Source of the DNA: Galbibacter mesophilus
GTDB lineage: Bacteria > Bacteroidota > Bacteroidia > Flavobacteriales > Flavobacteriaceae
Assembly: GCF_023721415.1 (NCBI RefSeq)
Contig: NZ_JAMQVC010000001.1
Location: 434,001-498,000, forward strand
Reading direction: 5' to 3'
Length of the DNA: 64,000 nucleotides
Made by a program: the position numbers and the translations under genes. The notes beneath the pieces are model-generated. The model saw nothing but the letters and a program-made list of their open reading frames with translations. It was not told where the DNA came from and made no database searches. Numbering within the stretch: the first letter of the stretch is position 1; each line of letters starts with the position of its first letter. Positions 1 through 64,000 of the stretch are shown one piece after another.

Positions 1-41
1 GTGGCTCTTCCTTTTCGTACTAATTGTGAAATTGTTGGCAT
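1..41 (-). CDS. rpsL: 30S ribosomal protein S12, N-terminal fragment (window edge)
   Basis: The first 13 codons read MPTISQLVRKGRA on the minus strand, the nearly invariant N-terminus of ribosomal protein S12, which sits in the decoding centre of the 30S subunit. The ATG is at 41-39 and the gene runs off the left edge. In bacteria rpsL normally opens the str operon (rpsL-rpsG-fusA), which would lie to the left of this window. A matching promoter is at 141-171. The identification rests on only 13 residues, but they are distinctive. Confidence 0.88.
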   Translation of the reverse strand, partial: MPTISQLVRKGRA

Positions 42-140
42 AATCTACTAAACAATAATTATGTTTTATTAATTAAAAAATCCTCATAAAACGCTGGCTT
101 TCAGCTCACAACTGAACAAACCTCTCGTTTAAAAGGGTGG

Positions 141-171
141 CAAAGGTAGAAATATTTATTTATAAATCAAA
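141..171 (-). promoter_or_regulatory. Bacteroidota-type promoter of rpsL / str operon
   Basis: On the minus strand TTTG (171-168), a 19-nt spacer and TACCTTTG (148-141) match the TTTG-N17-23-TANNTTTG promoter of Bacteroidota. Transcription would start near 134 and give an untranslated leader of about 90 nt before the rpsL ATG at 41. No clear attenuator was seen in the leader. Confidence 0.7.
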
Positions 172-548
172 CCTTTAGCGATTTATTTTCAAGAAATTAA
201 GGGTTGTAGCAAAAAAAAGCAATAAGAATCACTTTGAAGGGAGGTACTCAAAAAACAGCATCAAATATTATTTATTAATAAAATATTAAAAAAATAGGGT
301 TTACAGCTTCAATTATAGTGTACAATCAACAAAAGACAAGTATTTGTTAAAAAAAATGCCTTTTCACTCTAAAAATGCCGAAACCCTCAATATTTTAAGT
401 TAAAACTTAAAATTATAAAAATTAATTATTTAAAAAAATGATTACTTCACTAAAATAAGACCTACACAAGAACTTTATCTTAAAAAAATTGGAATAACAT
501 TCATTAACTGTTAAATATGCATTAATCAATTTTAAATATTCTTTAATT
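172..548. other. AT-rich intergenic region, no gene seen
   Basis: About 375 bases between the rpsL promoter and the next gene are rich in A/T runs. The only open frame (minus strand, 422-664) lies mostly antisense to the lipoprotein gene and has no recognisable family features. I see no RNA gene, and no good TANNTTTG promoter for the downstream gene. Confidence 0.5.
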
Positions 549-971
549 ATGAAAAATTCGCCATTTGGAAGGAAAGCCCTCCAAACATCAAAATTATTAA
601 CCAAACTAACATCATTATCACTTCTCATAATCGCAGTCATATCCTGCGAAAAAGAAGAAATCAATGAAACTTCTAACTATGGAAATTTAAATAATGAATT
701 TCAAGCATTACATGATCTGAAAGAGAACCCCACTACTGGCGGAGGCAACCCCTCAGATGACGAGGGTGGACCCGTAACCAACCCTGACAACCCAAACGAT
801 TACGACCCAAACCCGGACGGAATTGGAGACATTGATTATCCAGGACTAAATCCAAACAACCAGCCTCCAGACGGAGACCAGCAACCTAACCCTGAAACTC
901 CAACCCCTGATCCATACACACCAGGGACAACACCAAATCCGCCACTCCATGATTTCGAACACGCAGACTAA
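549..971 (+). CDS. Small lipoprotein with Pro/Asp/Asn-rich tail, unknown function
   Basis: A 140-residue protein with a basic N-terminus, a hydrophobic stretch at 20-32 and a lipobox-like VISC with the lipidation Cys at 33, so it is probably exported and lipid-anchored. The mature part from about residue 60 is low-complexity and dominated by Gly, Pro, Asp, Asn and Thr in NPDNPND- and TPDPYTPG-like blocks. No domain is recognised. A good terminator follows at 998-1033, so it is a single-gene unit. Codon use is consistent with a real gene: the repeats are protein-level and not exact DNA repeats. A surface or spacer role is possible, but this is a guess from composition. Confidence 0.6.
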   Translation: MKNSPFGRKALQTSKLLTKLTSLSLLIIAVISCEKEEINETSNYGNLNNEFQALHDLKENPTTGGGNPSDDEGGPVTNPDNPNDYDPNPDGIGDIDYPGLNPNNQPPDGDQQPNPETPTPDPYTPGTTPNPPLHDFEHAD

Positions 972-997
972 TTAAATATTTTATCCGCTTGACCAGA

Positions 998-1033
998 GGC
1001 TGTCTAAAATGTAAAAAGACAGCCTTCTTTATT
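998..1033 (+). terminator. Rho-independent terminator after the 549-971 lipoprotein gene
   Basis: GGCTGTCT (998-1005) pairs perfectly with AGACAGCC (1017-1024) across an 11-nt A-rich loop and is followed by a T-rich tail. Confidence 0.8.
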
Positions 1034-1189
1034 TTTTTAAAGAACCTTAAAATCCAATTATAAAAACGTAAAGCTACACATTAAGCCCACACCGGTTCAC
1101 AAAACTGCGCTCTTTTACAACCTGATTTTGCCTCAAGAAGATTATTTTAAAGAACTTCATCCAACCATCTTCTAGATTGTGCTTCCATA

Positions 1190-3381
1190 ATGATCGATTT
1201 GCATGATATCGAGACCATAAGACGACCTTTAAGACTGGCGACGGGAACGTACTTTACCTCTTTTGGACACCTTAAAGACAACGGATACACAATCAATTCT
1301 GACCATGAAAGAATCACGACTCGTCTAAATCTTCAACATGAAGTTAGAGAATGGTTGTCAGGATCTGTAAATGTTGGTTACACCATTTCTGATGCCAACA
1401 ACAACGGACAATCTGAAGATTCTGGAAGTGTTTTCTTGTTCGTAGACAACATCCCGTCCATTTACCCCTTATTCTTAAGAGACAACAACGGAAACACTGT
1501 AGAAGACCCTATTTATGGTGGCCCTCAATATGACTATGGTGAAGGCAGAGGCTTCGGAGGTTTAACAAACGCCATCGCGGATGCAATTTATTCAACAAGC
1601 GAAACGAAACGTCATGAAATAAACTCGAGCGCTTCATTAAATTTCAAGTTTTCAGATCATCTTACATTTGAGAACACGATTGGCCTACAGTATTTTACGA
1701 CAGCTTCAACAATAGAAATAGTCCGTTTTACGGCCCAAGCGCCTCTCAAAACGGCTCTATCTACAAAATTTTCAGCTACAATATCTTAAACTTAATCCGT
1801 TACAAAAACACGTTTGGAAACCACAGTATTGAAGCCTTGGTAGCACACGAAGCTAATTCATGGGAGCAAAAATTCCTAGAAGCTTCTAAATCCAACTTGG
1901 TTGATCCAGATGGAGACGGATTAAGCAATGCAGCGGTTACAACCCCTCCTTTATCATATACAGAAGATTTCACCTTAGAAAGCTACTTTGCTCAATTAAA
2001 CTACAACTTCAGAAACAAATACTTTTTATCTGGTACAGTTAGACGTGATGGCTCTTCTAGATTTAAAAACGATAAATGGGGAACTTTCGGTTCCGTAGGT
2101 GATGCTTGGGTTGTAAGCAGAGAAGAGTTTATGCAAAATCAAAATATCTTTAACAACCTTAAAGTAAAAACCAGCAACGGTATAATTGGTGAGCAAGGCG
2201 GTGTAGGCTATTACCCCGGCTACGATTTATATAACGTAGGGAATCTTAATGGAGACATTTCTTTGATATTCGACACAAAAGGAAACCCAGACCTAACTCG
2301 GGAGACTTCTAAAATGTTCCAAACCGGAATTGAAACTAGCTATGGCAACTTCTTGGATGTTACTGTAGATTATTATATCAAAAGCACAGATAATCTGATT
2401 TTCGACAGAAGAACAGGAACCTCCATCGGTTACGAATCTATCCAAGTAAACGATGGTAAATTACGAAACTCCGGTATTGAGTTTGACGTTCAAGGACACA
2501 TTTTTAGAACAGAAGATTTGTATTTAGACTTAGGTGTTAATGGTGAAATATTGAATAACGAATTAACCGCTATGCCCATCGATCCATCAACCGGAGAACA
2601 AAAAGCATTAAATATTGATGGATACTTTGGACAATCTGTAGGACACTCCATTTACGATTTTTATATAAGAGAATGGGCTGGATTTGACTCAGCAGATGGG
2701 TCTGCCATGTGGAATTTATACTACTTTGACGCGAATGGCGATGGTGCTTTGCAATCAGGAGAGGAAACAATTACCTCTATGGCAGAGTATTTAGCACAAT
2801 ATCCTGAAAGAAAAGACGCTATCGGCAAAACTCAAACAAAAGTTTACCAAGAGGCAACGCAAAAGTATGTAGACAAATTTGCTATACCAGATATCCGCGG
2901 TGCCTTCCGTCTTTCTACCGGCTACAAAGGCTTCAACTTAAGCGCTCAATTTTTATACGGACTTGGAGGACACTCCTACGACTTTGTTTACTCGCGCTTA
3001 ATGGATAACGACCAAGTAGGAAACAACAATTGGCACCAAGATATTTTAAACAGATGGCAGGAACCTGGAGACATCACTAATGTTCCTAGACTTTCAAGCA
3101 ATTAGACTGGTGACCAAAATTTTGCTTCTACTTCGACAAGATTTTTAACTAAGGCAAATTACTTAAGCCTAAATAACATTCGTTTCGGCTATACTATCCC
3201 ACAAAACTATGTTCAACAAATTGGGTTATCCCAAATGGAATTTTGGTTAAGCGGTGACAATCTTATGCTTCTTTCAGAAAGAGACGGATTCAACCCAACA
3301 ACAAGCGAAACTGGAACATCAGACTGGTACAATTACGCACCACTATCTACAGTGACCTTTGGAATTAGAGCTAAATTTTAA
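1190..3381 (+). pseudogene. SusC/RagA-type TonB-dependent receptor, degraded
   Basis: This is the C-terminal two thirds of a SusC-family outer-membrane receptor, the barrel that imports glycans or peptides with a SusD lipoprotein. The signal peptide, regulatory domain and plug are absent; homology seems to begin near 1230 at TYFTSFGHLKDNGYTINSD, a typical early-barrel segment. At the T-run 1693-1696 the reading frame shifts by one base; the correct frame continues as FYDSFNNRNSPFYG and onward. An in-frame TAG at 3103-3105 interrupts the barrel, after which the frame stays open through TGDQNFAS and the terminal barrel strands to TAA at 3379-3381 (last residues FGIRAKF). Three independent lesions mean it is not functional as read. 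The broken SusD partner starts 3 nt downstream. Confidence 0.9.
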
Positions 3382-3384
3382 AAA

Positions 3385-4855
3385 ATGAAGAAAATGAAAT
3401 CAAATATTATATTATCAGCACTTGCAAGCACACTAATGCTTGCAAGCTGTGGAGATGACTTTTTGGAAAGTGAACCAACAGAGTTCACTTCTCAAGACCA
3501 AATAGATGATGCTACTGAGATTAACCCGGAAGTTCCCGAAGGAACCGTTCGAGGACTCTACGCGTTGATGTCCACCAAGGGAACTGGAGGAACAGATTTA
3601 GACCATGACGATTTCGGCCAAAAAGGATGGGATATCTATTCAGACATACTTTCCGGAGATATGGTATTGGCTGGATTAACCTATGGCTGGTATTCTCAAG
3701 TTCCTCAATTGCAAACAACAATTGATTTTACTAATCCAGACAATGCAAAACCTTGGAGATATTATTATCGCATTATTTACCAAGCGAATAAAATCGTCCT
3801 TTCTTTAGGAGGCAATGAAACTACCCCAGAAAGCGTTTCAGACAAACACAACATGGGGCAAGCAAAGGCAATGAGAATCTATGCATATTTCTACTTGGCG
3901 AACCTTTATGCTGAAGGATATAACCCAACAGAAGAAATACTTCCTATTTATACTGAAGCTGAAGATCAAAACCAACCGCTTTCAACCACAAAGGAAGTAT
4001 ATGACCTTATCATCAAGGACCTCATGGAAGCAACGGTTCTTCTTGAAGGATTTAGCGGAACCAAAAGTGAAATTAACAAATGGATCGCCAAAGACCTTTT
4101 AGCATACGCCTATGCTGCTCAGGGAGAGTATAGCCAAGTTAAAAGCCTAACCCAAGAAATCATAAACAGCGGCGCCTATCCAATTATGACCGCCGAAGAA
4201 GTTATTGGAGGATTTAACACCGTTGCTACCCCATGCTGGATGTGGGGAACTGACATCACACTAGACAACAATCTTGACCTGGTATCTTGGTGGGGGCAAG
4301 TAGACTTGTTCACATACAGTTATGCATGGGCAGGAGACCCTAAATCTATTGATGATAATTTATATTCATACATTAAAGAAGGAGAGATCAGAAAAAGATC
4401 AATTTGTAGATGCTTATGGTGATGGAGTACTATACCCTATTGGTAAGTTTTACGCCCCTGGAAGAGAGATTGAGGGGAAACGTAATATTGAGACGGACTA
4501 TGTTTACATGAGAATTGCTGAAATTTACTTGTTAAATGCAGAAGCCGCTGCAAGAACAGGAGATGAAGCCAGCGCCATTGCAAGTCTAAAAACACTACTA
4601 GACAAAAGAATGGATGACACTTCATATATAGATGCCCTTTCAGGCAACGCTTTGTTAAATGAAACCTAGCTTCAAACAAGAATTGAGCTTTGGGGAGAAG
4701 GAAAAAGCTACTTAGCTATGAAAAGGAACAAAGCAACCATAACACGTGGGCCAAACCACCTTTCATATCCTGGAGAATCATTTAGCTATGACGACGACAG
4801 GCTAACTTTGGAAATTCCACAAATAGAAATTCAAAACAATCTGAACATAAATTAA
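3385..4855 (+). pseudogene. SusD/RagB-family lipoprotein, degraded
   Basis: The N-terminal 330 residues are a good SusD protein: signal peptide with lipobox LASC (Cys 22), then TPR-like helices that bind substrate above the SusC barrel. An extra A in the run 4392-4396 shifts the frame (1 to 2). In the second frame QFVDAYGDGVLYPIGKFY and the conserved MRIAEIYLLNAEAAAR helix follow. A TAG at 4667-4669 then interrupts, directly before LQTRIELWGEGKSYLAMKR, and the frame stays open to the typical SusD C-terminus IPQIEIQNNLNIN with TAA at 4853-4855. The amber codon probably replaced a Tyr codon (one substitution), as may be true in the adjacent susC remnant. A terminator follows at 4882. The gene has decayed together with its partner. 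Confidence 0.9.
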
Positions 4856-4881
4856 TATGAATTATTTAGCTAATTTAAAAA

Positions 4882-4907
4882 ACCTCCAGTTGAGAGGTCT
4901 TTTTTTA
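4882..4907 (+). terminator. Terminator after the degraded susCD pair
   Basis: ACCTC (4882-4886) and GAGGT (4894-4898) form a short stem with a 7-nt loop followed by CTTTTTTT. Its survival shows the original 3' end of the decayed operon. Confidence 0.65.
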
Positions 4908-5312
4908 TTGATGAATAACACGTCAAAAACATTTTTTATCTAAATCCTATTATTTTGGTAAAAAATGTTAAATAATAATACATATTTAACAATAATAAAC
5001 CTATACTAATACATAAAAAACTACAATAATTACAGAGAATACAATCTATTAAGAATAATTGACTTTCAAATAAAGAAAACATAACAAAAGTTGAACAATC
5101 AATTAAAAACCTATGTAAATCAACTTTTTACAAGTGCTTTTTGTCGATCAATATTACCCTTAATCCTGTATTATCGAAATTAATTCCTTTCTTACGAACC
5201 AATCGTTTTAACATCTTAGAGATTTGTTTATCATAAATTAACATTAAAGAAATTTGCATTCTTAACATAAAATTATCACTTTCGCGAAAGCTAATTCAAA
5301 TAAATTTATAAA
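4908..5312. other. AT-rich intergenic region upstream of the intact susC
   Basis: About 400 bases with no open frame of note. It must hold the promoter of the intact susCD operon. TATCACTTTCG at about 5274-5284 resembles a TANNTTTG element but does not match it, so I do not call a promoter. No obvious operator palindrome was seen, and there is no adjacent regulator gene such as an anti-sigma/ECF pair. Confidence 0.4.
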
Positions 5313-8300
5313 ATGAGAACAAAGTTTAGTGTATTTTCGACGCTAATACTAGCGTTGCTTGTGCAACTCACTTTTGCACAAGAAAAAACCGTTACAGGGG
5401 TGATTACAGACCAAGATGGTCTCCCGCTTCCTGGAGCGAATGTAGTAGTAAAGGGTACCTCTAATGGAACCCAAACAGACTTTGATGGAAATTACTCCAT
5501 CCAAGCGAGCACAGGTGATGTTCTATCTTTTTCTTTCGTTGGACAAAAAACAGAAGAAAGAACGGTAGGCGCATCTAGCAAGATTGATGTGACTTTAGGC
5601 CTTGATGCTATTGCTATGGATGAAGTTGTTGTAACAGCTTTGGGGATATCTAAAAAGGAAAAAGCACTTGCATTTAGTGCTCCTAAAGTTGATTCAGAAA
5701 ACTTGAATAGTGCTCAAAATAACAATATGGTTAGTGCACTTTCTGGTAAAGTTGCTGGGGTGAGCGTTAATACTCCTACTGGTAACTTAGGAGGATCTCA
5801 ACGTATTCTAATAAGAGGGGTGAATTCTGTAACTGGAAATAACCAACCTTTGTTTGTAGTAGACGGGATCCCAATGGATAACTCAAACTTCAACACAACT
5901 GACGCTCAAAGAGGTGGCGGTGGAGTTGACTGGGGTAGTGCTATTAACGATATTAACCCTCAGGACATCGAGAGTATGACTGTTCTTAAAGGTGCGGCTG
6001 CTGCATTATATGGTTCAAGAGCTGCAAACGGGGTTATATTAATCACCACCAAAAAAGGAAAAAGAAAGAAGGGTCTTGGTATCACTGTTAATTCTTCTAT
6101 CTCTTTTGATCAAGTCGCAATTCTTCCAGATTTGCAAAGAGAGTATGGTGGCGGAAGCAAGCTTACCTTTGATACTCAAACCATTAATGGCCAACAATAC
6201 AAACTTGTTGAATATGCTGTTGACGAAAGCTGGGGGCCAAAATATGATCCATCTCAAATGGTACTTCACTGGGACGCTTTCGATCAAGAAAGTTTTCCAC
6301 AAGACTACTTGAAACCAAGAGCATGGGTAGCACCGCAAAATGATGTTGAATCTTTTTTCAACGTAGGTGTCTCTAACACGAACAATGTTTCTATTTCAAC
6401 CTCTGGGGAAAATGGTAATTACCTATTTTCTTTTGGTAGCCAAAATACAACAGGAACACTTCCAAATACATACTTAGACAAGTATAATATGAAAGTTAGT
6501 TTAAATCAAAATTTATCTGATAAACTAACTGCTTCTAGTGTATTAAACTATGCGAGAACCCAAGGTCAACGTCCTACAATAGGATACGGGGACAACAGTG
6601 TTACCCAAAAATTCTTTCAGTGGGGTCAACGACAATTAGATTACGATCGTCTAAGCAATTACAAAAACTTAGATGGAACTCAAAGAACATGGAACAGAAT
6701 TGCTTGGGATGATGCTACTCCAAACTATTCTGACAACCCTTACTGGACTGTTTATGAAAACCATCCTACAGATGAAAGAGATCGTGTATTTGGTAATTTC
6801 AGTTTAAACTATCAAGTAACTGATGACTTAAGCTTGAAAGGTTCGGTTTACGGAGATGTTTATTCCTTTAAGAATACTGAGAGAGCTGCAGTTGGTTCTC
6901 AAGCTCAATCATATTATTTAGAGCGTAATTATAATTTTTACGAATTTAACTACGAGTTTATTGCAAACTACCAAAAGGCAATTAGCGATAACTTCGAAGT
7001 AACAGCATTAGCAGGAGCTAATAGAAGAGACAGCAAAAGAACTTATGTAGGATTTTCTACTACTGGAGGTCTTTCTATCCCTGGAATCTATAACATAAGT
7101 AATGGTTTAGGACCAATTGACAATCAGCCGAACGGACAGCCAGCATCAACTGATTTACGTACAGTAAACAGTATTTTTGGTAGTCTTGGCTTCTCAATTG
7201 CGAATCAATTATTCTTAGACTTTACAGCAAGAAATGATTGGTCATCAACTTTACCAGATGACAACAACTCTTATTTTTACCCTTCTGCCTCTGCAGCATG
7301 GTCTTTCTCTGACACATTCACTGGTGGTGGTAGCAACTGGTTTGGTAAGTTAAGATTAGGTTGGGCACAAATTGGTAATGACACTGATCCATACAGAGTA
7401 GTAACTACTCAGCTAATTCAAACACCATTCGACGGAACTGGTAGAGTAACATTACCTAATACTCGATTAAATCCAGATCTTCGTAGCGAGACAACTACTA
7501 CTTGGGAAATTGGTACTGAACTAAGCTTTTTCAACAGAAGAGTTGGTTTAGATTTCACCTATTACAACAATAGAACGACTGATCAAATTATCCCAGTTGA
7601 TTTGTCTTATTCAACAGGATACGGCGCAAAATGGATTAATTCAGGAGAAATGACCAATAAAGGGGTTGAGGTTGGATTAAATCTTTCTCCTGTACAAACA
7701 AATGATTTCCAATGGGATATCAATGTTAATTTTGCTAAAAACGTCAACGAACTTGTTTCTTTGGATGAAGGACTAGAAACCTTATTGCTAAGTAATGCAC
7801 CATTCCGCGCACAATTAGTTGCCTTCACAGGAGCCACTTATGGAGTGATTATGGGTACCGATTATATATATGACGACGAAGGAAATAAGGTAATTACTTC
7901 CGGAGGAACTTACGCTGCCACAAGAGATCTAGTAAATTTAGGATCTGTTCTTCCAGAATGGACTGGAGGTGTTAGAAACAGCTTACGTTACAAAAATGTA
8001 GATTTTAGTTTCTTGATTGACACACGTCAAGGTGGTAAGTACTTCTCTACCTCTCACCAATGGGGTATGTACTCTGGTATGCTTCAAGAAACTGTTGATA
8101 ATAACATAAGAGAAGATGGAATTGTTTTGGAGGGTGTAACAGGAGATATTACCTATAACCCTGACGGAACTTACGAGGTTTCTAACACAGCTCCAAACAC
8201 AACAAATATCCCTGCTAAAACCTATGCGAAATCTCACTTTGGTACAGTAGATGCTCAAAATGTTTTTGAGTCTGATTATTGGAAATTGAGAGAAATAACC

Positions 8301-8510
8301 TTAGGTTATACCTTCAACAAAAGCTTTTTCCCATTTGTAGATCAATTAAGAATCAGTGCTTTCGGTAGAAACCTTTATACTTGGGGATTAGATTATGATG
8401 GTATCGATCCAGAAACAGTTTCTGGAGGATCAGGTAATATTCAAGGGCTTGAAGGTGGTTTACAACCTTCTACTAGATCTTACGGTATGAATATACAAGT
8501 ATCATTCTAA
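5313..8510 (+). CDS. SusC/RagA family TonB-linked outer membrane receptor
   Basis: A complete 1065-residue SusC-type importer. Residues 1-22 are a signal peptide ending in FAQ; about 25-110 form a carboxypeptidase-regulatory-like beta-sandwich (GVITDQDGLPLPGANVVVKG, FDGNYSI); about 115-250 are the plug, with the family landmarks VSALSGKVAGVSV, RGVNSVTG, PLFVVDGIPMDN and LKGAAAALYGSRAANGVI; the rest is the 22-strand barrel ending in the aromatic-terminated strand MNIQVSF. It works with the SusD lipoprotein 6 nt downstream and is energised by TonB-ExbBD. Substrate is not evident: no glycoside hydrolase, sulfatase or peptidase is linked. It appears intact, in contrast to the decayed paralogue pair just upstream. 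Confidence 0.95.
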   Translation: MRTKFSVFSTLILALLVQLTFAQEKTVTGVITDQDGLPLPGANVVVKGTSNGTQTDFDGNYSIQASTGDVLSFSFVGQKTEERTVGASSKIDVTLGLDAIAMDEVVVTALGISKKEKALAFSAPKVDSENLNSAQNNNMVSALSGKVAGVSVNTPTGNLGGSQRILIRGVNSVTGNNQPLFVVDGIPMDNSNFNTTDAQRGGGGVDWGSAINDINPQDIESMTVLKGAAAALYGSRAANGVILITTKKGKRKKGLGITVNSSISFDQVAILPDLQREYGGGSKLTFDTQTINGQQYKLVEYAVDESWGPKYDPSQMVLHWDAFDQESFPQDYLKPRAWVAPQNDVESFFNVGVSNTNNVSISTSGENGNYLFSFGSQNTTGTLPNTYLDKYNMKVSLNQNLSDKLTASSVLNYARTQGQRPTIGYGDNSVTQKFFQWGQRQLDYDRLSNYKNLDGTQRTWNRIAWDDATPNYSDNPYWTVYENHPTDERDRVFGNFSLNYQVTDDLSLKGSVYGDVYSFKNTERAAVGSQAQSYYLERNYNFYEFNYEFIANYQKAISDNFEVTALAGANRRDSKRTYVGFSTTGGLSIPGIYNISNGLGPIDNQPNGQPASTDLRTVNSIFGSLGFSIANQLFLDFTARNDWSSTLPDDNNSYFYPSASAAWSFSDTFTGGGSNWFGKLRLGWAQIGNDTDPYRVVTTQLIQTPFDGTGRVTLPNTRLNPDLRSETTTTWEIGTELSFFNRRVGLDFTYYNNRTTDQIIPVDLSYSTGYGAKWINSGEMTNKGVEVGLNLSPVQTNDFQWDINVNFAKNVNELVSLDEGLETLLLSNAPFRAQLVAFTGATYGVIMGTDYIYDDEGNKVITSGGTYAATRDLVNLGSVLPEWTGGVRNSLRYKNVDFSFLIDTRQGGKYFSTSHQWGMYSGMLQETVDNNIREDGIVLEGVTGDITYNPDGTYEVSNTAPNTTNIPAKTYAKSHFGTVDAQNVFESDYWKLREITLGYTFNKSFFPFVDQLRISAFGRNLYTWGLDYDGIDPETVSGGSGNIQGLEGGLQPSTRSYGMNIQVSF

Positions 8511-8516
8511 AAAAAA

Positions 8517-10073
8517 ATGAAAATGAAAACATTCAAATATAAACTTATAGCAGTCGCAACACTTTGCTTTGGGGCAGTATCATGTGATACGGACTATATT
8601 TCAGATCCGGACAACCCAGAAGTTGCACCAACAACTCAATTAGTAAATAATTCGCAGTTCGACCTAGCCTTCAACCTTAATGACCAATGGCTTGCCGGTC
8701 GCGGAACATTAGGATTCTCACAATATTGGGGAGGTACTTTTTACACAGATGAGAACAGATATCAACTACGTGTTAGTCAGATTAACGATTTCTGGAATGA
8801 TCCTTACAGGATTTTAACAGATTTAAAAGAGGTTATCCGTCTTAATGAAGATCCTGCTACTGCAGATCTAATGTCTGCTTATGGTGATAATAACAACCAG
8901 ATCCAAGCAGCACGTATTATGATGGCATATGCCTTCTCGAAATTAGTAGATACTTTTGGACCAGTTCCTTACTGGAGTTATGGCCAAAAAGACAATGCAG
9001 ATTTTCAAGCGTTGAGACTAGATGAAGGTATCAATAGTCCTAAATACACTTCTGACGAAGTAATTTATGATGATTTATTGAACGAGCTTCAACAAGCTGC
9101 AAACATGATGGATTTATCTAAAACAGTTTTCACTGAAGGAGATACCTTCTGTAATGGTGATGCAGCCAAATGGGTTAAATTTGCTCACTCTTTAAGATTG
9201 AGACTAGCAGCACACCTTAACTCAGTAAATCCAACTTTAGCTCAGCAAGTATATGCAGAATCTGCAGATAAAGCTTTGATGAGCAATAGTGATAATATTT
9301 CATTTACGTTTGGTACCGACGACCTTACTGGTGGTCCTTGGCACGATGCTTTTACTGTAGGAGCTAGAAGAGATTTCGCTCCCACCGTGTCTTTAATGGA
9401 TTTAATGTACAACCGTGTTGGACCTTTTTCAAGTATTAACGATGAAGACCCTCGTGTTGATCAGTTTTTTGATACTCGTAATGACACAGATGCAATTATT
9501 GGTGTACCTTACGGATTTGGTGATACTCCAGCGAGAAATGTAATTGATGAAGGTATTCCTGATGTTGAAATTATAAAGCCTGATTTCGTTCAGCCAATTA
9601 TTGAGTTTGCTGAAATCGAGTTTATCCGTTCAGAATTTGAAGGATGGGATCAAACCCATTATTTAAACGGTGTTGAAGCTTCGATGGAAAGATGGGGCGT
9701 AGCATCAAGTGATGCATCAAGCTACATTTCAGCTTTACCTGCCGCTACTGAAGAAACAGTTCTAACTCAAAAATATCTTGCCCTTTACATGGATGGTATG
9801 GAAAGTTGGACTGAATACAGAAGAACTGGATTCCCTATGACGCTTTCAGTTCCTGGCGATACTTATGACTATGAAGTAGAAAATGAAGATGGAACTACTC
9901 AAACAGTTACAGCAACCTTCACTACTTTAATTCCTGGTCTAAATGAAATTCCAAGTAGAGTAACTTACCCACAAAATGAGCAATTATTAAATAAAGCGAA
10001 TTGGGAAGAGGCTCGAAACACTCTTAGTGATGGAGACCAAATGTTCTCAAAGATTTTCTGGGATATTAACTAA
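8517..10073 (+). CDS. SusD/RagB family nutrient-binding outer membrane lipoprotein (SusD-like_2 type)
   Basis: A 518-residue lipoprotein with signal peptide and lipobox GAVSC (Cys about 23). The helical organisation, the IQAARIMMAYAFSKLVDTFGPVPYW segment near 125-155 and the late FIRSEFEGW...YLNGVEASMERWG helix pair match the SusD-like_2 group. It caps the SusC barrel encoded 6 nt upstream and captures substrate at the cell surface. The pair is transcribed together and ends at the terminator 10103-10132. Paralogous in role, but clearly different in sequence, to the broken SusD at 3385-4855, so the two loci are not a recent tandem duplication. Confidence 0.92.
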   Translation: MKMKTFKYKLIAVATLCFGAVSCDTDYISDPDNPEVAPTTQLVNNSQFDLAFNLNDQWLAGRGTLGFSQYWGGTFYTDENRYQLRVSQINDFWNDPYRILTDLKEVIRLNEDPATADLMSAYGDNNNQIQAARIMMAYAFSKLVDTFGPVPYWSYGQKDNADFQALRLDEGINSPKYTSDEVIYDDLLNELQQAANMMDLSKTVFTEGDTFCNGDAAKWVKFAHSLRLRLAAHLNSVNPTLAQQVYAESADKALMSNSDNISFTFGTDDLTGGPWHDAFTVGARRDFAPTVSLMDLMYNRVGPFSSINDEDPRVDQFFDTRNDTDAIIGVPYGFGDTPARNVIDEGIPDVEIIKPDFVQPIIEFAEIEFIRSEFEGWDQTHYLNGVEASMERWGVASSDASSYISALPAATEETVLTQKYLALYMDGMESWTEYRRTGFPMTLSVPGDTYDYEVENEDGTTQTVTATFTTLIPGLNEIPSRVTYPQNEQLLNKANWEEARNTLSDGDQMFSKIFWDIN

Positions 10074-10102
10074 TCCAAGAATATTATTATAATTTAGCTA
10101 AG

Positions 10103-10132
10103 AAACCACCTCAAATTGAGGTGGTTTTTTTA
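10103..10132 (+). terminator. Terminator of the intact susCD operon
   Basis: AACCACCTCAA (10104-10114) pairs with TTGAGGTGGTT (10116-10126) over a single-base gap, then a T run. Strong intrinsic terminator. Confidence 0.88.
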
Positions 10133-10187
10133 TATCCGAAATCTTAGGAATACGCGAACACCCAAAGGGCAATCCAAAAAAATCATG

Positions 10188-10195
10188 TACTTTTG
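10188..10195 (+). promoter_or_regulatory. TANNTTTG (-7) element just upstream of rlmB
   Basis: TACTTTTG ends 4 nt before the rlmB ATG at 10200. If used, transcription would begin at or within the start codon, giving a leaderless or near-leaderless mRNA. No convincing -33 TTG was found at the right distance, so this is the -7 half only. Confidence 0.4.
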
Positions 10196-10199
10196 CTAA

Positions 10200-10934
10200 A
10201 TGGAAAACAACTACCAAATTTTTGGAATTCGAGCTGTCATCGAGGCCATTCAATCAGGGAAAACTATTGATAAAGTGTTTATACAAAAAGGGCTTAAAGG
10301 AAGTCTTTCCCAAGAACTTGAAACACTTCTGCGTAAAGAGCAACTAAACACTTCTTTTGTTCCTATTGAAAAACTTAACCGGCTTACCAAAAAAAATCAT
10401 CAGGGGGTAGTTGCGAATATTTCGCCGATTGAATTCCATGACCTCGACAACTTAATTTTGAAGACTGTGGAATCAGGGGCCACTCCCCTATTTCTTTTGC
10501 TGGATCAACTATCGGATGTCCGAAACTTTGGAGCCATTATTCGTACCGCCGAATGTACTGGTGTGCACGGAATTATCATTCAAAAGAAAGGAGCTGCACC
10601 CGTAACCGCAGATACTGTAAAAACTTCGGCCGGAGCTGTTTTCAAAGTTCCTATTTGTAAAGTGGATCATATAAAAGATGCTGTTTTTCATATGCAAGCT
10701 TCGGGAATTCAAGTAGTCGCTGCTACAGAAAAAACCGAAAACACACTTTATGATGCTGATTTTTCCATACCCACCGCTATCGTCATGGGTTCGGAAGATG
10801 TAGGAATTGCACCTTCCATTCTTAAAATTGCAGATCAAAAAGCAAAATTACCTTTGCTTGGTGAAATTGGCTCTTTAAATGTTTCGGTTGCTTGTGGCGC
10901 TTTTTTATACGAAGCCGTCCGACAAAGACTTTAG
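10200..10934 (+). CDS. rlmB: 23S rRNA (guanosine-2'-O-)-methyltransferase RlmB (SpoU/TrmH family)
   Basis: A 244-residue SPOUT-class methyltransferase. The N-terminal 75 residues are the substrate-binding domain (YQIFGIRAVIEAI, KNHQGVVA). The catalytic domain shows all three SpoU motifs: motif 1 LLDQLSDVRNFGAIIRTA, motif 2 IVMGSEDVGI and motif 3 LNVSVACGAFLYE, which form the trefoil-knot S-adenosylmethionine site. The family methylates the ribose of a 23S rRNA guanosine (G2251 in E. coli). Convergent with the rhomboid gene downstream; monocistronic by layout. Exact rRNA target is inferred from the family. Confidence 0.93.
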   Translation: MENNYQIFGIRAVIEAIQSGKTIDKVFIQKGLKGSLSQELETLLRKEQLNTSFVPIEKLNRLTKKNHQGVVANISPIEFHDLDNLILKTVESGATPLFLLLDQLSDVRNFGAIIRTAECTGVHGIIIQKKGAAPVTADTVKTSAGAVFKVPICKVDHIKDAVFHMQASGIQVVAATEKTENTLYDADFSIPTAIVMGSEDVGIAPSILKIADQKAKLPLLGEIGSLNVSVACGAFLYEAVRQRL

Positions 10935-10975
10935 ATTTACGAATTAAGACGATCGATTTTCAGAATAGAGATGAA

Positions 10976-11719
10976 TTAATCTGTACTTGAATCTTTTTCT
11001 TTATAATGATAGATGACTTTTGGTGGAGTGCTCTCAGCTTCACTTATTGTTTCTTCTACATTTTCAATAAAATTTCCATTTTCATCAAAATGTCTTAAAA
11101 AAGGATCGTTTTCTTCGTTGTAGTCGTCACGCTCCCATTCATACTTTTCTTTCCGAAGCACTTCTTTCCTGAAGATTAAAGCCAACAATAACCCTACAAA
11201 AAAACCTGACAGATGTCCTTCCCAAGAGATTTTATCATCAATGGGAAAAATAAACCAAAACATACTTCCGTAAGCAAAAACAGTAACTAACGACAACGCA
11301 ATTAGCCGTTTATTTTTAGCAAAAATCCCTTTAAAAAATATAAAGCTCACCAACACGTAAATCAAACCACTAGCCCCAATGTGGTTAGCTGGTCTCCCGA
11401 TAAGCCATGTAAAAAAACCGCTTAGTAAAATTCCGAAGAGAAGAACCTTCCAACTAATCTTATTATAAAAATAAAAAAGCGCCGAACTTAAAATCATAAT
11501 TGGCAAGGTATTGCTATAGAGATGCTCCACAGAGCTGTGTATAAACGGACTAAAAACAATGCCTCTTAAACCTTTTAAGGTACGCGGATAAACACCAAAA
11601 TCGGAAAAATCGTACCCAAAAGTAAGCTCAAACCAATAGACTGCCCAAATTGTGAGTCCGAAAAAGAGCGGATAAATTAACATCCACAATGAAAAATCCA
11701 ATGATTCGTCTTTTTGCAT
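10976..11719 (-). CDS. Rhomboid-family intramembrane serine protease
   Basis: A 247-residue integral membrane protein with about six membrane segments followed by a charged cytoplasmic tail (from about 185). The catalytic pair is visible: Ser117 in GASG (HIGASGLIY) and His169 in the last helix (WEGHLSGFF). The upstream HSSVEHLYSN matches the second-helix region of rhomboids, where a conserved Asn stabilises the oxyanion. Such enzymes cleave transmembrane segments of client proteins; the client is unknown. The C-terminal extension rich in Glu/Asp and Tyr is not needed for catalysis in the family. Tail-to-tail with rlmB. Confidence 0.9.
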   Translation of the reverse strand: MQKDESLDFSLWMLIYPLFFGLTIWAVYWFELTFGYDFSDFGVYPRTLKGLRGIVFSPFIHSSVEHLYSNTLPIMILSSALFYFYNKISWKVLLFGILLSGFFTWLIGRPANHIGASGLIYVLVSFIFFKGIFAKNKRLIALSLVTVFAYGSMFWFIFPIDDKISWEGHLSGFFVGLLLALIFRKEVLRKEKYEWERDDYNEENDPFLRHFDENGNFIENVEETISEAESTPPKVIYHYKEKDSSTD

Positions 11720-11820
11720 ATTGTGAAAATAGCAAATTTAGCACAAACTTAAAATTGCTGCTTAATTGTCAGTCTCATAAAAAAGTAAAATCATTAATGG
11801 GGGCAACGTGAAGCTCCATG

Positions 11821-11846
11821 ACGGGCTTCGACAGGCTCAGCCTGAC
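11821..11846. repeat. Dispersed intergenic repeat, half unit (CTTCGACAGGCTCAGCCTGAC)
   Basis: ACGGGCTTCGACAGGCTCAG followed by CCTGAC is the reverse complement, with one mismatch, of 15892-15917, and shares its core with 47843-47864. The sequence contains the small inverted repeat AGGCT-C-AGCCT. It lies in the gap between the divergent rhomboid and rarA genes. Confidence 0.75.
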
Positions 11847-11935
11847 AAAACATTGTATAAGCTTAATAAGAACTAAATGAACTAACCATTTATATCTAAA
11901 ATTGTAATTTTGAAGTCAGCTTTAATAAACAAAAC

Positions 11936-13213
11936 ATGAACGAACCTTTAGCAGAGCGTATAAGACCAAAAACTCTAGAGCAATACATCAGTCAGAAACA
12001 TTTGGTTGGCGACGATGGGTCTTTAACTGCTCAAATAAAATCGGGAAACATTCCTTCCCTAATTCTTTGGGGGCCACCGGGAACGGGAAAAACTACTTTG
12101 GCAAACATTATTGCCACGGAAAGCAAACGCCCGTTCTATACGCTGAGCGCAATAAACAGTGGTGTTAAAGATATTCGTGAAGTAATTGAAAAAGCGAAGC
12201 AAAGCGGAGGTTTATTTACCACCAAAAACCCAATTTTATTTATTGATGAGATTCACCGTTTCAGTAAAAGTCAGCAAGACTCTTTATTGGCGGCTGTTGA
12301 AAAAGGATGGATTACGTTAGTGGGTGCCACTACGGAAAATCCCAGTTTTGAGGTGATTCCGGCACTTTTATCTAGGTGTCAAGTCTATATATTAAATGCT
12401 TTTGATAAAAATGATCTTGAAACCTTGCTTCATAGAGCGCTGATGGAAGATTCCATTCTTTCCAAAAAAAACATAACCCTTGAAGAGACAGAAGCACTAT
12501 TAAGACTTTCCGGAGGTGACGGACGCAAACTGTTGAATATCTTTGAATTGGTCATCAATTCTGAAGCCAAAGATGAGCTTACCATTACCAACGATTTGGT
12601 GATGAAGAAAATTCAGAAAAACACGGTTCTGTATGACAAAACTGGTGAACAACATTACGATATTGTTTCCGCCTTTATAAAATCCATCCGTGGAAGTGAC
12701 CCAAACGGCGCGGTTTATTGGTTAGCACGTATGATTGAAGGCGGCGAAGACGTAAAATTTATCGCCCGAAGATTAATTATTTCAGCTTCGGAAGACATTG
12801 GAAATGCCAATCCCACGGCGTTGGTTATTGCGAACAACACTTTTCAAGCCGTTACCACAATTGGCTATCCAGAAGCAAGAATTATTCTGAGTCAGTGCGC
12901 TGTTTATTTGGCCACATCAGCAAAAAGCAATGCTTCCTATGAAGCCATCAACAAAGCAATTTCAACCGTTAAACAAACAGGAGATTTATCGGTGCCGCTT
13001 CATCTACGCAACGCCCCCACAAAACTTATGAAAGATTTAGGGTACGGCGAAGATTACAAATACTCACATGCCTACCAAAATAATTTTGTGGAACAGGAGT
13101 TTCTTCCGAAGGAAATAGAAAAAACCTCTTTTTACGAGCCCGGAAACAACCAAAGGGAAAATGCCATACGTGAGTTTTTAAAAAGAAGATGGAAGGATAA
13201 GTATGGGTATTAA
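11936..13213 (+). CDS. rarA: Replication-associated recombination protein A (MgsA/RarA AAA+ ATPase)
   Basis: A 425-residue AAA+ ATPase that acts at stalled replication forks. Walker [10 protein letters not shown] is at 46-54, Walker [10 protein letters not shown] at 101-109, sensor 1 region [20 protein letters not shown] with the Arg finger follows; the C-terminal part has the RarA signature [22 protein letters not shown] and [19 protein letters not shown], then the terminal [15 protein letters not shown]...YKYSH...EFLP motif typical of this clade. Full length. A TANNTTTG element (TAATTTTG, 11905-11912) lies 23 nt before the ATG. Confidence 0.95.
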
Positions 13214-13384
13214 TTTATGCATTATTTGAGTTTAGCTTTTAATTAATTGAAAGTTTTTTTTGAAATTCATTTTCAGACTGCCCTGAAACTTCGGGAGTCG
13301 ACGCCTTATTTTTAAAACAAAGAGTTCCCGACTACAACTATTTCAGATCAAAAGAAAGCCCGAACAAAAACCTGCCTTGCAATT

Positions 13385-14182
13385 TTAACTCGGCAAAACA
13401 GAAATATTTACCACCAATCCTTCATTCGAACGTATGTTGAAAACTGTCTGGTCTTCAAAAATTAGATACTGACCTTTAATTCCTTTTAAAACACCTTGAT
13501 ATTCCGGTGTTTTCAGGAGATTTAGACTTTTGGGTTTCGCGGGAAATGCGTTTACCGGAAATTCAATATTGGTTTCCGTATTATTTTCAATGAAATAAGG
13601 CATCGCTTCTTCGGGAATATACTGCCTTAAATCTGCTCGATATTGGGCCAAATCTTCATCTTTTATATCATTTTGAAGCATTTTACGCCAATTGGTTTTA
13701 TCCGACACATGATCTTTTAAAGCAACTTCTGTTATCCCCGCCAAATAACGATTGGGGACTTCAGCAATTTCAATAGCTTCATGCGCTCCTTGGTCAATCC
13801 AACGTGTGGGAACTTGACTTTTTCGGGTAACGCCCACTTTTATACTGCTCGAATTGGCCAAATAAACTATATGCGGCTGCAATTGCACCTGCTTTTCGTA
13901 TGCCAAATCCCTGTCTTCAATATCTAGGTGCGCCTGACTAAGCTCTGGTTTTAACACCCAATCTGCCGCTTGTGGCACATCAAAAAAACAACTTTTACAA
14001 AAGCCTTGGCGATAAATAGGTTTGTCTAAATGGCAATTTAAACACTCGTATTTTACAAACTTAATTTCTATGGTTTTATCCAGTAATTGATTGAAATTTA
14101 TATAGTTATTTTCAAACACTAAGTAGTAATTTACGGGTTGTGTAAATTCGGTTTTCATTTTAGTGAGAACACCTTCAAACAT
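13385..14182 (-). CDS. DUF2797 family protein
   Basis: A 265-residue protein common in Bacteroidota. Visible features: two CxxC-type knuckles at about 47-66 (CLNC...CKSC), suggesting a bound zinc, and a central PHIVYLANSSSIKVGVTRKSQVPTRWIDQGA segment at about 104-134 that resembles the GIY-YIG-like core noted for this family. Function is not known; a nucleic-acid role is only inferred from fold resemblance. It is divergent from the GH3 gene with 43 nt between starts; a minus-strand TATATTTG (14215-14208) sits 26 nt upstream of its ATG and could serve as the -7 element. Confidence 0.8.
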   Translation of the reverse strand: MFEGVLTKMKTEFTQPVNYYLVFENNYINFNQLLDKTIEIKFVKYECLNCHLDKPIYRQGFCKSCFFDVPQAADWVLKPELSQAHLDIEDRDLAYEKQVQLQPHIVYLANSSSIKVGVTRKSQVPTRWIDQGAHEAIEIAEVPNRYLAGITEVALKDHVSDKTNWRKMLQNDIKDEDLAQYRADLRQYIPEEAMPYFIENNTETNIEFPVNAFPAKPKSLNLLKTPEYQGVLKGIKGQYLIFEDQTVFNIRSNEGLVVNISVLPS

Positions 14183-14225
14183 GATAAAAGATTTTTCCTA
14201 TTTTTATCAAATATAATCTAAAAAA

Positions 14226-15740
14226 ATGCCAATTCCATTATTTAATTCTATTGCTTCATGGCTCTTGAAAAAGCGGTTCCACCAAATGGAATTGTTTTTA
14301 AAATATCCGCAAGAAGTCCAAACGGAAGTGCTTACCTCTTTAATGACTTCCGCTAGGGACACAGAGATTGGTAAACAATACGGTTTCGGTGAAATGGGCG
14401 CCTATAAGACGTTCTCCGAAAGAGTGCCTATTGTTCGCTATGAAGACATAGAACCAATGATCGAAAGGGCACGTTTGGGAGAAAGCAATATCTTTTGGCC
14501 CGGCGCCATTAAATGGTTTGCGAAAAGTAGTGGTACCACCAATGCCAAAAGTAAATTTATCCCTGTGAGCACACAGTCTTTAGAGGATTGTCACTTTAAA
14601 GCCGGAAAAGATATGCTTTCGCTTTACTTCAACAATAACGAGGACTCTAAATTATTTACGGGAAAAAGTTTACGACTTGGCGGAAGTAAGGAATTATACC
14701 AAGACAACAATACATTTTTTGGAGATTTATCGGCAATTATTATAGACAACATGCCTTTTTGGGCAGAAATGAGCAGCACGCCCAGTAATAAAGTTTCGTT
14801 AATGAGCGAATGGGAAAGCAAGCTGGAAGCTATTGTTGCAGAAACCGTAAAAGAAGACGTTACCAGTTTGGCGGGCGTTCCTTCTTGGATGCTGGTTTTA
14901 CTGAACGAAGTTTTAGAGAAAACGGGTAAAAACCATTTATTCGAAATTTGGGAAAACCTAGAAGTGTATTTTCACGGTGGGGTGAGTTTTAATCCGTACA
15001 GAGAACAATACGAGCGATTATTACCTCGGAAAAATTTTAGATACTACGAAATTTATAATGCTTCGGAAGGCTTTTTTGCCATTCAGGATAGAAACAATTC
15101 TGATGAACTTTTACTGATGCTGGATTACGGTATTTTCTACGAGTTTATTCCTATGGACACCTACGGCACACCAAACGAAAAAGTAATTCCGCTTTGGGAG
15201 GTGGAAATTAATAAAAATTATGCAATGGTGATTTCTACCAATGCAGGCTTGTGGCGCTACCTTATTGGAGATACCGTACGTTTTACATCTACGAATCCAT
15301 ACCGAATTAAAGTTACGGGACGAACCAAGCACCATATTAATGTATTCGGCGAAGAACTTATTATTGAAAATGCTGAGGAAGCTTTGCAAGTGGCCTGTAA
15401 AGCAACCTCTGCTGAAATTGTAGATTACACCGCTGGTCCTATTTTTATGAAAGGAACAGAAAAGGGCGGACACGAATGGTTGATTGAGTTCAGAAAACTT
15501 CCGGAAAGTCTCGACACATTTACGGAAATTATGGACTCCACCTTAAAATCTTTAAACTCCGATTACGAAGCAAAACGTTATAACAACATCACGCTTAACT
15601 TGCCCATTGTCCACACCGCTAGGAAAGACCTTTTTTACGATTGGCTAAAGAAATACGATAAACTTGGGGGTCAGCATAAAATTCCGCGTCTCTCCAGTAA
15701 CCGTCATTATTTGGAGGAATTATTAGGAATGAACCAGTAA
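14226..15740 (+). CDS. GH3 auxin-responsive-promoter family protein (adenylate-forming)
   Basis: A 504-residue member of the GH3 branch of the ANL (acyl-adenylate-forming) superfamily. Seen: the ATP-binding motif KWFAKSSGTTNAKSKFIPVS near 97-116, SWMLVLLNEVLE and a YNASEGFFAIQD motif (A5-like) near 275-290, then the WRYLIGDTVRFT and GRTKHHINVFGEELI hinge motif near 340-385. Plant GH3 enzymes join amino acids to carboxylic acids; the substrates of bacterial homologues are unknown. No biosynthetic partners are adjacent, so function cannot be narrowed. Confidence 0.88.
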   Translation: MPIPLFNSIASWLLKKRFHQMELFLKYPQEVQTEVLTSLMTSARDTEIGKQYGFGEMGAYKTFSERVPIVRYEDIEPMIERARLGESNIFWPGAIKWFAKSSGTTNAKSKFIPVSTQSLEDCHFKAGKDMLSLYFNNNEDSKLFTGKSLRLGGSKELYQDNNTFFGDLSAIIIDNMPFWAEMSSTPSNKVSLMSEWESKLEAIVAETVKEDVTSLAGVPSWMLVLLNEVLEKTGKNHLFEIWENLEVYFHGGVSFNPYREQYERLLPRKNFRYYEIYNASEGFFAIQDRNNSDELLLMLDYGIFYEFIPMDTYGTPNEKVIPLWEVEINKNYAMVISTNAGLWRYLIGDTVRFTSTNPYRIKVTGRTKHHINVFGEELIIENAEEALQVACKATSAEIVDYTAGPIFMKGTEKGGHEWLIEFRKLPESLDTFTEIMDSTLKSLNSDYEAKRYNNITLNLPIVHTARKDLFYDWLKKYDKLGGQHKIPRLSSNRHYLEELLGMNQ

Positions 15741-15891
15741 AAAGATGTCGTACTTATAATAGGATTCAATTCATCTAGGTTCGATATATAAATGTGAATA
15801 TTTATAATTGAACTATTGAAAAATAAGGAAATAGTGTGACCTTATTAATAATTAGGTCAATTAGTTCTTACTTGGTTTTAAATATACTTCT

Positions 15892-15917
15892 GTCAGGCTG
15901 AGCTTGTCGAAGCCCGT
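15892..15917. repeat. Dispersed intergenic repeat, half unit (inverted copy of 11821-11846)
   Basis: GTCAGGCTGAGCTTGTCGAAG and the following CCCGT match the reverse complement of 11821-11846 at 25 of 26 positions. It lies between the convergent GH3 and purK genes. Confidence 0.75.
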
Positions 15918-15951
15918 CAAGAAATTTTATTTTGCTTCATTAATAAACCAG

Positions 15952-17106
15952 CTACTCGCTTATCACTTTAATACTTTTCTTTACCTCTTCCGCAATAATT
16001 CTTGCTTGCGCAACGTCTTCATTTACAATGGTTACGTGTCCCATTTTTCTAAAAGGACGGGTTTCTCGCTTTCCGTAAATATGCGGAGTAACACCTTCCA
16101 TCGCCATGATTTTTTCTATGTTTTTATAGAGTACCGGACCTGTATAATCTTCATGCCCCACTAAATTAACCATGATTCCAGCCACTTTGCTACTTGTTTC
16201 TCCCAAAGGCAAGCCCAATATCGCACGGATATGCTGTTCAAATTGATTGGTGTAACTAGCTTCAATACTGTAATGGCCGCTGTTATGAGGCCTTGGAGCC
16301 ACTTCGTTTACAAGAATTTCATCTTCTTCCGTTTGAAACATTTCAACTGCCAATAAACCAACATGATTATAGGCTTGAGAAACTTTCAAAGCAACCAATT
16401 GGGCTTTTTTAGCCACCTCATCGTCTATTCTGGCCGGACAAATTACATACTCGACCTGATTGGCTTCAGGGTGAAATTCCATCTCCACAACTGGATATGT
16501 TTTAACATTTCCCTTGGGATCGCGCACCACAATTACAGCCAATTCATTTTTAAAAGGAATCATTTTTTCTACAATGCACTCCCCTTCTGGAAGACCTTCT
16601 AAATCAGAATACGTTCTTATTACTTTCACACCTTGCCCATCGTAACCGAAACGGGCACTTTTCCACACAAAAGGGAAAGCCAAGGTGTCATTTTTTACGG
16701 CCGATAAAATTTGGTCAGGATATGCAAAACGTGTAAAATCGGCTGTTGGGATGTTGTTATCAACATAAAAAAGCTTCTGCTTTGCTTTGTTCTGAATCGT
16801 TTTCAAGGTTTTGGCAGATGGATAGACGGTTTTACCTTCCTTTTCCAATTGCGCCAACGCTTCCACATTTACATTTTCAATCTCAAAAGTAAGCACATCC
16901 ACTTTCTTACCGAATTCGTAAACAGTATCAAAGTCCATCAAATCCCCTTGAAAGAATTCGTTACAGGCAATTTTACAAGGAGCTTCCGGACTCGGGTCGA
17001 TTACCAAAGTTTGTATATCGTACTTACGGGTTTCGTAAAGCATCATTTTACCGAGTTGGCCACCACCTAAAATTCCAAGTTTAAAATCAGAAGAAAAATA
17101 ATTCAT
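15952..17106 (-). CDS. purK: 5-(carboxyamino)imidazole ribonucleotide synthase
   Basis: A 384-residue ATP-grasp enzyme that carboxylates aminoimidazole ribonucleotide with bicarbonate and ATP in de novo purine synthesis (N5-CAIR, which PurE then rearranges). The N-terminal nucleotide-binding loop GILGGGQLGKMM is at 11-22; the ATP-grasp core includes PFVWKSARFGYDGQGVKV and the metal-binding EVAPRPHNSGHY. PurE is not in the window next to it. Divergent from hpt-adk, making a purine-centred cluster; a minus-strand TATTTTTG (17185-17178) may be its -7 element. Confidence 0.95.
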   Translation of the reverse strand: MNYFSSDFKLGILGGGQLGKMMLYETRKYDIQTLVIDPSPEAPCKIACNEFFQGDLMDFDTVYEFGKKVDVLTFEIENVNVEALAQLEKEGKTVYPSAKTLKTIQNKAKQKLFYVDNNIPTADFTRFAYPDQILSAVKNDTLAFPFVWKSARFGYDGQGVKVIRTYSDLEGLPEGECIVEKMIPFKNELAVIVVRDPKGNVKTYPVVEMEFHPEANQVEYVICPARIDDEVAKKAQLVALKVSQAYNHVGLLAVEMFQTEEDEILVNEVAPRPHNSGHYSIEASYTNQFEQHIRAILGLPLGETSSKVAGIMVNLVGHEDYTGPVLYKNIEKIMAMEGVTPHIYGKRETRPFRKMGHVTIVNEDVAQARIIAEEVKKSIKVISE

Positions 17107-17335
17107 CGCTTAATTTTGAGTTATGCATGCTGAAACGTTGATTTCAGAAGAAAAAATTTAACAATCTAAAATCTCTGCAAAAATACAGCTTAATATTAAA
17201 ATTACTAACGTTTAAAAGGAAGTTAATTTACTTTAAAAGCACGGCTTATTTTGTTGAATTTCTATTAAAAATGACATTTTTAGACAAAAAAGGAAGTAAA
17301 TTTTCACGAAAACAAGTAAATTTAAATCTTAATGG

Positions 17336-17343
17336 TATCTTTG
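17336..17343 (+). promoter_or_regulatory. TANNTTTG (-7) element upstream of hpt
   Basis: TATCTTTG lies 22 nt before the TTG start of hpt. No clean -33 TTG is seen at the expected spacing, so this is a partial match. Confidence 0.45.
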
Positions 17344-17365
17344 CAACTTTATAATTTTTAGTACA

Positions 17366-17899
17366 TTGATTAAGCTTCACGACAAATATTTTGAACCTTT
17401 TATTTCTGCCGAAGAAATAGACGCAGCTATTAAAGAGATGGTCGCTAAGGTAAAAGCCGATTTTAAAGATGAAACACCAATTTTTATTTGTGTTCTCAAT
17501 GGCGCTTTTATGTTTGCTTCAGATTTTATGAAGCAATACGACCAAGATTGTGAAATTAGTTTTGTTAAACTGAGTTCTTATCACGGCATTTCCTCCACAG
17601 GAATTGTAAAAACGCTTCTTGATGTACCCGATAGTGTAGAAAACAGGAGTGTTGTAATTTTGGAAGATATTATCGATACCGGAAAAACCGTAAAAGAACT
17701 GGTTTCTATGTTTTCAAAAATTAATGTGAAGCGTTTTAAAATAGCTTCTATGTTTTACAAGCCCGATGTTTATAGCGGGGAATACAATATAGATTACGTA
17801 GGCATCGAGATTCCCAATGAATTTATTGTAGGCTACGGACTTGATTACGACGAATTAGGAAGAAACTTACCAGAAGTATATAAAATAAAAGAAGAATAA
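17366..17899 (+). CDS. hpt: Hypoxanthine phosphoribosyltransferase
   Basis: A 177-residue type I phosphoribosyltransferase that salvages hypoxanthine (and usually guanine) to IMP/GMP with PRPP. The PRPP-binding motif VVILEDIIDTGKTVKELV is near 95-112, preceded by the flexible-loop region LSSYHGISSTG. The start is the unusual codon TTG at 17366: no ATG or GTG occurs in frame upstream, and the next ATG would remove conserved sequence. One base separates its stop from the adk start, so the two purine genes are translationally linked. Confidence 0.93.
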   Translation: MIKLHDKYFEPFISAEEIDAAIKEMVAKVKADFKDETPIFICVLNGAFMFASDFMKQYDQDCEISFVKLSSYHGISSTGIVKTLLDVPDSVENRSVVILEDIIDTGKTVKELVSMFSKINVKRFKIASMFYKPDVYSGEYNIDYVGIEIPNEFIVGYGLDYDELGRNLPEVYKIKEE

Positions 17900-17900
17900 T

Positions 17901-18473
17901 ATGATCAATTTAGTACTGTTCGGGAAACCTGGAGCAGGGAAAGGTACACAAGCTAACTTTTTAAAAGAAAAATACAATTTAAAGCACATATCTACCGGCG
18001 ATGTTTTTAGGTATAACATTAAAAACGGTACTGAATTAGGCACATTGGCCAAATCGTATATCGATAAAGGCGACTTGGTTCCAGATGAAGTAACCATCGA
18101 CATGTTGAAAGCAGAAGTGGAAAAAAACCCTGAAGCAAACGGTTTTATTTTTGATGGTTTTCCTCGTACCAATGCTCAAGCTGAAGCACTGGATGAGTTA
18201 ATGACTGAAAAGAATATGAAAATCCATGCTACCATTGCTTTGGAAGCAGATGATGAAGTACTTATTAAACGATTGTTGGAACGCGGAAAAGTAAGTGGAA
18301 GAAGCGACGACCAAGATGAAAACAAAATAAGAAACCGCTTCGAGGAGTACAATGAAAAAACAGCTCCATTAATGCAGTATTATAAAGAGCAAGGAAAATT
18401 CCACAGCGTTAACGGTATTGGTTCCATAGAAGAAATTACCGAGCGATTGAGCAAGGTTATTGCTGCTCTTTAA
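17901..18473 (+). CDS. adk: Adenylate kinase
   Basis: A 190-residue short-form adenylate kinase (AMP + ATP = 2 ADP). P-loop GKPGAGKGT at 8-16, AMP-binding STGDVFRYNI, GFPRTNAQAEAL near 85-96 and the LID arginines LLERGKVSGRSDD near 125-137. The LID is the short type without a zinc-binding insertion, usual for Bacteroidota. Second gene of an hpt-adk unit, with obg about 190 bases further on, a gene order common in Flavobacteriia. Confidence 0.95.
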   Translation: MINLVLFGKPGAGKGTQANFLKEKYNLKHISTGDVFRYNIKNGTELGTLAKSYIDKGDLVPDEVTIDMLKAEVEKNPEANGFIFDGFPRTNAQAEALDELMTEKNMKIHATIALEADDEVLIKRLLERGKVSGRSDDQDENKIRNRFEEYNEKTAPLMQYYKEQGKFHSVNGIGSIEEITERLSKVIAAL

Positions 18474-18500
18474 AAAGCACAATTAAAAATATAGATACTA

Positions 18501-18609
18501 CTGTCGTACTGAGCCCTCGTGCTGAACATTGCTTCAGTATCTTGTGCTGAACGTAGCTCCAGTATGTCCAAGTATAAATTTTGAAATCCTTCAGCAGCTC
18601 AAACTGACA
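18501..18609. repeat. Palindromic intergenic repeat element with internal 25-bp tandem units
   Basis: The element starts TGTCGTACTGAGC and ends GCTCAAACTGACA, i.e. imperfect inverted ends of the TGTCA...CTGAGC family also present at 11821, 15892 and 47798. Inside are two 22-bp copies of GTGCTGAAC-N-T-N-GCT-N-CAGTAT (18519-18540 and 18544-18565) at a 25-bp period. It separates adk from obg. Confidence 0.7.
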
Positions 18610-18663
18610 CTAGGTTCTTCAAAAATTTTACGTTACTATTTATATTTTAAAAAACATATTTAA

Positions 18664-19674
18664 ATGACAGAAGGGAATTTTACAGATTATGTAAAGATAA
18701 AAGTGGCATCTGGTAAAGGTGGACAGGGGTCTGCGCATTTACGCAGGGAAAAATATGTAGCTTACGGAGGTCCGGATGGAGGCGATGGTGGTCGCGGCGG
18801 ACACGTAATTGTTCAAGGTGACAAAAATCTCTGGACACTCTTCCATTTTAAATTTAAACGTAGTTTTCAAGCGGGTCATGGTGAACATGGTGGAAAACAA
18901 ACCAGCACCGGCGCCGATGGAGAGGATGTTTTTATAAAAGTTCCTTTGGGAACACAGGTTAAAGACCCTGAAACCAATGAAGTTTTATTTGAAATCACTG
19001 AAGACGGTGAAGAAAAAATAGTAGCCAAAGGTGGAAAAGGCGGACTGGGAAATAATCATTTTAAGTCGTCTACCAATCAAACTCCGCGATATGCCCAACC
19101 AGGATTACCAGGTGAAGAGGTCGAAATTCTTCTCGAATTAAAATTGTTGGCAGATGTGGGCTTGGTTGGCTTTCCAAATGCCGGGAAATCCACTTTGCTA
19201 TCGGTTATCACTTCAGCAAAACCAAAAATTGCCGATTATGAGTTTACTACGCTAAAACCCAACCTAGGAATTGTTGAATATCGCGATTTCCGAAGTTTTG
19301 TTATGGCAGACATTCCCGGAATAATTGAAGGAGCTTCGGAAGGAAAAGGCTTGGGATACTATTTCCTTAGACATATTGAGCGCAATTCCACGCTCTTATT
19401 TTTGGTTCCAGCCGATGCAAAAGATATTTACAAGGAATACGAAATTCTTCTGAACGAGCTAAAAGAATACAATCCCGAATTATTGGATAAAGACAAGCTG
19501 GTGGCTATTTCTAAGTCGGATATGCTCGACGAGGAATTGAAAGAAGAACTTACTGAAGAATTGGATGGCAAGTTTAAAAATGTAGAATACCTATTTATTT
19601 CTTCCGTAGCGCAACAGGGAATTCAACAATTAAAGGACAAGTTGTGGGAAATGCTTAATAAAAAAGAAGAATAG
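18664..19674 (+). CDS. obgE: GTPase Obg (ribosome assembly)
   Basis: A 336-residue Obg GTPase. Residues 7-160 are the glycine-rich Obg fold ([28 protein letters not shown]); the G domain follows with P-loop GFPNAGKS at 169-176, switch region [10 protein letters not shown]3 [17 protein letters not shown] and a SKSDMLD G4 variant. It acts in large-subunit maturation and stress control. No C-terminal OCT domain is present, as is common in Bacteroidota. Follows adk after a repeat element. Confidence 0.95.
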
Positions 19675-19717
19675 GGAAAAGTATTTTTTTTACGTACATT
19701 TAGTAAAAAGAAGTGCT

Positions 19718-20242
19718 ATGAACCTCAAGTTAATTACCATATGCTGTTGCTTTTTACTAACCGCTTGCGGTAGTGTGCAGGTGGCATACGATTACGACAA
19801 GAAAAACGATTTTTCCCAATATAAAAGCTACGATTACTATCCTGATATACAAACGGGTTTGAGTCAGCTTGACGAAAAGCGTCTTTTTAAAAGCATTGAT
19901 AGTATCATGGAAACCAAAGGGTACGAAAATTCTTCTACTCCCGATATCTACATAAATATTGTAAGTGCCAGCAGACCTAAGCCAAGCAACAGCTCTGTAG
20001 GAATTGGAATTGGCGGTACAGGTAGAAATATGGGCGGAGGTATTTCCGTAGGTGTACCCGTTGGAGGCAATGAATCATATCGGGAAATTACAATAGATGT
20101 TATAGACGCCGCAAACGATGAGTTAGTTTGGCAAGCCGTGAGCGAAGGCACTGTTTCCGAACAAATGACTCCAGCCACAAGAAATGAAAAACTAAAGCAA
20201 GTGGCGGAAAAAATCTTTTCTAAATACCCTCCTGAAAAATAA
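19718..20242 (+). CDS. DUF4136 lipoprotein
   Basis: A 174-residue envelope lipoprotein: signal peptide with lipobox LTAC (Cys about 17), a VAYDYDKKNDFSQYKSYDYYP start of the mature domain that is diagnostic of DUF4136, a Gly-rich insertion at about 95-120 (GIGIGGTGRNMGGG) and a closing LVWQAVSEGTV...VAEKIFSKYPP. Function unknown. A TACATTTA variant of the -7 element precedes it. The TPR gene starts 11 nt after its stop, so the two may be co-transcribed. Confidence 0.85.
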   Translation: MNLKLITICCCFLLTACGSVQVAYDYDKKNDFSQYKSYDYYPDIQTGLSQLDEKRLFKSIDSIMETKGYENSSTPDIYINIVSASRPKPSNSSVGIGIGGTGRNMGGGISVGVPVGGNESYREITIDVIDAANDELVWQAVSEGTVSEQMTPATRNEKLKQVAEKIFSKYPPEK

Positions 20243-20253
20243 TACGCCTTCAA

Positions 20254-21150
20254 ATGAATATTACTAATCTTTTTTGTGTTTTATTTTTTTTGCTGAGTAA
20301 TGCCCTGCTATCCGCACAGAATAATGTCGTTACTGAAGCTAACGTATTAATTTCAGAAAATAAGATTAACGAAGCTAAAGAGTTGCTTATTTCTTCCTAC
20401 AAAAAACAAAAAAACCCAAAAGTTACAGAGCGATTGGGCGACGTTTATGGAATAGAAGATAATTGGGATGAAGCATCGAAATATTACAAAGAACTGGTAG
20501 ATACATATCCCGAAAATGCTGTATATCATTTTAAATACGGCGGTGTATTAGGTATGATTGCCCTAGAAAGTAAAATTAGGGCACTCTCTGTACTGGGAGA
20601 TGTAAAAAAGCACTTTAAAAAAGCAGCTGAACTCGACCCAGATCATTTGGACGTCCGTTGGGCATCTGTAGATTTATACTTAAAACTCCCAGGCATATTG
20701 GGAGGAAGCACCAACAAATCGCGTAAATATTCCAAAGAATTGGCATCCATTGTTCCATTGGAAGGGCATCTTTCCCGTGCATTTATTGAAATGGAAGAAG
20801 GCAACGAAGAGCTAGCTGAAGTTTACAATAAAAGAGCGTTGGATATTGCCTTTAACAACTCATATCCTACCAAAAGCTACAAACGGCCAGATATTCATTT
20901 TCGATTAGGGAAGGTATCGGCGCAGCACAATTACAAAACGGAAACAGGCATTAAACACCTGTTGATTTACGAAGAGCTTCACACTCCAGAAAGTATACAG
21001 CCCAAGGGCAACGTTTTTTATTATTTAGCTAAGTTGTACCGTCTTCAAAAAAATAAAGAAAAAGCACTTTTTTATATTCAGAAAGCTAAAGAAGAAGGCA
21101 ATTCTAGCGAAACAGTTTCCGAAGAAGCCAGTCTTATTGAAAAAATGTAA
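20254..21150 (+). CDS. Secreted tetratricopeptide-repeat protein
   Basis: A 298-residue protein with a signal peptide (about 1-22, ending LLSAQ) and degenerate TPR helices along its length, for example DNWDEASKYYKELVDTYPENAVYHFKYG near 70-97 and KGNVFYYLAKLYRLQKNKEKALFYIQKA near 250-277. It is probably periplasmic and mediates protein contacts. Partner unknown; the DUF4136 lipoprotein 11 nt upstream is the best candidate. Confidence 0.75.
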   Translation: MNITNLFCVLFFLLSNALLSAQNNVVTEANVLISENKINEAKELLISSYKKQKNPKVTERLGDVYGIEDNWDEASKYYKELVDTYPENAVYHFKYGGVLGMIALESKIRALSVLGDVKKHFKKAAELDPDHLDVRWASVDLYLKLPGILGGSTNKSRKYSKELASIVPLEGHLSRAFIEMEEGNEELAEVYNKRALDIAFNNSYPTKSYKRPDIHFRLGKVSAQHNYKTETGIKHLLIYEELHTPESIQPKGNVFYYLAKLYRLQKNKEKALFYIQKAKEEGNSSETVSEEASLIEKM

Positions 21151-21195
21151 TTAAATCAATGAAATCTAAAATCCTATTTTGTTAAATTTTAATAT

Positions 21196-21230
21196 CTGTA
21201 ATTTGTTATAACTTACAGTTGTGCGTAAGC
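21196..21230. repeat. Cassette boundary repeat, copy A (inverted relative to B and C)
   Basis: The sequence ends GTTGTGCGTAAGC (21218-21230), the near-perfect reverse complement of GCCTACGCACAAC at 22108-22120. The preceding CTGTAATTTGTTATAAC also aligns with the reverse complement of the B copy, so about 35 bp are related. Together A and B flank the DUF2726 gene as inverted repeats. Confidence 0.65.
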
Positions 21231-21250
21231 TGACCAAACCAAGAAACCGA

Positions 21251-22102
21251 ATGATTAATCAAGAAAATATATATCAGCTTTTACAAAAAGAAAATTGGAC
21301 TGAACTAATCGGAATATTCTACCAAAATAAGGATTTAATTAAAAAAGACCCACTACTTCAAACTGCATCGGATACTACTATTTCTGTTATGGTTCAAAAA
21401 GCAATGGAATTAGAGACTGATTCAGATTTTATTGAAAATTTAGGTCAACTGACTTTGTTGAATGCTGGACATTTTATAAAACTAAAACCTGAACAAGACG
21501 AAGCTATCAATGTCGCAATTGCAAATGCAAAAATTGACAACTTATCTCTTGCTTATAATTATGCCAAAAAATATCCCGACAATGAGGTTTCTAAAAGTAT
21601 AATTACTAAATACCATAAAGAGTTTCCGAAAGAAATTAGCAATAATTCTGAAAATCGAATTCTAACAACTGAAAACACACTTGACGAAAACGGAATTGAT
21701 GCTCGGAAATCAATGTTTAACTCTTATCAGGAAAGTGAGTTTTTTGTAGCCCTAAAAAGAGTTTTTGACACTTACCAAGTTTATCCAAATGTAGCTTTGA
21801 GCAATGTAATCGAATATGATTTAATTAAAGACCAACTAAATCAAACTGAACGGAATTTTTTTTTCAAATCGTCTATCGACTTTGCAGTTTTTGAGCCTTT
21901 CAAAAATTATTATCCAATTTATTTCTTCGAACTCGATAGTATTTACCATGACACAAAAGAGCAAAAAGAAAAGGATAAAATAAAAGACAAAATTTTTAGC
22001 CTCTCAAATTCAAAACTTTATCGGATTAGAAAACGTGATAAAACTGTTAGTGAAGCGGAATTTGAAGAAATAATACGAGAAATAAGAACATTAACAGAAT
22101 GA
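21251..22102 (+). CDS. DUF2726-domain protein, nuclease-like fold, cassette-borne
   Basis: A 283-residue protein, counted from the ATG at 21251; a GTG at 21221 would add ten residues but falls inside the boundary repeat, so ATG is preferred. The N-terminal part (1-155) is helical with no known domain. From about 160 on, ESEFFVALKRVF, YPNVALSNVI, SIDFAVFEPF (Asp210) and IYFFELDSIYHD (Glu227, Asp229) fit the DUF2726 pattern, a family related to restriction-endonuclease-like PD-(D/E)XK folds. No SF helicase or topoisomerase domain is fused, unlike many DUF2726 proteins. The gene is enclosed by inverted repeats (21196-21230 and 22108 on), suggesting it moves as a unit. A defence role is possible but only inferred. 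Confidence 0.7.
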   Translation: MINQENIYQLLQKENWTELIGIFYQNKDLIKKDPLLQTASDTTISVMVQKAMELETDSDFIENLGQLTLLNAGHFIKLKPEQDEAINVAIANAKIDNLSLAYNYAKKYPDNEVSKSIITKYHKEFPKEISNNSENRILTTENTLDENGIDARKSMFNSYQESEFFVALKRVFDTYQVYPNVALSNVIEYDLIKDQLNQTERNFFFKSSIDFAVFEPFKNYYPIYFFELDSIYHDTKEQKEKDKIKDKIFSLSNSKLYRIRKRDKTVSEAEFEEIIREIRTLTE

Positions 22103-22107
22103 AAAAA

Positions 22108-22236
22108 GCCTACGCACAACAATGGTAACCGCAGTTACGGCGGATTCGACTACGTCCGAATCCACTCGGAATTGCTAACTTCAGTGCTAAACCGAAAATT
22201 AACGCATATTAAACCGAAACTAACTGTTAAACAGAA
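22108..22236. repeat. Cassette boundary repeat, copy B (full unit with hairpins)
   Basis: Starts GCCTACGCACAACAATGG. It contains GTAAC/GTTAC around 22125-22137 and a perfect 7-bp hairpin GGATTCG (22142-22148) / CGAATCC (22157-22163). Its right part holds three near-direct repeats TAAACCGAAA at 22188, 22210 and (TAAACAGAA) 22228. The left half is shared with copy C and, inverted, with copy A. Confidence 0.7.
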
Positions 22237-22278
22237 CCATTTCAAACAATCAACCAAGCATTACATTTAAAAGAAAAA

Positions 22279-22593
22279 TTGAAAGAATTAGCAAAAGATA
22301 TTGTTGAGGAAATGAAAATCCGATTTGATTCGGACTTCGATACTGCAAATAAATTTTTGACGGAATATTTGACTAAATACGACTATTTGAATTCGGACAG
22401 AATTATTCGCTGTGTGATTTTTTTAGCTAATAATGGAATTGAAAGTTTTAAATCATTTTTAGAATCCGCAAAAAACGACCCAAGAGACGTAATTTGGTGG
22501 GCGGAATATGAAAATCGAGAATCTTTCGATAATAACAAAAGAGTTCGTGATTTCAACAAAACCTTTTCAGAAAATAAAACTGGAACGGCTTGA
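22279..22593 (+). CDS. Small hypothetical protein of a cassette-like element
   Basis: A 104-residue soluble protein starting at TTG (22279); no ATG or GTG gives a comparable frame. It is acidic to neutral, largely helical, with no signal peptide or membrane segment. The segment RCVIFLANNGIESFKSFLESAKNDPRDVIWWAEYENR looks like a folded helical domain. I do not recognise a family. It lies between repeat copies B and C, and its TGA overlaps the TTG of a broken small membrane-protein frame, so it may once have had a co-translated partner. Confidence 0.5.
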   Translation: MKELAKDIVEEMKIRFDSDFDTANKFLTEYLTKYDYLNSDRIIRCVIFLANNGIESFKSFLESAKNDPRDVIWWAEYENRESFDNNKRVRDFNKTFSENKTGTA

Positions 22594-22777
22594 ATTTTAA
22601 CCCATCTTATTTTAGAAAATTAGCCAAAATAGTTATCGTTGTTTCTATCGTGATTTTGTAATTTCCATCTTTTTATCAATTTGGAATTCTTTGAATATTT
22701 ATATTGGAATATACACTATGATTTGGGGAATAATTCCAGCTTCATTCCTCCAAATTGGAATTAAATTTTATGAGTAG
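22590..22777 (+). pseudogene. Remnant of a small two-helix membrane protein
   Basis: A TTG at 22590 overlaps the stop of the previous gene (TTGA) and opens a frame reading NFNPSYFRKLAKIVIVVSIVIL before TAA at 22659. In another frame 22661-22777 continues as hydrophobic ISIFLSIW...IYIGIYTMIWGIIPASF ending KFYE-stop. The join suggests a single small membrane protein disrupted by one indel near 22655-22661. Supported only by hydrophobicity and position. Confidence 0.35.
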
Positions 22778-22793
22778 AAAAATTAAAAATAAC

Positions 22794-22870
22794 TGCGCAC
22801 AAAAATATATAACTGCAATTACGACGTCCCGAAGCTTCGTGAGACTACGTCCGAATCCATGCGGAAATGA
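22794..22870. repeat. Cassette boundary repeat, copy C
   Basis: CTGCGCACAAAAATATATAA then CTGCAATTACGACG, followed by GACTACGTCCGAATCCA and CGGAA, align with copy B (22111-22170) in the same orientation. The left arm of the hairpin is replaced by CCCGAAGCTTCG, which is itself palindromic. Confidence 0.65.
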
Positions 22871-23042
22871 ACATGTAATATTTTAGGACGCAATTGTAAT
22901 GAACCACCTATTTTTAAAGTTCAATCTCTACTCAAACACAAAAAAGGAAACTTGATTTAGGAATAAAAACACATGAAAACTTCCCTCCTTCTTGTGTTTG
23001 GCATAATCTACCTTTATCTTTACAACTTCAAAAAATAAAGTC

Positions 23043-24395
23043 TTGAAAATACATTTTATAGCCATTGGCGGCAGCGCCATGCACAATTTAGCGCTGGCAT
23101 TACAACAAAAAGGATATACTATCACGGGAAGCGACGATGTTATTTACGAGCCTTCCAAGTCGCGCTTAGAAAAAGCTGGAATCTGTCCTCCAGAATTTGG
23201 TTGGTTTCCAGATAAAATTTCCACGGATTTAGATGCGGTTATTTTGGGTATGCATGCCAAACCCAACAATCCTGAGTTAGCAAAAGCACAAGAATTAGGC
23301 ATTAAGATTTATTCGTATCCAGAATTTATTTTTGAACAAAGCAAGTACAAAACAAGAGTAGTCATTGGCGGAAGTCACGGCAAAACCACTATCACTTCCA
23401 TGATTTTGCATGTACTCCATTATCACGACAGGGAAGTAGATTACATGGTTGGTGCGCAATTGGAAGGATTTGATACTATGGTAAAGCTTACCGAAGAAAA
23501 CGATTTTATTGTTTTAGAAGGTGATGAATACCTCTCCTCCCCGATTGACCGTCGTCCAAAATTTCATTTATACCAGCCGAACATTGCCTTGCTCAGCGGC
23601 ATTGCGTGGGACCATATAAACGTTTTTCCTACCTATGAGAACTATGTAGAACAATTTAAAATCTTCGTTGATTCCATTGTGGAAGGCGGAAGCATTAATT
23701 ACAACGAAGAAGACCCAGAAGTTGTAAAAGTTGTGGAGGCAAGCGAAAATCAAATTCGAAAAATCCCGTACAACACGCCAGAATTTACTGTTGAAGACGG
23801 CACAACCTACCTTGAAACCCCAGAGGGCGAAATGCCAATTGAAGTTTTTGGCAGACATAATTTAAACAACCTTGCTGGTGCCAAATGGATTTGCCAGCAC
23901 ATGGGTGTCGATGAAGACGATTTTTTCGAAGCCATCGCCACTTTTAAAGGAGCCTCAAAACGACTGGACAAACTTGCTGAAAAAGAAAATAGCGTAATTT
24001 ACAAGGACTTTGCACATGCGCCTAGCAAGGTAAAGGCCACGCTCACAGCAGTAAGGGAACAATACCCAGACAGAAAAGTGATTGCCTGTTTGGAACTACA
24101 CACCTACAGTAGTTTAAGTGCTACTTTTCTGAAGGAATATAAAAATACCCTCGATAATGCCGATGAGGCCGTGGTATTTTTCTCTCCGGAAGCTGTAAAA
24201 ATAAAACAGTTGGAATCGGTGACGGCTTCACAGATTGAAGAAGCTTTTCAACGGGAAGATTTGAAAGTTTTTACTAATCCGGAAGAATTTCAAGAATTTG
24301 TGTTCGGACTAAACCTGAAAAATTCCGCATTACTTTTAATGAGTAGCGGAAATTATGGCGGACTCAATTTTGAAAAAGTGAAAGAATTAATTTAA
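23043..24395 (+). CDS. mpl: UDP-N-acetylmuramate:L-alanyl-gamma-D-glutamyl-meso-diaminopimelate ligase (Mpl-type Mur ligase)
   Basis: A 450-residue Mur ligase. N-terminal Rossmann domain HFIAIGGSAMHNLALAL, ATP loop GGSHGKTT at 109-116, LEGDEYLSSP near 160 and the C-terminal domain DFAHAPSKVKATL. Mpl-type enzymes reattach recycled murein tripeptide to UDP-MurNAc; the HFIAIGG/MHNLA start and GDEYLSSPIDRRPKF sequence separate it from MurC. Start is TTG at 23043, as no upstream in-frame ATG exists and the Rossmann strand begins at once. Its last 4 bases overlap the convergent DUF1569 gene. Confidence 0.88.
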   Translation: MKIHFIAIGGSAMHNLALALQQKGYTITGSDDVIYEPSKSRLEKAGICPPEFGWFPDKISTDLDAVILGMHAKPNNPELAKAQELGIKIYSYPEFIFEQSKYKTRVVIGGSHGKTTITSMILHVLHYHDREVDYMVGAQLEGFDTMVKLTEENDFIVLEGDEYLSSPIDRRPKFHLYQPNIALLSGIAWDHINVFPTYENYVEQFKIFVDSIVEGGSINYNEEDPEVVKVVEASENQIRKIPYNTPEFTVEDGTTYLETPEGEMPIEVFGRHNLNNLAGAKWICQHMGVDEDDFFEAIATFKGASKRLDKLAEKENSVIYKDFAHAPSKVKATLTAVREQYPDRKVIACLELHTYSSLSATFLKEYKNTLDNADEAVVFFSPEAVKIKQLESVTASQIEEAFQREDLKVFTNPEEFQEFVFGLNLKNSALLLMSSGNYGGLNFEKVKELI

Positions 24396-24838
24396 ACCCC
24401 AAATTGCCGCAAATGATGGTCTAAATGCTTGTATTGCATTTGTCCCCACTGTTGTTTGGTAAAACTCCCAAAAATAGGGTGCGGCGCAAATTTGTCTTGT
24501 TTTTTTAATTCGTGTACTTCATCCATCAACGCTAAAAGGACATTTTTTTCCTTTTCAAAGTCTCTATCGTCTTTCACCACGAATTCTTTAGCCGTTGGTA
24601 ATCCTTGTTTTAAAGGCTTGTCGTTATACAGCAGGGGTTTGTAAAAACGTGACATTACTTTAGCCATAAAGGGTACTTTTACAGTTTCTTTTCCCAACAT
24701 TAGTGCAAAAGGCTTTTGACAATGATGCAACATTTGGCCAACATTCATTTTACCCCAAACAGGCATTGTTGTAGGGTTTAAACTAGCTATTCGCGCTTTA
24801 GCATCGGTATAACCGTCTTCAGTAAAAATGGATTTCAT
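24392..24838 (-). CDS. DUF1569 family protein (DinB-like fold)
   Basis: A 148-residue soluble protein. VWGKMNVGQMLHHCQKPFALMLG near 27-49 and the C-terminal GQMQYKHLDHHLRQFGV carry the spaced His residues (39/40, about 140-144) expected for the metal site of the DinB/YfiT-like four-helix bundle. Substrate unknown; family members are often thiol-dependent transferases or of unknown role. Convergent and overlapping by 4 bases with mpl. Confidence 0.82.
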   Translation of the reverse strand: MKSIFTEDGYTDAKARIASLNPTTMPVWGKMNVGQMLHHCQKPFALMLGKETVKVPFMAKVMSRFYKPLLYNDKPLKQGLPTAKEFVVKDDRDFEKEKNVLLALMDEVHELKKQDKFAPHPIFGSFTKQQWGQMQYKHLDHHLRQFGV

Positions 24839-24970
24839 GTTTTTGGTTTTTAGCGTTCTTGAAAGTTACGATTTTTACTTAAAAAATTTCTACTGTCATC
24901 TAGCAGAAATTTTTGAAAATCACCTGCATCAAAATAGAGTTTATTTACTATAAATTACTATTTTTAGGTG

Positions 24971-25669
24971 ATGAAAGAAAATCAATCTTCCTTTTCGATT
25001 AAAAACTGGAGTATAAACGACCGTCCTAGGGAGAAATTACTTTCCAAAGGAAAAGAATTTCTAAGTGACGCCGAATTGATAGCAATTCTAATTGGAAGCG
25101 GCAGTAGAAATGAAAGTGCTGTAGAGCTTTCTAAACGGATATTGGCTTCCGTAGACAATCAACTGAACGAATTGGGTAAGATGAACATTACCCAACTTTC
25201 GAAATTTAAAGGTATTGGCGAGGCAAAAGCGATAGGTATTATTGCTGCTATGGAACTTGGACGCAGACGCCGTGGGGAAGAAACACCGGATAAATTCAAA
25301 ATAAGAAGTAGTAAAGATGTTTTTGAACTCATGCAACCACGAATTGGGGAACTTCCACATGAAGAATTCTGGATTATCTACCTCAACAATTCCAACGCCG
25401 TTCTACAAACATTGCAATTAAGCAAAGGTGGCATTACGGGAACGTTGGTGGATGTTCGTTTGGTTTTAAAACAAGCACTAGAACTTAATGCTACTGCCAT
25501 GATTTTGGCACACAATCATCCTTCTGGCACGCTAAAAGCCAGCGAAGCAGATAAAGATATTACTCAAAAAATTAAAAATGCAGCCGGAAGTATGGATATA
25601 AAGCTGCTAGACCATCTCATTGTAACTGAAAAAACGTACTTTAGCTTTGCAGACGAAGGATTGTTATAA
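24971..25669 (+). CDS. radC: RadC family JAB/MPN domain protein
   Basis: A 232-residue RadC. An N-terminal helix-hairpin-helix region (FKGIGEAKAIGI, about 80-91) is followed by the JAMM metalloprotease-like domain with HNHPSG at about 181-186 and the downstream Asp in ASEADKD, plus the upstream Glu of HEEFW. The name reflects an old repair phenotype assignment; molecular activity is unsettled. A GTG 3 bases upstream (24968) could also serve as start. The next gene begins 2 bases after its stop. Confidence 0.92.
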   Translation: MKENQSSFSIKNWSINDRPREKLLSKGKEFLSDAELIAILIGSGSRNESAVELSKRILASVDNQLNELGKMNITQLSKFKGIGEAKAIGIIAAMELGRRRRGEETPDKFKIRSSKDVFELMQPRIGELPHEEFWIIYLNNSNAVLQTLQLSKGGITGTLVDVRLVLKQALELNATAMILAHNHPSGTLKASEADKDITQKIKNAAGSMDIKLLDHLIVTEKTYFSFADEGLL

Positions 25670-25671
25670 AA

Positions 25672-26970
25672 ATGCTATTAGTTTACACTTATAAAGTTAC
25701 GCCTAGACTCACCTACATCATGCGGCATATTTTTACAAAAATGCTGGGTGTGGAAATTAATATCACTACGAAGGTAGAAGATTTTATAGCGCATAACGGT
25801 CCGAAAATCACGTATACAAAACAACCACTGCAGAACGAATTCTTTGTAAAAAGTCACGAACTTCTCTTTGAACAAGGCATCTCTGATGTAGAAATAAACA
25901 TCCATAAATGGGAAGAAGTGCCCTGTTTTTTTCCGACTACAGAGAAATGTGCTATTCCATATGATATTTTTGCAGCTAGTTTTTATTTAATCAGCCGTTA
26001 CGAGGAGTATTTGCCGCATGTAAAAGATGAACACGGTCGTTTTCCAGTGGAAGAAAGTTTGGCATTTCAGCATAATTTCTTGGAGATTCCCGTAATTGAT
26101 ATTTGGGTAAAGAAAATGAGGATTGCCTTACAACGTAGGTTTCCAGAAATGGTATTTCCCAAAAAAACGTATCAACCTATTTCGGTAATGGATATTGGTG
26201 TTGCCTATGCTTATTTAAAAAAGGGATTCATGCGAACGGTGGGCGGTACGTTGTTGGATTTATTCCATTTTAAGCTTCGCCGATTGGTTGAACGTTATTT
26301 GGTATTGCTTCGGTTTAAAAAGGACCCATTGGATTTTTTCGATGCCGTTACCGCACTTCATAAACGGTATAAAATTCCGGCAATATTCTTTTTTTTAATG
26401 GCGGATTATTCCACTTACGATAAAAACATTTCGGTTATCAATCCCACATTTCGTTCTTTGGTAAAATCTGTGGCCGATTACAGTATTGTTTCCTTAATGG
26501 CTTCGTACGAAGGTTTTAATGAAATCGCAACGCTCAAGAAAGAGCGTAAAAGGCTTATCTCTTTTATCAACCGGCCTGTAAAGCGTGTAAGACAGCGTTT
26601 TAACCGACTAAATATTCCAGATACTTATCGCCTCATGGTGGATGCTGGTTTCAATGAAGATTATACCATGGGTTACACAGGAGAAATTGGCTTTAGGGCC
26701 GGCACTTGTAGCTCGTTTTATTTTTACGACATTAGCTTTGAAGAGCAAATTCCCATTCAAGTTAATCCTTTCTGCATTCAATATACCGCGTTGTATAAAT
26801 TCAAGAGTCTAGCCAAAGCGCAAGAAAAAATAGAAGAAATCTCGAAACATGTTCAAGATGTAAAAGGGAATTTTATTGTCGTATTTTCCAATGAAGTATT
26901 GAATTTGAACGAACGAAATGCTTGGAAGGAACTTTATGTCAATTTTTTAAAAATGAACAGCAACGCATGA
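25672..26970 (+). CDS. Polysaccharide deacetylase-like protein (NodB-related, Bacteroidota type)
   Basis: A 432-residue protein of the family annotated in Flavobacteriia as polysaccharide deacetylase with an N-terminal DUF7033-like region. CAIPYDIFAASFYLISRYEEYL near 92-113 and the central PAIFFFLMADYSTYDKN (about 235-251) and late FRAGTCSSFYFYD segments fit this. The typical catalytic metal triad of NodB is not clear to me, so activity is uncertain. No signal peptide. It is tightly packed between radC (2 nt) and the YjjG gene (ATGA overlap), so it belongs to a three-gene operon. Confidence 0.7.
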   Translation: MLLVYTYKVTPRLTYIMRHIFTKMLGVEINITTKVEDFIAHNGPKITYTKQPLQNEFFVKSHELLFEQGISDVEINIHKWEEVPCFFPTTEKCAIPYDIFAASFYLISRYEEYLPHVKDEHGRFPVEESLAFQHNFLEIPVIDIWVKKMRIALQRRFPEMVFPKKTYQPISVMDIGVAYAYLKKGFMRTVGGTLLDLFHFKLRRLVERYLVLLRFKKDPLDFFDAVTALHKRYKIPAIFFFLMADYSTYDKNISVINPTFRSLVKSVADYSIVSLMASYEGFNEIATLKKERKRLISFINRPVKRVRQRFNRLNIPDTYRLMVDAGFNEDYTMGYTGEIGFRAGTCSSFYFYDISFEEQIPIQVNPFCIQYTALYKFKSLAKAQEKIEEISKHVQDVKGNFIVVFSNEVLNLNERNAWKELYVNFLKMNSNA

Positions 26971-27662
26971 AATGGATACATGAAGGAATAACGGATGTGT
27001 TTTTTGATTTGGACCATACACTTTGGGATTTCGAGAAGAACTCCAAACTTACTTATCAAAAAATCTTCACCGATCATAGGCTAGATATCGATTTGGATAC
27101 TTTTTTGGAAGTGTATGTTCCTATCAACTTCAAACTTTGGAAGCTCTACCAAGAAGATAAAATTGCGAAGGAAGAACTGCGCTATGAACGTTTAAAAAGT
27201 ACTTTTGATGCATTAAAACTTACGGTGGACAATAAACTTATCACTACACTTTCAGACGATTACATTACACATCTTTCCACTTTCAACCACTTGTTTTCAG
27301 ATTCTATTGAAACATTGGAGTATTTGGCTCCTAAATATAATCTTCATATTATCACCAATGGTTTTGCTGAAGTTCAGCAGGGAAAATTAAAAAATTCCAA
27401 TATTGATCATTATTTCAATGTGGTGATGAATTCTGAATTGGCAGGCGTTAAAAAGCCTAATCCGTTAATTTTTCAAAAAGCTTTGGAAATGGCAAAGGTG
27501 AAACCTGAAAATTCTCTCATGATAGGCGATAGTTACGAAGCCGATTTTCTTGGTGCCCAAAACGTGGGTATGCACGCATTGCTTTTTACAACTTCTGATG
27601 ATTATAAAAATGTTAACTCTCAAGTAATAAAAGAATTAAAGCAAATAAAGCAGTATATTTAA
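26967..27662 (+). CDS. YjjG-family noncanonical pyrimidine nucleotidase (HAD hydrolase)
   Basis: A 231-residue HAD phosphatase. Motif I FFDLDHTLWDF places the nucleophile at Asp14 and acid at Asp16; motif II is IITNGF; Lys of GVKKPNP and motif IV IGDSYEADFLGAQN follow. YjjG enzymes dephosphorylate dUMP, dTMP and damaged pyrimidine nucleotides. The ATG at 26967 is chosen because it overlaps the previous stop (ATGA) and starts right before the catalytic strand; the longer frame from 26922 lies inside the upstream gene. Confidence 0.88.
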   Translation: MKWIHEGITDVFFDLDHTLWDFEKNSKLTYQKIFTDHRLDIDLDTFLEVYVPINFKLWKLYQEDKIAKEELRYERLKSTFDALKLTVDNKLITTLSDDYITHLSTFNHLFSDSIETLEYLAPKYNLHIITNGFAEVQQGKLKNSNIDHYFNVVMNSELAGVKKPNPLIFQKALEMAKVKPENSLMIGDSYEADFLGAQNVGMHALLFTTSDDYKNVNSQVIKELKQIKQYI

Positions 27663-27855
27663 TAAACTGTTGTTCTTTCAAGCTTAGATTTCCCGCGTAC
27701 GATATCCCCCTTATAGATTGTGTGCAATTAAATAGATGTGTTTCTAAAGTCACTTTTTTTCAGTAGTAGATAAAACAGGAATGCAACAGCTTTAAAACAT
27801 TGAGAGATAACTGTTAAAAAGTGCAATTTATTCAGCAACTACACGTTTTATAGGT

Positions 27856-28425
27856 ATGGGGGTGCCATCAAAGATATTCAGCATAATTTTTCTTCTAGTC
27901 GGAGTTTTTCTGCTGGGGTCTTGTGTTCGGGATGTAGATTTTGACCAAGCCGAAGATTTTGCCATTACGCCTGTTGTAGAAGTAAGTATTCTGTATTTCG
28001 ATTTGAAAGCAGCTACCGTTGGGAAAATCCCCAGTAACAACGCAGGGGGCGAAATTGAAGAGACCACCCGCCTCGACATGTTTTCAGATCCTTTCGTTGA
28101 GGAAAACTTACAGGAAGCCCAATTCACCTTTGAATTTACCAATACCATTCCGAGAAATTTTAGCACTACAATTATCTTGTTGGATGAAGCCGGCAACGAA
28201 CTGAGAAGAATTCCCATATTTGTAGGAGCCTCTTCTACTCAACCCAATGTGGTACGCACCATTGTTACCTTTAACGAATCTGAAATTGATCTTCTTAAAC
28301 AAATGGAAAACATAAGTATCGCCTTGATGTTGGAACCAGGAAACCCCGAATTGGACACCAATTCTCCTGGAGATTTGCTACTTAAATCTTCCGGGAAGTT
28401 CTTTTTGAATATTGATGCTGATTAG
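27856..28425 (+). CDS. Hypothetical lipoprotein
   Basis: A 189-residue protein with a signal peptide and lipobox LLGSC (Cys 23). The mature part seems beta-rich (FTFEFTNTIPRNFSTTIILLD, RTIVTFNESEIDLLKQM). I recognise no domain; similar lipoproteins accompany DUF5723 genes in flavobacteria. Its last 14 bases overlap the start of the DUF5723 gene, so they are probably co-translated and may work together at the outer membrane. Confidence 0.72.
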   Translation: MGVPSKIFSIIFLLVGVFLLGSCVRDVDFDQAEDFAITPVVEVSILYFDLKAATVGKIPSNNAGGEIEETTRLDMFSDPFVEENLQEAQFTFEFTNTIPRNFSTTIILLDEAGNELRRIPIFVGASSTQPNVVRTIVTFNESEIDLLKQMENISIALMLEPGNPELDTNSPGDLLLKSSGKFFLNIDAD

Positions 28426-29830
28426 TCGTTGGGTTCTATATTTGGCTTTCTTTACGGGTACTGTTTCTATAGCCCAAAACAAACAATTGCTTTATAATTT
28501 TACGGATATTCCGCAGTCTATCATGGTTAATCCTGCTGCGGAATTAAATGCAAAAGCATACTTTGGTATACCGGCTTTGTCTGGCATTTATGTGCATGCC
28601 GGGTCGAGCAATGTTTCCGTTTACGATCTTTTTTTAGATGATGGCGTAGATTTCAATACCAAAGTTGAAAATATAATTTATCGTTTGGGAAGCAACGATG
28701 TACAAAGGATTAACGAACAAGTGGAAATTTTAAACATCGGATTTAAACTGGGAGGAAGGTTTAGCAATAGTTTCCTGAGTTTTGGAGTTTATCAAGAAGC
28801 TGATTTCTTCAATTATTGGCCCAAAGATCTTTCTATTTTGGCATACGAAGGGAATTCCCCAAACATAGGAAACCCTTTTCGATTGGACCATCTTAATGTG
28901 AAAGGCGAACTTTTAACCGTATTTCACGTCGGTTTTCAGAAAAAAATAAACGATAAATTTACGTATGGATTTCGTGCCAAAATTTACTCCAGTATGGTAG
29001 ATTTTACATCCACAAAAAACAGCGGAACTTTTACAACTACGTTGGGAGAAGATAACTTTTACCGTCACACCTTACTATCCAATGTAGAGGTTAAAACATC
29101 TGGGCTTACAGCTCTAACCGCAGACGATGTTGATGGCACGGGAGATGTTTTGGGCATTTTGCGAAATAGAGCGTTGTTTGGAGGAAATTTAGGAATAGGT
29201 TTTGATGCAGGTGTCACTTATACGCCAAACGAGAATTGGACGTATACGGCTAGTTTGTTGGACCTTGGAGTAATTTTCCACTCCAAAGACGTGGAGCGTT
29301 ACACTCTAAATGGTGCCTATTCTTTGGAAGGAATTGAACTTCCCTTTGATGATATTTTTACTAATGGCGGTATTGCCGACAACTGGCAGGACTTGGTAGA
29401 CGAAATTGAAGCAGCCTTTCCCCGAGACACGCTAACAAGTGCCTATACTACATTTCGTCCCATTAAATTAAACACAGCTGCCATATATAATTTTGGAAGG
29501 CAGCGAAGCGCAGAAGACTGCAGCTGCATGGGAAACTTAGGAAAGAAACCCAACTCTATAGGTATGCAACTTTATTTGGAAAACCGACCCAAAAGCATTG
29601 AAGCTGCACTTACCGCCTTTTATTACCGAAGATTAGGTCGCGCTTTAAACATAAAAACCACGTATACGGTAGATAGATTTTCCAAAACCAATATCGGACT
29701 TGGATTATCCACGCATTTTGCTAACTTTAACTTCTATTTACTGGCGGATAATCTAATTGAATATGCTAATTTAGCCAAAGCCAATAATGCATCGCTGCAA
29801 CTGGGATTCAACTACATTTTTCCCTATTGA
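28412..29830 (+). CDS. DUF5723 family protein, predicted outer membrane beta-barrel
   Basis: A 472-residue protein with a signal peptide (about 1-22, ending SIAQ). The NKQLLYNFTDIPQSIMVNPAA start of the mature chain is characteristic of DUF5723 and of PorP/SprF-like barrels (IPQS.NPA). Alternating strands with aromatic caps and a final LQLGFNYIFPY fit an outer-membrane barrel. Function unknown. Overlaps the upstream lipoprotein gene by 14 bases and is followed after 18 bases by another secreted protein gene. Confidence 0.82.
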   Translation: MMLISRWVLYLAFFTGTVSIAQNKQLLYNFTDIPQSIMVNPAAELNAKAYFGIPALSGIYVHAGSSNVSVYDLFLDDGVDFNTKVENIIYRLGSNDVQRINEQVEILNIGFKLGGRFSNSFLSFGVYQEADFFNYWPKDLSILAYEGNSPNIGNPFRLDHLNVKGELLTVFHVGFQKKINDKFTYGFRAKIYSSMVDFTSTKNSGTFTTTLGEDNFYRHTLLSNVEVKTSGLTALTADDVDGTGDVLGILRNRALFGGNLGIGFDAGVTYTPNENWTYTASLLDLGVIFHSKDVERYTLNGAYSLEGIELPFDDIFTNGGIADNWQDLVDEIEAAFPRDTLTSAYTTFRPIKLNTAAIYNFGRQRSAEDCSCMGNLGKKPNSIGMQLYLENRPKSIEAALTAFYYRRLGRALNIKTTYTVDRFSKTNIGLGLSTHFANFNFYLLADNLIEYANLAKANNASLQLGFNYIFPY

Positions 29831-29848
29831 AATTAAAATTTAGAGTCA

Positions 29849-30673
29849 ATGAAGAAGTTATTATTTATAGGATTTCTGTTCCTAACCACCTTAGCATTCG
29901 CACAAAAAAATGTTAACAACTATAAGTATGTTGTTGTACCCAAGAAGTTTGATTTTCTGAAAGAAGAAAACCAATACCGTGTGAATACTTTTACCAAATA
30001 CCAATTTGAAAAAGCAGGGTTTAATGCCATTTACGATGATCAGAAGGTAGCCGACCTAAATGCTAATCCTTGTTTGGGTTTAAAAGCCAACGTTATAGAC
30101 GATTCTGGTTTGTTCACAACCAAAATGAAGGTGACCTTAACCAACTGTCAAGGAGACGTTGTTTACACTTCTACGGAAGGGAAAAGTAAAATAAAAGATT
30201 ACGAAGGGGCTTACCAAGAAGCATTGAAAGGGGCATTCGCATCCATAAAGGGGCTAAATTATGAGTATGATGCAAGTCAGTCTCTACAAACGCAAGTACC
30301 AGAACAACCTCAGCCTACCAAACATCCAGCTCCCGCTCCTTTAGAACAAGAAACGGCAACTGTAGTAGTAGGAAGCGGTGTAACTGCAGCTGCAGCACAA
30401 GTAAATGAAACCACAAACAATGCTACAGAAACAGTTTCCGCTACTAAAGTAGAGAGCAAAGGCATGCTTTTATATGCCCAACCTATTGCAAATGGATATC
30501 AACTCGTAGATACCACGCCAAAAGTGGTGTTTAAAATCACCAAAACCACCCAACCTAATTATTATATCATTCAGGGAAGAAATGGCTTTGTATATAAAAA
30601 AGACGGCCAATGGATAGCTGAGTACTACGAAGGCGAAACCTTAAAACAAGAAGCTTTAAACATTAAGTTTTAG
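29849..30673 (+). CDS. Secreted hypothetical protein of flavobacterial type
   Basis: A 274-residue protein with signal peptide MKKLLFIGFLFLTTLAFAQ. The N-terminal 135 residues form one domain (YVVVPKKFDFLKEENQYRVNTFTKYQFEKAGF, then GLFTTKMKVTLTNCQGDVVYTS), resembling the lipoprotein-like domain common beside DUF5723 genes. A Pro/Ala/Thr-rich linker (about 145-195) leads to a C-terminal module with YIIQGRNGFVYKKDGQW. Function unknown. Third gene of the 27856-30673 envelope operon, closed by the terminator at 30692. Confidence 0.72.
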   Translation: MKKLLFIGFLFLTTLAFAQKNVNNYKYVVVPKKFDFLKEENQYRVNTFTKYQFEKAGFNAIYDDQKVADLNANPCLGLKANVIDDSGLFTTKMKVTLTNCQGDVVYTSTEGKSKIKDYEGAYQEALKGAFASIKGLNYEYDASQSLQTQVPEQPQPTKHPAPAPLEQETATVVVGSGVTAAAAQVNETTNNATETVSATKVESKGMLLYAQPIANGYQLVDTTPKVVFKITKTTQPNYYIIQGRNGFVYKKDGQWIAEYYEGETLKQEALNIKF

Positions 30674-30691
30674 AGCAAATAAAACACAAGT

Positions 30692-30726
30692 AAAAACCTG
30701 CAAGTATCTATTTGCAGGTTTTTTTG
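30692..30726 (+). terminator. Terminator of the 27856-30673 operon
   Basis: AACCTGCAA (30695-30703) pairs with TTGCAGGTT (30712-30720), followed by TTTTT. Confidence 0.85.
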
Positions 30727-30746
30727 TGGGGTAAATTGAAGTTTAT

Positions 30747-31030
30747 GTGATGTCTCCTTGCAGTCGACATGACGCAAGAGTCACTTCGAATGCAATGAGA
30801 CGCCCCAGAATCGTTGGGGAAGCAAGTTGTGTGATGTCTCCCTGCAGTCGACATGACGTGAAGAGTCACTTCGAATCAAATGAGAAGTCGCAGAATCGTT
30901 GGGGAAACAAGTTGATGTGATGTCTCCCTGCGGTCGACATGACGCGAGAGTCGCTTCGAATGCAGTGAGAAGTCGCACACAACTAGTGGAGCAAGTTGTG
31001 TGATGTCTCCTTGGAGTCGACATGACTTGC
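30747..31030. repeat. Tandem array of 83-86 bp intergenic repeats (3.4 copies)
   Basis: Copies start at 30747, 30831, 30917 and 31000 (last partial) with GTGATGTCTCC-N-TG-N-NGTCGACATGAC. Each full copy also holds AGTC-N-CTTCGAAT and a GAGA...TCG segment, and ends GCAAGTTG. The copies differ by substitutions and 1-3 bp indels, so the array is not recent. It lies between convergent operons and its open frames (for example 30781-31143, minus) are repeat-derived. Confidence 0.85.
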
Positions 31031-31056
31031 TTTTCGACTACAGGACAAATTAGGCA

Positions 31057-31092
31057 TAAAAAAACCACCCCGATTATAAAAGTCGGGGTGGT
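31057..31092 (-). terminator. Terminator of the T9SS protein gene
   Basis: AACCACCCCGA (31063-31073) and TCGGGGTGGTT form a strong stem; on the minus strand it is followed by a run of seven T. Nearly the same hairpin closes the next gene (32259-32294). Confidence 0.88.
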
Positions 31093-31114
31093 TAGTGTAG
31101 TATTGAATATAGTT

Positions 31115-32167
31115 TTAGTCTTTTGAAACTTTATAGGTTTCATTATTACTTTTTATGATATAATTTCCTTTTGGCAAGGACTGGATTGCCTGCTCTTCTT
31201 CTTCTTTATTTTTTACTTCTTTCGATAAAACTTGATTTCCAGAGAAATCGAATGATTGGAGTTGGTAGGGCTCTATTGGCGATTTAGAGGCTACATCCGC
31301 TGTTGAATATTTCAATTTAAGAACTCCAAGCACTCCATCACCTATTTGGTCTGAGTTAATTATTCTAAACAACAAATAATAAGTTTTACCATTAGTAACA
31401 TATCTGTTATCATAACAGATTTGATTAAACACATTCACCCCAAAAGTAAAATCAACATAACTTTCGTTATTAGGTTCTACAGACCCAATAATAGCGTAAT
31501 CCAATTCACAATCATAGTCACTATTATAATATTGAGAATCATTTGACCAGTGCATTACCATATCACCATTTAAAAACCTACCAGCACCTACATTTTTAAA
31601 TCGAAAACGGACTCTGTATTCGTTATTTCTTAAAACCCAAGGAGTACTATTATTATTTGGATCACCGTCACCATTATCGTAAACTATCTCTTCAGTTGTT
31701 TTGTTGTATAGTTGATATGTCGTTTTTTGCAATGATGGATATTCTGGACACCCATAATTAGAAGAAGGTCCTGCTTCATAAGGGCATTGATCTAAATTAT
31801 TAGGAACTCCATCTCCGTCCGAATCAGGGCAAGACACCAAAATTGGTCCTAACACATCTTCTTCATTTGCAGTATTAACATCATAAATATTGGAATAAAT
31901 AATTTGTTCCAAATAATAATACCTGAGTTCATCTCCCTCGTACAAAAGCTGATATATTTCTCCAACTATCAATGGACTCGTGGAATAAATTGACCAATAA
32001 GACGAAATATTACTGGAGAAGCCTTGACTTTGGCAATAATTATTTATTTCTGTTTGTTCTAATGAAGTTCCTAACGACTTAAATCTATAGTTTCGCCAGG
32101 ATTGAGCATTCAAAGAAATAAAATAAAGTGGAAGCATAAATAAAAAAACAAAAGTAATTTTTTTCAT
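31115..32167 (-). CDS. Secreted protein with TSP3 calcium-binding repeat and T9SS type A sorting domain
   Basis: A 350-residue protein with a signal peptide (ending LNAQ, about residue 22). A thrombospondin type-3 motif CPDSDGDGVPNNLDQCP lies near 114-130, binding calcium in known members. The last 70 residues (SPIEPYQLQSFDFSGNQVLSKEV... LPKGNYIIKS) fit the type A C-terminal signal for the type IX secretion system, so the protein should be exported through the outer membrane and anchored or released. The middle part has no recognised domain. It lies downstream of the beta-helix lipoprotein and TonB receptor but has its own terminator. Confidence 0.8.
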   Translation of the reverse strand: MKKITFVFLFMLPLYFISLNAQSWRNYRFKSLGTSLEQTEINNYCQSQGFSSNISSYWSIYSTSPLIVGEIYQLLYEGDELRYYYLEQIIYSNIYDVNTANEEDVLGPILVSCPDSDGDGVPNNLDQCPYEAGPSSNYGCPEYPSLQKTTYQLYNKTTEEIVYDNGDGDPNNNSTPWVLRNNEYRVRFRFKNVGAGRFLNGDMVMHWSNDSQYYNSDYDCELDYAIIGSVEPNNESYVDFTFGVNVFNQICYDNRYVTNGKTYYLLFRIINSDQIGDGVLGVLKLKYSTADVASKSPIEPYQLQSFDFSGNQVLSKEVKNKEEEEQAIQSLPKGNYIIKSNNETYKVSKD

Positions 32168-32258
32168 GATTTAAAGATTAAGGTTAATACTTTAAATTTA
32201 GAAAATAAACCATCTATTAAATTAATTTCTACGTTACGGTTAAGTTACGAAATTGTAT

Positions 32259-32294
32259 AAAAAAACCACCCCGACGTTTATAGTCGGGGTGGTT
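32259..32294 (-). terminator. Terminator of the beta-helix lipoprotein gene
   Basis: AACCACCCCGAC (32264-32275) pairs with GTCGGGGTGGTT (32283-32294); a T run follows on the minus strand. Stem and flanks are nearly identical to 31057-31092. Confidence 0.88.
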
Positions 32295-32333
32295 GTATAT
32301 TTTGAGTATGTTTCTACTCTAAAAAAGAATCTA

Positions 32334-33470
32334 CTATTCGAAACGAGTCCAACCGTTAGCCCAAGAAGGAACATCTGCTCCAGCTCCGGCACCAGTAGCA
32401 GTACCTACAGTAAAGAATGATTCAGTGCCTTCGTAGTTAGATTGTGTTGCTACATTATCAAAAGCTACGTTAGTGAATGTGATATCACCAGCAGCAACAA
32501 ATGCATTAGCAGCAGGGTCATCTGTAGCATTCTTTATATTGATACCAGTTTCAAAACCAGAAATAAAGAAGTTGTCTACTGTCCATTTTCCGCCACCTTC
32601 TTTAATAAAGATACCACCTTCTGAACCAGGACCTACTACAGTGATGTTTTTCAATGTAGCTGTAGTCGTAGGTGTAGCAGCACCATCATCTCCATTATTA
32701 GAACCTTCAATTCCAGCTTTTGCTCCTCCAGAAATATACCAGTTCTCACCAGTACCACTCCATCCGTCAGCAAAGTCAATTGAGTCATCTCCACTGTTAG
32801 TAGAAACTAAATACTTACCATTTACTGCGCCACCAAAGAATTCGATTCCATCGTCTCCTCCTTCGAAAGATTGAACATACTCTATAGTAGTACCAGAACC
32901 TACTCCAAACAAGGAAAGACCATTGAACTCTTTTTCTCCGTTAAACGTTGCTCCAGTGTACTCAATTCTTAAATATTTTACAACTCCAGAGTTATCGTCA
33001 TTCTTTGTTCCTCCATAAGTTAAGTCAGAAACTTCGGCAGTGGCGGTCTGTCCACCAGAACCACCTTTGTTTGTATTTGCTCTACCGCAAATTACAAGTC
33101 CTCCCCAATCACCAGCGGCTGGAGATGTTTTAGCAGAAGTCATAACAACAGGGTCTGATGCTGTACCGTTAACATATATCTTACCATCTTGTGCTACTGC
33201 AATGTAAGAACTAGTACCTCCAGAGGCAACAATTCTAGTTCCCTGCGGAATTGTTAAGGTAGCTCCTGCATTTACCACAAGGGCACCTGTCAAGTTATAC
33301 GTTAAAGTTGGGTCTAAAGTAACGTTATCACCATCGTTTAAATCACCTCTAAAATCGTTAGGATCAATAACCACATCTCCTCCTCCATTATCTGAATTAT
33401 CATCATCAGAAGAACAAGAGCTTAATACTAAGGCTGCAACAGCCATCATTGATAAAAAAAGTTTTCTCAT
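32334..33470 (-). CDS. Lipoprotein with predicted right-handed beta-helix
   Basis: A 378-residue lipoprotein: lipobox LSSC (Cys 19) then an Asp/Gly/Ser-rich linker. The body has short repeating strands with Gly/Asn/Asp turns (GDWGGLVICGRANTN, GVVKYLRIEYTGATFNG, GTTIEYVQSFEGGDDGIEFFGG, GKYLVSTNSGDDSIDFADGWSG), the pattern of right-handed beta-helix proteins with PbH1-like repeats. Paired in flavobacteria with receptors of the type encoded 142 nt upstream, so it is probably a surface-exposed partner of that TonB-dependent receptor. Enzyme activity is not evident. Similar proteins have been labelled 'multidrug transporter', which the sequence does not support. Confidence 0.78.
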   Translation of the reverse strand: MRKLFLSMMAVAALVLSSCSSDDDNSDNGGGDVVIDPNDFRGDLNDGDNVTLDPTLTYNLTGALVVNAGATLTIPQGTRIVASGGTSSYIAVAQDGKIYVNGTASDPVVMTSAKTSPAAGDWGGLVICGRANTNKGGSGGQTATAEVSDLTYGGTKNDDNSGVVKYLRIEYTGATFNGEKEFNGLSLFGVGSGTTIEYVQSFEGGDDGIEFFGGAVNGKYLVSTNSGDDSIDFADGWSGTGENWYISGGAKAGIEGSNNGDDGAATPTTTATLKNITVVGPGSEGGIFIKEGGGKWTVDNFFISGFETGINIKNATDDPAANAFVAAGDITFTNVAFDNVATQSNYEGTESFFTVGTATGAGAGADVPSWANGWTRFE

Positions 33471-33612
33471 TTTTGTCTATGTTTATTAATTTGATTTTAA
33501 TTTTTATTTCCCTGCAAAGGAAATATTTACGTCGGATTTTGAGTTTAACTCATTATTAAGTAAACATTAAATAAACCCTTGCAAAAGTTTATCCACTGTT
33601 ACTCCATTGTTA

Positions 33613-36387
33613 TTAAAAATTGTACGTTAAAGAGAGATCGAAATTCAAGCCTTTTTTATAAGATTCTACTACTACATTCTGAGTATCCTGAATCCTTTCT
33701 ATGGTTGGATCTAGTAAATTTCTCGCTTTCAAGCTAATTCCAATATTCTTATTAAGCTGTGTATTCAAGTTAAAATCTAACGTGCCTACAGCCTGATCCA
33801 CTAAATTCCCTCTATTGTTGGTTCCTATTGCGTACAATCTATCTGAAAAGTAGTTGTATGCTACTGTAGCTTGAACATTTCTATCTTCTGAAAATTCTTT
33901 TAGGAAAGAAATATCTGCATTAATCAATAAATCTGAAGCCCCCGTAAGCCTTCCTTCATCATTTGTGAAACCAACGCTAAGATCTGTCTCTTCCACTACT
34001 TTCTCCCTATCAAAATCTTGATTGGTGTACATGTATGAAGCATTGAATCCAAAGGATAAATTGTTTTTCAATAATTCATCTTTAGAAAAATTGAATATAT
34101 TTTTCCTTACCTCTAATTCTCCCCCAATACCTATTGCTTTTTCACCAGTATTTACATAAGAAATATCGTTGGTAGCAGATGCAACAGTAACTTCGTTAAT
34201 TGGATTTTGAATATACTTTCCAAAACCTGTTACGGATATTAATTCTTCTCCTGTAGGAAACAACTCCCATTTTAGGTCAACATTATAATCGGTTGAAGGA
34301 TATAAATCTGGATTACCGAAATACACTTGCGTAACTTCTTCGTACTGAAAAGGAGCTCTTTCTTTGAACTGAGGAAGCGTGTATGTTTTACTGGCCGCAA
34401 AGCGTAGGTTCTGTTTCTCGGTTAAAGAATATTTTAATGATGTTGTTGGCATAATTTCAAAACGGTCGAAATCATTCTCATCCCCATTCGGATCTAATGA
34501 AGTTTCCCACTCTATATTTTGATAAATATACTCTCCTCTAACTCCAAACATCCCTGTGAATTTAGGAGAAAACTTATACTCCAATGCACCAAAACCAGCC
34601 TGAATTAGTTGTACACCATCATACGTTTGTGGGTCTAGCACATTTGGCGTACCTTCTCCCCCTCTAAAAGTCACGATTTCAAAATAACCGGCATCAAGAC
34701 TCGCTTGATTGAAATAATCATCTAAACGATCAGGAAAAACCTGAGGTTGTGTAATATTTCTGTTAATTCTAAAGTTGAATTGTGTTGCCTCAAAAGAAAC
34801 CGTTTTATAGCGGCCACTGTATCCAAAGGTTGCCTTTCCCTTATAGCCGTCTTCGTCTTTAGAAAAATTGTAAGAAACCTCAGCATTGGCCGAAAACTCA
34901 TCTTCATTTAAGTTTTGATAATATCTATGGTTGTCTGATGTTGCTAAATCTGAAACCTGTAGTCCTGCATCAAAGTTATCATTGTCGATAGGCACCAAAG
35001 TGTTTTGCATCCTATCAGGGATAACGTTGTTCATCTTATTATAAGATAAGCCCCAATTAATTTCAAATTTTTCAGAAAGTTTATGGTCGCCTAATAATTG
35101 ATTAACCAAAAGAGAGGTTCTGTCGAAGGTAGATCTTCTCACAAATCCTCCTCCTTCAGGAGCATTATCAAAAATATCGATAACCCCCGAATACTCTTCA
35201 TGCTCCTGACTTGTAGAATTTATATAGAGCGAATTAAAGTTAAGCGTGTTCTTCTGATTTATCCTATAGAAAACATTTCCTAATAAAGTGGTATTTGTTA
35301 CATAATCATAAGAGTCGAAAGTAAAATCTTTTCTTGGTATACCCTGCGTACTAACAGCACCTCTTGCAATACCTTCCCTAAATTTATAACCGTTATCAAA
35401 AGAAGCGGATCCAAAGAAACTTAATCTTCCTTCATTCCCTAGATCAAAAGATTCCCCACCGGTCAAACCAAAGGAATTGTTAATAGGAAAACTAGTTTGT
35501 CGATCCCAACTTGTAGTAAAATTATAAGCAGATAATGGATCTGAGGGATAGCTTGGGTTGTAAAACCCAATTTTGTTTGGTCCGTCTTGTAAGTAAAATT
35601 TATCTTGAGCCAATGCATTTGTATTTCCGCCCATACCTACTTTAAAACTGAGAAAACCGTTTCCTTTATAATTCCTTGAAGAAATATCGATGTTCGCTCC
35701 CGCAAAATCACCATAATTTCTATACTCAAAAGTTTTGGATATCCCTATGTACTCGACAATATCGGTGGAAAATATATCCAATGTAATGTTTTTTCTAGAA
35801 GGGTTATTAGAAGGTAAAGGCAACCCATTCATTGTAGTCGAATTATATCGATCACCCAACCCACGCACATAGATTCCACCCGAACCTTCTTGCTTTGACA
35901 CTCCTGTAGTTTTTGTTACAGCTGTTGCAACATCACTCACTCCTTTTCTAGAAAGTTCCTGAGCGCCAATTGAGGTTTTTATTTCGACTGCTTTCTTCTG
36001 ATCTAACAATAAAGCAGTTTCAGAGTCTCTCCTTGCAGTTGTAGTAACTACTACTTCATCTAAACTTACGCTTCCTGCGCCAAGACCTGTATTTAATTCG
36101 GTAACTTTACCAGCTTCTACTTTTACATTTGGTACTTTCAACGTTTCATACCCCACAAAACTAATCACCAATGTGTATGTACCAGGATCTACACTTGCAA
36201 GTTCGTACAAACCATCCATATCGGTAGTTGTACCCTTTGTAGATCCCTCTATCTGCACATTTGCAAAAGGTAGGGGGTCGTTATTCATTTCTTTATCGGT
36301 AATGGTTCCAACTATAGAACCTTTTGTTTCCTGCGCCATTGTTAGGGCGCTTACGAACAGTGCTAATACTGTAAATAAATGTTTCAT
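33613..36387 (-). CDS. TonB-dependent receptor with carboxypeptidase-regulatory-like domain
   Basis: A 924-residue outer-membrane receptor. Signal peptide 1-18 (ending TMAQ), a carboxypeptidase-regulatory-like domain about 22-110 (GTITDKEMNNDPLPFANVQIEG, TDMDGLYELASVDPGTYTLVISFVGYE), plug about 120-240 (VSDVATAVTKTTGVSKQEGSGGIYVRGLGDRYNSTTMNGLPLPS) and a barrel ending in LTYNF. It is not of the SusC class. Likely co-transcribed with the lipoprotein gene downstream. The upstream region has 11-bp-phased TGTTA repeats (36448-36487) and the neighbour is a PhoB/PhoR-like pair, so control by that pair and uptake of a phosphorus compound are plausible inferences, not shown. Confidence 0.92.
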   Translation of the reverse strand: MKHLFTVLALFVSALTMAQETKGSIVGTITDKEMNNDPLPFANVQIEGSTKGTTTDMDGLYELASVDPGTYTLVISFVGYETLKVPNVKVEAGKVTELNTGLGAGSVSLDEVVVTTTARRDSETALLLDQKKAVEIKTSIGAQELSRKGVSDVATAVTKTTGVSKQEGSGGIYVRGLGDRYNSTTMNGLPLPSNNPSRKNITLDIFSTDIVEYIGISKTFEYRNYGDFAGANIDISSRNYKGNGFLSFKVGMGGNTNALAQDKFYLQDGPNKIGFYNPSYPSDPLSAYNFTTSWDRQTSFPINNSFGLTGGESFDLGNEGRLSFFGSASFDNGYKFREGIARGAVSTQGIPRKDFTFDSYDYVTNTTLLGNVFYRINQKNTLNFNSLYINSTSQEHEEYSGVIDIFDNAPEGGGFVRRSTFDRTSLLVNQLLGDHKLSEKFEINWGLSYNKMNNVIPDRMQNTLVPIDNDNFDAGLQVSDLATSDNHRYYQNLNEDEFSANAEVSYNFSKDEDGYKGKATFGYSGRYKTVSFEATQFNFRINRNITQPQVFPDRLDDYFNQASLDAGYFEIVTFRGGEGTPNVLDPQTYDGVQLIQAGFGALEYKFSPKFTGMFGVRGEYIYQNIEWETSLDPNGDENDFDRFEIMPTTSLKYSLTEKQNLRFAASKTYTLPQFKERAPFQYEEVTQVYFGNPDLYPSTDYNVDLKWELFPTGEELISVTGFGKYIQNPINEVTVASATNDISYVNTGEKAIGIGGELEVRKNIFNFSKDELLKNNLSFGFNASYMYTNQDFDREKVVEETDLSVGFTNDEGRLTGASDLLINADISFLKEFSEDRNVQATVAYNYFSDRLYAIGTNNRGNLVDQAVGTLDFNLNTQLNKNIGISLKARNLLDPTIERIQDTQNVVVESYKKGLNFDLSLTYNF

Positions 36388-36447
36388 TTTTTAATTTTAA
36401 TTCCGATGCAAATAAACGAGCGTTATCGAAAAGAGAAGTTACCCACA

Positions 36448-36487
36448 TGTTAAACATAAATGAGTGCTATGTTACGTTTGTGTTACC
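36448..36487. promoter_or_regulatory. Putative operator: TGTTA repeats phased by 11 bp (Pho-box-like)
   Basis: TGTTAAA (36448), TGTTACG (36470) and TGTTACC (36481) start at 22- and 11-bp distances, the spacing used by OmpR/PhoB-class dimers binding direct repeats. A further TGTTAAG is at 36500 but 19 bp away, out of phase. A minus-strand TTTATTTG (36416-36409), one mismatch from TANNTTTG, would put the sites about 45-85 bp upstream of the receptor's start, suited to activation. Confidence 0.45.
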
Positions 36488-36713
36488 ATATTAAATGAAT
36501 GTTAAGTGCTTTTATTTTTTAATATTATCTTTACTTTTGACGACGGAAAGCATAACATTACCATTTTTAACAAGCTTACAATGTTGCTGTTACAGCTTTC
36601 CATCAACTTAAAAATATCTTTTCCGCCAAATACGGGTTTCTAATCAACTTACCCGAATGGTGGTCTAAACTTTGAAATACTTATGAAATGAGCATAAACA
36701 AATTAATTTTTTT

Positions 36714-36751
36714 GCTTACGCACCGAAATAATTAAATTTTTGTGCGAAAGC
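36714..36751. other. Inverted repeat upstream of the response-regulator gene
   Basis: GCTTACGCAC (36714-36723) and GTGCGAAAGC (36742-36751) are complementary at 9 of 10 positions with an 18-nt A/T loop. It is not followed by a T run, so it is not a terminator. The arm GCTTACGCAC is also the core of the cassette boundary repeats at 21218 and 22108. The rest of the 432-bp gap 36388-36819 shows only AT-rich DNA and the TGTTA repeats. Confidence 0.4.
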
Positions 36752-36819
36752 GCAGCGGTTGATCTAAGCAATAAATTTTTATTTATTTCATTTTCATTAC
36801 AATAAAAATTTTTAAATAG

Positions 36820-37506
36820 ATGAAAAAAAGGGAAATCAAAATTCTTTTAGTAGACGACGAACCGGATATCCTAGAAATTGTAGGGTACAATCTATCTTCT
36901 GAAGGATATAACGTTATTACCGCCAAAAACGGAGTCGAAGCTATCGCCAAAGCCAAAAAAGAAAAACCACACCTTATTATACTGGATGTAATGATGCCGG
37001 AAATGGATGGTATTGAAACGTGCGAGCAGATTAGAAAGTCTAACGAGCTTGATAATGTTATCATTACTTTTTTAACGGCCCGTGGTGAGGATTACTCCCA
37101 AGTTGCCGGTTTTGATGCCGGGGCAGACGACTACATCACCAAACCTATTAAACCCAAAGTTTTAGTAAGTAAAGTAAAAGCTTTGTTACGAAGACTGAAA
37201 GAAGAGGAAGAGGTGGTTGAGAGCATTGTAAAAGTGGGCAACATAACCATTAACCGCGATGAATACAAAATAATTCAAGCTGGAGAAGAAATTATATTAC
37301 CGCGTAAAGAGTTTGAATTACTTTCTTTGTTAGCCAGCAGACCAGGAAAAGTATTTAAAAGGGATGAAATTCTTGATAAAGTATGGGGTAACGAAGTAAT
37401 CGTTGGCGGAAGAACCATCGACGTGCACATTCGTAAGCTTCGTGAAAAGATTGGAGACAACCACTTTAAGACCGTAAAAGGTGTGGGTTATAAATTTGTT
37501 TTGTAA
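36820..37506 (+). CDS. OmpR/PhoB-family response regulator
   Basis: A 228-residue regulator. Receiver domain 5-125 with acidic pocket Asp12-Asp13, phosphoacceptor Asp56 (LIILDVMMP), a Thr in FLTARGE and Lys in YITKPIKP; winged-helix DNA-binding domain about 135-228 with the recognition region GGRTIDVHIRKLREKIG and VKGVGYKFVL. It should bind direct repeats as a dimer and pairs with the histidine kinase about 200 nt downstream. PhoB-like in form, but Pho function is an inference. Confidence 0.92.
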   Translation: MKKREIKILLVDDEPDILEIVGYNLSSEGYNVITAKNGVEAIAKAKKEKPHLIILDVMMPEMDGIETCEQIRKSNELDNVIITFLTARGEDYSQVAGFDAGADDYITKPIKPKVLVSKVKALLRRLKEEEEVVESIVKVGNITINRDEYKIIQAGEEIILPRKEFELLSLLASRPGKVFKRDEILDKVWGNEVIVGGRTIDVHIRKLREKIGDNHFKTVKGVGYKFVL

Positions 37507-37713
37507 AATTATTTCAAAACAATCATTTTGAATAAGGCAATCTGTAAAAATTGGATATTCCTGTTTTTAGAAAGATTGTCTTTACGTGTTAAAACCTTTC
37601 AAAATGTTCTCAACGAACAACCAAAAGGAAGCCAGCTGGGCCATGAAATTAGCTTTGTTGCCACTTTTTAATCGGCTTATTTATTGTAACTTTAGCGCAT
37701 TAAAAGCTCCCTA

Positions 37714-38772
37714 TTGAAAACACAATTAAAAAAGTCATACCGTTTTGCACTGCGATCGTCGGCTTTAATTACACTTGTCGCTGGCATCGTTTTAAGTATT
37801 TTTATATACTTCAATTTAAACACTCCCGCATTTATTTTACTTTTTGTTGGTGTTATTTTTCTTTTCTCCTTTTTTATTGTTCAATATCGGGTGGAACGGT
37901 TTATTTATAGACGTGTTAAAAAAATATATGACGATGTATCCCTATTGGAATCTACAACCTTCCAAGACCAGCCCATAACGACCGATATGCGTACCCTTAC
38001 CGAGGAAATTGAAAAGTTTGCGGCCAATAAAAAACTGGAAATTGAAACCTTAAAAATAAGGGAGGGCTACCGAAAAGAGTTTCTTGGAAATGTTTCCCAC
38101 GAACTTAAAACACCGCTTTTTACGGTTCAGGGGTACATTCTTACGCTTTTGGACGGTGCCATGGACGATAAAGCCATCAGAAAGAAATACTTGACGCGCG
38201 CCAACAAAGGGGTGGAGAGACTTATTTATATTGTAAAGGATTTGGATATGATTACCAAATTGGAGGCGGGAGACCTTCATTTAGATCACGAAGATTTTGA
38301 TATTGTAGAGCTTGTACAAGGGGTTTTCGACCTTATGGAAATGAAAGCCAATAAAAAGAAAATCTCGCTTACTTTTGACCAAATCTATCAACCTTTATTG
38401 GTTCACGCGGATAAAGACCGTATTCAGCAAGTTGTCACCAATCTCGTGGTAAACTCTATTAAATATGGTAAAGAAGGTGGCACAACGGAAATTAGTATTG
38501 AAAACTTGGTTAAAAACAAAGTAATTGTTAGGGTAACCGATAATGGCGAAGGTATTGAAAAACAAAATATTCCGCGACTATTTGAGCGTTTCTACCGCGT
38601 AGATAAAAGCGGTAGCCGTAAAGAAGGTGGCTCTGGACTGGGGCTTTCCATTGTAAAACATATTATTGAAGCGCACAAAGAAAAAATCTACGTAGAAAGT
38701 GTGTTTGGTGTTGGTTCGGAGTTTTCCTTTACCTTAGAAAAGGTGAAAAAGACTCCTGAGATCGAAGGTTGA
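37714..38772 (+). CDS. PhoR-like membrane sensor histidine kinase without periplasmic domain
   Basis: A 352-residue kinase. Two membrane helices (about 16-34 and 37-55) are joined by only a few residues, so there is no extracytoplasmic sensor domain; a short coiled-coil (about 60-115) leads to the HisKA domain with phospho-acceptor His129 (GNVSHELKTPL) and an HATPase domain with N box VTNLVVNSIKYGKEG, G1 VTDNGEGI and G2 GGSGLGLSIVKHI. It phosphorylates the regulator encoded upstream. Start is TTG at 37714. The last 39 bases overlap the convergent glycosyltransferase gene. Confidence 0.9.
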   Translation: MKTQLKKSYRFALRSSALITLVAGIVLSIFIYFNLNTPAFILLFVGVIFLFSFFIVQYRVERFIYRRVKKIYDDVSLLESTTFQDQPITTDMRTLTEEIEKFAANKKLEIETLKIREGYRKEFLGNVSHELKTPLFTVQGYILTLLDGAMDDKAIRKKYLTRANKGVERLIYIVKDLDMITKLEAGDLHLDHEDFDIVELVQGVFDLMEMKANKKKISLTFDQIYQPLLVHADKDRIQQVVTNLVVNSIKYGKEGGTTEISIENLVKNKVIVRVTDNGEGIEKQNIPRLFERFYRVDKSGSRKEGGSGLGLSIVKHIIEAHKEKIYVESVFGVGSEFSFTLEKVKKTPEIEG

Positions 38773-39786
38773 TTCTATACCTCCCAATCCTTTGTAATCT
38801 TTAATTTTATCCAACATTTCTATTTTAAAATCTTCCTGCTTGCAAAATGGCACCAACCCTTCCTCTTGAAGTCGTTCTGCTAAATATTCCTGTTCGTATT
38901 GACCAGGTGTCGGAATAAAAAAGGCCTTTTTCTTCAGCTTGGCTAAATCCAAAACCGTGGTATAACCAGAACGCGAAAGTACGACTTCACTTTTGTTAAA
39001 AGCGGTTTCAAGCTCTACAGAGTTCATGTAATTATAAACGGTAATATTGTTTTGTTGGGTAATTTTTTGCTCATCTTCTATCACTCCTTTTACAAACAGT
39101 ACCTCTCCATCAAATTTTGCAGCTTCCTTTAGCAGATGTACGGCCAGCATACTTCGCTGCGGTTCGGGGCCAGAAATAATAATCATTAATTTATATTTCC
39201 TCGGAAGATCTTTCTGTTCTAACCTACTTAAAACACCGATATATTTTACATTTTCTGAAGCCTCTTTTATATGCCCAAGCTTACCGCTTAAATTTGGTGT
39301 TTCCTTTACATCGGGCACCCAACACTCGGTAAACTTTTTAATTATTTTTTGATGTATTTTAGAACTAAACCAAGTAGTATTACCCGTGAGCACATTTAAT
39401 TGATGCGTAATAAAAACCGACGGTACTTTTTTAGAATACACCCCTAATCGGTTGTCGGATATAATACCATCTATATGCAAACTTTTTACAAGTTCTTTGG
39501 TGTGCTTTTTCTCTTTTTTCACCGCTTTTAGGATTTTCGGGGAATCCCAAAGCATTTTCAGTTTAAAATACTTGGCCTTCTCAGCATATTTAATTTTATA
39601 TGATGGTAGCTCTGCCGTTTCTAATTGAGGAAATTCCTTCTGAAGCAATCGTAACGCTTCTCCATCAGAAGCGATTACAGGTATGAAATTTCCCTTTATT
39701 AATGCTTTAATTATCGGGATACAGCGCGTTGCATGCCCAAGTCCCCAATTTAACGGAGCTACCAAAATTCTTTTCTGCTGAATCAT
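38734..39786 (-). CDS. Glycosyltransferase-like protein (GT28/MurG-type fold)
   Basis: A 350-residue GT-B fold protein. The N-terminal loop ILVAPLNWGLGHATRCIPIIKAL matches the GxGH nucleotide-sugar loop of MurG/UGT types, and the C-terminal half has VVLSRSGYTTVLDLAKLKKKAFFIPTPGQYEQEYLAERLQE, the sugar-nucleotide binding region. Often annotated simply as glycosyltransferase in flavobacteria. Substrate unknown, no linked polysaccharide operon. Overlaps the histidine kinase tail by 39 bases, tail to tail. Confidence 0.82.
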   Translation of the reverse strand: MIQQKRILVAPLNWGLGHATRCIPIIKALIKGNFIPVIASDGEALRLLQKEFPQLETAELPSYKIKYAEKAKYFKLKMLWDSPKILKAVKKEKKHTKELVKSLHIDGIISDNRLGVYSKKVPSVFITHQLNVLTGNTTWFSSKIHQKIIKKFTECWVPDVKETPNLSGKLGHIKEASENVKYIGVLSRLEQKDLPRKYKLMIIISGPEPQRSMLAVHLLKEAAKFDGEVLFVKGVIEDEQKITQQNNITVYNYMNSVELETAFNKSEVVLSRSGYTTVLDLAKLKKKAFFIPTPGQYEQEYLAERLQEEGLVPFCKQEDFKIEMLDKIKDYKGLGGIESTFDLRSLFHLF

Positions 39787-39856
39787 AACTACAAAGGAAC
39801 TTACTTTTTCCCTGTGAAAGATTTCCTTAATTTTGCCTTTTAATTAAATAATTGTT

Positions 39857-40531
39857 GTGGGAAGCAAAAACAAACTCAAAAGATTCAAGGAAAACGAAAC
39901 TTTTCCGAATGTAATTCAGCCTTCACGTGAAGAATTGGTAGATGAAGGTTTTGATTTAAAAGGAAAATGGAAATCCGCTTTCTTTAAAAATAATAATCCC
40001 ATTGTGTTGGAATTGGGCTGCGGTAAAGGGGAATACACTGTTAACCTCGCACAGTTAGACCCGAACAAGAATTATATTGGAATTGACATAAAAGGCGCAC
40101 GATTTTGGCGTGGTGCCAAAACTGCGGTAGAAGAAAATTTGACAAACGTCGCCTTTGTACGCTCTCAAATTGAACTTATTGAATATATATTTGATGAAAA
40201 TGAGGTTGATGAGATTTGGATTACCTTTCCCGATCCTCAAATAAAATATAAGCGCACCAAGCACCGGCTTACCAACGAATCTTTTCTAACCCGTTACAAT
40301 AAAATTCTTAATGAGAATGGCATGGTTCACCTAAAAACAGATAGTGAATTTATGCACGGCTATACCTTAGGACTATTACATGGTTTAGGATTTGAAGTGC
40401 TCTATGCCAACCACAACGTTTACCGAAATGAAGGTAGCCCGAGAGAAGTGACCTCCATACAAACGTTTTACGAAAAACAGTATCTTGAGGTTAACAAACC
40501 TATTACGTATATTAAGTTTAAACCTAACTAA
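39857..40531 (+). CDS. trmB: tRNA (guanine-N7-)-methyltransferase TrmB
   Basis: A 224-residue class I methyltransferase that makes m7G46 in tRNA. The SAM site VLELGCGKGEYTVNLAQ is near 50-66, with GIDIKGARFWRGAKTA, then the TrmB signature IWITFPDPQIKYKRTKHRLTNESFL near 120-144. The start is GTG at 39857. Stop and the next start overlap in TAATG, so it is coupled to the LysE-type gene. Confidence 0.94.
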   Translation: MGSKNKLKRFKENETFPNVIQPSREELVDEGFDLKGKWKSAFFKNNNPIVLELGCGKGEYTVNLAQLDPNKNYIGIDIKGARFWRGAKTAVEENLTNVAFVRSQIELIEYIFDENEVDEIWITFPDPQIKYKRTKHRLTNESFLTRYNKILNENGMVHLKTDSEFMHGYTLGLLHGLGFEVLYANHNVYRNEGSPREVTSIQTFYEKQYLEVNKPITYIKFKPN

Positions 40532-41169
40532 TGTCGCATTTATTCATTCTCTTTTTTGCTACGTTTTCGGCAGCGTTAATGGCAGTGGTTTTCCCTGGCT
40601 TAATTAACATTACGGCCGCTAAAACCAGTGCCAAAAAAGGAAAAACGCGAGGTATGATTTTTGCCGCGGGCGCTGCGACTACAGTTGTTTTTCAAGCATA
40701 TTTGGGCGTTTTAATCTCAAAATACCTCTATAAACACCCAAATGTAATAGATATTTTACTGAAAATAGCTTTGGCTGTTTTTGCCTTTTTCGCCATTTAT
40801 TTCTTTGTCCTTGCCAAAAAGAAAAAAGATCCGAAGAAATTAAAATCGGTAAAAATTAAGAAGAGTAGAAAAAGTACTTTTTTTACCGGTATGCTTATTT
40901 CGGCACTTAACGTTTTGCCAATAGCTTATTTTTGTGGTTTAAATGCTGCATGGAATGTCTCCGGATGGATTAAATTTGAATTGTGGGACATTCTCGTCTT
41001 TGTAATTGCAGCCGGTTTAGGAACGTTCGCCATGCTGTACATGTACGTTTTCTACTTTGATAAACTTCAGGAAAAAACAGATACCTTTGCCCGCAACTCC
41101 GATTATATCCTAAGTGGACTCATGGCAGTTTTACTTATTATTACCTTTCTTCGATTATTTTATTCTTAA
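40531..41169 (+). CDS. LysE/RhtB-type transporter
   Basis: A 212-residue membrane protein with six predicted helices. The start LFILFFATFSAALMAVVFPGLINITAAKTSAKKGKTRGMIFAAGAAT has the LysE-family PG motif and G/A-rich second helix; a basic loop (KKKKDPKKLKSVKIKKSRKS) divides the two halves. The family exports amino acids or related metabolites; substrate is unknown here. Translationally coupled to trmB and followed 3 bases later by the alkyltransferase-like gene. Confidence 0.8.
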   Translation: MSHLFILFFATFSAALMAVVFPGLINITAAKTSAKKGKTRGMIFAAGAATTVVFQAYLGVLISKYLYKHPNVIDILLKIALAVFAFFAIYFFVLAKKKKDPKKLKSVKIKKSRKSTFFTGMLISALNVLPIAYFCGLNAAWNVSGWIKFELWDILVFVIAAGLGTFAMLYMYVFYFDKLQEKTDTFARNSDYILSGLMAVLLIITFLRLFYS

Positions 41170-41172
41170 ATT

Positions 41173-41499
41173 ATGAAAGAGGAAAGTTTCTTTGATCGCG
41201 TTTATGAAGTTGCTCGCCAAATCCCTTACGGAAGGGTTACTTCTTATGGAGCTATTGCCAAATATTTGGGTGCGGCAAGAAGTGCCAGAATGGTAGGCTA
41301 TGCGATGAACGGAAGCAAATTAAATGAAGATGTCCCTGCGCATCGTGTTGTAAACAGAAAAGGAATTCTTACAGGAAAACATCATTTTCAGGGGACTAAT
41401 CTCATGCAACAACTGTTGGAAAGTGAGGGAATAACAGTAAAAGACAATCAAATTCAAAACTTAGAAAAACATTTTTGGGATCCCGCTAAAGAGCTTTGA
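41173..41499 (+). CDS. Alkyltransferase-like protein (MGMT fold, catalytic Cys replaced by Ala)
   Basis: A 108-residue protein with the DNA-binding domain of O6-alkylguanine-DNA alkyltransferase: FFDRVYEVARQIPYGRVTSYGAIAKYLG (winged helix) and arginine-finger region RSARMVGYAMNG. The active-site PCHR is PAHR at 55-58, so it cannot accept alkyl groups. Such ATL proteins bind alkylated guanines and hand them to nucleotide excision repair. In other ATLs the position is usually Trp or Ala. Third gene after trmB and the LysE-type gene. Confidence 0.88.
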   Translation: MKEESFFDRVYEVARQIPYGRVTSYGAIAKYLGAARSARMVGYAMNGSKLNEDVPAHRVVNRKGILTGKHHFQGTNLMQQLLESEGITVKDNQIQNLEKHFWDPAKEL

Positions 41500-41562
41500 T
41501 AGGACCTATCCGTAAATTCATTCAATACTCCTACTTTATTTTCACTACCAACTTAAGATTCA

Positions 41563-42624
41563 CTACAAAACCCACCCTTGACTTCTTGCATGCTTTATGG
41601 CTTCCTCACTGTGATTTATCAATAGAATGGGAGCAGTTTGATTAGCCTCTATCAACGCTTTAATTTTCGCCATCTTTTTTCTGTTTTTTACCGTTCTCAT
41701 ATAAATGGCTTTTATCTGCGAAGGATATTTCTTGGCAATCGCGATATAAATATCTGCATCCAAATCCACCATATCACCAACTAAAATGAATTGAAGTTGT
41801 GGGTAGGTTTCTAAAATATGACTGATCTTAATATATTTATTGCCTTCCAGAAAAGATTCCTTTCTCTTATTCTCAATCCCTAAATCCCTTAAAAGTAATG
41901 CCCCTTTCGGAAAGTGAAATCGTTCAAGGAAAGAAATAAGGTAATCATACAAATTCCAAGGACTATTTGAAAGGTAAAAAAAAGGGTTACTGCTATAACC
42001 TCGGCTGCCATGATGAAGTAAAGTATATAATTCTCTTGCGCCCTCTATCGGCAATCGTTCTTCTACAGTTTTTATAAACGTATTTATAACTACTCTCCAT
42101 TTCAAAAAGGATTCCAATCCAGTTTGCAGTATTGTTTCATCGATATCGCTTATAATGCCGTATTCAGCTTGGTTAGAAGGTTTCATAATTTCAGAAGTAA
42201 TGCGGTATTGCACCTTACCTCCATCCATTAATTCATACGTAACCGGTATCCACAAGGTTTTGGGATGATCTAACTTCAAAGAATGTTTGGCATCCAGATA
42301 TACATAGCCTTCCCGATCTGATACTAAAACGGTCTCCCCTCCTTCCCATTTTACTTTGACCAGCATATTCGGATGCTCATCTGACTCAAAACGTTTAAAT
42401 GAACGCAACATCCTTTTACCCAAGGTATTTTCTGGAATTTCGGCGATTCCTTCATCTTCCAAAACACGTGCCTGACCATGTAATTCGTTATCATTTGCAT
42501 ATCCCCCATACGGCATTACAATAATGGGATCTACGTTATCAATTAAATGAGAAATATAGGTAAACATATAAGCAATAGCGTTAAAAATATTCTTATTAAA
42601 GTTGAAATAAATTTGTAGTTTCAA
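41563..42624 (-). CDS. App1-like phosphatase (DUF2183, HAD type)
   Basis: A 353-residue protein. After an N-terminal beta domain (about 35-145, HGQARVLEDEGIAE, WEGGETVLVSDREGYV) comes a HAD-like phosphatase core with the nucleophile motif SDIDETI at 159-165 and LVGDMVDLDADIYIAIAKKYP later. Yeast App1 is a phosphatidate phosphatase; the substrate of bacterial homologues is untested. The start at 42624 leaves only 26 bases to the divergent small gene; ATG at 42567 (residue 20) leaves more room for promoters and is a credible alternative. Confidence 0.83.
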   Translation of the reverse strand: MKLQIYFNFNKNIFNAIAYMFTYISHLIDNVDPIIVMPYGGYANDNELHGQARVLEDEGIAEIPENTLGKRMLRSFKRFESDEHPNMLVKVKWEGGETVLVSDREGYVYLDAKHSLKLDHPKTLWIPVTYELMDGGKVQYRITSEIMKPSNQAEYGIISDIDETILQTGLESFLKWRVVINTFIKTVEERLPIEGARELYTLLHHGSRGYSSNPFFYLSNSPWNLYDYLISFLERFHFPKGALLLRDLGIENKRKESFLEGNKYIKISHILETYPQLQFILVGDMVDLDADIYIAIAKKYPSQIKAIYMRTVKNRKKMAKIKALIEANQTAPILLINHSEEAIKHARSQGWVL

Positions 42625-42650
42625 TACCCGAAATTTACTAATTTATATAT

Positions 42651-42779
42651 ATGAAAAATATTATTAGAGCTATAATCGCCGGTTGGGGTGCTAAAAAAAT
42701 TGGCGGTGGAAAGTTTGGATGCATCGGGGTTATCTTGATTTTCATTCTTTTGTATTGGCTACTCGGTATCTTTTTTTAA
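42651..42779 (+). CDS. Small membrane protein, 42 residues
   Basis: ATG at 42651, TAA at 42777-42779. The peptide has a basic amphipathic N-terminus MKNIIRAIIAGWGAKKIGGG, then a single hydrophobic helix (about 25-42, CIGVILIFILLYWLLGIFF). This layout with a GWGAKKxGGG turn is one I associate with short conserved flavobacterial peptides. Orientation and spacing (30 nt) suggest co-transcription with the kinase-like gene downstream. Function unknown. Confidence 0.6.
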   Translation: MKNIIRAIIAGWGAKKIGGGKFGCIGVILIFILLYWLLGIFF

Positions 42780-42809
42780 TGAATTCTACATAATCAAACA
42801 ACTAACTGA

Positions 42810-44081
42810 ATGTTTAAAAAGATTCTACTTATTTTATTAGGACTAATTTTGGCAAGCCTTATTGTGGTCTATTTATCACTTTGGGAAACGAAAGAGACGT
42901 TCAGCACATGCAAAATTAGCGGATTAAGCTCCTTGGATTCCATAGATTTTCATGAACATAACAACATAGAAGTCGCCGCGAGCACACTTTACAAAGGAAG
43001 CGATTTTAAAAAATTTATGCAGGGCACACAATACCGCGAGGCTTGGGCGACTCCTGTAAAAGTTCCTATTCTCTTTTTAGACACCCTTAAAGGAGGCTCT
43101 AAGATTATTGAAGAAGGAGGGGGCAAGCAAACGCACTCTTTGAAAATTGAAACCGAAGACAAGGTGATAATGACGTTAAGGAGCGTTAATAAAGACCCTA
43201 AAGCGTTAATCCCCGAAATAGCCGACCAATTGGGTCTGGAAAATGTAATTATTGACGGTATATCTGCGCAACATCCCTATGCGAGCCTCGTAGTCGCAAA
43301 ATTATCTGAAAACGTCGGGGTTTTGCACACCCATCCACAGCTATATTTTGTACCTAAGCAAGAATCCTTAGGTAAATTCAATGAGAAGTATGGCAATCGC
43401 TTATTTATGCTGGAATACGAAACCAAAGGCAAAATAAATTGGAGTGATTACAAAAACGTTAAAGAAATAATTGATACTGATGGACTTCAAAGATTAAAAC
43501 TGAAGCACAAAGAAAATTTAAAGATTGATGAGCCCTTATTGGTAAGATCTCGGTTATTCGATATTCTTATTGGTGATTGGGACAGACATGCAAAACAATG
43601 GGGTTGGATAATTGAGCAAAAAGAAAATGGTTATATAGCACATCCCTTACCAAGTGACAGAGATAATGCTTTCTTTAAACTGGAGGGCGTAATCCCTTCT
43701 CTCATTGCCAATGAAGCTACCTTGCCTGAAGTACAAACTTATTCTGATAGCATTACCAATATTAAAGGACTTATTATGCCTTTTGATCGTTATTTTCTAA
43801 AAGACATCGATAGTAAGGTGTTTGCAGAACAGTCTAAATACTTACAGACACATCTTTCAGATAAAAACATTGAAGCGTCCTTCAAGGTATGGCCGGATTC
43901 AATTTATAAATTGGATGCCCCAGCCTTGATGGAACATCTCAAAAAACGTTTGGAAGACTTACATATCTATTCCAAATTGTTTAAGGAAGAGCTGGATAAA
44001 TTACCACAATTAAACGAACCTTTAAAAGGATCAGATGACAAAAGCCTTCAAGGATCTATAATGAAGTGCTTTGAATGTTAA
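42810..44081 (+). CDS. Membrane-anchored kinase-like protein with GDWDRH motif
   Basis: A 423-residue protein with one N-terminal membrane anchor (about 5-25). GGSKIIEEGGGKQTHSLKI near 95-113 with MTLRSVNKDP (121-130) resembles a glycine-rich loop and strand, and LLVRSRLFDILIGDWDRHAKQWGW (GDWDRH at 255-260) with PSDRDNAFF (281-289) fits the catalytic and metal-binding Asp motifs of atypical kinase folds (HipA/CotH/FAM20-like). The same domain occurs in Bacteroidota fused to phosphoesterase or barrel domains. Kinase activity and substrate are inferred. The protein would face the periplasm if the anchor is a signal anchor. Confidence 0.6.
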   Translation: MFKKILLILLGLILASLIVVYLSLWETKETFSTCKISGLSSLDSIDFHEHNNIEVAASTLYKGSDFKKFMQGTQYREAWATPVKVPILFLDTLKGGSKIIEEGGGKQTHSLKIETEDKVIMTLRSVNKDPKALIPEIADQLGLENVIIDGISAQHPYASLVVAKLSENVGVLHTHPQLYFVPKQESLGKFNEKYGNRLFMLEYETKGKINWSDYKNVKEIIDTDGLQRLKLKHKENLKIDEPLLVRSRLFDILIGDWDRHAKQWGWIIEQKENGYIAHPLPSDRDNAFFKLEGVIPSLIANEATLPEVQTYSDSITNIKGLIMPFDRYFLKDIDSKVFAEQSKYLQTHLSDKNIEASFKVWPDSIYKLDAPALMEHLKKRLEDLHIYSKLFKEELDKLPQLNEPLKGSDDKSLQGSIMKCFEC

Positions 44082-44082
44082 C

Positions 44083-44116
44083 AATAAAAATGGCTCCAAT
44101 AAATATACTAGAGCCA
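44083..44116 (-). terminator. Terminator of the ompW-like gene
   Basis: TGGCTC (44091-44096) and GAGCCA (44111-44116) pair; on the minus strand the stem is followed by TTTTTATTG. The 14-nt loop makes it weaker than others here. Confidence 0.5.
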
Positions 44117-44155
44117 CTTCCTGCAAATGAGAACTATATAGAATAGTTGGAATAG

Positions 44156-44830
44156 TTATAATTTAACTCCTACGCCAATTCCGGCGATAAACGGATTAAT
44201 ATCTACGTCAGCATTAACAACTGCTCCCAGTCTAGAACTGGCGTCTACTTCTACGTCGGTATTAAGAAATAAATATTTCGCATCCAAGTTGATAAACCAG
44301 CGATCATTTAAATCGAAATCCATTCCGAATTGAATTACAGGTGAAAATTCGTTCTCATAATTTACCTTGTCTGCAATTTGTCCGTAACCCTCACCGTAAA
44401 AAATGGTGTAATTCAACCCAGTCCCAATATAAGGTCTAATACTTTCTTCAACATTCCAATGATACTGAAAGGATAAGGTTGGTGGCAACAACCAAACATC
44501 CCCCAAATCAATATCACCAACAGCAGTGTTTGTAACACCTACATCGTGATTAGTAGTTGCTAATACCAGCTCGGCAGCAAAGTTTTTTGTAAAGAAGTAA
44601 GTAAAATCAAGTTCCGGCATGAATGAAAGTCCTAAGTCGGTAGTTCCTCCAATACCTTCGATGGAAGCTTTATCATCTGGAGTTACCAGAATTCCACGTA
44701 CCCTTATTTGCCACTTATGAAAATCATTTCCGGATTTTGTGGAAATAGAAGTCATAGAAATCCCTTCCTGTGCATTTCCATTAAATACCGCTAGGAATGC
44801 AATAAATAGTGTTACGATTATTTTTTTCAT
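44156..44830 (-). CDS. OmpW family outer membrane protein
   Basis: A 224-residue 8-stranded barrel. Start chosen at 44830 where a standard signal peptide begins (MKKIIVTLFIAFLAVFNGNAQ); a longer frame to 44941 would overlap the tRNA operon terminator. WQIRVRGILVTPDD, a GGTTDLGLSFMPELDFTYFFT segment, LLPPTLSFQYHW, PYIGTGLNYTIFYGE and the terminal IAGIGVGVKL are the OmpW landmarks. Members are passive channels for small hydrophobic molecules and stress-responsive. Monocistronic. Confidence 0.9.
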   Translation of the reverse strand: MKKIIVTLFIAFLAVFNGNAQEGISMTSISTKSGNDFHKWQIRVRGILVTPDDKASIEGIGGTTDLGLSFMPELDFTYFFTKNFAAELVLATTNHDVGVTNTAVGDIDLGDVWLLPPTLSFQYHWNVEESIRPYIGTGLNYTIFYGEGYGQIADKVNYENEFSPVIQFGMDFDLNDRWFINLDAKYLFLNTDVEVDASSRLGAVVNADVDINPFIAGIGVGVKL

Positions 44831-44929
44831 GTTCATTACTTTTAAATTTCGGCGAAAGTAATCGTAAACAATTTGCACAATACTGATGAACATCATTTTA
44901 AATAGAAAAAAATCTATTTTTTTGAGTAT

Positions 44930-44958
44930 AAAAAAAGCCACTCAATTTCTTGAATGGC
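44930..44958 (-). terminator. Terminator of the tRNA-Val pair
   Basis: GCCACTCA (44937-44944) and TGAATGGC (44951-44958) pair with one mismatch; on the minus strand a run of seven T follows. Confidence 0.7.
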
Positions 44959-44973
44959 CTGTTTGGTAGTCGT

Positions 44974-45047
44974 GGGCGATACTGGATTCGAACCAGTGAC
45001 CCCCTGCTTGTAAGGCAGGTGCTCTGAACCAACTGAGCTAATCGCCC
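44974..45047 (-). tRNA. tRNA-Val (anticodon UAC)
   Basis: A 74-nt gene on the minus strand with acceptor stem GGGCGAT/ATCGCCC, D arm AGCTCAGTTGGTTCAGAGCA, anticodon arm CTGCC-TTACAAG-type with TAC in the loop, and T arm GGTTCGAATCC. CCA is not encoded. Identical in sequence to the copy at 45112-45185 and transcribed after it. Confidence 0.95.
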
Positions 45048-45111
45048 TTGCGGTATAAACAAATGAAGTTTTTAATAAAAAAGACTTCCATCAAGGAAGC
45101 CTAAAATTGGT

Positions 45112-45185
45112 GGGCGATACTGGATTCGAACCAGTGACCCCCTGCTTGTAAGGCAGGTGCTCTGAACCAACTGAGCTAATCGCCC
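45112..45185 (-). tRNA. tRNA-Val (anticodon UAC), second copy
   Basis: Same 74-nt sequence as 44974-45047. The 64-nt spacer holds GACTTCC/GGAAGCC, able to form a small hairpin that may help processing. It follows folC on the same strand by about 70 bases. Confidence 0.95.
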
Positions 45186-45255
45186 TTCATTTGCTTGATT
45201 GCGGTTGCAAATATAGAACAGTTTTTCATTTCAGCAAAGAAAAAAATCAAAAAAA

Positions 45256-46497
45256 TCACACCACCTCTGCGACTACAAAAGTACTTCCACCTACGTAGAT
45301 AAAATCACTTTCCTCTGCCCTTTCCTTAGCTTCCTCCAATGCTTCTGATACTGAGTTAAATGCCTCTCCTTTCAATAAATACTGTAGCGCTTTTTCCTTT
45401 AAGATCTCGGCGTCCAAACCTCTTGAAATATCGGGCTTACAAAAATAATAATGAGCATTTTTGGGAAGCATTGGTAATATATCTTCCAATTTTTTGTCTT
45501 TTACGAAACCTAAAACCATGTGCAATTGCTCGAAATCCTGCTTTGCAATCTGATTTACGACTATAGAAAGTCCTTCTTTGTTATGGGCGGTATCACAAAT
45601 AATTTTGGGCCGCTCACCAATGGTTTGCCATCGACCCATTAATCCGGTATTTCGAACTGTTTTTTGGAGTCCGTTCACGATATTTTCTTCGGAAATGGAA
45701 AAACCTTGTAATTCTTTTAAAGTTGCTACAACTGCTTTTACGTTTTTCAACTGATAATCGCCAAGCAAATCAGTTTTGTATGGTATTTCTATTTCGGATA
45801 CCCACGTAAGTTTAGCCTTTTGCTGATTTGCGATTTCGGTAAAAACCTCAAAGGTTTCAGGGTGGTATTCACTAACTACAACAGGAATCTTCGGCTTGAT
45901 TATCCCTGCTTTTTCCGATGCTATTTTGGGTAAAGTATCTCCCAAAAATTCCGTGTGATCAAAACCAATATTGGTAATCAAAGAAACTTCCGGAGTAATA
46001 ATATTTGTAGAATCAAACCGACCGCCTAAGCCAACTTCTATTATGGCAATATCCACTTGCTCTTTAGAAAAATAATGAAATGCCATTCCTACGGTCATTT
46101 CAAAAAAGGAAAGTTCATGCTCTTCTAAAAAAGCTTTGTTTTCGGCAATAAAATTAACTACAAAAGTTTCTGAAATCTCTTTTCCATTAATTTTTATACG
46201 CTCTCTGAAATCTTTCAAATGAGGAGAGGTATACAATCCAACTTTATAGCCTGCCTCTTGCAATACTGACGCCAACATGTGGCTAGAAGATCCTTTGCCG
46301 TTGGTTCCCGCTACGTGAATGGATTTAAATTTGTTTTCAGGATTCCCAAGATGGGATGCAAAAGTTATGGTATTGGTTAGTTTTGGCTTAAAAGCTGTTT
46401 GCCCTTGTTTTTGATACATGGGCAACCTTCCAAACATCCAATCTAGTGTTTGTTGATATGTTAACCTATTACTCACCGAGTTTAAAGTTAACCACAA
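45256..46497 (-). CDS. folC: Folylpolyglutamate synthase / dihydrofolate synthase
   Basis: A 413-residue Mur-ligase-like enzyme that adds glutamate to folates. ATP loop VAGTNGKGSSSHML near 62-75, LYTSPHLKDFRERI, the EVGLGGRFDSTNI motif near 154-166, and CDTAHNKEGLSIVV near 300. The start is uncertain: ATG at 46497 overlaps tonB by 29 bases; a GTG at 46476 (VSNRLTYQQTLDWMF) overlaps its stop by only 8 and gives a more typical N-terminus. Last gene of the exbB-exbD-tonB-folC run. Confidence 0.93.
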   Translation of the reverse strand: MWLTLNSVSNRLTYQQTLDWMFGRLPMYQKQGQTAFKPKLTNTITFASHLGNPENKFKSIHVAGTNGKGSSSHMLASVLQEAGYKVGLYTSPHLKDFRERIKINGKEISETFVVNFIAENKAFLEEHELSFFEMTVGMAFHYFSKEQVDIAIIEVGLGGRFDSTNIITPEVSLITNIGFDHTEFLGDTLPKIASEKAGIIKPKIPVVVSEYHPETFEVFTEIANQQKAKLTWVSEIEIPYKTDLLGDYQLKNVKAVVATLKELQGFSISEENIVNGLQKTVRNTGLMGRWQTIGERPKIICDTAHNKEGLSIVVNQIAKQDFEQLHMVLGFVKDKKLEDILPMLPKNAHYYFCKPDISRGLDAEILKEKALQYLLKGEAFNSVSEALEEAKERAEESDFIYVGGSTFVVAEVV

Positions 46498-47362
46498 TAA
46501 AACCTATTTGTCGTGAAGGTGCATTTGTATCTTGGTTCCATTTATAGGAGCGTGCTGTTTTATTTGCAGCATCTAAAAGACATTGCGCCGCATTGGTGGT
46601 TCCTCTCACACCCGGACTAGTACTAATAACTTTTCCAGAGCGATCTACTTCTATTTTTACAACCACAGTCCCAGATTCATTGCAATCCTGCACAAATTTG
46701 TTCCCAGAGACAAGTTTTCGACCATTTAGTCCGTAACCAACGCCTCCAGAGCCACTTCCACCGCCACCATAATAACTAGAGGCATAAGGATCGCCGTCAG
46801 GCTGACCTTTGTCTCCAGCACGATTATCGTCGCCCTCGCTTCCTGTAGCAGTACCATCGGAACTATTGAGACCGCCTATTAAATTATCCAAATTCTTTTT
46901 CTTGGCTTCTTGTTCTTTTCTAACGCGTTCTTCTTCCGCTTTGCGCTCTCTTTCTTTGCGCTCGGCTTCAGCTTGCGCTTTACGTTTGGCTTCTTCTTCA
47001 GCTCTTTTCTTAGCCTCTGCTTCTTTCTTTTTCTGAATGACTACAGATTCCTCATTATTCTGTGTAACCACTTCTTCCGCCTTGGTTTGCGCAGTTTCTT
47101 GCGGAGCTGTAGGCTTTGGAGTTTCTTCAACAGGTGTTTCTTTAACTTCAGGCTGCTTTACAGGTTCACTTTTAATCTTTTCTTTAGGCTGTACATTCCC
47201 ACTTCCGAAGTTGGTGGTCCCAAAATTAACAGAAATGCCATTTTCCGGTGGTGGATCCAAATATGTAAGCCCGATGTAAAACATTAAAAATAGCAGCAAC
47301 GACAACAACACGGTAGTTACCGTAAATGATTTCTTCTTATGTCTTGTATCTAAAAATGACAT
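46469..47362 (-). CDS. tonB: Energy transducer TonB
   Basis: A 297-residue TonB. A membrane helix at about 13-34, a Pro/Lys/Glu/Val-rich periplasmic spacer (40-100), a strongly charged helical stretch rich in Ala, Glu, Lys and Arg (about 105-155) that probably forms a long single helix, a Gly-rich link and the TonB C-terminal domain (about 205-297, SGTVVVKIEVDRSGKVISTSPG...RQIGFIVVNFKL). It relays proton-motive energy from ExbBD to outer membrane receptors such as those at 5313 and 33613. Two bases separate it from exbD. Confidence 0.9.
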   Translation of the reverse strand: MSFLDTRHKKKSFTVTTVLLSLLLFLMFYIGLTYLDPPPENGISVNFGTTNFGSGNVQPKEKIKSEPVKQPEVKETPVEETPKPTAPQETAQTKAEEVVTQNNEESVVIQKKKEAEAKKRAEEEAKRKAQAEAERKERERKAEEERVRKEQEAKKKNLDNLIGGLNSSDGTATGSEGDDNRAGDKGQPDGDPYASSYYGGGGSGSGGVGYGLNGRKLVSGNKFVQDCNESGTVVVKIEVDRSGKVISTSPGVRGTTNAAQCLLDAANKTARSYKWNQDTNAPSRQIGFIVVNFKLGE

Positions 47363-47364
47363 AT

Positions 47365-47754
47365 TTATTTAGGTCTAACTGCTAAGATCACTTTATAATT
47401 GTTCTGATTGGCAATATCCATGATGTTCACGGCATTATCGATAGGAACACTTTTTTCGGCACGCAAGATTATAGTAGGTTTCTCTACGTTTTTAAGTCTT
47501 CTTTTCAGCTCTGTTTCCACAAACTCTGGTTTCACCTTAACGTTATCTACATAAATGGCAAGGTCTTTATTTATGCTTACCGAAACGTTTTGCGTATTGG
47601 TTGACTTCCCTTTTGCTTTTGGCAACAACAAATCCAATGCGTTAGGTGTGTTGGAGGTAAGCATAAAGAATACAAGTAGCAGAAAAACAATATCGGTCAT
47701 AGAACTCATACTGAATTCCGGGGACACTTTGTTTCTTCCTTTTAATTTCATCAA
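47365..47754 (-). CDS. exbD: Biopolymer transport protein ExbD
   Basis: A 129-residue ExbD/TolR protein: short cytoplasmic N-terminus, one membrane helix (about 22-40) with the proton-conducting Asp21 in SMTDIVFLLLVFF, and a periplasmic domain with the TIILRAEKSVPIDNAVNIMDIA motif. Works with ExbB (upstream) and TonB (2 nt downstream). Confidence 0.93.
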   Translation of the reverse strand: MMKLKGRNKVSPEFSMSSMTDIVFLLLVFFMLTSNTPNALDLLLPKAKGKSTNTQNVSVSINKDLAIYVDNVKVKPEFVETELKRRLKNVEKPTIILRAEKSVPIDNAVNIMDIANQNNYKVILAVRPK

Positions 47755-47797
47755 TTATAATATTTAGCTTATTAAAGGAAGGGGCCGTCTAGAAAGT

Positions 47798-47864
47798 GTC
47801 ATCAAACTGAGCCGGACGAAGAATCTAACTTTCGTCGATATGCCTTCGACAGGCTCAGGCTGAC
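47798..47864. repeat. Palindromic intergenic repeat, full unit
   Basis: Begins GTCATCAAACTGAGCCGGACGAAG and ends CCTTCGACAGGCTCAGGCTGAC; read from the two ends, TGTCA-CTGAGCC-G-CGAAG match each other, so the unit can fold into a long imperfect hairpin. It separates exbD from exbB within one operon. Confidence 0.7.
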
Positions 47865-47917
47865 ATTTAATTTATTCTTGTTGCCCCTTTTATGATAATT
47901 TCATATTCCTTCCTCTC

Positions 47918-48607
47918 TTACATGGGTTCGTCCAGTAAGTCTAAGAATTCAACAGCATTGGCCTCCATATTGTGCACCACTTTGTCCGTGCGAACTACCA
48001 AGTGATTATAACCAATATAGGCAATAATACCCACTACCAAACCGGCAACGGTTGTTGTCATTGCAGTATAGATACCACTTGCCAACTGACCCATTTCTGC
48101 TTGTCCGCCGCTGGTTGCCATCTGGTGAAAGGCAATAATCATACCTATTACTGTACCCAGGAAACCAATCATAGGAGCAGCACCGGCCACTGTAGCCAGA
48201 ATACTCACATTTTTTTCAAGCTTATAAACTTCTAATGTTCCTGCGTTCTCAATAGCTTTATTAATATCTTCCAAAGGTTTTCCTATTCTAGAAATCCCTT
48301 TTTCAGTTAGCCTAGCTACTGGAGAATCAGTTTGCGCACATAAAATTTTAGCAGCTTCTAATTTACCATTAGAGACATGGTCCCTAATTTGGAGCATAAA
48401 ATTCTTATCTATTTTAGAGGCAGCTTTAATAGCAAAAGTTCTTTCAAAATAAATGTAAAGGGCTACAAAAAGCAATACAAAAAGAATGCTTATAATAATT
48501 ATACTCCCTACACCCCCATTTAAAATTAAATCTACTACCGAAAGTGTTTTTTCTTCGGAAAGGGCCTCTTCAGCTACCTCTTGGGTCGCTTCTTGAAATG
48601 ATATCAT
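47918..48607 (-). CDS. exbB: MotA/TolQ/ExbB proton channel family protein
   Basis: A 229-residue ExbB with three membrane helices (about 32-54, 128-150 and 172-195). The GTLEVYKLEKNVSILATVAGAAPMIGFLGTVIGMIIAF segment is the conserved channel helix region, and the third helix TAMTTTVAGLVVGIIAYIGYN faces the ExbD helix. It forms the proton-driven motor. exbD starts about 160 bases downstream, beyond a repeat element. Confidence 0.92.
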   Translation of the reverse strand: MISFQEATQEVAEEALSEEKTLSVVDLILNGGVGSIIIISILFVLLFVALYIYFERTFAIKAASKIDKNFMLQIRDHVSNGKLEAAKILCAQTDSPVARLTEKGISRIGKPLEDINKAIENAGTLEVYKLEKNVSILATVAGAAPMIGFLGTVIGMIIAFHQMATSGGQAEMGQLASGIYTAMTTTVAGLVVGIIAYIGYNHLVVRTDKVVHNMEANAVEFLDLLDEPM

Positions 48608-48665
48608 ATAATGTTGTTTAGCGTATTAGGTTATGGTTAATAACGACGTATTAAATTAAAAATTA

Positions 48666-50027
48666 TTAATTAAGTATAAAATTTCTAATTAACATAAACA
48701 CACCAGCTCCAGAAAGGAAACCAATCAAAGCCAACCAACCGATTTTCTTTAAATACCAGAAAAAGTCGATTTTCTCCATTCCCATAGCAACAACACCAGC
48801 AGCAGAACCAATAATTAACATACTACCTCCTGTACCAGCAGAATATGCGATGAAATGCCAAACAGGATCATCTATACCAACGGAGAACATCCCAATACTA
48901 GCTGCCACTAAAGGCACATTATCAATCACGGCAGATCCAGCACCTAGAATAAGCACCACTAAATCTGATACTTTTTCACCCATAGATTCTGTTCCTAAGA
49001 ACGGCATATTTTCATCCATAGCTTCAGCAAAATGGAATAACATTCCTAATGATTCCAACGCAGCTACTGCCATTAAAATACCTAAGAAGAATAAGATACT
49101 AGGCATCTCAATTCTAGAAAGCGAATGATGCACAGGACTGTGGTGACCTTCATAATCTCCTTCACTTTGATTCACTCCAGATATTGCAAACTTTTTGTTA
49201 CTGTAGATTTCAGCAAAAGTAGCTACTACAGCCAAAGAGAGCATCATTCCTACATACGGAGGCAAGTGAGTAAGTGTTTTAAAGAAAGGTACGAATACAA
49301 TCATTCCTAAACCTAAATAAAGCATAATACCTCCATATTTTGATTTTGGCTCTCCATCTCCGAAATCTCCTTCAATCTCTCCTTGAAAAACACTTAATCG
49401 AGAAGCGATAAAAGTTGGAACTACCATACAGAAAATAGAAGGAACCAATACGTGCTCTACAAGTTGAAGTGTTGAAACCTTATTACCAATCCAAAGCATA
49501 GTTGTGGTTACATCTCCAATAGGAGACCACGCACCACCTGCATTGGCCGCAATAATAATAAGACCGGCAAACCATAAACGCAAGTTTCTATCGTGAATTA
49601 CTTTTTGAAGAATTGTAATTAAAACGATAGTGGCGGTTAAATTATCGATGATAGCGGAAAGTACAAAAGCAAGAATACTGAAAATCCAAAGTAACTTTCT
49701 TTTACTCTTAGTATTAATGTATCCTTTAATCGTTGCAAAACCATCGAAATAGTCGATTATTTCAACAATTGTCATTGCTCCCATAAGGAAAATCAATATC
49801 TCAGCGGTTTTTCCGAGGTGATGCAATAAAATATATTCAAGGCTTGAGGACTCTAGTTCTTTTAATTCTGCATTAACCTCGAACACATCCATATGTGTTA
49901 ATGCAATGATGGCCCAGAGAAACGCCATCATACCCAAAGCTGGGATTAGTTTATCTATTTTTAAATTGTGTTCTAAAGTTATGGCTAGGTAACCAATAAC
50001 GAATACGAGAATAATAATTGTCTCCAT
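48666..50027 (-). CDS. nhaD: NhaD-type sodium:proton antiporter
   Basis: A 453-residue membrane protein of the ArsB/NhaD ion-transporter superfamily with about 11-13 helices. Typical segments: GKTAEILIFLMGAMTIVEIIDYFDGF, SAIIDNLTATIVLITIL, AGGAWSPIGDVTTTMLW and SAVIDNVPLVAASIGMF, whose Asp/Asn/Thr residues form the ion site. NhaD exchanges Na+ or Li+ for protons, fitting a marine life style. 27 bases downstream of the dehydrogenase gene, probably co-transcribed. Confidence 0.92.
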   Translation of the reverse strand: METIIILVFVIGYLAITLEHNLKIDKLIPALGMMAFLWAIIALTHMDVFEVNAELKELESSSLEYILLHHLGKTAEILIFLMGAMTIVEIIDYFDGFATIKGYINTKSKRKLLWIFSILAFVLSAIIDNLTATIVLITILQKVIHDRNLRLWFAGLIIIAANAGGAWSPIGDVTTTMLWIGNKVSTLQLVEHVLVPSIFCMVVPTFIASRLSVFQGEIEGDFGDGEPKSKYGGIMLYLGLGMIVFVPFFKTLTHLPPYVGMMLSLAVVATFAEIYSNKKFAISGVNQSEGDYEGHHSPVHHSLSRIEMPSILFFLGILMAVAALESLGMLFHFAEAMDENMPFLGTESMGEKVSDLVVLILGAGSAVIDNVPLVAASIGMFSVGIDDPVWHFIAYSAGTGGSMLIIGSAAGVVAMGMEKIDFFWYLKKIGWLALIGFLSGAGVFMLIRNFILN

Positions 50028-50054
50028 AAGATCGTGTTAGTAAAAAATTTTCGT

Positions 50055-51281
50055 CTAAATTAATTGTTTTAAAGCGATTTCAAAAGCAGTCCTGCTAATA
50101 TTTATTTTTTCATTATTTTGATTATAGGTGTTTTGTAAAGCTTTTCTTATAGTATTTGAAGTATCCTCAAAGATTGCCTCATCGGTCATTTCGGTTCGGC
50201 GTTCCATAAAGTAAGCAAAAACTCTTGCCATACCGCAATTGGAAATAAAATCAGGGATAAGACTGATACGTTGATCGGTATATTCCATAATTGGACCGAA
50301 AAATATTTCCTTATCGGCGAAAGGAACGTTTGCCCCGCAGGAAACTACTTCTAATCCGGCGTCAATAAGCTTGGTAATTTGCTCTTTTGTTATAAGTCGG
50401 GAAGCGGCACAAGGCAAGAAAATTTCCGCGGACAAATCCCAAATTCTCTTATTCATCTCTTCAAAAGAAATCATATTGGGAACATCCAGTGTATTTCCTT
50501 TTTTTGCCAAGAAGAAAGATTGAATTTCCGCAAAGGAAAAACCTTCCTCATTAATTATACCTCCGTTAATATCTGTAATTCCTACAATGAGCGCGCCCAT
50601 TTGCGATAAATAATAAGCAGCAGCAGCCCCTACATTTCCAAAACCTTGAACGATAGCTTTCTTGCCACGGATAGTTCCGCCATAAATTTCGTAATAATGC
50701 TTCACGGATTCCGCCACCCCGTAACCGGTAATCATATCTGCAACCGTGTATTTTTTCTTTACATCAGGGGAAAAATCGTTGTTCTCGAGCACTTTTATAA
50801 CGCCTTGTCGCAGCTGTCCGATTCGGTTTATCTTATCCGCTTCGGAAGGTTTAAAATACCCATTAAAAACTCCTTCTTGCGGATGCCAAACACCGCAATC
50901 TTCTGTAATCGGTATCACTTCATTTATTTCATCTACATTCAGGTCACCACCCGTTCCGTAGTAGCTTTTCAACAAAGGCGAAACAGCTTTGTACCAACGT
51001 TCCAAAACTCCCTTTTTCCTTGGATCTCTTGGATTGAAATTAATACCCGATTTTGCTCCTCCAATGGCAGGACCCGACACGGTAAATTTCACCTCCATTG
51101 TTTTGGCTAGCGACAATACTTCATTGGCATCCAACCCAACGCGCATTCTAGTTCCACCGCCAGCGGCACCACCCCTCAAGGAATTAATTACTGTCCACCC
51201 TTCCGCTTCCGTTTCTGGGTCTTTCCAATTAAAAATAATTTCCGGGGATTTATTTTCGTACTGTTTTAATAATTCTTTCAC
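50055..51281 (-). CDS. Glu/Leu/Phe/Val family dehydrogenase
   Basis: A 408-residue amino-acid dehydrogenase. The N-terminal domain has GGGTRMRVGL, KFTVSGPAIGGAKSGINFNP with the catalytic-type Lys, and GTGGDLNVDE; the Rossmann domain has VQGFGNVGAAAAYYL. It oxidatively deaminates glutamate or a branched-chain amino acid with NAD(P)+. The sequence differs from ordinary 450-residue GDHs, so leucine or another substrate cannot be excluded. A minus-strand TATATTTG (51408-51401) may be its -7 element with a 120-nt leader. Confidence 0.85.
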   Translation of the reverse strand: MKELLKQYENKSPEIIFNWKDPETEAEGWTVINSLRGGAAGGGTRMRVGLDANEVLSLAKTMEVKFTVSGPAIGGAKSGINFNPRDPRKKGVLERWYKAVSPLLKSYYGTGGDLNVDEINEVIPITEDCGVWHPQEGVFNGYFKPSEADKINRIGQLRQGVIKVLENNDFSPDVKKKYTVADMITGYGVAESVKHYYEIYGGTIRGKKAIVQGFGNVGAAAAYYLSQMGALIVGITDINGGIINEEGFSFAEIQSFFLAKKGNTLDVPNMISFEEMNKRIWDLSAEIFLPCAASRLITKEQITKLIDAGLEVVSCGANVPFADKEIFFGPIMEYTDQRISLIPDFISNCGMARVFAYFMERRTEMTDEAIFEDTSNTIRKALQNTYNQNNEKINISRTAFEIALKQLI

Positions 51282-51445
51282 ACGTTTAATTTTTACTCAT
51301 TGAGGAAAATTCGCAACATCATATCATTTCCATTAAGGAAAAGCCACTTGAGAATTCCCCGAGTTTGTTCACAAAAATTAATTGATTTTTAAGGTCTGCA
51401 CAAATATATAAAACTAAGCAAGCCTACGATTTCTTTTGCATTTTT

Positions 51446-52513
51446 TTAAGATTTAGGATGGTAAACCTGTCCGCTGCTATGGTCTTTAGTCGCCCCAGTA
51501 ATGCTACTCAAACAATTTACCTCTTCCCGAATGCGCAACACGCCCAACAAACCAAAAATAATTGCCTCCTTAAACTCTACAATATTTTTATTTGGAATTA
51601 CGATAATCGCTTTACTGAGAGCTTTTATTCTTTTAATAAGAAACGAGTTATAAGCTCCCCCACCCGTTACCAGCACATTGGAAGGCACACTTACAACATT
51701 GGCAATTTGAATTGACGCGTGCTCAACATACGTTCTAAGTATATCTACTACCTGCAAGGAATTATAGGAGTCAATCAAAGGAAAGACATCGCTTTCAACC
51801 CATTCTATACCTAGCGATTTCGGAAATGCTTTTTTGTAATACGCTAAGTCATTCAGCTCAGAAAGTAAACCTTCATGCAACGTTCCCGTTGCAGCCAACT
51901 CACCTTTATTATCGTAAGGCAAATCCAGTTTAGCTACATAATGGTTCAAAACCGTATTAACGGCACATATATCAAACGCCTTCCGCACTCCGTTTTCTTC
52001 AAAAGAAATATTAGCAAAACCGCCCAGATTTAAGCAATAATCGTACTCGCCGAACAATAACTTATCGCCAATAGGCACCAAAGGCGCTCCTTGTCCGCCA
52101 AGTTTCACATCTGCCACTCTAAAATCGCACACTACTTTTTCTTCCGTAGCATCAGCCAACATTGGCAAGTTTCCTATCTGGTAAGCCTCCCCTTTTTCAG
52201 GCTTATGAAAAACCGTATGCCCATGGGAAGCGACAAAATCTACTTCAGATATTTTATTTTTCGATTTAAATCCCTGAATAATTTCTGAAAGTAACTTCGT
52301 ATAATTTTTATCCAATTCAGCCAATTCGACTTCATTTAAGTAAATAGCGCCTTTGAGAACCTTACGCCATTCATCATTATAATCAATTGTCTCTGCGTGT
52401 TTTACCAGAAAATTCCACTTCTCACTTTTCGTAAACTGAACATAGACCAAATCTATTCCATCTAACGAAGTACCCGACATTACCCCTATAACGTTGTAGT
52501 TCTGTGTTTCCAT
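51446..52513 (-). CDS. anmK: Anhydro-N-acetylmuramic acid kinase
   Basis: A 355-residue sugar kinase that opens and phosphorylates 1,6-anhydroMurNAc released from recycled murein. VIGVMSGTSLDGIDLVYV at about 9-26 is the family signature (ATP/phosphate loop), followed by ASHGHTVFHKP, LGGFANISF and LVTGGGAYNSFL. Complements mpl (23043) in wall recycling. Divergent from the acyl-CoA dehydrogenase gene. Confidence 0.94.
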   Translation of the reverse strand: METQNYNVIGVMSGTSLDGIDLVYVQFTKSEKWNFLVKHAETIDYNDEWRKVLKGAIYLNEVELAELDKNYTKLLSEIIQGFKSKNKISEVDFVASHGHTVFHKPEKGEAYQIGNLPMLADATEEKVVCDFRVADVKLGGQGAPLVPIGDKLLFGEYDYCLNLGGFANISFEENGVRKAFDICAVNTVLNHYVAKLDLPYDNKGELAATGTLHEGLLSELNDLAYYKKAFPKSLGIEWVESDVFPLIDSYNSLQVVDILRTYVEHASIQIANVVSVPSNVLVTGGGAYNSFLIKRIKALSKAIIVIPNKNIVEFKEAIIFGLLGVLRIREEVNCLSSITGATKDHSSGQVYHPKS

Positions 52514-52536
52514 AAGCTAAAAATAAATAAGAATGA

Positions 52537-52567
52537 TTGAAAATGTTACATTTTAAAATTATATTTG
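52537..52567 (+). promoter_or_regulatory. Bacteroidota-type promoter of the acyl-CoA dehydrogenase gene
   Basis: TTG (52537-52539), 20-nt spacer, TATATTTG (52560-52567); start codon at 52597. Matches TTG-N-TANNTTTG well. Confidence 0.7.
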
Positions 52568-52596
52568 AGGGATTTTATAAAAATATAACAAATTAG

Positions 52597-53739
52597 ATGG
52601 ATTTTAAACTTTCTGAAGAACAGTTATTGATAAAAGAAGCCGCACGTGACTTCGCCAAGACCGAATTATTACCTGGAGTTATTGAACGGGACGAAAAACA
52701 AGAGTTTCCCACGGAACAGGTAAAGAAAATGGGAGAATTAGGATTTCTTGGAATGATGACCTCTGCGGAATATGGCGGCAGTGGAATGGATACCGTTTCC
52801 TACGTAATGGTCATGGAAGAACTTTCAAAAGTAGATGCATCGGCATCTGTAATAGTAAGTGTAAACAACTCTTTGGTTTGCTGGGGCTTAGAAACTTACG
52901 GAACTGAAGAACAAAAACAAAAATATTTAAAACGTCTAGCTTCTGGAGAAATCATTGGTGCATTTTGCCTCTCAGAACCGGAAGCAGGAAGCGATGCTAC
53001 TTCCCAAAAAACAACAGCTATTGACAAAGGCGATCATTACATTGTTAATGGTACAAAAAACTGGATCACTAACGGTAATTCCGCAGATGTATACTTAGTT
53101 ATTGCTCAAACCGATCCTGAAAAAAAACACAAAGGAATAAACGCCTTGATTCTTGAAAAAGGTATGCCTGGATTTGAAATAGGTCCGAAAGAGCAAAAAT
53201 TGGGTATTCGTGGAAGCGATACACATTCTTTAATTTTTAATGACGTAAAAGTGCCCAAAGAAAACCGCATAGGTGAAGATGGGTTTGGATTTAAATTTGC
53301 CATGAAAACCCTTGCTGGTGGAAGAATTGGAATTGCTGCACAGGCATTGGGAATTGCATCGGGCGCTTACGAATTGGCGAAAGAGTATTCTAAAGTCAGA
53401 AAGGCTTTTGGCACAGAAATATGCAACCACCAAGCAATCGCATTTAAACTTGCCGATATGCACACCCAAATTGAAGCTGCAAGACATATGGTTTTAAAAG
53501 CCGCCTGGGATAAAGACAATGGAAACGATTACGACCTATCTGGAGCAATGGCAAAATTATACGCCTCTCAAGTAGCCATGGACACCACCATTGAGGCTGT
53601 TCAAATACACGGTGGAAATGGATATGTAAAAGAATACCATGTGGAAAGATTGATGCGTGATGCTAAAATCACCCAAATTTATGAGGGGACTTCTGAAATT
53701 CAGAAAATAGTAATTTCTAGAAGCGTCTTGAAAGACTAA
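52597..53739 (+). CDS. Acyl-CoA dehydrogenase (short-chain type)
   Basis: A 380-residue flavoenzyme of fatty or branched-chain acyl-CoA oxidation. FAD/substrate motifs GAFCLSEPEAGSDA near 125-138 and NGTKNWITNGNSADVY follow the N-terminal helical domain; the C-terminal domain has VQIHGGNGYVKEYHVERLMRDAKITQIYEGTSEIQ with catalytic base Glu363. Length and sequence fit butyryl-CoA/isovaleryl-CoA types; chain-length preference cannot be set. Own promoter and terminator, so monocistronic. Confidence 0.93.
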   Translation: MDFKLSEEQLLIKEAARDFAKTELLPGVIERDEKQEFPTEQVKKMGELGFLGMMTSAEYGGSGMDTVSYVMVMEELSKVDASASVIVSVNNSLVCWGLETYGTEEQKQKYLKRLASGEIIGAFCLSEPEAGSDATSQKTTAIDKGDHYIVNGTKNWITNGNSADVYLVIAQTDPEKKHKGINALILEKGMPGFEIGPKEQKLGIRGSDTHSLIFNDVKVPKENRIGEDGFGFKFAMKTLAGGRIGIAAQALGIASGAYELAKEYSKVRKAFGTEICNHQAIAFKLADMHTQIEAARHMVLKAAWDKDNGNDYDLSGAMAKLYASQVAMDTTIEAVQIHGGNGYVKEYHVERLMRDAKITQIYEGTSEIQKIVISRSVLKD

Positions 53740-53788
53740 GCCACCTTAAAAAATAGATTTTAGCAAGGAAGAAATACAAATATTCATC

Positions 53789-53818
53789 AACACCCCTAAA
53801 AATTTAGGGGTGTTCTTA
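53789..53818 (+). terminator. Terminator after the acyl-CoA dehydrogenase gene
   Basis: AACACCCCTAAA (53789-53800) pairs with TTTAGGGGTGTT (53803-53814). The stem is long but the T tail is poor (CTTAATT). Confidence 0.65.
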
Positions 53819-54087
53819 ATTAAAAGTGCATTTTTTACAACTCACCCCCTCTCTGCCTCAAAAATTGAATAAACTTCAATATAAGTATTGTTTCATACCC
53901 CATTAATTATGGGGATTAATAATTTTTTAGCTTAGAATTAACGATTTGATAATTTGACCCACCTCAAAATCCTGATATTAAATTTTTCTCATCATTAATT
54001 TCATAACGTTCCATTTATTTTACTTTTTAGTCCAAAACCTTGAATAATACTCATCTTTCTTAGTAGATTTGTGGAAACCACGTAATT
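53819..54087 (+). promoter_or_regulatory. gltB upstream region with Bacteroidota-type promoter at 54040-54071
   Basis: TTG (54040-54042), a 21-nt spacer and TAGATTTG (54064-54071) lie 16 bases before the gltB ATG at 54088, so the mRNA leader would be very short. The rest of the gap is AT-rich with no clear operator or riboswitch. Confidence 0.65.
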
Positions 54088-57000
54088 ATGAAGCCACAAA
54101 AACAAGGACTCTACTCTCCGGAGTTTGAACATGACAATTGCGGTGCAGGTTTTATCTGTAACCTAAATGGAGTAAGAACCAACGATATTATTCACAAAGC
54201 ACTTGATATCCTAATACGTTTAGAACATCGAGGTGCCGTGAGTGCCGATGGTAAAACGGGAGACGGTGCAGGAATTTTAATTGAAATCCCTCATGCCTTT
54301 TTTAAACAAGTTTGCAAATTCGATATACCAGAACCTAACGATTATGCCGTTGGAATGCTATTTCTTCCTAAATCGAAGAATCAATCGCAAATTTGTATCA
54401 ACATATTTGAAGAAAAAATTAAAGCCCAAGGGCTAAATATTATAGGCTGGCGTGATGTTCCTGTGGACCATTCTTGTATCGGAGAGATTGCTGCGCAAAG
54501 CGAACCTGTAACCAAACAAGTTTTTATTGGAAAGAATAATCAGGAATTAAGCGATGCTGAATTTAATGCAAAACTATATGCAGGAAGAAAAATTGCTGAA
54601 CATGCTATTTTAAATTCAAACCTATCTGAAGCTGAATACTTTTATTTCTCAAGTCTTTCTACTAACACAATTATCTATAAAGGACTACTAATGCCGCAAG
54701 ACATTAGTACTTATTACCAAGACTTAATGCAACCAGAAGTGGTTACAAAACTTGCCTTGGTACACCAGCGTTTCTCTACCAACACCTTCCCTACTTGGGA
54801 TTTGGCACAGCCATTCCGCTTAATGTGCCACAACGGTGAGATTAACACCCTTAAAGGTAACTTAAGTAGAATGAAAGCTCGTGAAGAGCTCTTTAAAACT
54901 GAAATTTTTGGTGACAGCATAAAAGACATCCCGCCTATTGTTCTTGAAGGAAAGTCAGATTCTGCTTCCATGGATATGGTATTGGAATTATTGCTTCAAA
55001 CAGGACGTTCGCTTCCCGAGGCTATGATGATGATGGTACCGGAAGCTTGGGAAAAACACCAGTCCATGAGCGATAGCAAAAAAGCTTTTTACGAGTACAA
55101 CTCTTGTATTATGGAGCCTTGGGACGGACCAGCTTCTATTCCTTTTACTGACGGAAATTACATTGGGGCATTGCTAGACCGAAACGGATTAAGACCATCG
55201 CGATACACCGTAACAAAAGACGGGTACGTAATTATGTCTTCTGAAACAGGGGTGATTGACGTTAAACCTGATAATGTAGAACTACACGGAAGGCTGGAGC
55301 CAGGACGTATGTTCTTGGTAGACATGAATGAGGGCCGTATTATCGGCGATGAAGAGGTGAAAGAAAGTATTGTTTCTAAAAGACCTTATCGCAGCTGGTT
55401 GGATGAAAACTTATTACCGTTGGCAAAAATTGCGTATACCGGTAACAAAACTCCTGTTGAAAAAGAGGACTTCACCATTCGTCAAAAGTTGTTCGGTTAC
55501 ACCAATGAAGATATTAAAACCCTTATTACACCAATGGCCACTCAAGGAAAAGAAGCCATCGGTTCTATGGGAACAGATACACCTTTAGCAGTTCTATCTG
55601 ACAGACCACAACTGCTTTTCAACTATTTCAAACAACTTTTCGCACAGGTAACCAACCCACCTTTGGATGGTATCCGCGAAGAAATTGTTACGGACATTAG
55701 TCTTTCTATCGGCGGCGATAGAAACATCTTTGACGTTGTTCCGGAGCAATGTAAAAAATTGAAAATCCAAAATCCAGTTATTTCTAACGAAGACTTGGAT
55801 AAGATTAAATATATTAACCACCCGGATTTTAAGGCCGTTTCCATTTCAATCCTTTATGAAATTGATAAAGGATTGAATGGCCTTGAAACTAGATTGGAGG
55901 AAATTCTAGACGAAATTTCCAATGCTATTGACGAGGGATGTAATATCATCATTTTATCAGATAGAAATGTTTCCCCTAAAATGGCGCCTATTCCTTCTGC
56001 GCTTGCTTGTTCTCATGTTCACCATTCTTTAAAAAGAAAGGAAAAAAGATCTTCCGTAGGAATTATCATTGAATCGGCAGAGCCAAGAGAACCACACCAT
56101 TTTGCCTTATTGTTTGGTTATGGCGCTAGTGCAATCAACCCATATATGGTAAATGAAATTATTGCCAAATTGGTTGCAGATGGAGAAGTGAACTCTTCTT
56201 TTGAAGACGCAGTGCTTAACTTCAACAAAGCCATCGGAAAAGGAATTGTTAAGATCATGAACAAAATTGGTATCTCTACATTACATTCTTACAGAGGTGC
56301 CCAAATATTTGAAGCGCTTGGTCTCAACAAAAAATTTGTAGATAAATATTTCTGCAATACTACCAGTAGAATTGAAGGTATCGGCATTTATGAAATTGAA
56401 AAGGAAATTCAAAAGCGATTTTCCAAAGCTTATACCACAGACGAAGGAATAGCAGATTTAGACCTAGAAATTGGAGGTGATTACCGATGGAGAAGAAACG
56501 GTGAACGACACATGTTCAACCCAACCACTGTTGCCAAATTGCAACAGGCGGTACGTACCAATAGATTTGATAGCTACAAGGAATATTCCGAAATGATCAA
56601 CGAGCAAAGTGAACGCTTAATGACGCTAAGAGGGATGTTCAAATTTAAAGAATTAAACCCTATTCCTTTAGACGAAGTAGAACCTTGGACAGAAATTGTA
56701 AAGCGTTTTAAAACAGGTGCAATGTCTTTTGGATCCATCAGCAAAGAGGCTCACGAAAATTTAGCCATTGCCATGAACAGGATTCAAGGAAAAAGCAACT
56801 CTGGCGAAGGTGGGGAAGATCCAGATCGTTTCCATAAAGATTTAAACGGAAACTGGCGTAATAGTGCCATAAAACAAGTTGCATCTGGACGTTTTGGGGT
56901 TTCCATCAATTATTTATCCAATGCGAAGGAAATTCAGATTAAAATGGCACAGGGAGCGAAGCCTGGAGAAGGTGGACAACTTCCTGGACCAAAAGTGAAT

Positions 57001-58605
57001 CCTTCTATTGCGAAGACGAGAAACTCGACGCCTTATGTTGGATTGATTTCACCACCTCCACACCACGATATTTATTCTATTGAAGATTTAGCCCAGCTAA
57101 TTTTCGACCTTAAAAATGCGAACCGCGAAGCTAGAGTAAACGTAAAACTAGTTTCTGAAGTAGGTGTAGGAACCATCGCTGCCGGTGTTGCAAAAGCCAA
57201 AGCAGATGTAGTTCTTATTTCCGGTTTTGACGGAGGAACAGGGGCATCACCACTTACGTCTTTACGTCACGCCGGACTTCCATGGGAGCTGGGTATTGCC
57301 GAAGCACAACAAACGTTAGTTCTTAACGATTTGAGAGGGCGTATTGTAATGGAGTGCGACGGACAATTAAAAACAGGACGCGACGTAGCGATTGCTTGTT
57401 TACTAGGTGCTGAAGAATTTGGTTTTGCAACCGCTCCTTTGGTAGCCTCAGGATGTATCATGATGCGAGCTTGCCACTTGAACACTTGTCCGGTAGGTAT
57501 CGCAACTCAAGATCCGGAATTGCGTAAAAACTTTAAAGGAACACCAGAGCACGTAATTAATTTCATGTACTTTATTGCTCAGGAATTGAGACAAATTATG
57601 GCCGATTTAGGCTTCCGAAGCATTCAAGAGATGGTAGGCCAAAGCCAGAAACTGAACATGAACAAGGCTATTGAACACTATAAAGCACAAGGAATAGACC
57701 TTTCTAATATTCTTTATAAGCCAAACGTGCCAGAATCAGTTAAGTTATACAATACAGAAAAACAAGATCATCACTTAGAAGAAGTATTGGATTTCGAAAT
57801 ATTGAGCCAAGCACACCCAGCGGTATACCGAAAAGAAAGAATGAGTCTTGATTTTCCAATAACCAATATCAACCGAACCACAGGAGCTATTTTAAGTAAT
57901 GAAATCTCTAAGATACATGGTGAAAATGGTCTTCCGGAAGATACACTTACCCTAAACTTTGAAGGGTCTGCCGGACAAAGTTTTGGAGCTTTCGCCACCA
58001 AAGGACTTACTTTAAAAGTTCACGGAAACACCAACGATTACTTCGGAAAAGGATTATCTGGAGCAAAATTGATAGTAAAAGTACCAGAAGAAGCCACTTT
58101 TAAGCCGGAGGAAAATGTGATTATCGGTAACGTAGCCATGTATGGAGCTGTTACTGGAGAAGCTTATATTAATGGAATTGCTGGAGAGCGTTTCTTAGTA
58201 AGAAACTCAGGTGCCAAAGCCGTAGTAGAAGGTATCGGTGACCACGGTTGCGAATATATGACCGGTGGTGTTGCTGTTGTACTCGGAAAAATAGGCAGAA
58301 ACTTTGCTGCCGGGATGAGCGGCGGTATTGCATATATCTACAATCCAGATGGCAAATTAGACAGTAACAATTTTAACATGGAAATGGTAGAATTGGAAGA
58401 ACCTTCAGAAAACGACCAAATACAATTACAACAATTGATTAGCAACCACATTAAATACACCGATAGTCCGCTTGCAAAACGTATTATGACTGATTGGGAG
58501 AACAATCGCAACAAATTTGTAAAAGTGATGCCTACTGAATTCAAAAAAGCATTGGAATTCTTGGCAAAGCAGGAAAAAGAAGTTGAACAATTAACAACAG
58601 CATAA
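54088..58605 (+). CDS. gltB: Glutamate synthase, large (alpha) subunit
   Basis: A 1505-residue GOGAT large subunit: glutamine + 2-oxoglutarate to two glutamates. The Ntn glutaminase domain starts with catalytic Cys18 ([11 protein letters not shown]) after a short propeptide that is removed; a central linker domain is followed by the FMN synthase domain ([45 protein letters not shown]) and the [3Fe-4S] cysteines in [19 protein letters not shown]; the C-terminal GXGXG beta-helix domain ends the chain. Full length. gltD begins 2 bases after its stop. Confidence 0.97.
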
Positions 58606-58607
58606 TC

Positions 58608-60065
58608 ATGGGAAAACTAAGAGGATTTTTAGAATATGAAAGACGCGATGAAGACACAATTGCTGTTGACGAACGTGTTAAAAATTATAATGAGTTCACC
58701 AAAGAACTCAGCACAGAAGAACTAAACGAACAAGGCGGTCGCTGTATGGACTGCGGAATTCCATTTTGTCATAGTGGATGCCCGCTAGGGAATTTAATTC
58801 CAGATTTCAACGATGCCGTTTATAAAAACGATTGGAGCAAAGCACTACGTCTCTTACATGCCACCAATAATTTCCCAGAATTTACGGGGAGATTATGTCC
58901 GGCGCCATGTGAATCTGCGTGTGTTTTAGGCATTATCCAACCGCCAGTTTCCATTGAGCTTATTGAAAAATATATCGTGGAACGCGGTTTTAAAGAAGGC
59001 TGGATTAAAGCGAATCCTCCTAAAAAACGTACAGGAAAAACGGTAGCCGTAGTGGGTTCTGGACCTTCTGGTTTGGCAGCTGCTCAACAATTAAACCGCG
59101 CAGGACATTCAGTAACTGTTTTTGAAAGAGACAACAAAGTAGGCGGATTGTTACGCTACGGAATTCCAGATTTTAAACTCGAGAAAAAAATAATCGACCG
59201 TAGAGTTGACATCCTGAAGGAAGAAGGAATCGAGTTTAAAACCAATATTCACGTTGGAAAAAACTACGAAGCAGAGAAATTGAACGAATTTGATGCTGTG
59301 GTACTTTGCGGAGGCGCTACCCAACGAAGAAAACTACCTATCCCTGGAGCAGATGCAAAAGGCGTTGTTCAGGCAATGGAGTTTTTGAAGCGTAATAACG
59401 AAGTTGTAGATGGGCTAGCAGAAACAACTGAAGCCTTACACGCTAAAGGCAAAAACGTTATTGTAATTGGTGGTGGTGACACAGGTTCTGATTGTGTTGG
59501 AACCTCCAACCGTCATGGCGCAAAATCAGTTACGAACTTTGAGATTATGCCAATGCCTCCAGAATCGCGTTCAGAAGAAAATCCATGGCCATTTTGGCCC
59601 TTCACGCTTAAAACAAGTTCTTCTCATGAGGAAGGTGTGGAGCGTAATTGGAGCATCTTAACCAAAGAATTTATAAAAGATGGTGACGGGAACCTAAAAG
59701 CCATTAAAACGGTGGAAGTAAAATGGGTAAAAATCCCAGGAGAACGTCCACAATTACAAGAAATTGAGGGGTCTGAAAAAGAATGGCCTTGCGAACTGGC
59801 TTTGCTTGCCTTAGGTTTTACAGGTCCAGAAGCTACCTTAAGTGAACAACTTGGTCTCCATACCGATGAGCGGTCTAATATTAAAGGAAATAATTACCAA
59901 ACTAATATCCCGCACATTTTTACTGCTGGAGATATGCGCAGAGGGCAATCATTAATTGTATGGGCTATTTCAGAAGGTAGAGAGGCAGCACATCATGTAG
60001 ATAAATTTTTGATGGGTTCTTCTTCCCTTCCTGTAAAAGAGAGAGGAGATTTACCATCAGCATAA
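58608..60065 (+). CDS. gltD: Glutamate synthase, small (beta) subunit
   Basis: A 485-residue NADPH-oxidising subunit. Two 4Fe-4S sites are seen at Cys46/49/54/58 (RCMDCGIPFCHSGCP) and Cys97/101/105 (CPAPCESAC); FAD-binding GSGPSGLAA at 150-158, NADPH-binding VIGGGDTGSDCVGTSNRHG near 287-305, and the C-terminal FTAGDMRRGQSLIVWAI FAD motif. It passes electrons to GltB. Followed by the terminator at 60190. Confidence 0.97.
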   Translation: MGKLRGFLEYERRDEDTIAVDERVKNYNEFTKELSTEELNEQGGRCMDCGIPFCHSGCPLGNLIPDFNDAVYKNDWSKALRLLHATNNFPEFTGRLCPAPCESACVLGIIQPPVSIELIEKYIVERGFKEGWIKANPPKKRTGKTVAVVGSGPSGLAAAQQLNRAGHSVTVFERDNKVGGLLRYGIPDFKLEKKIIDRRVDILKEEGIEFKTNIHVGKNYEAEKLNEFDAVVLCGGATQRRKLPIPGADAKGVVQAMEFLKRNNEVVDGLAETTEALHAKGKNVIVIGGGDTGSDCVGTSNRHGAKSVTNFEIMPMPPESRSEENPWPFWPFTLKTSSSHEEGVERNWSILTKEFIKDGDGNLKAIKTVEVKWVKIPGERPQLQEIEGSEKEWPCELALLALGFTGPEATLSEQLGLHTDERSNIKGNNYQTNIPHIFTAGDMRRGQSLIVWAISEGREAAHHVDKFLMGSSSLPVKERGDLPSA

Positions 60066-60189
60066 AACAGAAAATTGTGTTATAAAAAGGAAGTTTCAGA
60101 TTGATAAACCTATTTTTTATAATTCAAATATGCATTAATACCAACCTAGCAAACCTCACTTAGTGAGTAAACATTTATTTAATTTTCCT

Positions 60190-60220
60190 AAGCCGACTTC
60201 GATGGAAGTCGGCTTTTTTT
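60190..60220 (+). terminator. Terminator of gltBD
   Basis: AAGCCGACTTC (60190-60200) and GAAGTCGGCTT (60205-60215) form a perfect 11-bp stem with a 4-nt loop, then a T run. Confidence 0.9.
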
Positions 60221-60276
60221 ATGATTGACTATATTCGTTATCTTTCTATTTTGTATTTTTCCAAAAATTTTTTTCA

Positions 60277-61542
60277 ATGGAAGGTACTCCCGTTTTCACC
60301 AACGATACCATAGTATTTGGTATCATCATGTTATGTTTAGGTTTTGTTTTTTTCACTTCAGCTATAAAGACAGGCTTTTGGAGTAAGTTTTACAAATTCG
60401 TACCCGCAGTTTTAATGTGCTACCTACTCCCTTCACTCTTTAATTCTTTCGGTATTATTTCTGATGAGACATCCAATTTATATTACGTTGCAAGCCGATA
60501 CCTGCTGCCAGCTTCCTTGGTATTAATGACGTTAAGTATCGACTTAAAAGCGGTGTTCAATTTAGGTCCAAAAGCTTTAATAATGTTTTTTACGGGAACG
60601 CTGGGAATTGTTATTGGAGGACCTTTAGCTATTCTTTTGGTTTCTTCTATTTCTCCTGATACCGTGGGCGGTGTTGGACCTGATGCTGTTTGGCGCGGAC
60701 TCGCTACCCTCGCAGGAAGTTGGATTGGAGGCGGAGCCAATCAAGCCGCTATGCTTGAGATTTTTAAATATAACCCAGAGAAATATGGCGGAATGGTGCT
60801 CGTAGACATTGTAGTTGCCAACCTATGGATGGCTGTCGTGCTCCTTGGCGTTGGTAAAACCAATAAAATTGATAAATGGCTAAAAGCTGACAATAGCGCT
60901 ATTGATACCCTAAAAAATAAAATGATGGCTTTTGCTGAAAAAGTGTCTCGCCAACCCACACTCACCGATTATATGATGATTCTGTCCATAGCTTTTGTGG
61001 CTGTAGGCATTGCTCATTTTGGCGCTGATGCTATTTCTGAATTCTTAAAAGAAAACGTTGCTTCCATTAACGATAAAAAAAGTGCTTTGTCCTCTTTTGG
61101 CTCCCAGTTCTTTTGGATGATTACCATAGCAACTGCCATTGGAATTGTTCTTTCGTTTACCAAATTTAAAAACTATGAAGGTGCTGGCGCCAGCAAGTTC
61201 GGTTCTATTTGTATTTATATCCTGGTGGCTACGATTGGAATGAAAATGAACATCTTCAAAATATTTGAAAACCCTGGACTTATTGCCATCGGTTTAATTT
61301 GGATGACAATTCATGCACTTCTATTGGTTGTTGTTGCCAAAATAATTAAAGCCCCATATTTCTTTTTGGCCGTTGGAAGTCAAGCAAACGTAGGTGGCGC
61401 CGCCTCTGCTCCCGTTGTTGCTGCAGAATTTCACCCTTCTTTAGCAACTGTGGGCGTTCTTTTGGCTGTTTTTGGATATGCCGCTGGGACCTACGCCGCA
61501 ATTTTTTGTGCTTATTTAATGGAATTGGCTTCAAAAGTGTAG
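60277..61542 (+). CDS. DUF819 family membrane protein (YjcL-like)
   Basis: A 421-residue integral membrane protein with about 11-12 helices in two similar halves. GRGLATLAGSW-like segment WRGLATLAGSWIGGGANQAAM (about 129-149) and the second-half SQANVGGAASAPVVAAEF (about 368-385) are paired gate-like Gly/Ala/Asn motifs of DUF819. The fold is thought to be transporter-like; substrate is unknown. Downstream of gltBD but beyond its terminator. Confidence 0.85.
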   Translation: MEGTPVFTNDTIVFGIIMLCLGFVFFTSAIKTGFWSKFYKFVPAVLMCYLLPSLFNSFGIISDETSNLYYVASRYLLPASLVLMTLSIDLKAVFNLGPKALIMFFTGTLGIVIGGPLAILLVSSISPDTVGGVGPDAVWRGLATLAGSWIGGGANQAAMLEIFKYNPEKYGGMVLVDIVVANLWMAVVLLGVGKTNKIDKWLKADNSAIDTLKNKMMAFAEKVSRQPTLTDYMMILSIAFVAVGIAHFGADAISEFLKENVASINDKKSALSSFGSQFFWMITIATAIGIVLSFTKFKNYEGAGASKFGSICIYILVATIGMKMNIFKIFENPGLIAIGLIWMTIHALLLVVVAKIIKAPYFFLAVGSQANVGGAASAPVVAAEFHPSLATVGVLLAVFGYAAGTYAAIFCAYLMELASKV

Positions 61543-61590
61543 CAATTTTTGTTAGAATTATGCATATTTGCCCTTCAGAAAAAAGAAACT

Positions 61591-62316
61591 ATGTATCGAT
61601 TACTCCTAGCAACAATTATAGCCTTTGCCTTCGCTTCCTGCGGAAATGAAAATGATAATATGACCGTAAACGGAACTATTGAAGGTTTGCGTAAAGGAAC
61701 AGTATATTTTCAAAAAGTAGCCGATAGCACTTTGGTTACAATCGATTCGGTAGTAATAAACGGAAATCCTACCTTTAATTTTTCCACCAATGTGGAAAGC
61801 CCAGAAGTTTTCTCGCTGTACTTGGACAAAAATGATGGCAACAACCTAAACGACCGATTGGATTTTTTCGGAGAACCTGGTGCTATTACAATTACCACTT
61901 CTAGGGATTACTTTGCTCCGGAAGCAAAAGTAGAAGGCTCCAAAAGCCATGAGGATTGGATGTCTTATAAAAAAATTATTAGTAAGTTTTCTGAAAAGAA
62001 TTTAGAACTCATAAAAGAAACGCTGGAAGCACAAAAAGAAGGTAAGTTAGCATTGGCCGATTCACTTCAGAAAGTTTCCAACAGCAATTTGAAAAGAAGC
62101 TATCTGTACACACTAAACTTTATATTTAATCATAGTGATTCTTACACAGCTCCATACATAACCCTTACCGACGCGTACAACACCAATGTAAAATACTTGG
62201 ACTCCATTAATAATTCTTTAAGCGATGAGGTTGCTGAGTCTAAATATGGGAAAATGCTTCAAGAATATATTGAAGAGCTAAAATCTAGAGATTTAGCCAC
62301 CGATTCTTTACAATAA
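61591..62316 (+). CDS. DUF4369 domain lipoprotein
   Basis: A 241-residue lipoprotein. The ATG at 61591 is chosen because it gives a clean signal peptide MYRLLLATIIAFAFASC with the lipidation Cys at 17; the longer frame from 61549 adds 14 residues with no signal logic. The DUF4369 domain (about 25-115) has MTVNGTIEGLRKGTVYFQKV and SLYLDKNDGNNLNDRLDFFGEPGAITIT. This domain often precedes a thioredoxin-like domain in Bacteroidota, which is absent here; the rest is helical. Convergent with the glycosidase gene. Confidence 0.82.
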   Translation: MYRLLLATIIAFAFASCGNENDNMTVNGTIEGLRKGTVYFQKVADSTLVTIDSVVINGNPTFNFSTNVESPEVFSLYLDKNDGNNLNDRLDFFGEPGAITITTSRDYFAPEAKVEGSKSHEDWMSYKKIISKFSEKNLELIKETLEAQKEGKLALADSLQKVSNSNLKRSYLYTLNFIFNHSDSYTAPYITLTDAYNTNVKYLDSINNSLSDEVAESKYGKMLQEYIEELKSRDLATDSLQ

Positions 62317-62329
62317 AGCGCTTTAAATT

Positions 62330-63268
62330 TCACTTTTTCCGTTTAACCATAAATACTGAGGGTACCGGTCTCTGTGCATTTCCTTTGTTTGAAGGACAAT
62401 TAATCAATGTATCGGCAGCAACCATGGCAGACGACCCTCCGCCGTCTAAATTCAAAGCCCTTACGCAACCCAAATCCACCATAATTTTAGCGAGACCAGG
62501 CAGAGAAATACCATTACTAAAACCCGGCTGCCTTCCGTCCACAACGAGTAATATGACCTTATCATCTTTGGTATACCCAATGGCTGTTCGAGGTTCTTTA
62601 GCTTCAAGTAAACTTGCATGGATATGTTCTTCTTCAGCATACACTTTTGGCTGAGCGTTTACCGCTAACACAGGGCCAGCGCCAATTGCCGAAGTAACTT
62701 TCCAGACTTCAGCCTCAGTTTCTTCAATTTTAATAGGCTCTTTGTTGAGATTTTCGCGCGGTTCCGGATAAGAATACGTAAGACTATCTCCTTTAAAATT
62801 ATACGTCCACTTTATGGCAGGCTTCCCTGTATTATCAACACCAAAAGCTCCTCTCGTGGGATATTTACCTCCATGAACAACAAAAGCACCTGGGGTTTGT
62901 AATCTGCCATCTTTAATTATTAAACTGACAGATTGCGTGTCCGAAAAATAACCTCCATTTACTGTAACATAATCAAGCGTCTTTTCATCATTCGCAAATT
63001 CTAAAGGTGTTTTGTAAGCATTTCCATGACCAACAAACTCAGTACAAAGCTCTATATTTGAATCTTTACTATCTACTTCGGCATAAACTGCATGTAATGC
63101 CTCACCATCCGATAAGGTAGAAAAGGTTTCAAAAATCTTAATCGAGCTTGGAAGAAAATCCCGAAAGTCTGTTCTGATTTCCCAGTTTAATTCATTTTGT
63201 GATTGGGCGAAAAATACATTCAGTAGAAAACAAAAAACCGTTAGCAAATACCAATTATTTTTATCCAT
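62330..63268 (-). CDS. Secreted phosphodiester glycosidase (NAGPA domain) family protein
   Basis: A 312-residue protein with an N-terminal signal peptide (about 1-23). The NAGPA domain spans about 85-305: VTVNGGYFSD, TRGAFGVDNTGKPAI, PRTAIGYTKDDKVILLVVDG and the closing ALNLDGGGSSAMV. Family members cleave GlcNAc or other sugars from phosphodiesters, and some bacterial ones act on wall phosphodiesters; the natural substrate here is unknown. Confidence 0.87.
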   Translation of the reverse strand: MDKNNWYLLTVFCFLLNVFFAQSQNELNWEIRTDFRDFLPSSIKIFETFSTLSDGEALHAVYAEVDSKDSNIELCTEFVGHGNAYKTPLEFANDEKTLDYVTVNGGYFSDTQSVSLIIKDGRLQTPGAFVVHGGKYPTRGAFGVDNTGKPAIKWTYNFKGDSLTYSYPEPRENLNKEPIKIEETEAEVWKVTSAIGAGPVLAVNAQPKVYAEEEHIHASLLEAKEPRTAIGYTKDDKVILLVVDGRQPGFSNGISLPGLAKIMVDLGCVRALNLDGGGSSAMVAADTLINCPSNKGNAQRPVPSVFMVKRKK

Positions 63269-63359
63269 AGAAAAGTAAGCTTGAAAATATAAAACTACGA
63301 TAAAAACTTCGGAAACATCTCCACGGCCTTTGTAGATTGAAAATTGTAAAGTCCAACAA

Positions 63360-63797
63360 TTACCTCAGCCAACCCCGTTTAGCTGCCCTATTTGAGAAAG
63401 CAACCAAAAATGCGGCTATCAAGATAACCAGCGCTGGCATGACGTATGCTATAGGTCCGAATGCATCGGGTGTTTTTAATACAAACAAACTAAAACCCAT
63501 TTGGATTAAAATAGCTAGCAAAGAAATAACAAAAACAGCTTTTGCCCATTTTTTCTTTATAAGCAAACCTATACAACCCAAAACACCAGTAAAAACAGCA
63601 ATTCCATAAACAGCCTTGGACCAACTGGGGTTGTTCTCATAAATTTCACGCTGGGCGTCAGGAAGGCTATTTAATGCATCTTGAGTGATTGTAACATCTG
63701 CAATAAAGGCTCCAACACCGATAAGGTTCCAAATTAAAGCCAACACAGCGATCAGCCAAAACCACCATGGTATTTTAATTGTTTTTGAACTTTCCAT
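63360..63797 (-). CDS. Four-helix membrane protein, unknown function
   Basis: A 145-residue protein with membrane helices at about 11-33, 61-80, 85-105 and 112-132. Between helices 1 and 2 is a soluble loop ITQDALNSLPDAQREIYENNPSW. Similar short proteins are common in marine flavobacteria, without a known role. It follows another small membrane protein on the same strand (start of that gene beyond the window), so the two may be one operon. Confidence 0.75.
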   Translation of the reverse strand: MESSKTIKIPWWFWLIAVLALIWNLIGVGAFIADVTITQDALNSLPDAQREIYENNPSWSKAVYGIAVFTGVLGCIGLLIKKKWAKAVFVISLLAILIQMGFSLFVLKTPDAFGPIAYVMPALVILIAAFLVAFSNRAAKRGWLR

Positions 63798-63835
63798 ATG
63801 TTTATTTTAATTGGTTATTCCTGATTTTGCAATCA

Positions 63836-64000
63836 TCAATAAATCCACTTCTTTTTAATACTGAAATGGGAAAAGAAAAGATAAAAGATTGATGTAACAA
63901 CTATAAAAACCGGGATCATAACGGCTTCTGGACTGTATTTATCCAAACTAGTTATTTTAATGAGGTTATAGATCATTTGAATGATAATTGCCACTACTGA
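63836..64000 (-). CDS. C-terminal part of a small membrane protein (cut by window edge)
   Basis: An open frame on the minus strand from the right edge to TGA at 63838-63836 gives 54 residues: NLIKITSLDKYSPEAVM, a hydrophobic helix IPVFIVVTSIFYLFFSHF and a basic end SIKKKWIY. The topology and Lys-rich tail support a real membrane protein. Not identified; the 5' part is outside the window. It lies 38 bases upstream of the 63360-63797 gene on the same strand. Confidence 0.55.
   Translation of the reverse strand, partial: SVVAIIIQMIYNLIKITSLDKYSPEAVMIPVFIVVTSIFYLFFSHFSIKKKWIY

Follow-up and report, generated by a model that had tools for sequence, protein, structure and literature searches.

The nearest known kind of system to the locus described here is the integron. 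In the literature, the additional domain of IntI is given as a defining trait of integrons (PMC9668308), the I2 insert is said to be required for cassette capture and to occur in no other protein (PMC7790495), and extrahelical bases are presented as a strand landmark in IntI integrons (PMC7790495, PMC12901181). Bacteroidota are listed among the phyla with integrons in three papers (PMC9668308, PMC8618304, PMC2426708), and integrons have therefore already been reported from this phylum; the IntegronFinder 2.0 paper mentions Salinibacter as having a complete integron, Bacteroidetes having previously yielded In0 alone, and a Tenacibaculum genome paper reports no integron with IntegronFinder. No description of arrays such as those presented below was found in the literature searched, subscription journals and preprints lying outside this search.

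The window, i.e. the whole stretch of 64,000 nt of the Galbibacter mesophilus genome analysed here, contains 1892 bp between the stop of a TPR gene (21150) and the start of mpl (23043), as read from the sequence and the ORF list. Between these two genes lies an island (21218 to about 22908) of two directly oriented cassettes, which is very probably an outpost of an integron-like system of Bacteroidota. Its features are as follows:

21151..22988, no strand: part lacking from the sister interval, with similarity to G005 again from 22989 on
21218..22238, + strand: cassette 1 and its attC-like site (1021 bp), with 10-nt complementarity between the boxes at its two ends and a layout like that of the relatives' arrays
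21218..21227, + strand: R' box, the start of cassette 1, GTTGTGCGTA, read from the sequence; copy A of the first-pass annotation
21251..22102, + strand: DUF2726 gene, 283 aa from the chosen ATG (ORF list, Pfam)
22111..22120, + strand: R'' box of cassette 1, TACGCACAAC, complement of GTTGTGCGTA
22121..22238, + strand: core of attC-like site B, 118 nt (own-genome copies, family matches)
22142..22163, no strand: inner hairpin of site B, GGATTCG (22142-22148) and CGAATCC (22157-22163) (sequence, folding)
22239..22908, + strand: cassette 2, its ends and its attC-like site C decayed (intact relatives in G141)
22279..22593, + strand: 104-residue gene of cassette 2 (ORF list)
22794..22803, + strand: decayed R'' box of cassette 2, to be compared with TGTGTACAAC of G141
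22804..22908, + strand: decayed attC-like site C, a diverged copy of B, right end estimated

The first-pass annotation, made from the letters alone, had seen a cassette-like island in which copy A and copy B formed inverted ends around the DUF2726 gene. Copy A is indeed the exact reverse complement of the R'' box of B (GTTGTGCGTA at 21218-21227 against TACGCACAAC at 22111-22120), yet it is the cassette's own start rather than an inverted copy of an end; the cassettes run in direct orientation and each closes with an attC-like site, and an element with inverted ends, be it a transposon or an island, is thereby ruled out. The perfect hairpin it had reported in B is present, while its three repeats are a generous count, because TAAACCGAAA occurs exactly twice (22188 and 22210) and the third copy, TAAACAGAA, carries a mismatch. 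The identity proposed for the gene of cassette 1 is borne out by Pfam (PF10881, 32.5 bits against a cut-off of 24.7); a longer ORF from a GTG at 21221 would give 293 aa, and the ATG at 21251 was chosen because cassette ORFs start at a median of 31 nt past the cassette start. The boundaries of cassette 1 are intact. Its right junction nevertheless reads ATT instead of GTT, which is why site B was missed by the strict scanner, and the L arms of this site (about 22124-22139 and 22214-22232) are partly decayed with respect to the consensus, both of which count against the explanation preferred here.

Regarding cassette 2, copy C (from about 22794) is, as had been recognised, a relative of B, diverged and sharing GACTACGTCCGAATCCA with it; the two sites lie about 560 bp apart. 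In spacing the pair may be compared with a CALIN (two or more attC under 4 kb from each other and no integrase), but one site is decayed and neither is an attC of the IntI type. The 104-residue gene has no Pfam match at E<=0.01; at E<=1e-10 it is detected in 5 of 299 genomes of the family, its own included. No evidence emerged for the broken membrane partner that the first-pass annotation had placed with it. G141 carries the gene twice, each time in a cassette whose end boxes match, and one of these cassettes is preceded by an attI-like TATAACGA; since these boxes are intact, the copy in the window is a cassette with mutated ends. Loss of its 5' end by deletion, once considered, was dropped, as comparison with G141 indicates a start mutated in place.

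An empty site in sister species had been anticipated, and it was found: the TPR stop and the mpl start are separated by about 83 bp in G005 (1892 bp in the window), by about 106 bp in G003 and by little in G006, the island being absent from all three. Several other relatives, in which no TPR gene was found beside mpl, were left out of this comparison because their interval is not comparable. For the window alone, it could still be argued that the two cassettes were not inserted in trans but are what remains of a larger local array that has since shrunk, as they form a tandem pair of which the second is decayed, and as this second cassette requires two insertions or a joint one. This reading is unlikely while deserving some weight, given that the three sisters have only a short gap and that there is no recombinase in the window, where the integron-integrase model has no match (on contig C1, all its matches lie outside), in agreement with the earlier statement that no integrase is nearby. 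Insertion of the cassettes in trans is thus preferred; a candidate enzyme is encoded on another contig of the same genome, from which the window cassettes would have been served, much as the first-pass annotation had supposed.

The repeats are real and beyond chance. Site B has four further copies in its own genome, at 85-89% identity and E of 1e-34 to 1e-36, and this type of site has matches at E<=1e-15 in 185 of 397 family genomes, those among the matches listed falling within positions 847-1021 of the query, at its B end; similar repeats beside unrelated small genes in other flavobacteria, which the earlier annotation had mentioned, do exist. Site B and its copies on contigs C4 and C2 start just past a stop codon. 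When the genes between neighbouring copies were listed, varied single-gene cassettes appeared in arrays of the same genome and of relatives, with one pattern on contigs C4, C2 and C3 as well as in the relatives: a GTTN7 start, an N7AAC end, then the site, whose length before the next GTT is mostly 115-121 or 176-186 nt. The 26 scanned loci provide 147 inter-site units; in 121 of these, start and end of one and the same unit complement each other over 8 nt or more (in 91 over exactly 10 nt), against 10 of 147 when a unit's end is set beside the start of its successor, and 2.2% for random pairs. This is the cassette logic of integrons, in which the two ends form the site of the circle. The longest ORF is forward in 132 of these units. 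The sites had no match in Rfam (3 sources), and a covariance model (R1) reached E<=0.01 in 23 of 99 genomes, with 51 candidates scored per genome, and had no match in the window; because of this insensitivity a dedicated scanner was adopted, which gave 2 matches over 1280 kb of simulated DNA and was silent at the 30 mpl loci serving as controls, both it and the 25-row alignment used below having been tuned on these arrays.

The inner arms of 42 non-redundant sites pair at 6 outer and 4 inner positions. Of these 10 pairs, 9 have changed on both sides in the 25-row alignment, where 97.2% of cells pair, in rows that were picked for good pairing and shorter length (33 of 42 passed, 31 remained after pruning, 25 were typed); the test was for this reason redone on all 42 sites, where 387 of 420 arm positions pair; 2000 shuffles, each with its own re-optimised register, never exceeded 298. 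An A.C mismatch stands beside the inner arm in 40 of 42 sites, a second follows the outer arm in 30 of 42, and a third closes the R box in 123 of 147 units. As A.C reads T.G on the other strand, where it is able to pair, the bottom strand should be the more stable one; in predicted folds of rebuilt circular sites it was so in 96 of 96, these being the sites with an own-end stem of at least 9 nt, and the choice of strand may be made through such wobble pairs. The top strand is also predicted to be stabler than simulated sequence (mean z of -3.8, 20 sequences for each site). Linear site B, folded alone as DNA, gives modest values (z of -1.74 for the top and -2.61 for the bottom strand). The arrays of locus L064 (G078) have GC-rich arms of the CCCGCC type with the pairing pattern kept, a strong case of natural arm covariation.

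Mobility is suggested by the comparison of genomes. One 609-bp cassette occurs in four identical copies in G005 and, at 86.9% identity end to end, in Winogradskyella ursingii. A second lone cassette lies near G000:C1:951.6 kb, with boxes matching over 10 nt; the corresponding locus, which only one of six same-genus genomes has, is empty in G002, to which homology resumes at the G of the resident GTT, though the left junction did not align, which counts against the preferred explanation. Recombination at sites of this kind is probable.

As for cargo, no Pfam family was seen in more than 2 of 122 cassette ORFs among the matches listed, which are the best 25 of 77 and the best 25 of 99 families. 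The names, which are those of the models, include restriction endonuclease EcoO109I, C-5 DNA methylase, erythromycin-esterase, beta-lactamase domains and superoxide dismutase, besides many DUFs and a guanylate-cyclase domain (2 ORFs; a Pycsar cyclase in PADLOC). Defence-type cargo, which the first-pass annotation had suggested, is matched by defence-protein models in some cassettes elsewhere; no defence function was assigned to either cassette gene of the window. A cassette of one of the genome's own arrays (L017:9486-11118) carries two overlapping genes, for a ParA-like ATPase and a RiboL-PSP-HEPN protein, which may form a toxin-antitoxin or defence pair.

The sites themselves also receive a passenger. 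The same 105 bp directly following the L' arm end two contigs of the genome (G000:C4:267254-267358 and G000:C2:1150276-1150380), and sequence like it is shared by 15 of 299 genomes of the family:

L231, L235 and L233: passenger element loci, 105 bp after the L' arm of attC-like sites

In G212 and G176 such sequence opens an element whose ORF was interpreted as an IS110-type transposase; the element occupies that very point in sites of differing sequence, with the junction visible in G257; from this ORF in two relatives, an insertion element seems to target the sites.

The candidate enzyme is a XerA-like tyrosine recombinase of 376 aa (G000:C4:262497-263624), its catalytic Tyr being residue 344; beyond its gene, cassettes continue on the same strand as far as the contig extends. 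It is the best match of the integron-integrase model in this genome, below the cut-off and in two stretches that skip model positions 182-236; the score is 210 bits, and 219 in G005, against 413-488 for seven IntI controls and a cut-off of 265. XerA-type proteins from outside the family score equally, so that the type of enzyme alone proves nothing. The I2 insert is missing in 28 of 28 aligned members, IntI4 residues 186-243 facing residues 271-285 of the query, and the structure model has no helix at the I2 position. The closest proteins in sequence and fold are XerA-type recombinases (PDB 5hxy, 4a8e). In addition, the recombinase bears an extra N-terminal domain of about 85 residues, on which Pfam gave nothing solid (DUF5710 weakly in 3 of 28) and whose profile had no credible match in PDB (best E 0.094); residues 1-83 might share a fold with structure-specific DNA-binding domains of the XPB damage-recognition or HARP kind, although HARP entries are absent from the structure lists, an absence that excludes nothing.

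It is improbable that the system is an ordinary integron whose IntI has secondarily lost I2 and whose sites are ordinary attC. The array logic, the predicted bottom-strand asymmetry and the similar site length would all suit such an origin, as would the extra base found in one arm of 17 of 42 sites when compared with extrahelical bases. In the tree, though, the recombinase family (28) and IntI (9) form separate, well-supported groups with XerA rows between them, GTTRRRY fits 8 of 147 cassette starts and RYYYAAC 7 of 147 ends, and no match above the IntI cut-off occurs in 299 family genomes. The function is integron-like, while two defining tests of integrons, I2 and the R boxes, failed; the system is therefore not filed as an integron.

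The recombinase is linked to arrays well beyond this genome. Homologs at E<=1e-60 are found in 45 of 99 genomes, its own included, and in 41 of 60 within the family of the window. Out of 20 stretches taken from relatives, 14 (12 genomes) span at least 3 kb downstream of the recombinase; all 14 have sites, with 126 downstream on the recombinase strand and none opposite in 228 kb scanned, the upstream side being covered over only 6 kb. A contig scan yielded at least 80 further loci, the best 43 being L106-L148. Sites were seen in 12 of the 19 of these, all Bacteroidota, that span at least 3 kb downstream (164 kb downstream and 175 kb upstream): 41 downstream, 1 upstream and 1 opposite. Among named organisms, at least one site is carried by Winogradskyella ursingii, Algibacter onchidii, Seonamhaeicola aphaedonensis, Flavobacterium aciduliphilum, Zunongwangia mangrovi, Algoriphagus ornithinivorans, Alkalitalea saponilacus, Aquiflexum sp. 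and Rufibacter sp. The remaining seven of the 19 loci (L121 of Mesonia aestuariivivens, L131, L141, L142, L145, L147 and L148) have no downstream site visible to the scanner, which counts against the preferred explanation. Among the other 37 loci, mostly outside Bacteroidota, a site was seen in two, in L165 of Pontibacter and, more than 9 kb from the recombinase, in L151 of Oceanirhabdus. In several draft relatives, e.g. L069-L074, the contig ends no more than about 2 kb past the recombinase; perhaps arrays break assemblies.

That another enzyme, such as the host XerC/XerD, moves the cassettes while the neighbouring recombinase is incidental would explain why lone cassettes and arrays (the window, C2, C3) can lie at a distance from the recombinase gene and why some Bacteroidota loci have the gene without visible sites; there is little chance of it, set against sites in all 14 relative loci with sufficient downstream sequence and a first cassette that, where placeable, often begins 21-180 nt past the recombinase stop. 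A candidate attI, with TATA at most 13 nt before the first GTT, is present in 15 of 23 stretches hand-picked from 35 rows (shuffled mean 3.1, at most 9). The XerA-like recombinase is the probable acting enzyme. Finally, a MITE- or REP-like family lying beside genes by chance, suggested by short, hairpin-bearing, multi-copy repeats, is hardly conceivable, being contradicted by the cassette-specific complementarity of gene start and repeat, by arrays of different genes and by the break of homology at GTT.

Phage records contain no recombinase homolog at E<=1e-40, whereas 63 plasmid records match at this threshold, 6 of them over most of the query. Among four of these plasmids, one of Chryseobacterium has the recombinase followed by two sites, one of Pontibacter carries two short sites (51-52 nt) and one of Rufibacter a single uncertain short site; on the Chryseobacterium oryzae plasmid no site was found. 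The short ones (L229 10558-12759 and L228 14408-14460, on the Pontibacter and Rufibacter plasmids) are seemingly of the same kind at 51-52 nt. IS110 transposases are annotated among the cassettes of these Cytophagia plasmids, and the Chryseobacterium plasmid has an annotated gene for a group II intron maturase (L227 14750-16066), a few kb further downstream than its cassette sites. One plasmid homolog is named 'site-specific tyrosine recombinase/integron integrase' at NCBI, an annotation that hints at kinship with integrons.

As for the mechanism, a cassette comprises one short gene and, after it, an attC-like site of about 118 nt. In the circular cassette, start and end would join into one long imperfect hairpin, built from the R box (10-12 bp), a spacer, the L box (6 + 4 bp) and inner hairpins. 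The recombinase, whose substrate would be folded single-stranded DNA, would bind the bottom strand and exchange strands at the GTT of an attI adjoining its own gene and, rarely, at other chromosomal GTT sites, such as the one in the TPR-mpl gap. More tentatively, and with the balance slightly against it, this may be a second, separately evolved class of integron, common in the family of the window and reaching other Bacteroidota, where a XerA-type recombinase captures genes through single strands without I2, reading the folded bottom strand by means of an added N-terminal structure-specific DNA-binding domain and of conserved G.T wobbles (A.C on the top strand), owing to which one strand alone folds well. 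If it does work without I2, the capture of genes through a folded strand evolved, or is able to operate, by another route, and the question of I2 would become testable with a sister enzyme.

The undescribed cassette system that the first-pass annotation had proposed is thus upheld in its core, with a different anatomy. As in integrons (IntI, attI and attC, including CALIN and lone cassettes at attG), single-gene cassettes stand in tandem in one direction, with the site at the 3' end of the gene, a cassette start complementary to its own site and a GTT junction; the bottom strand folds better, by prediction, and the recombinase heads the array. Unlike in integrons, the recombinase is XerA-like, without the IntI insert and with an extra N-terminal domain, and its gene shares the strand of the cassettes; the R box reads GTTN7/N7AAC instead of GTTRRRY/RYYYAAC, and the top strand has conserved A.C mismatches. 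From XerA-type recombinases (PDB 5hxy, 4a8e), this one differs by its extra domain of about 85 residues and its linkage to cassette arrays. IS110/IS1111-type elements prefer the attC of classical integrons; likewise, an element with an IS110-type ORF sits here at a fixed point of the sites, as their passenger and not as a mover of cassettes.
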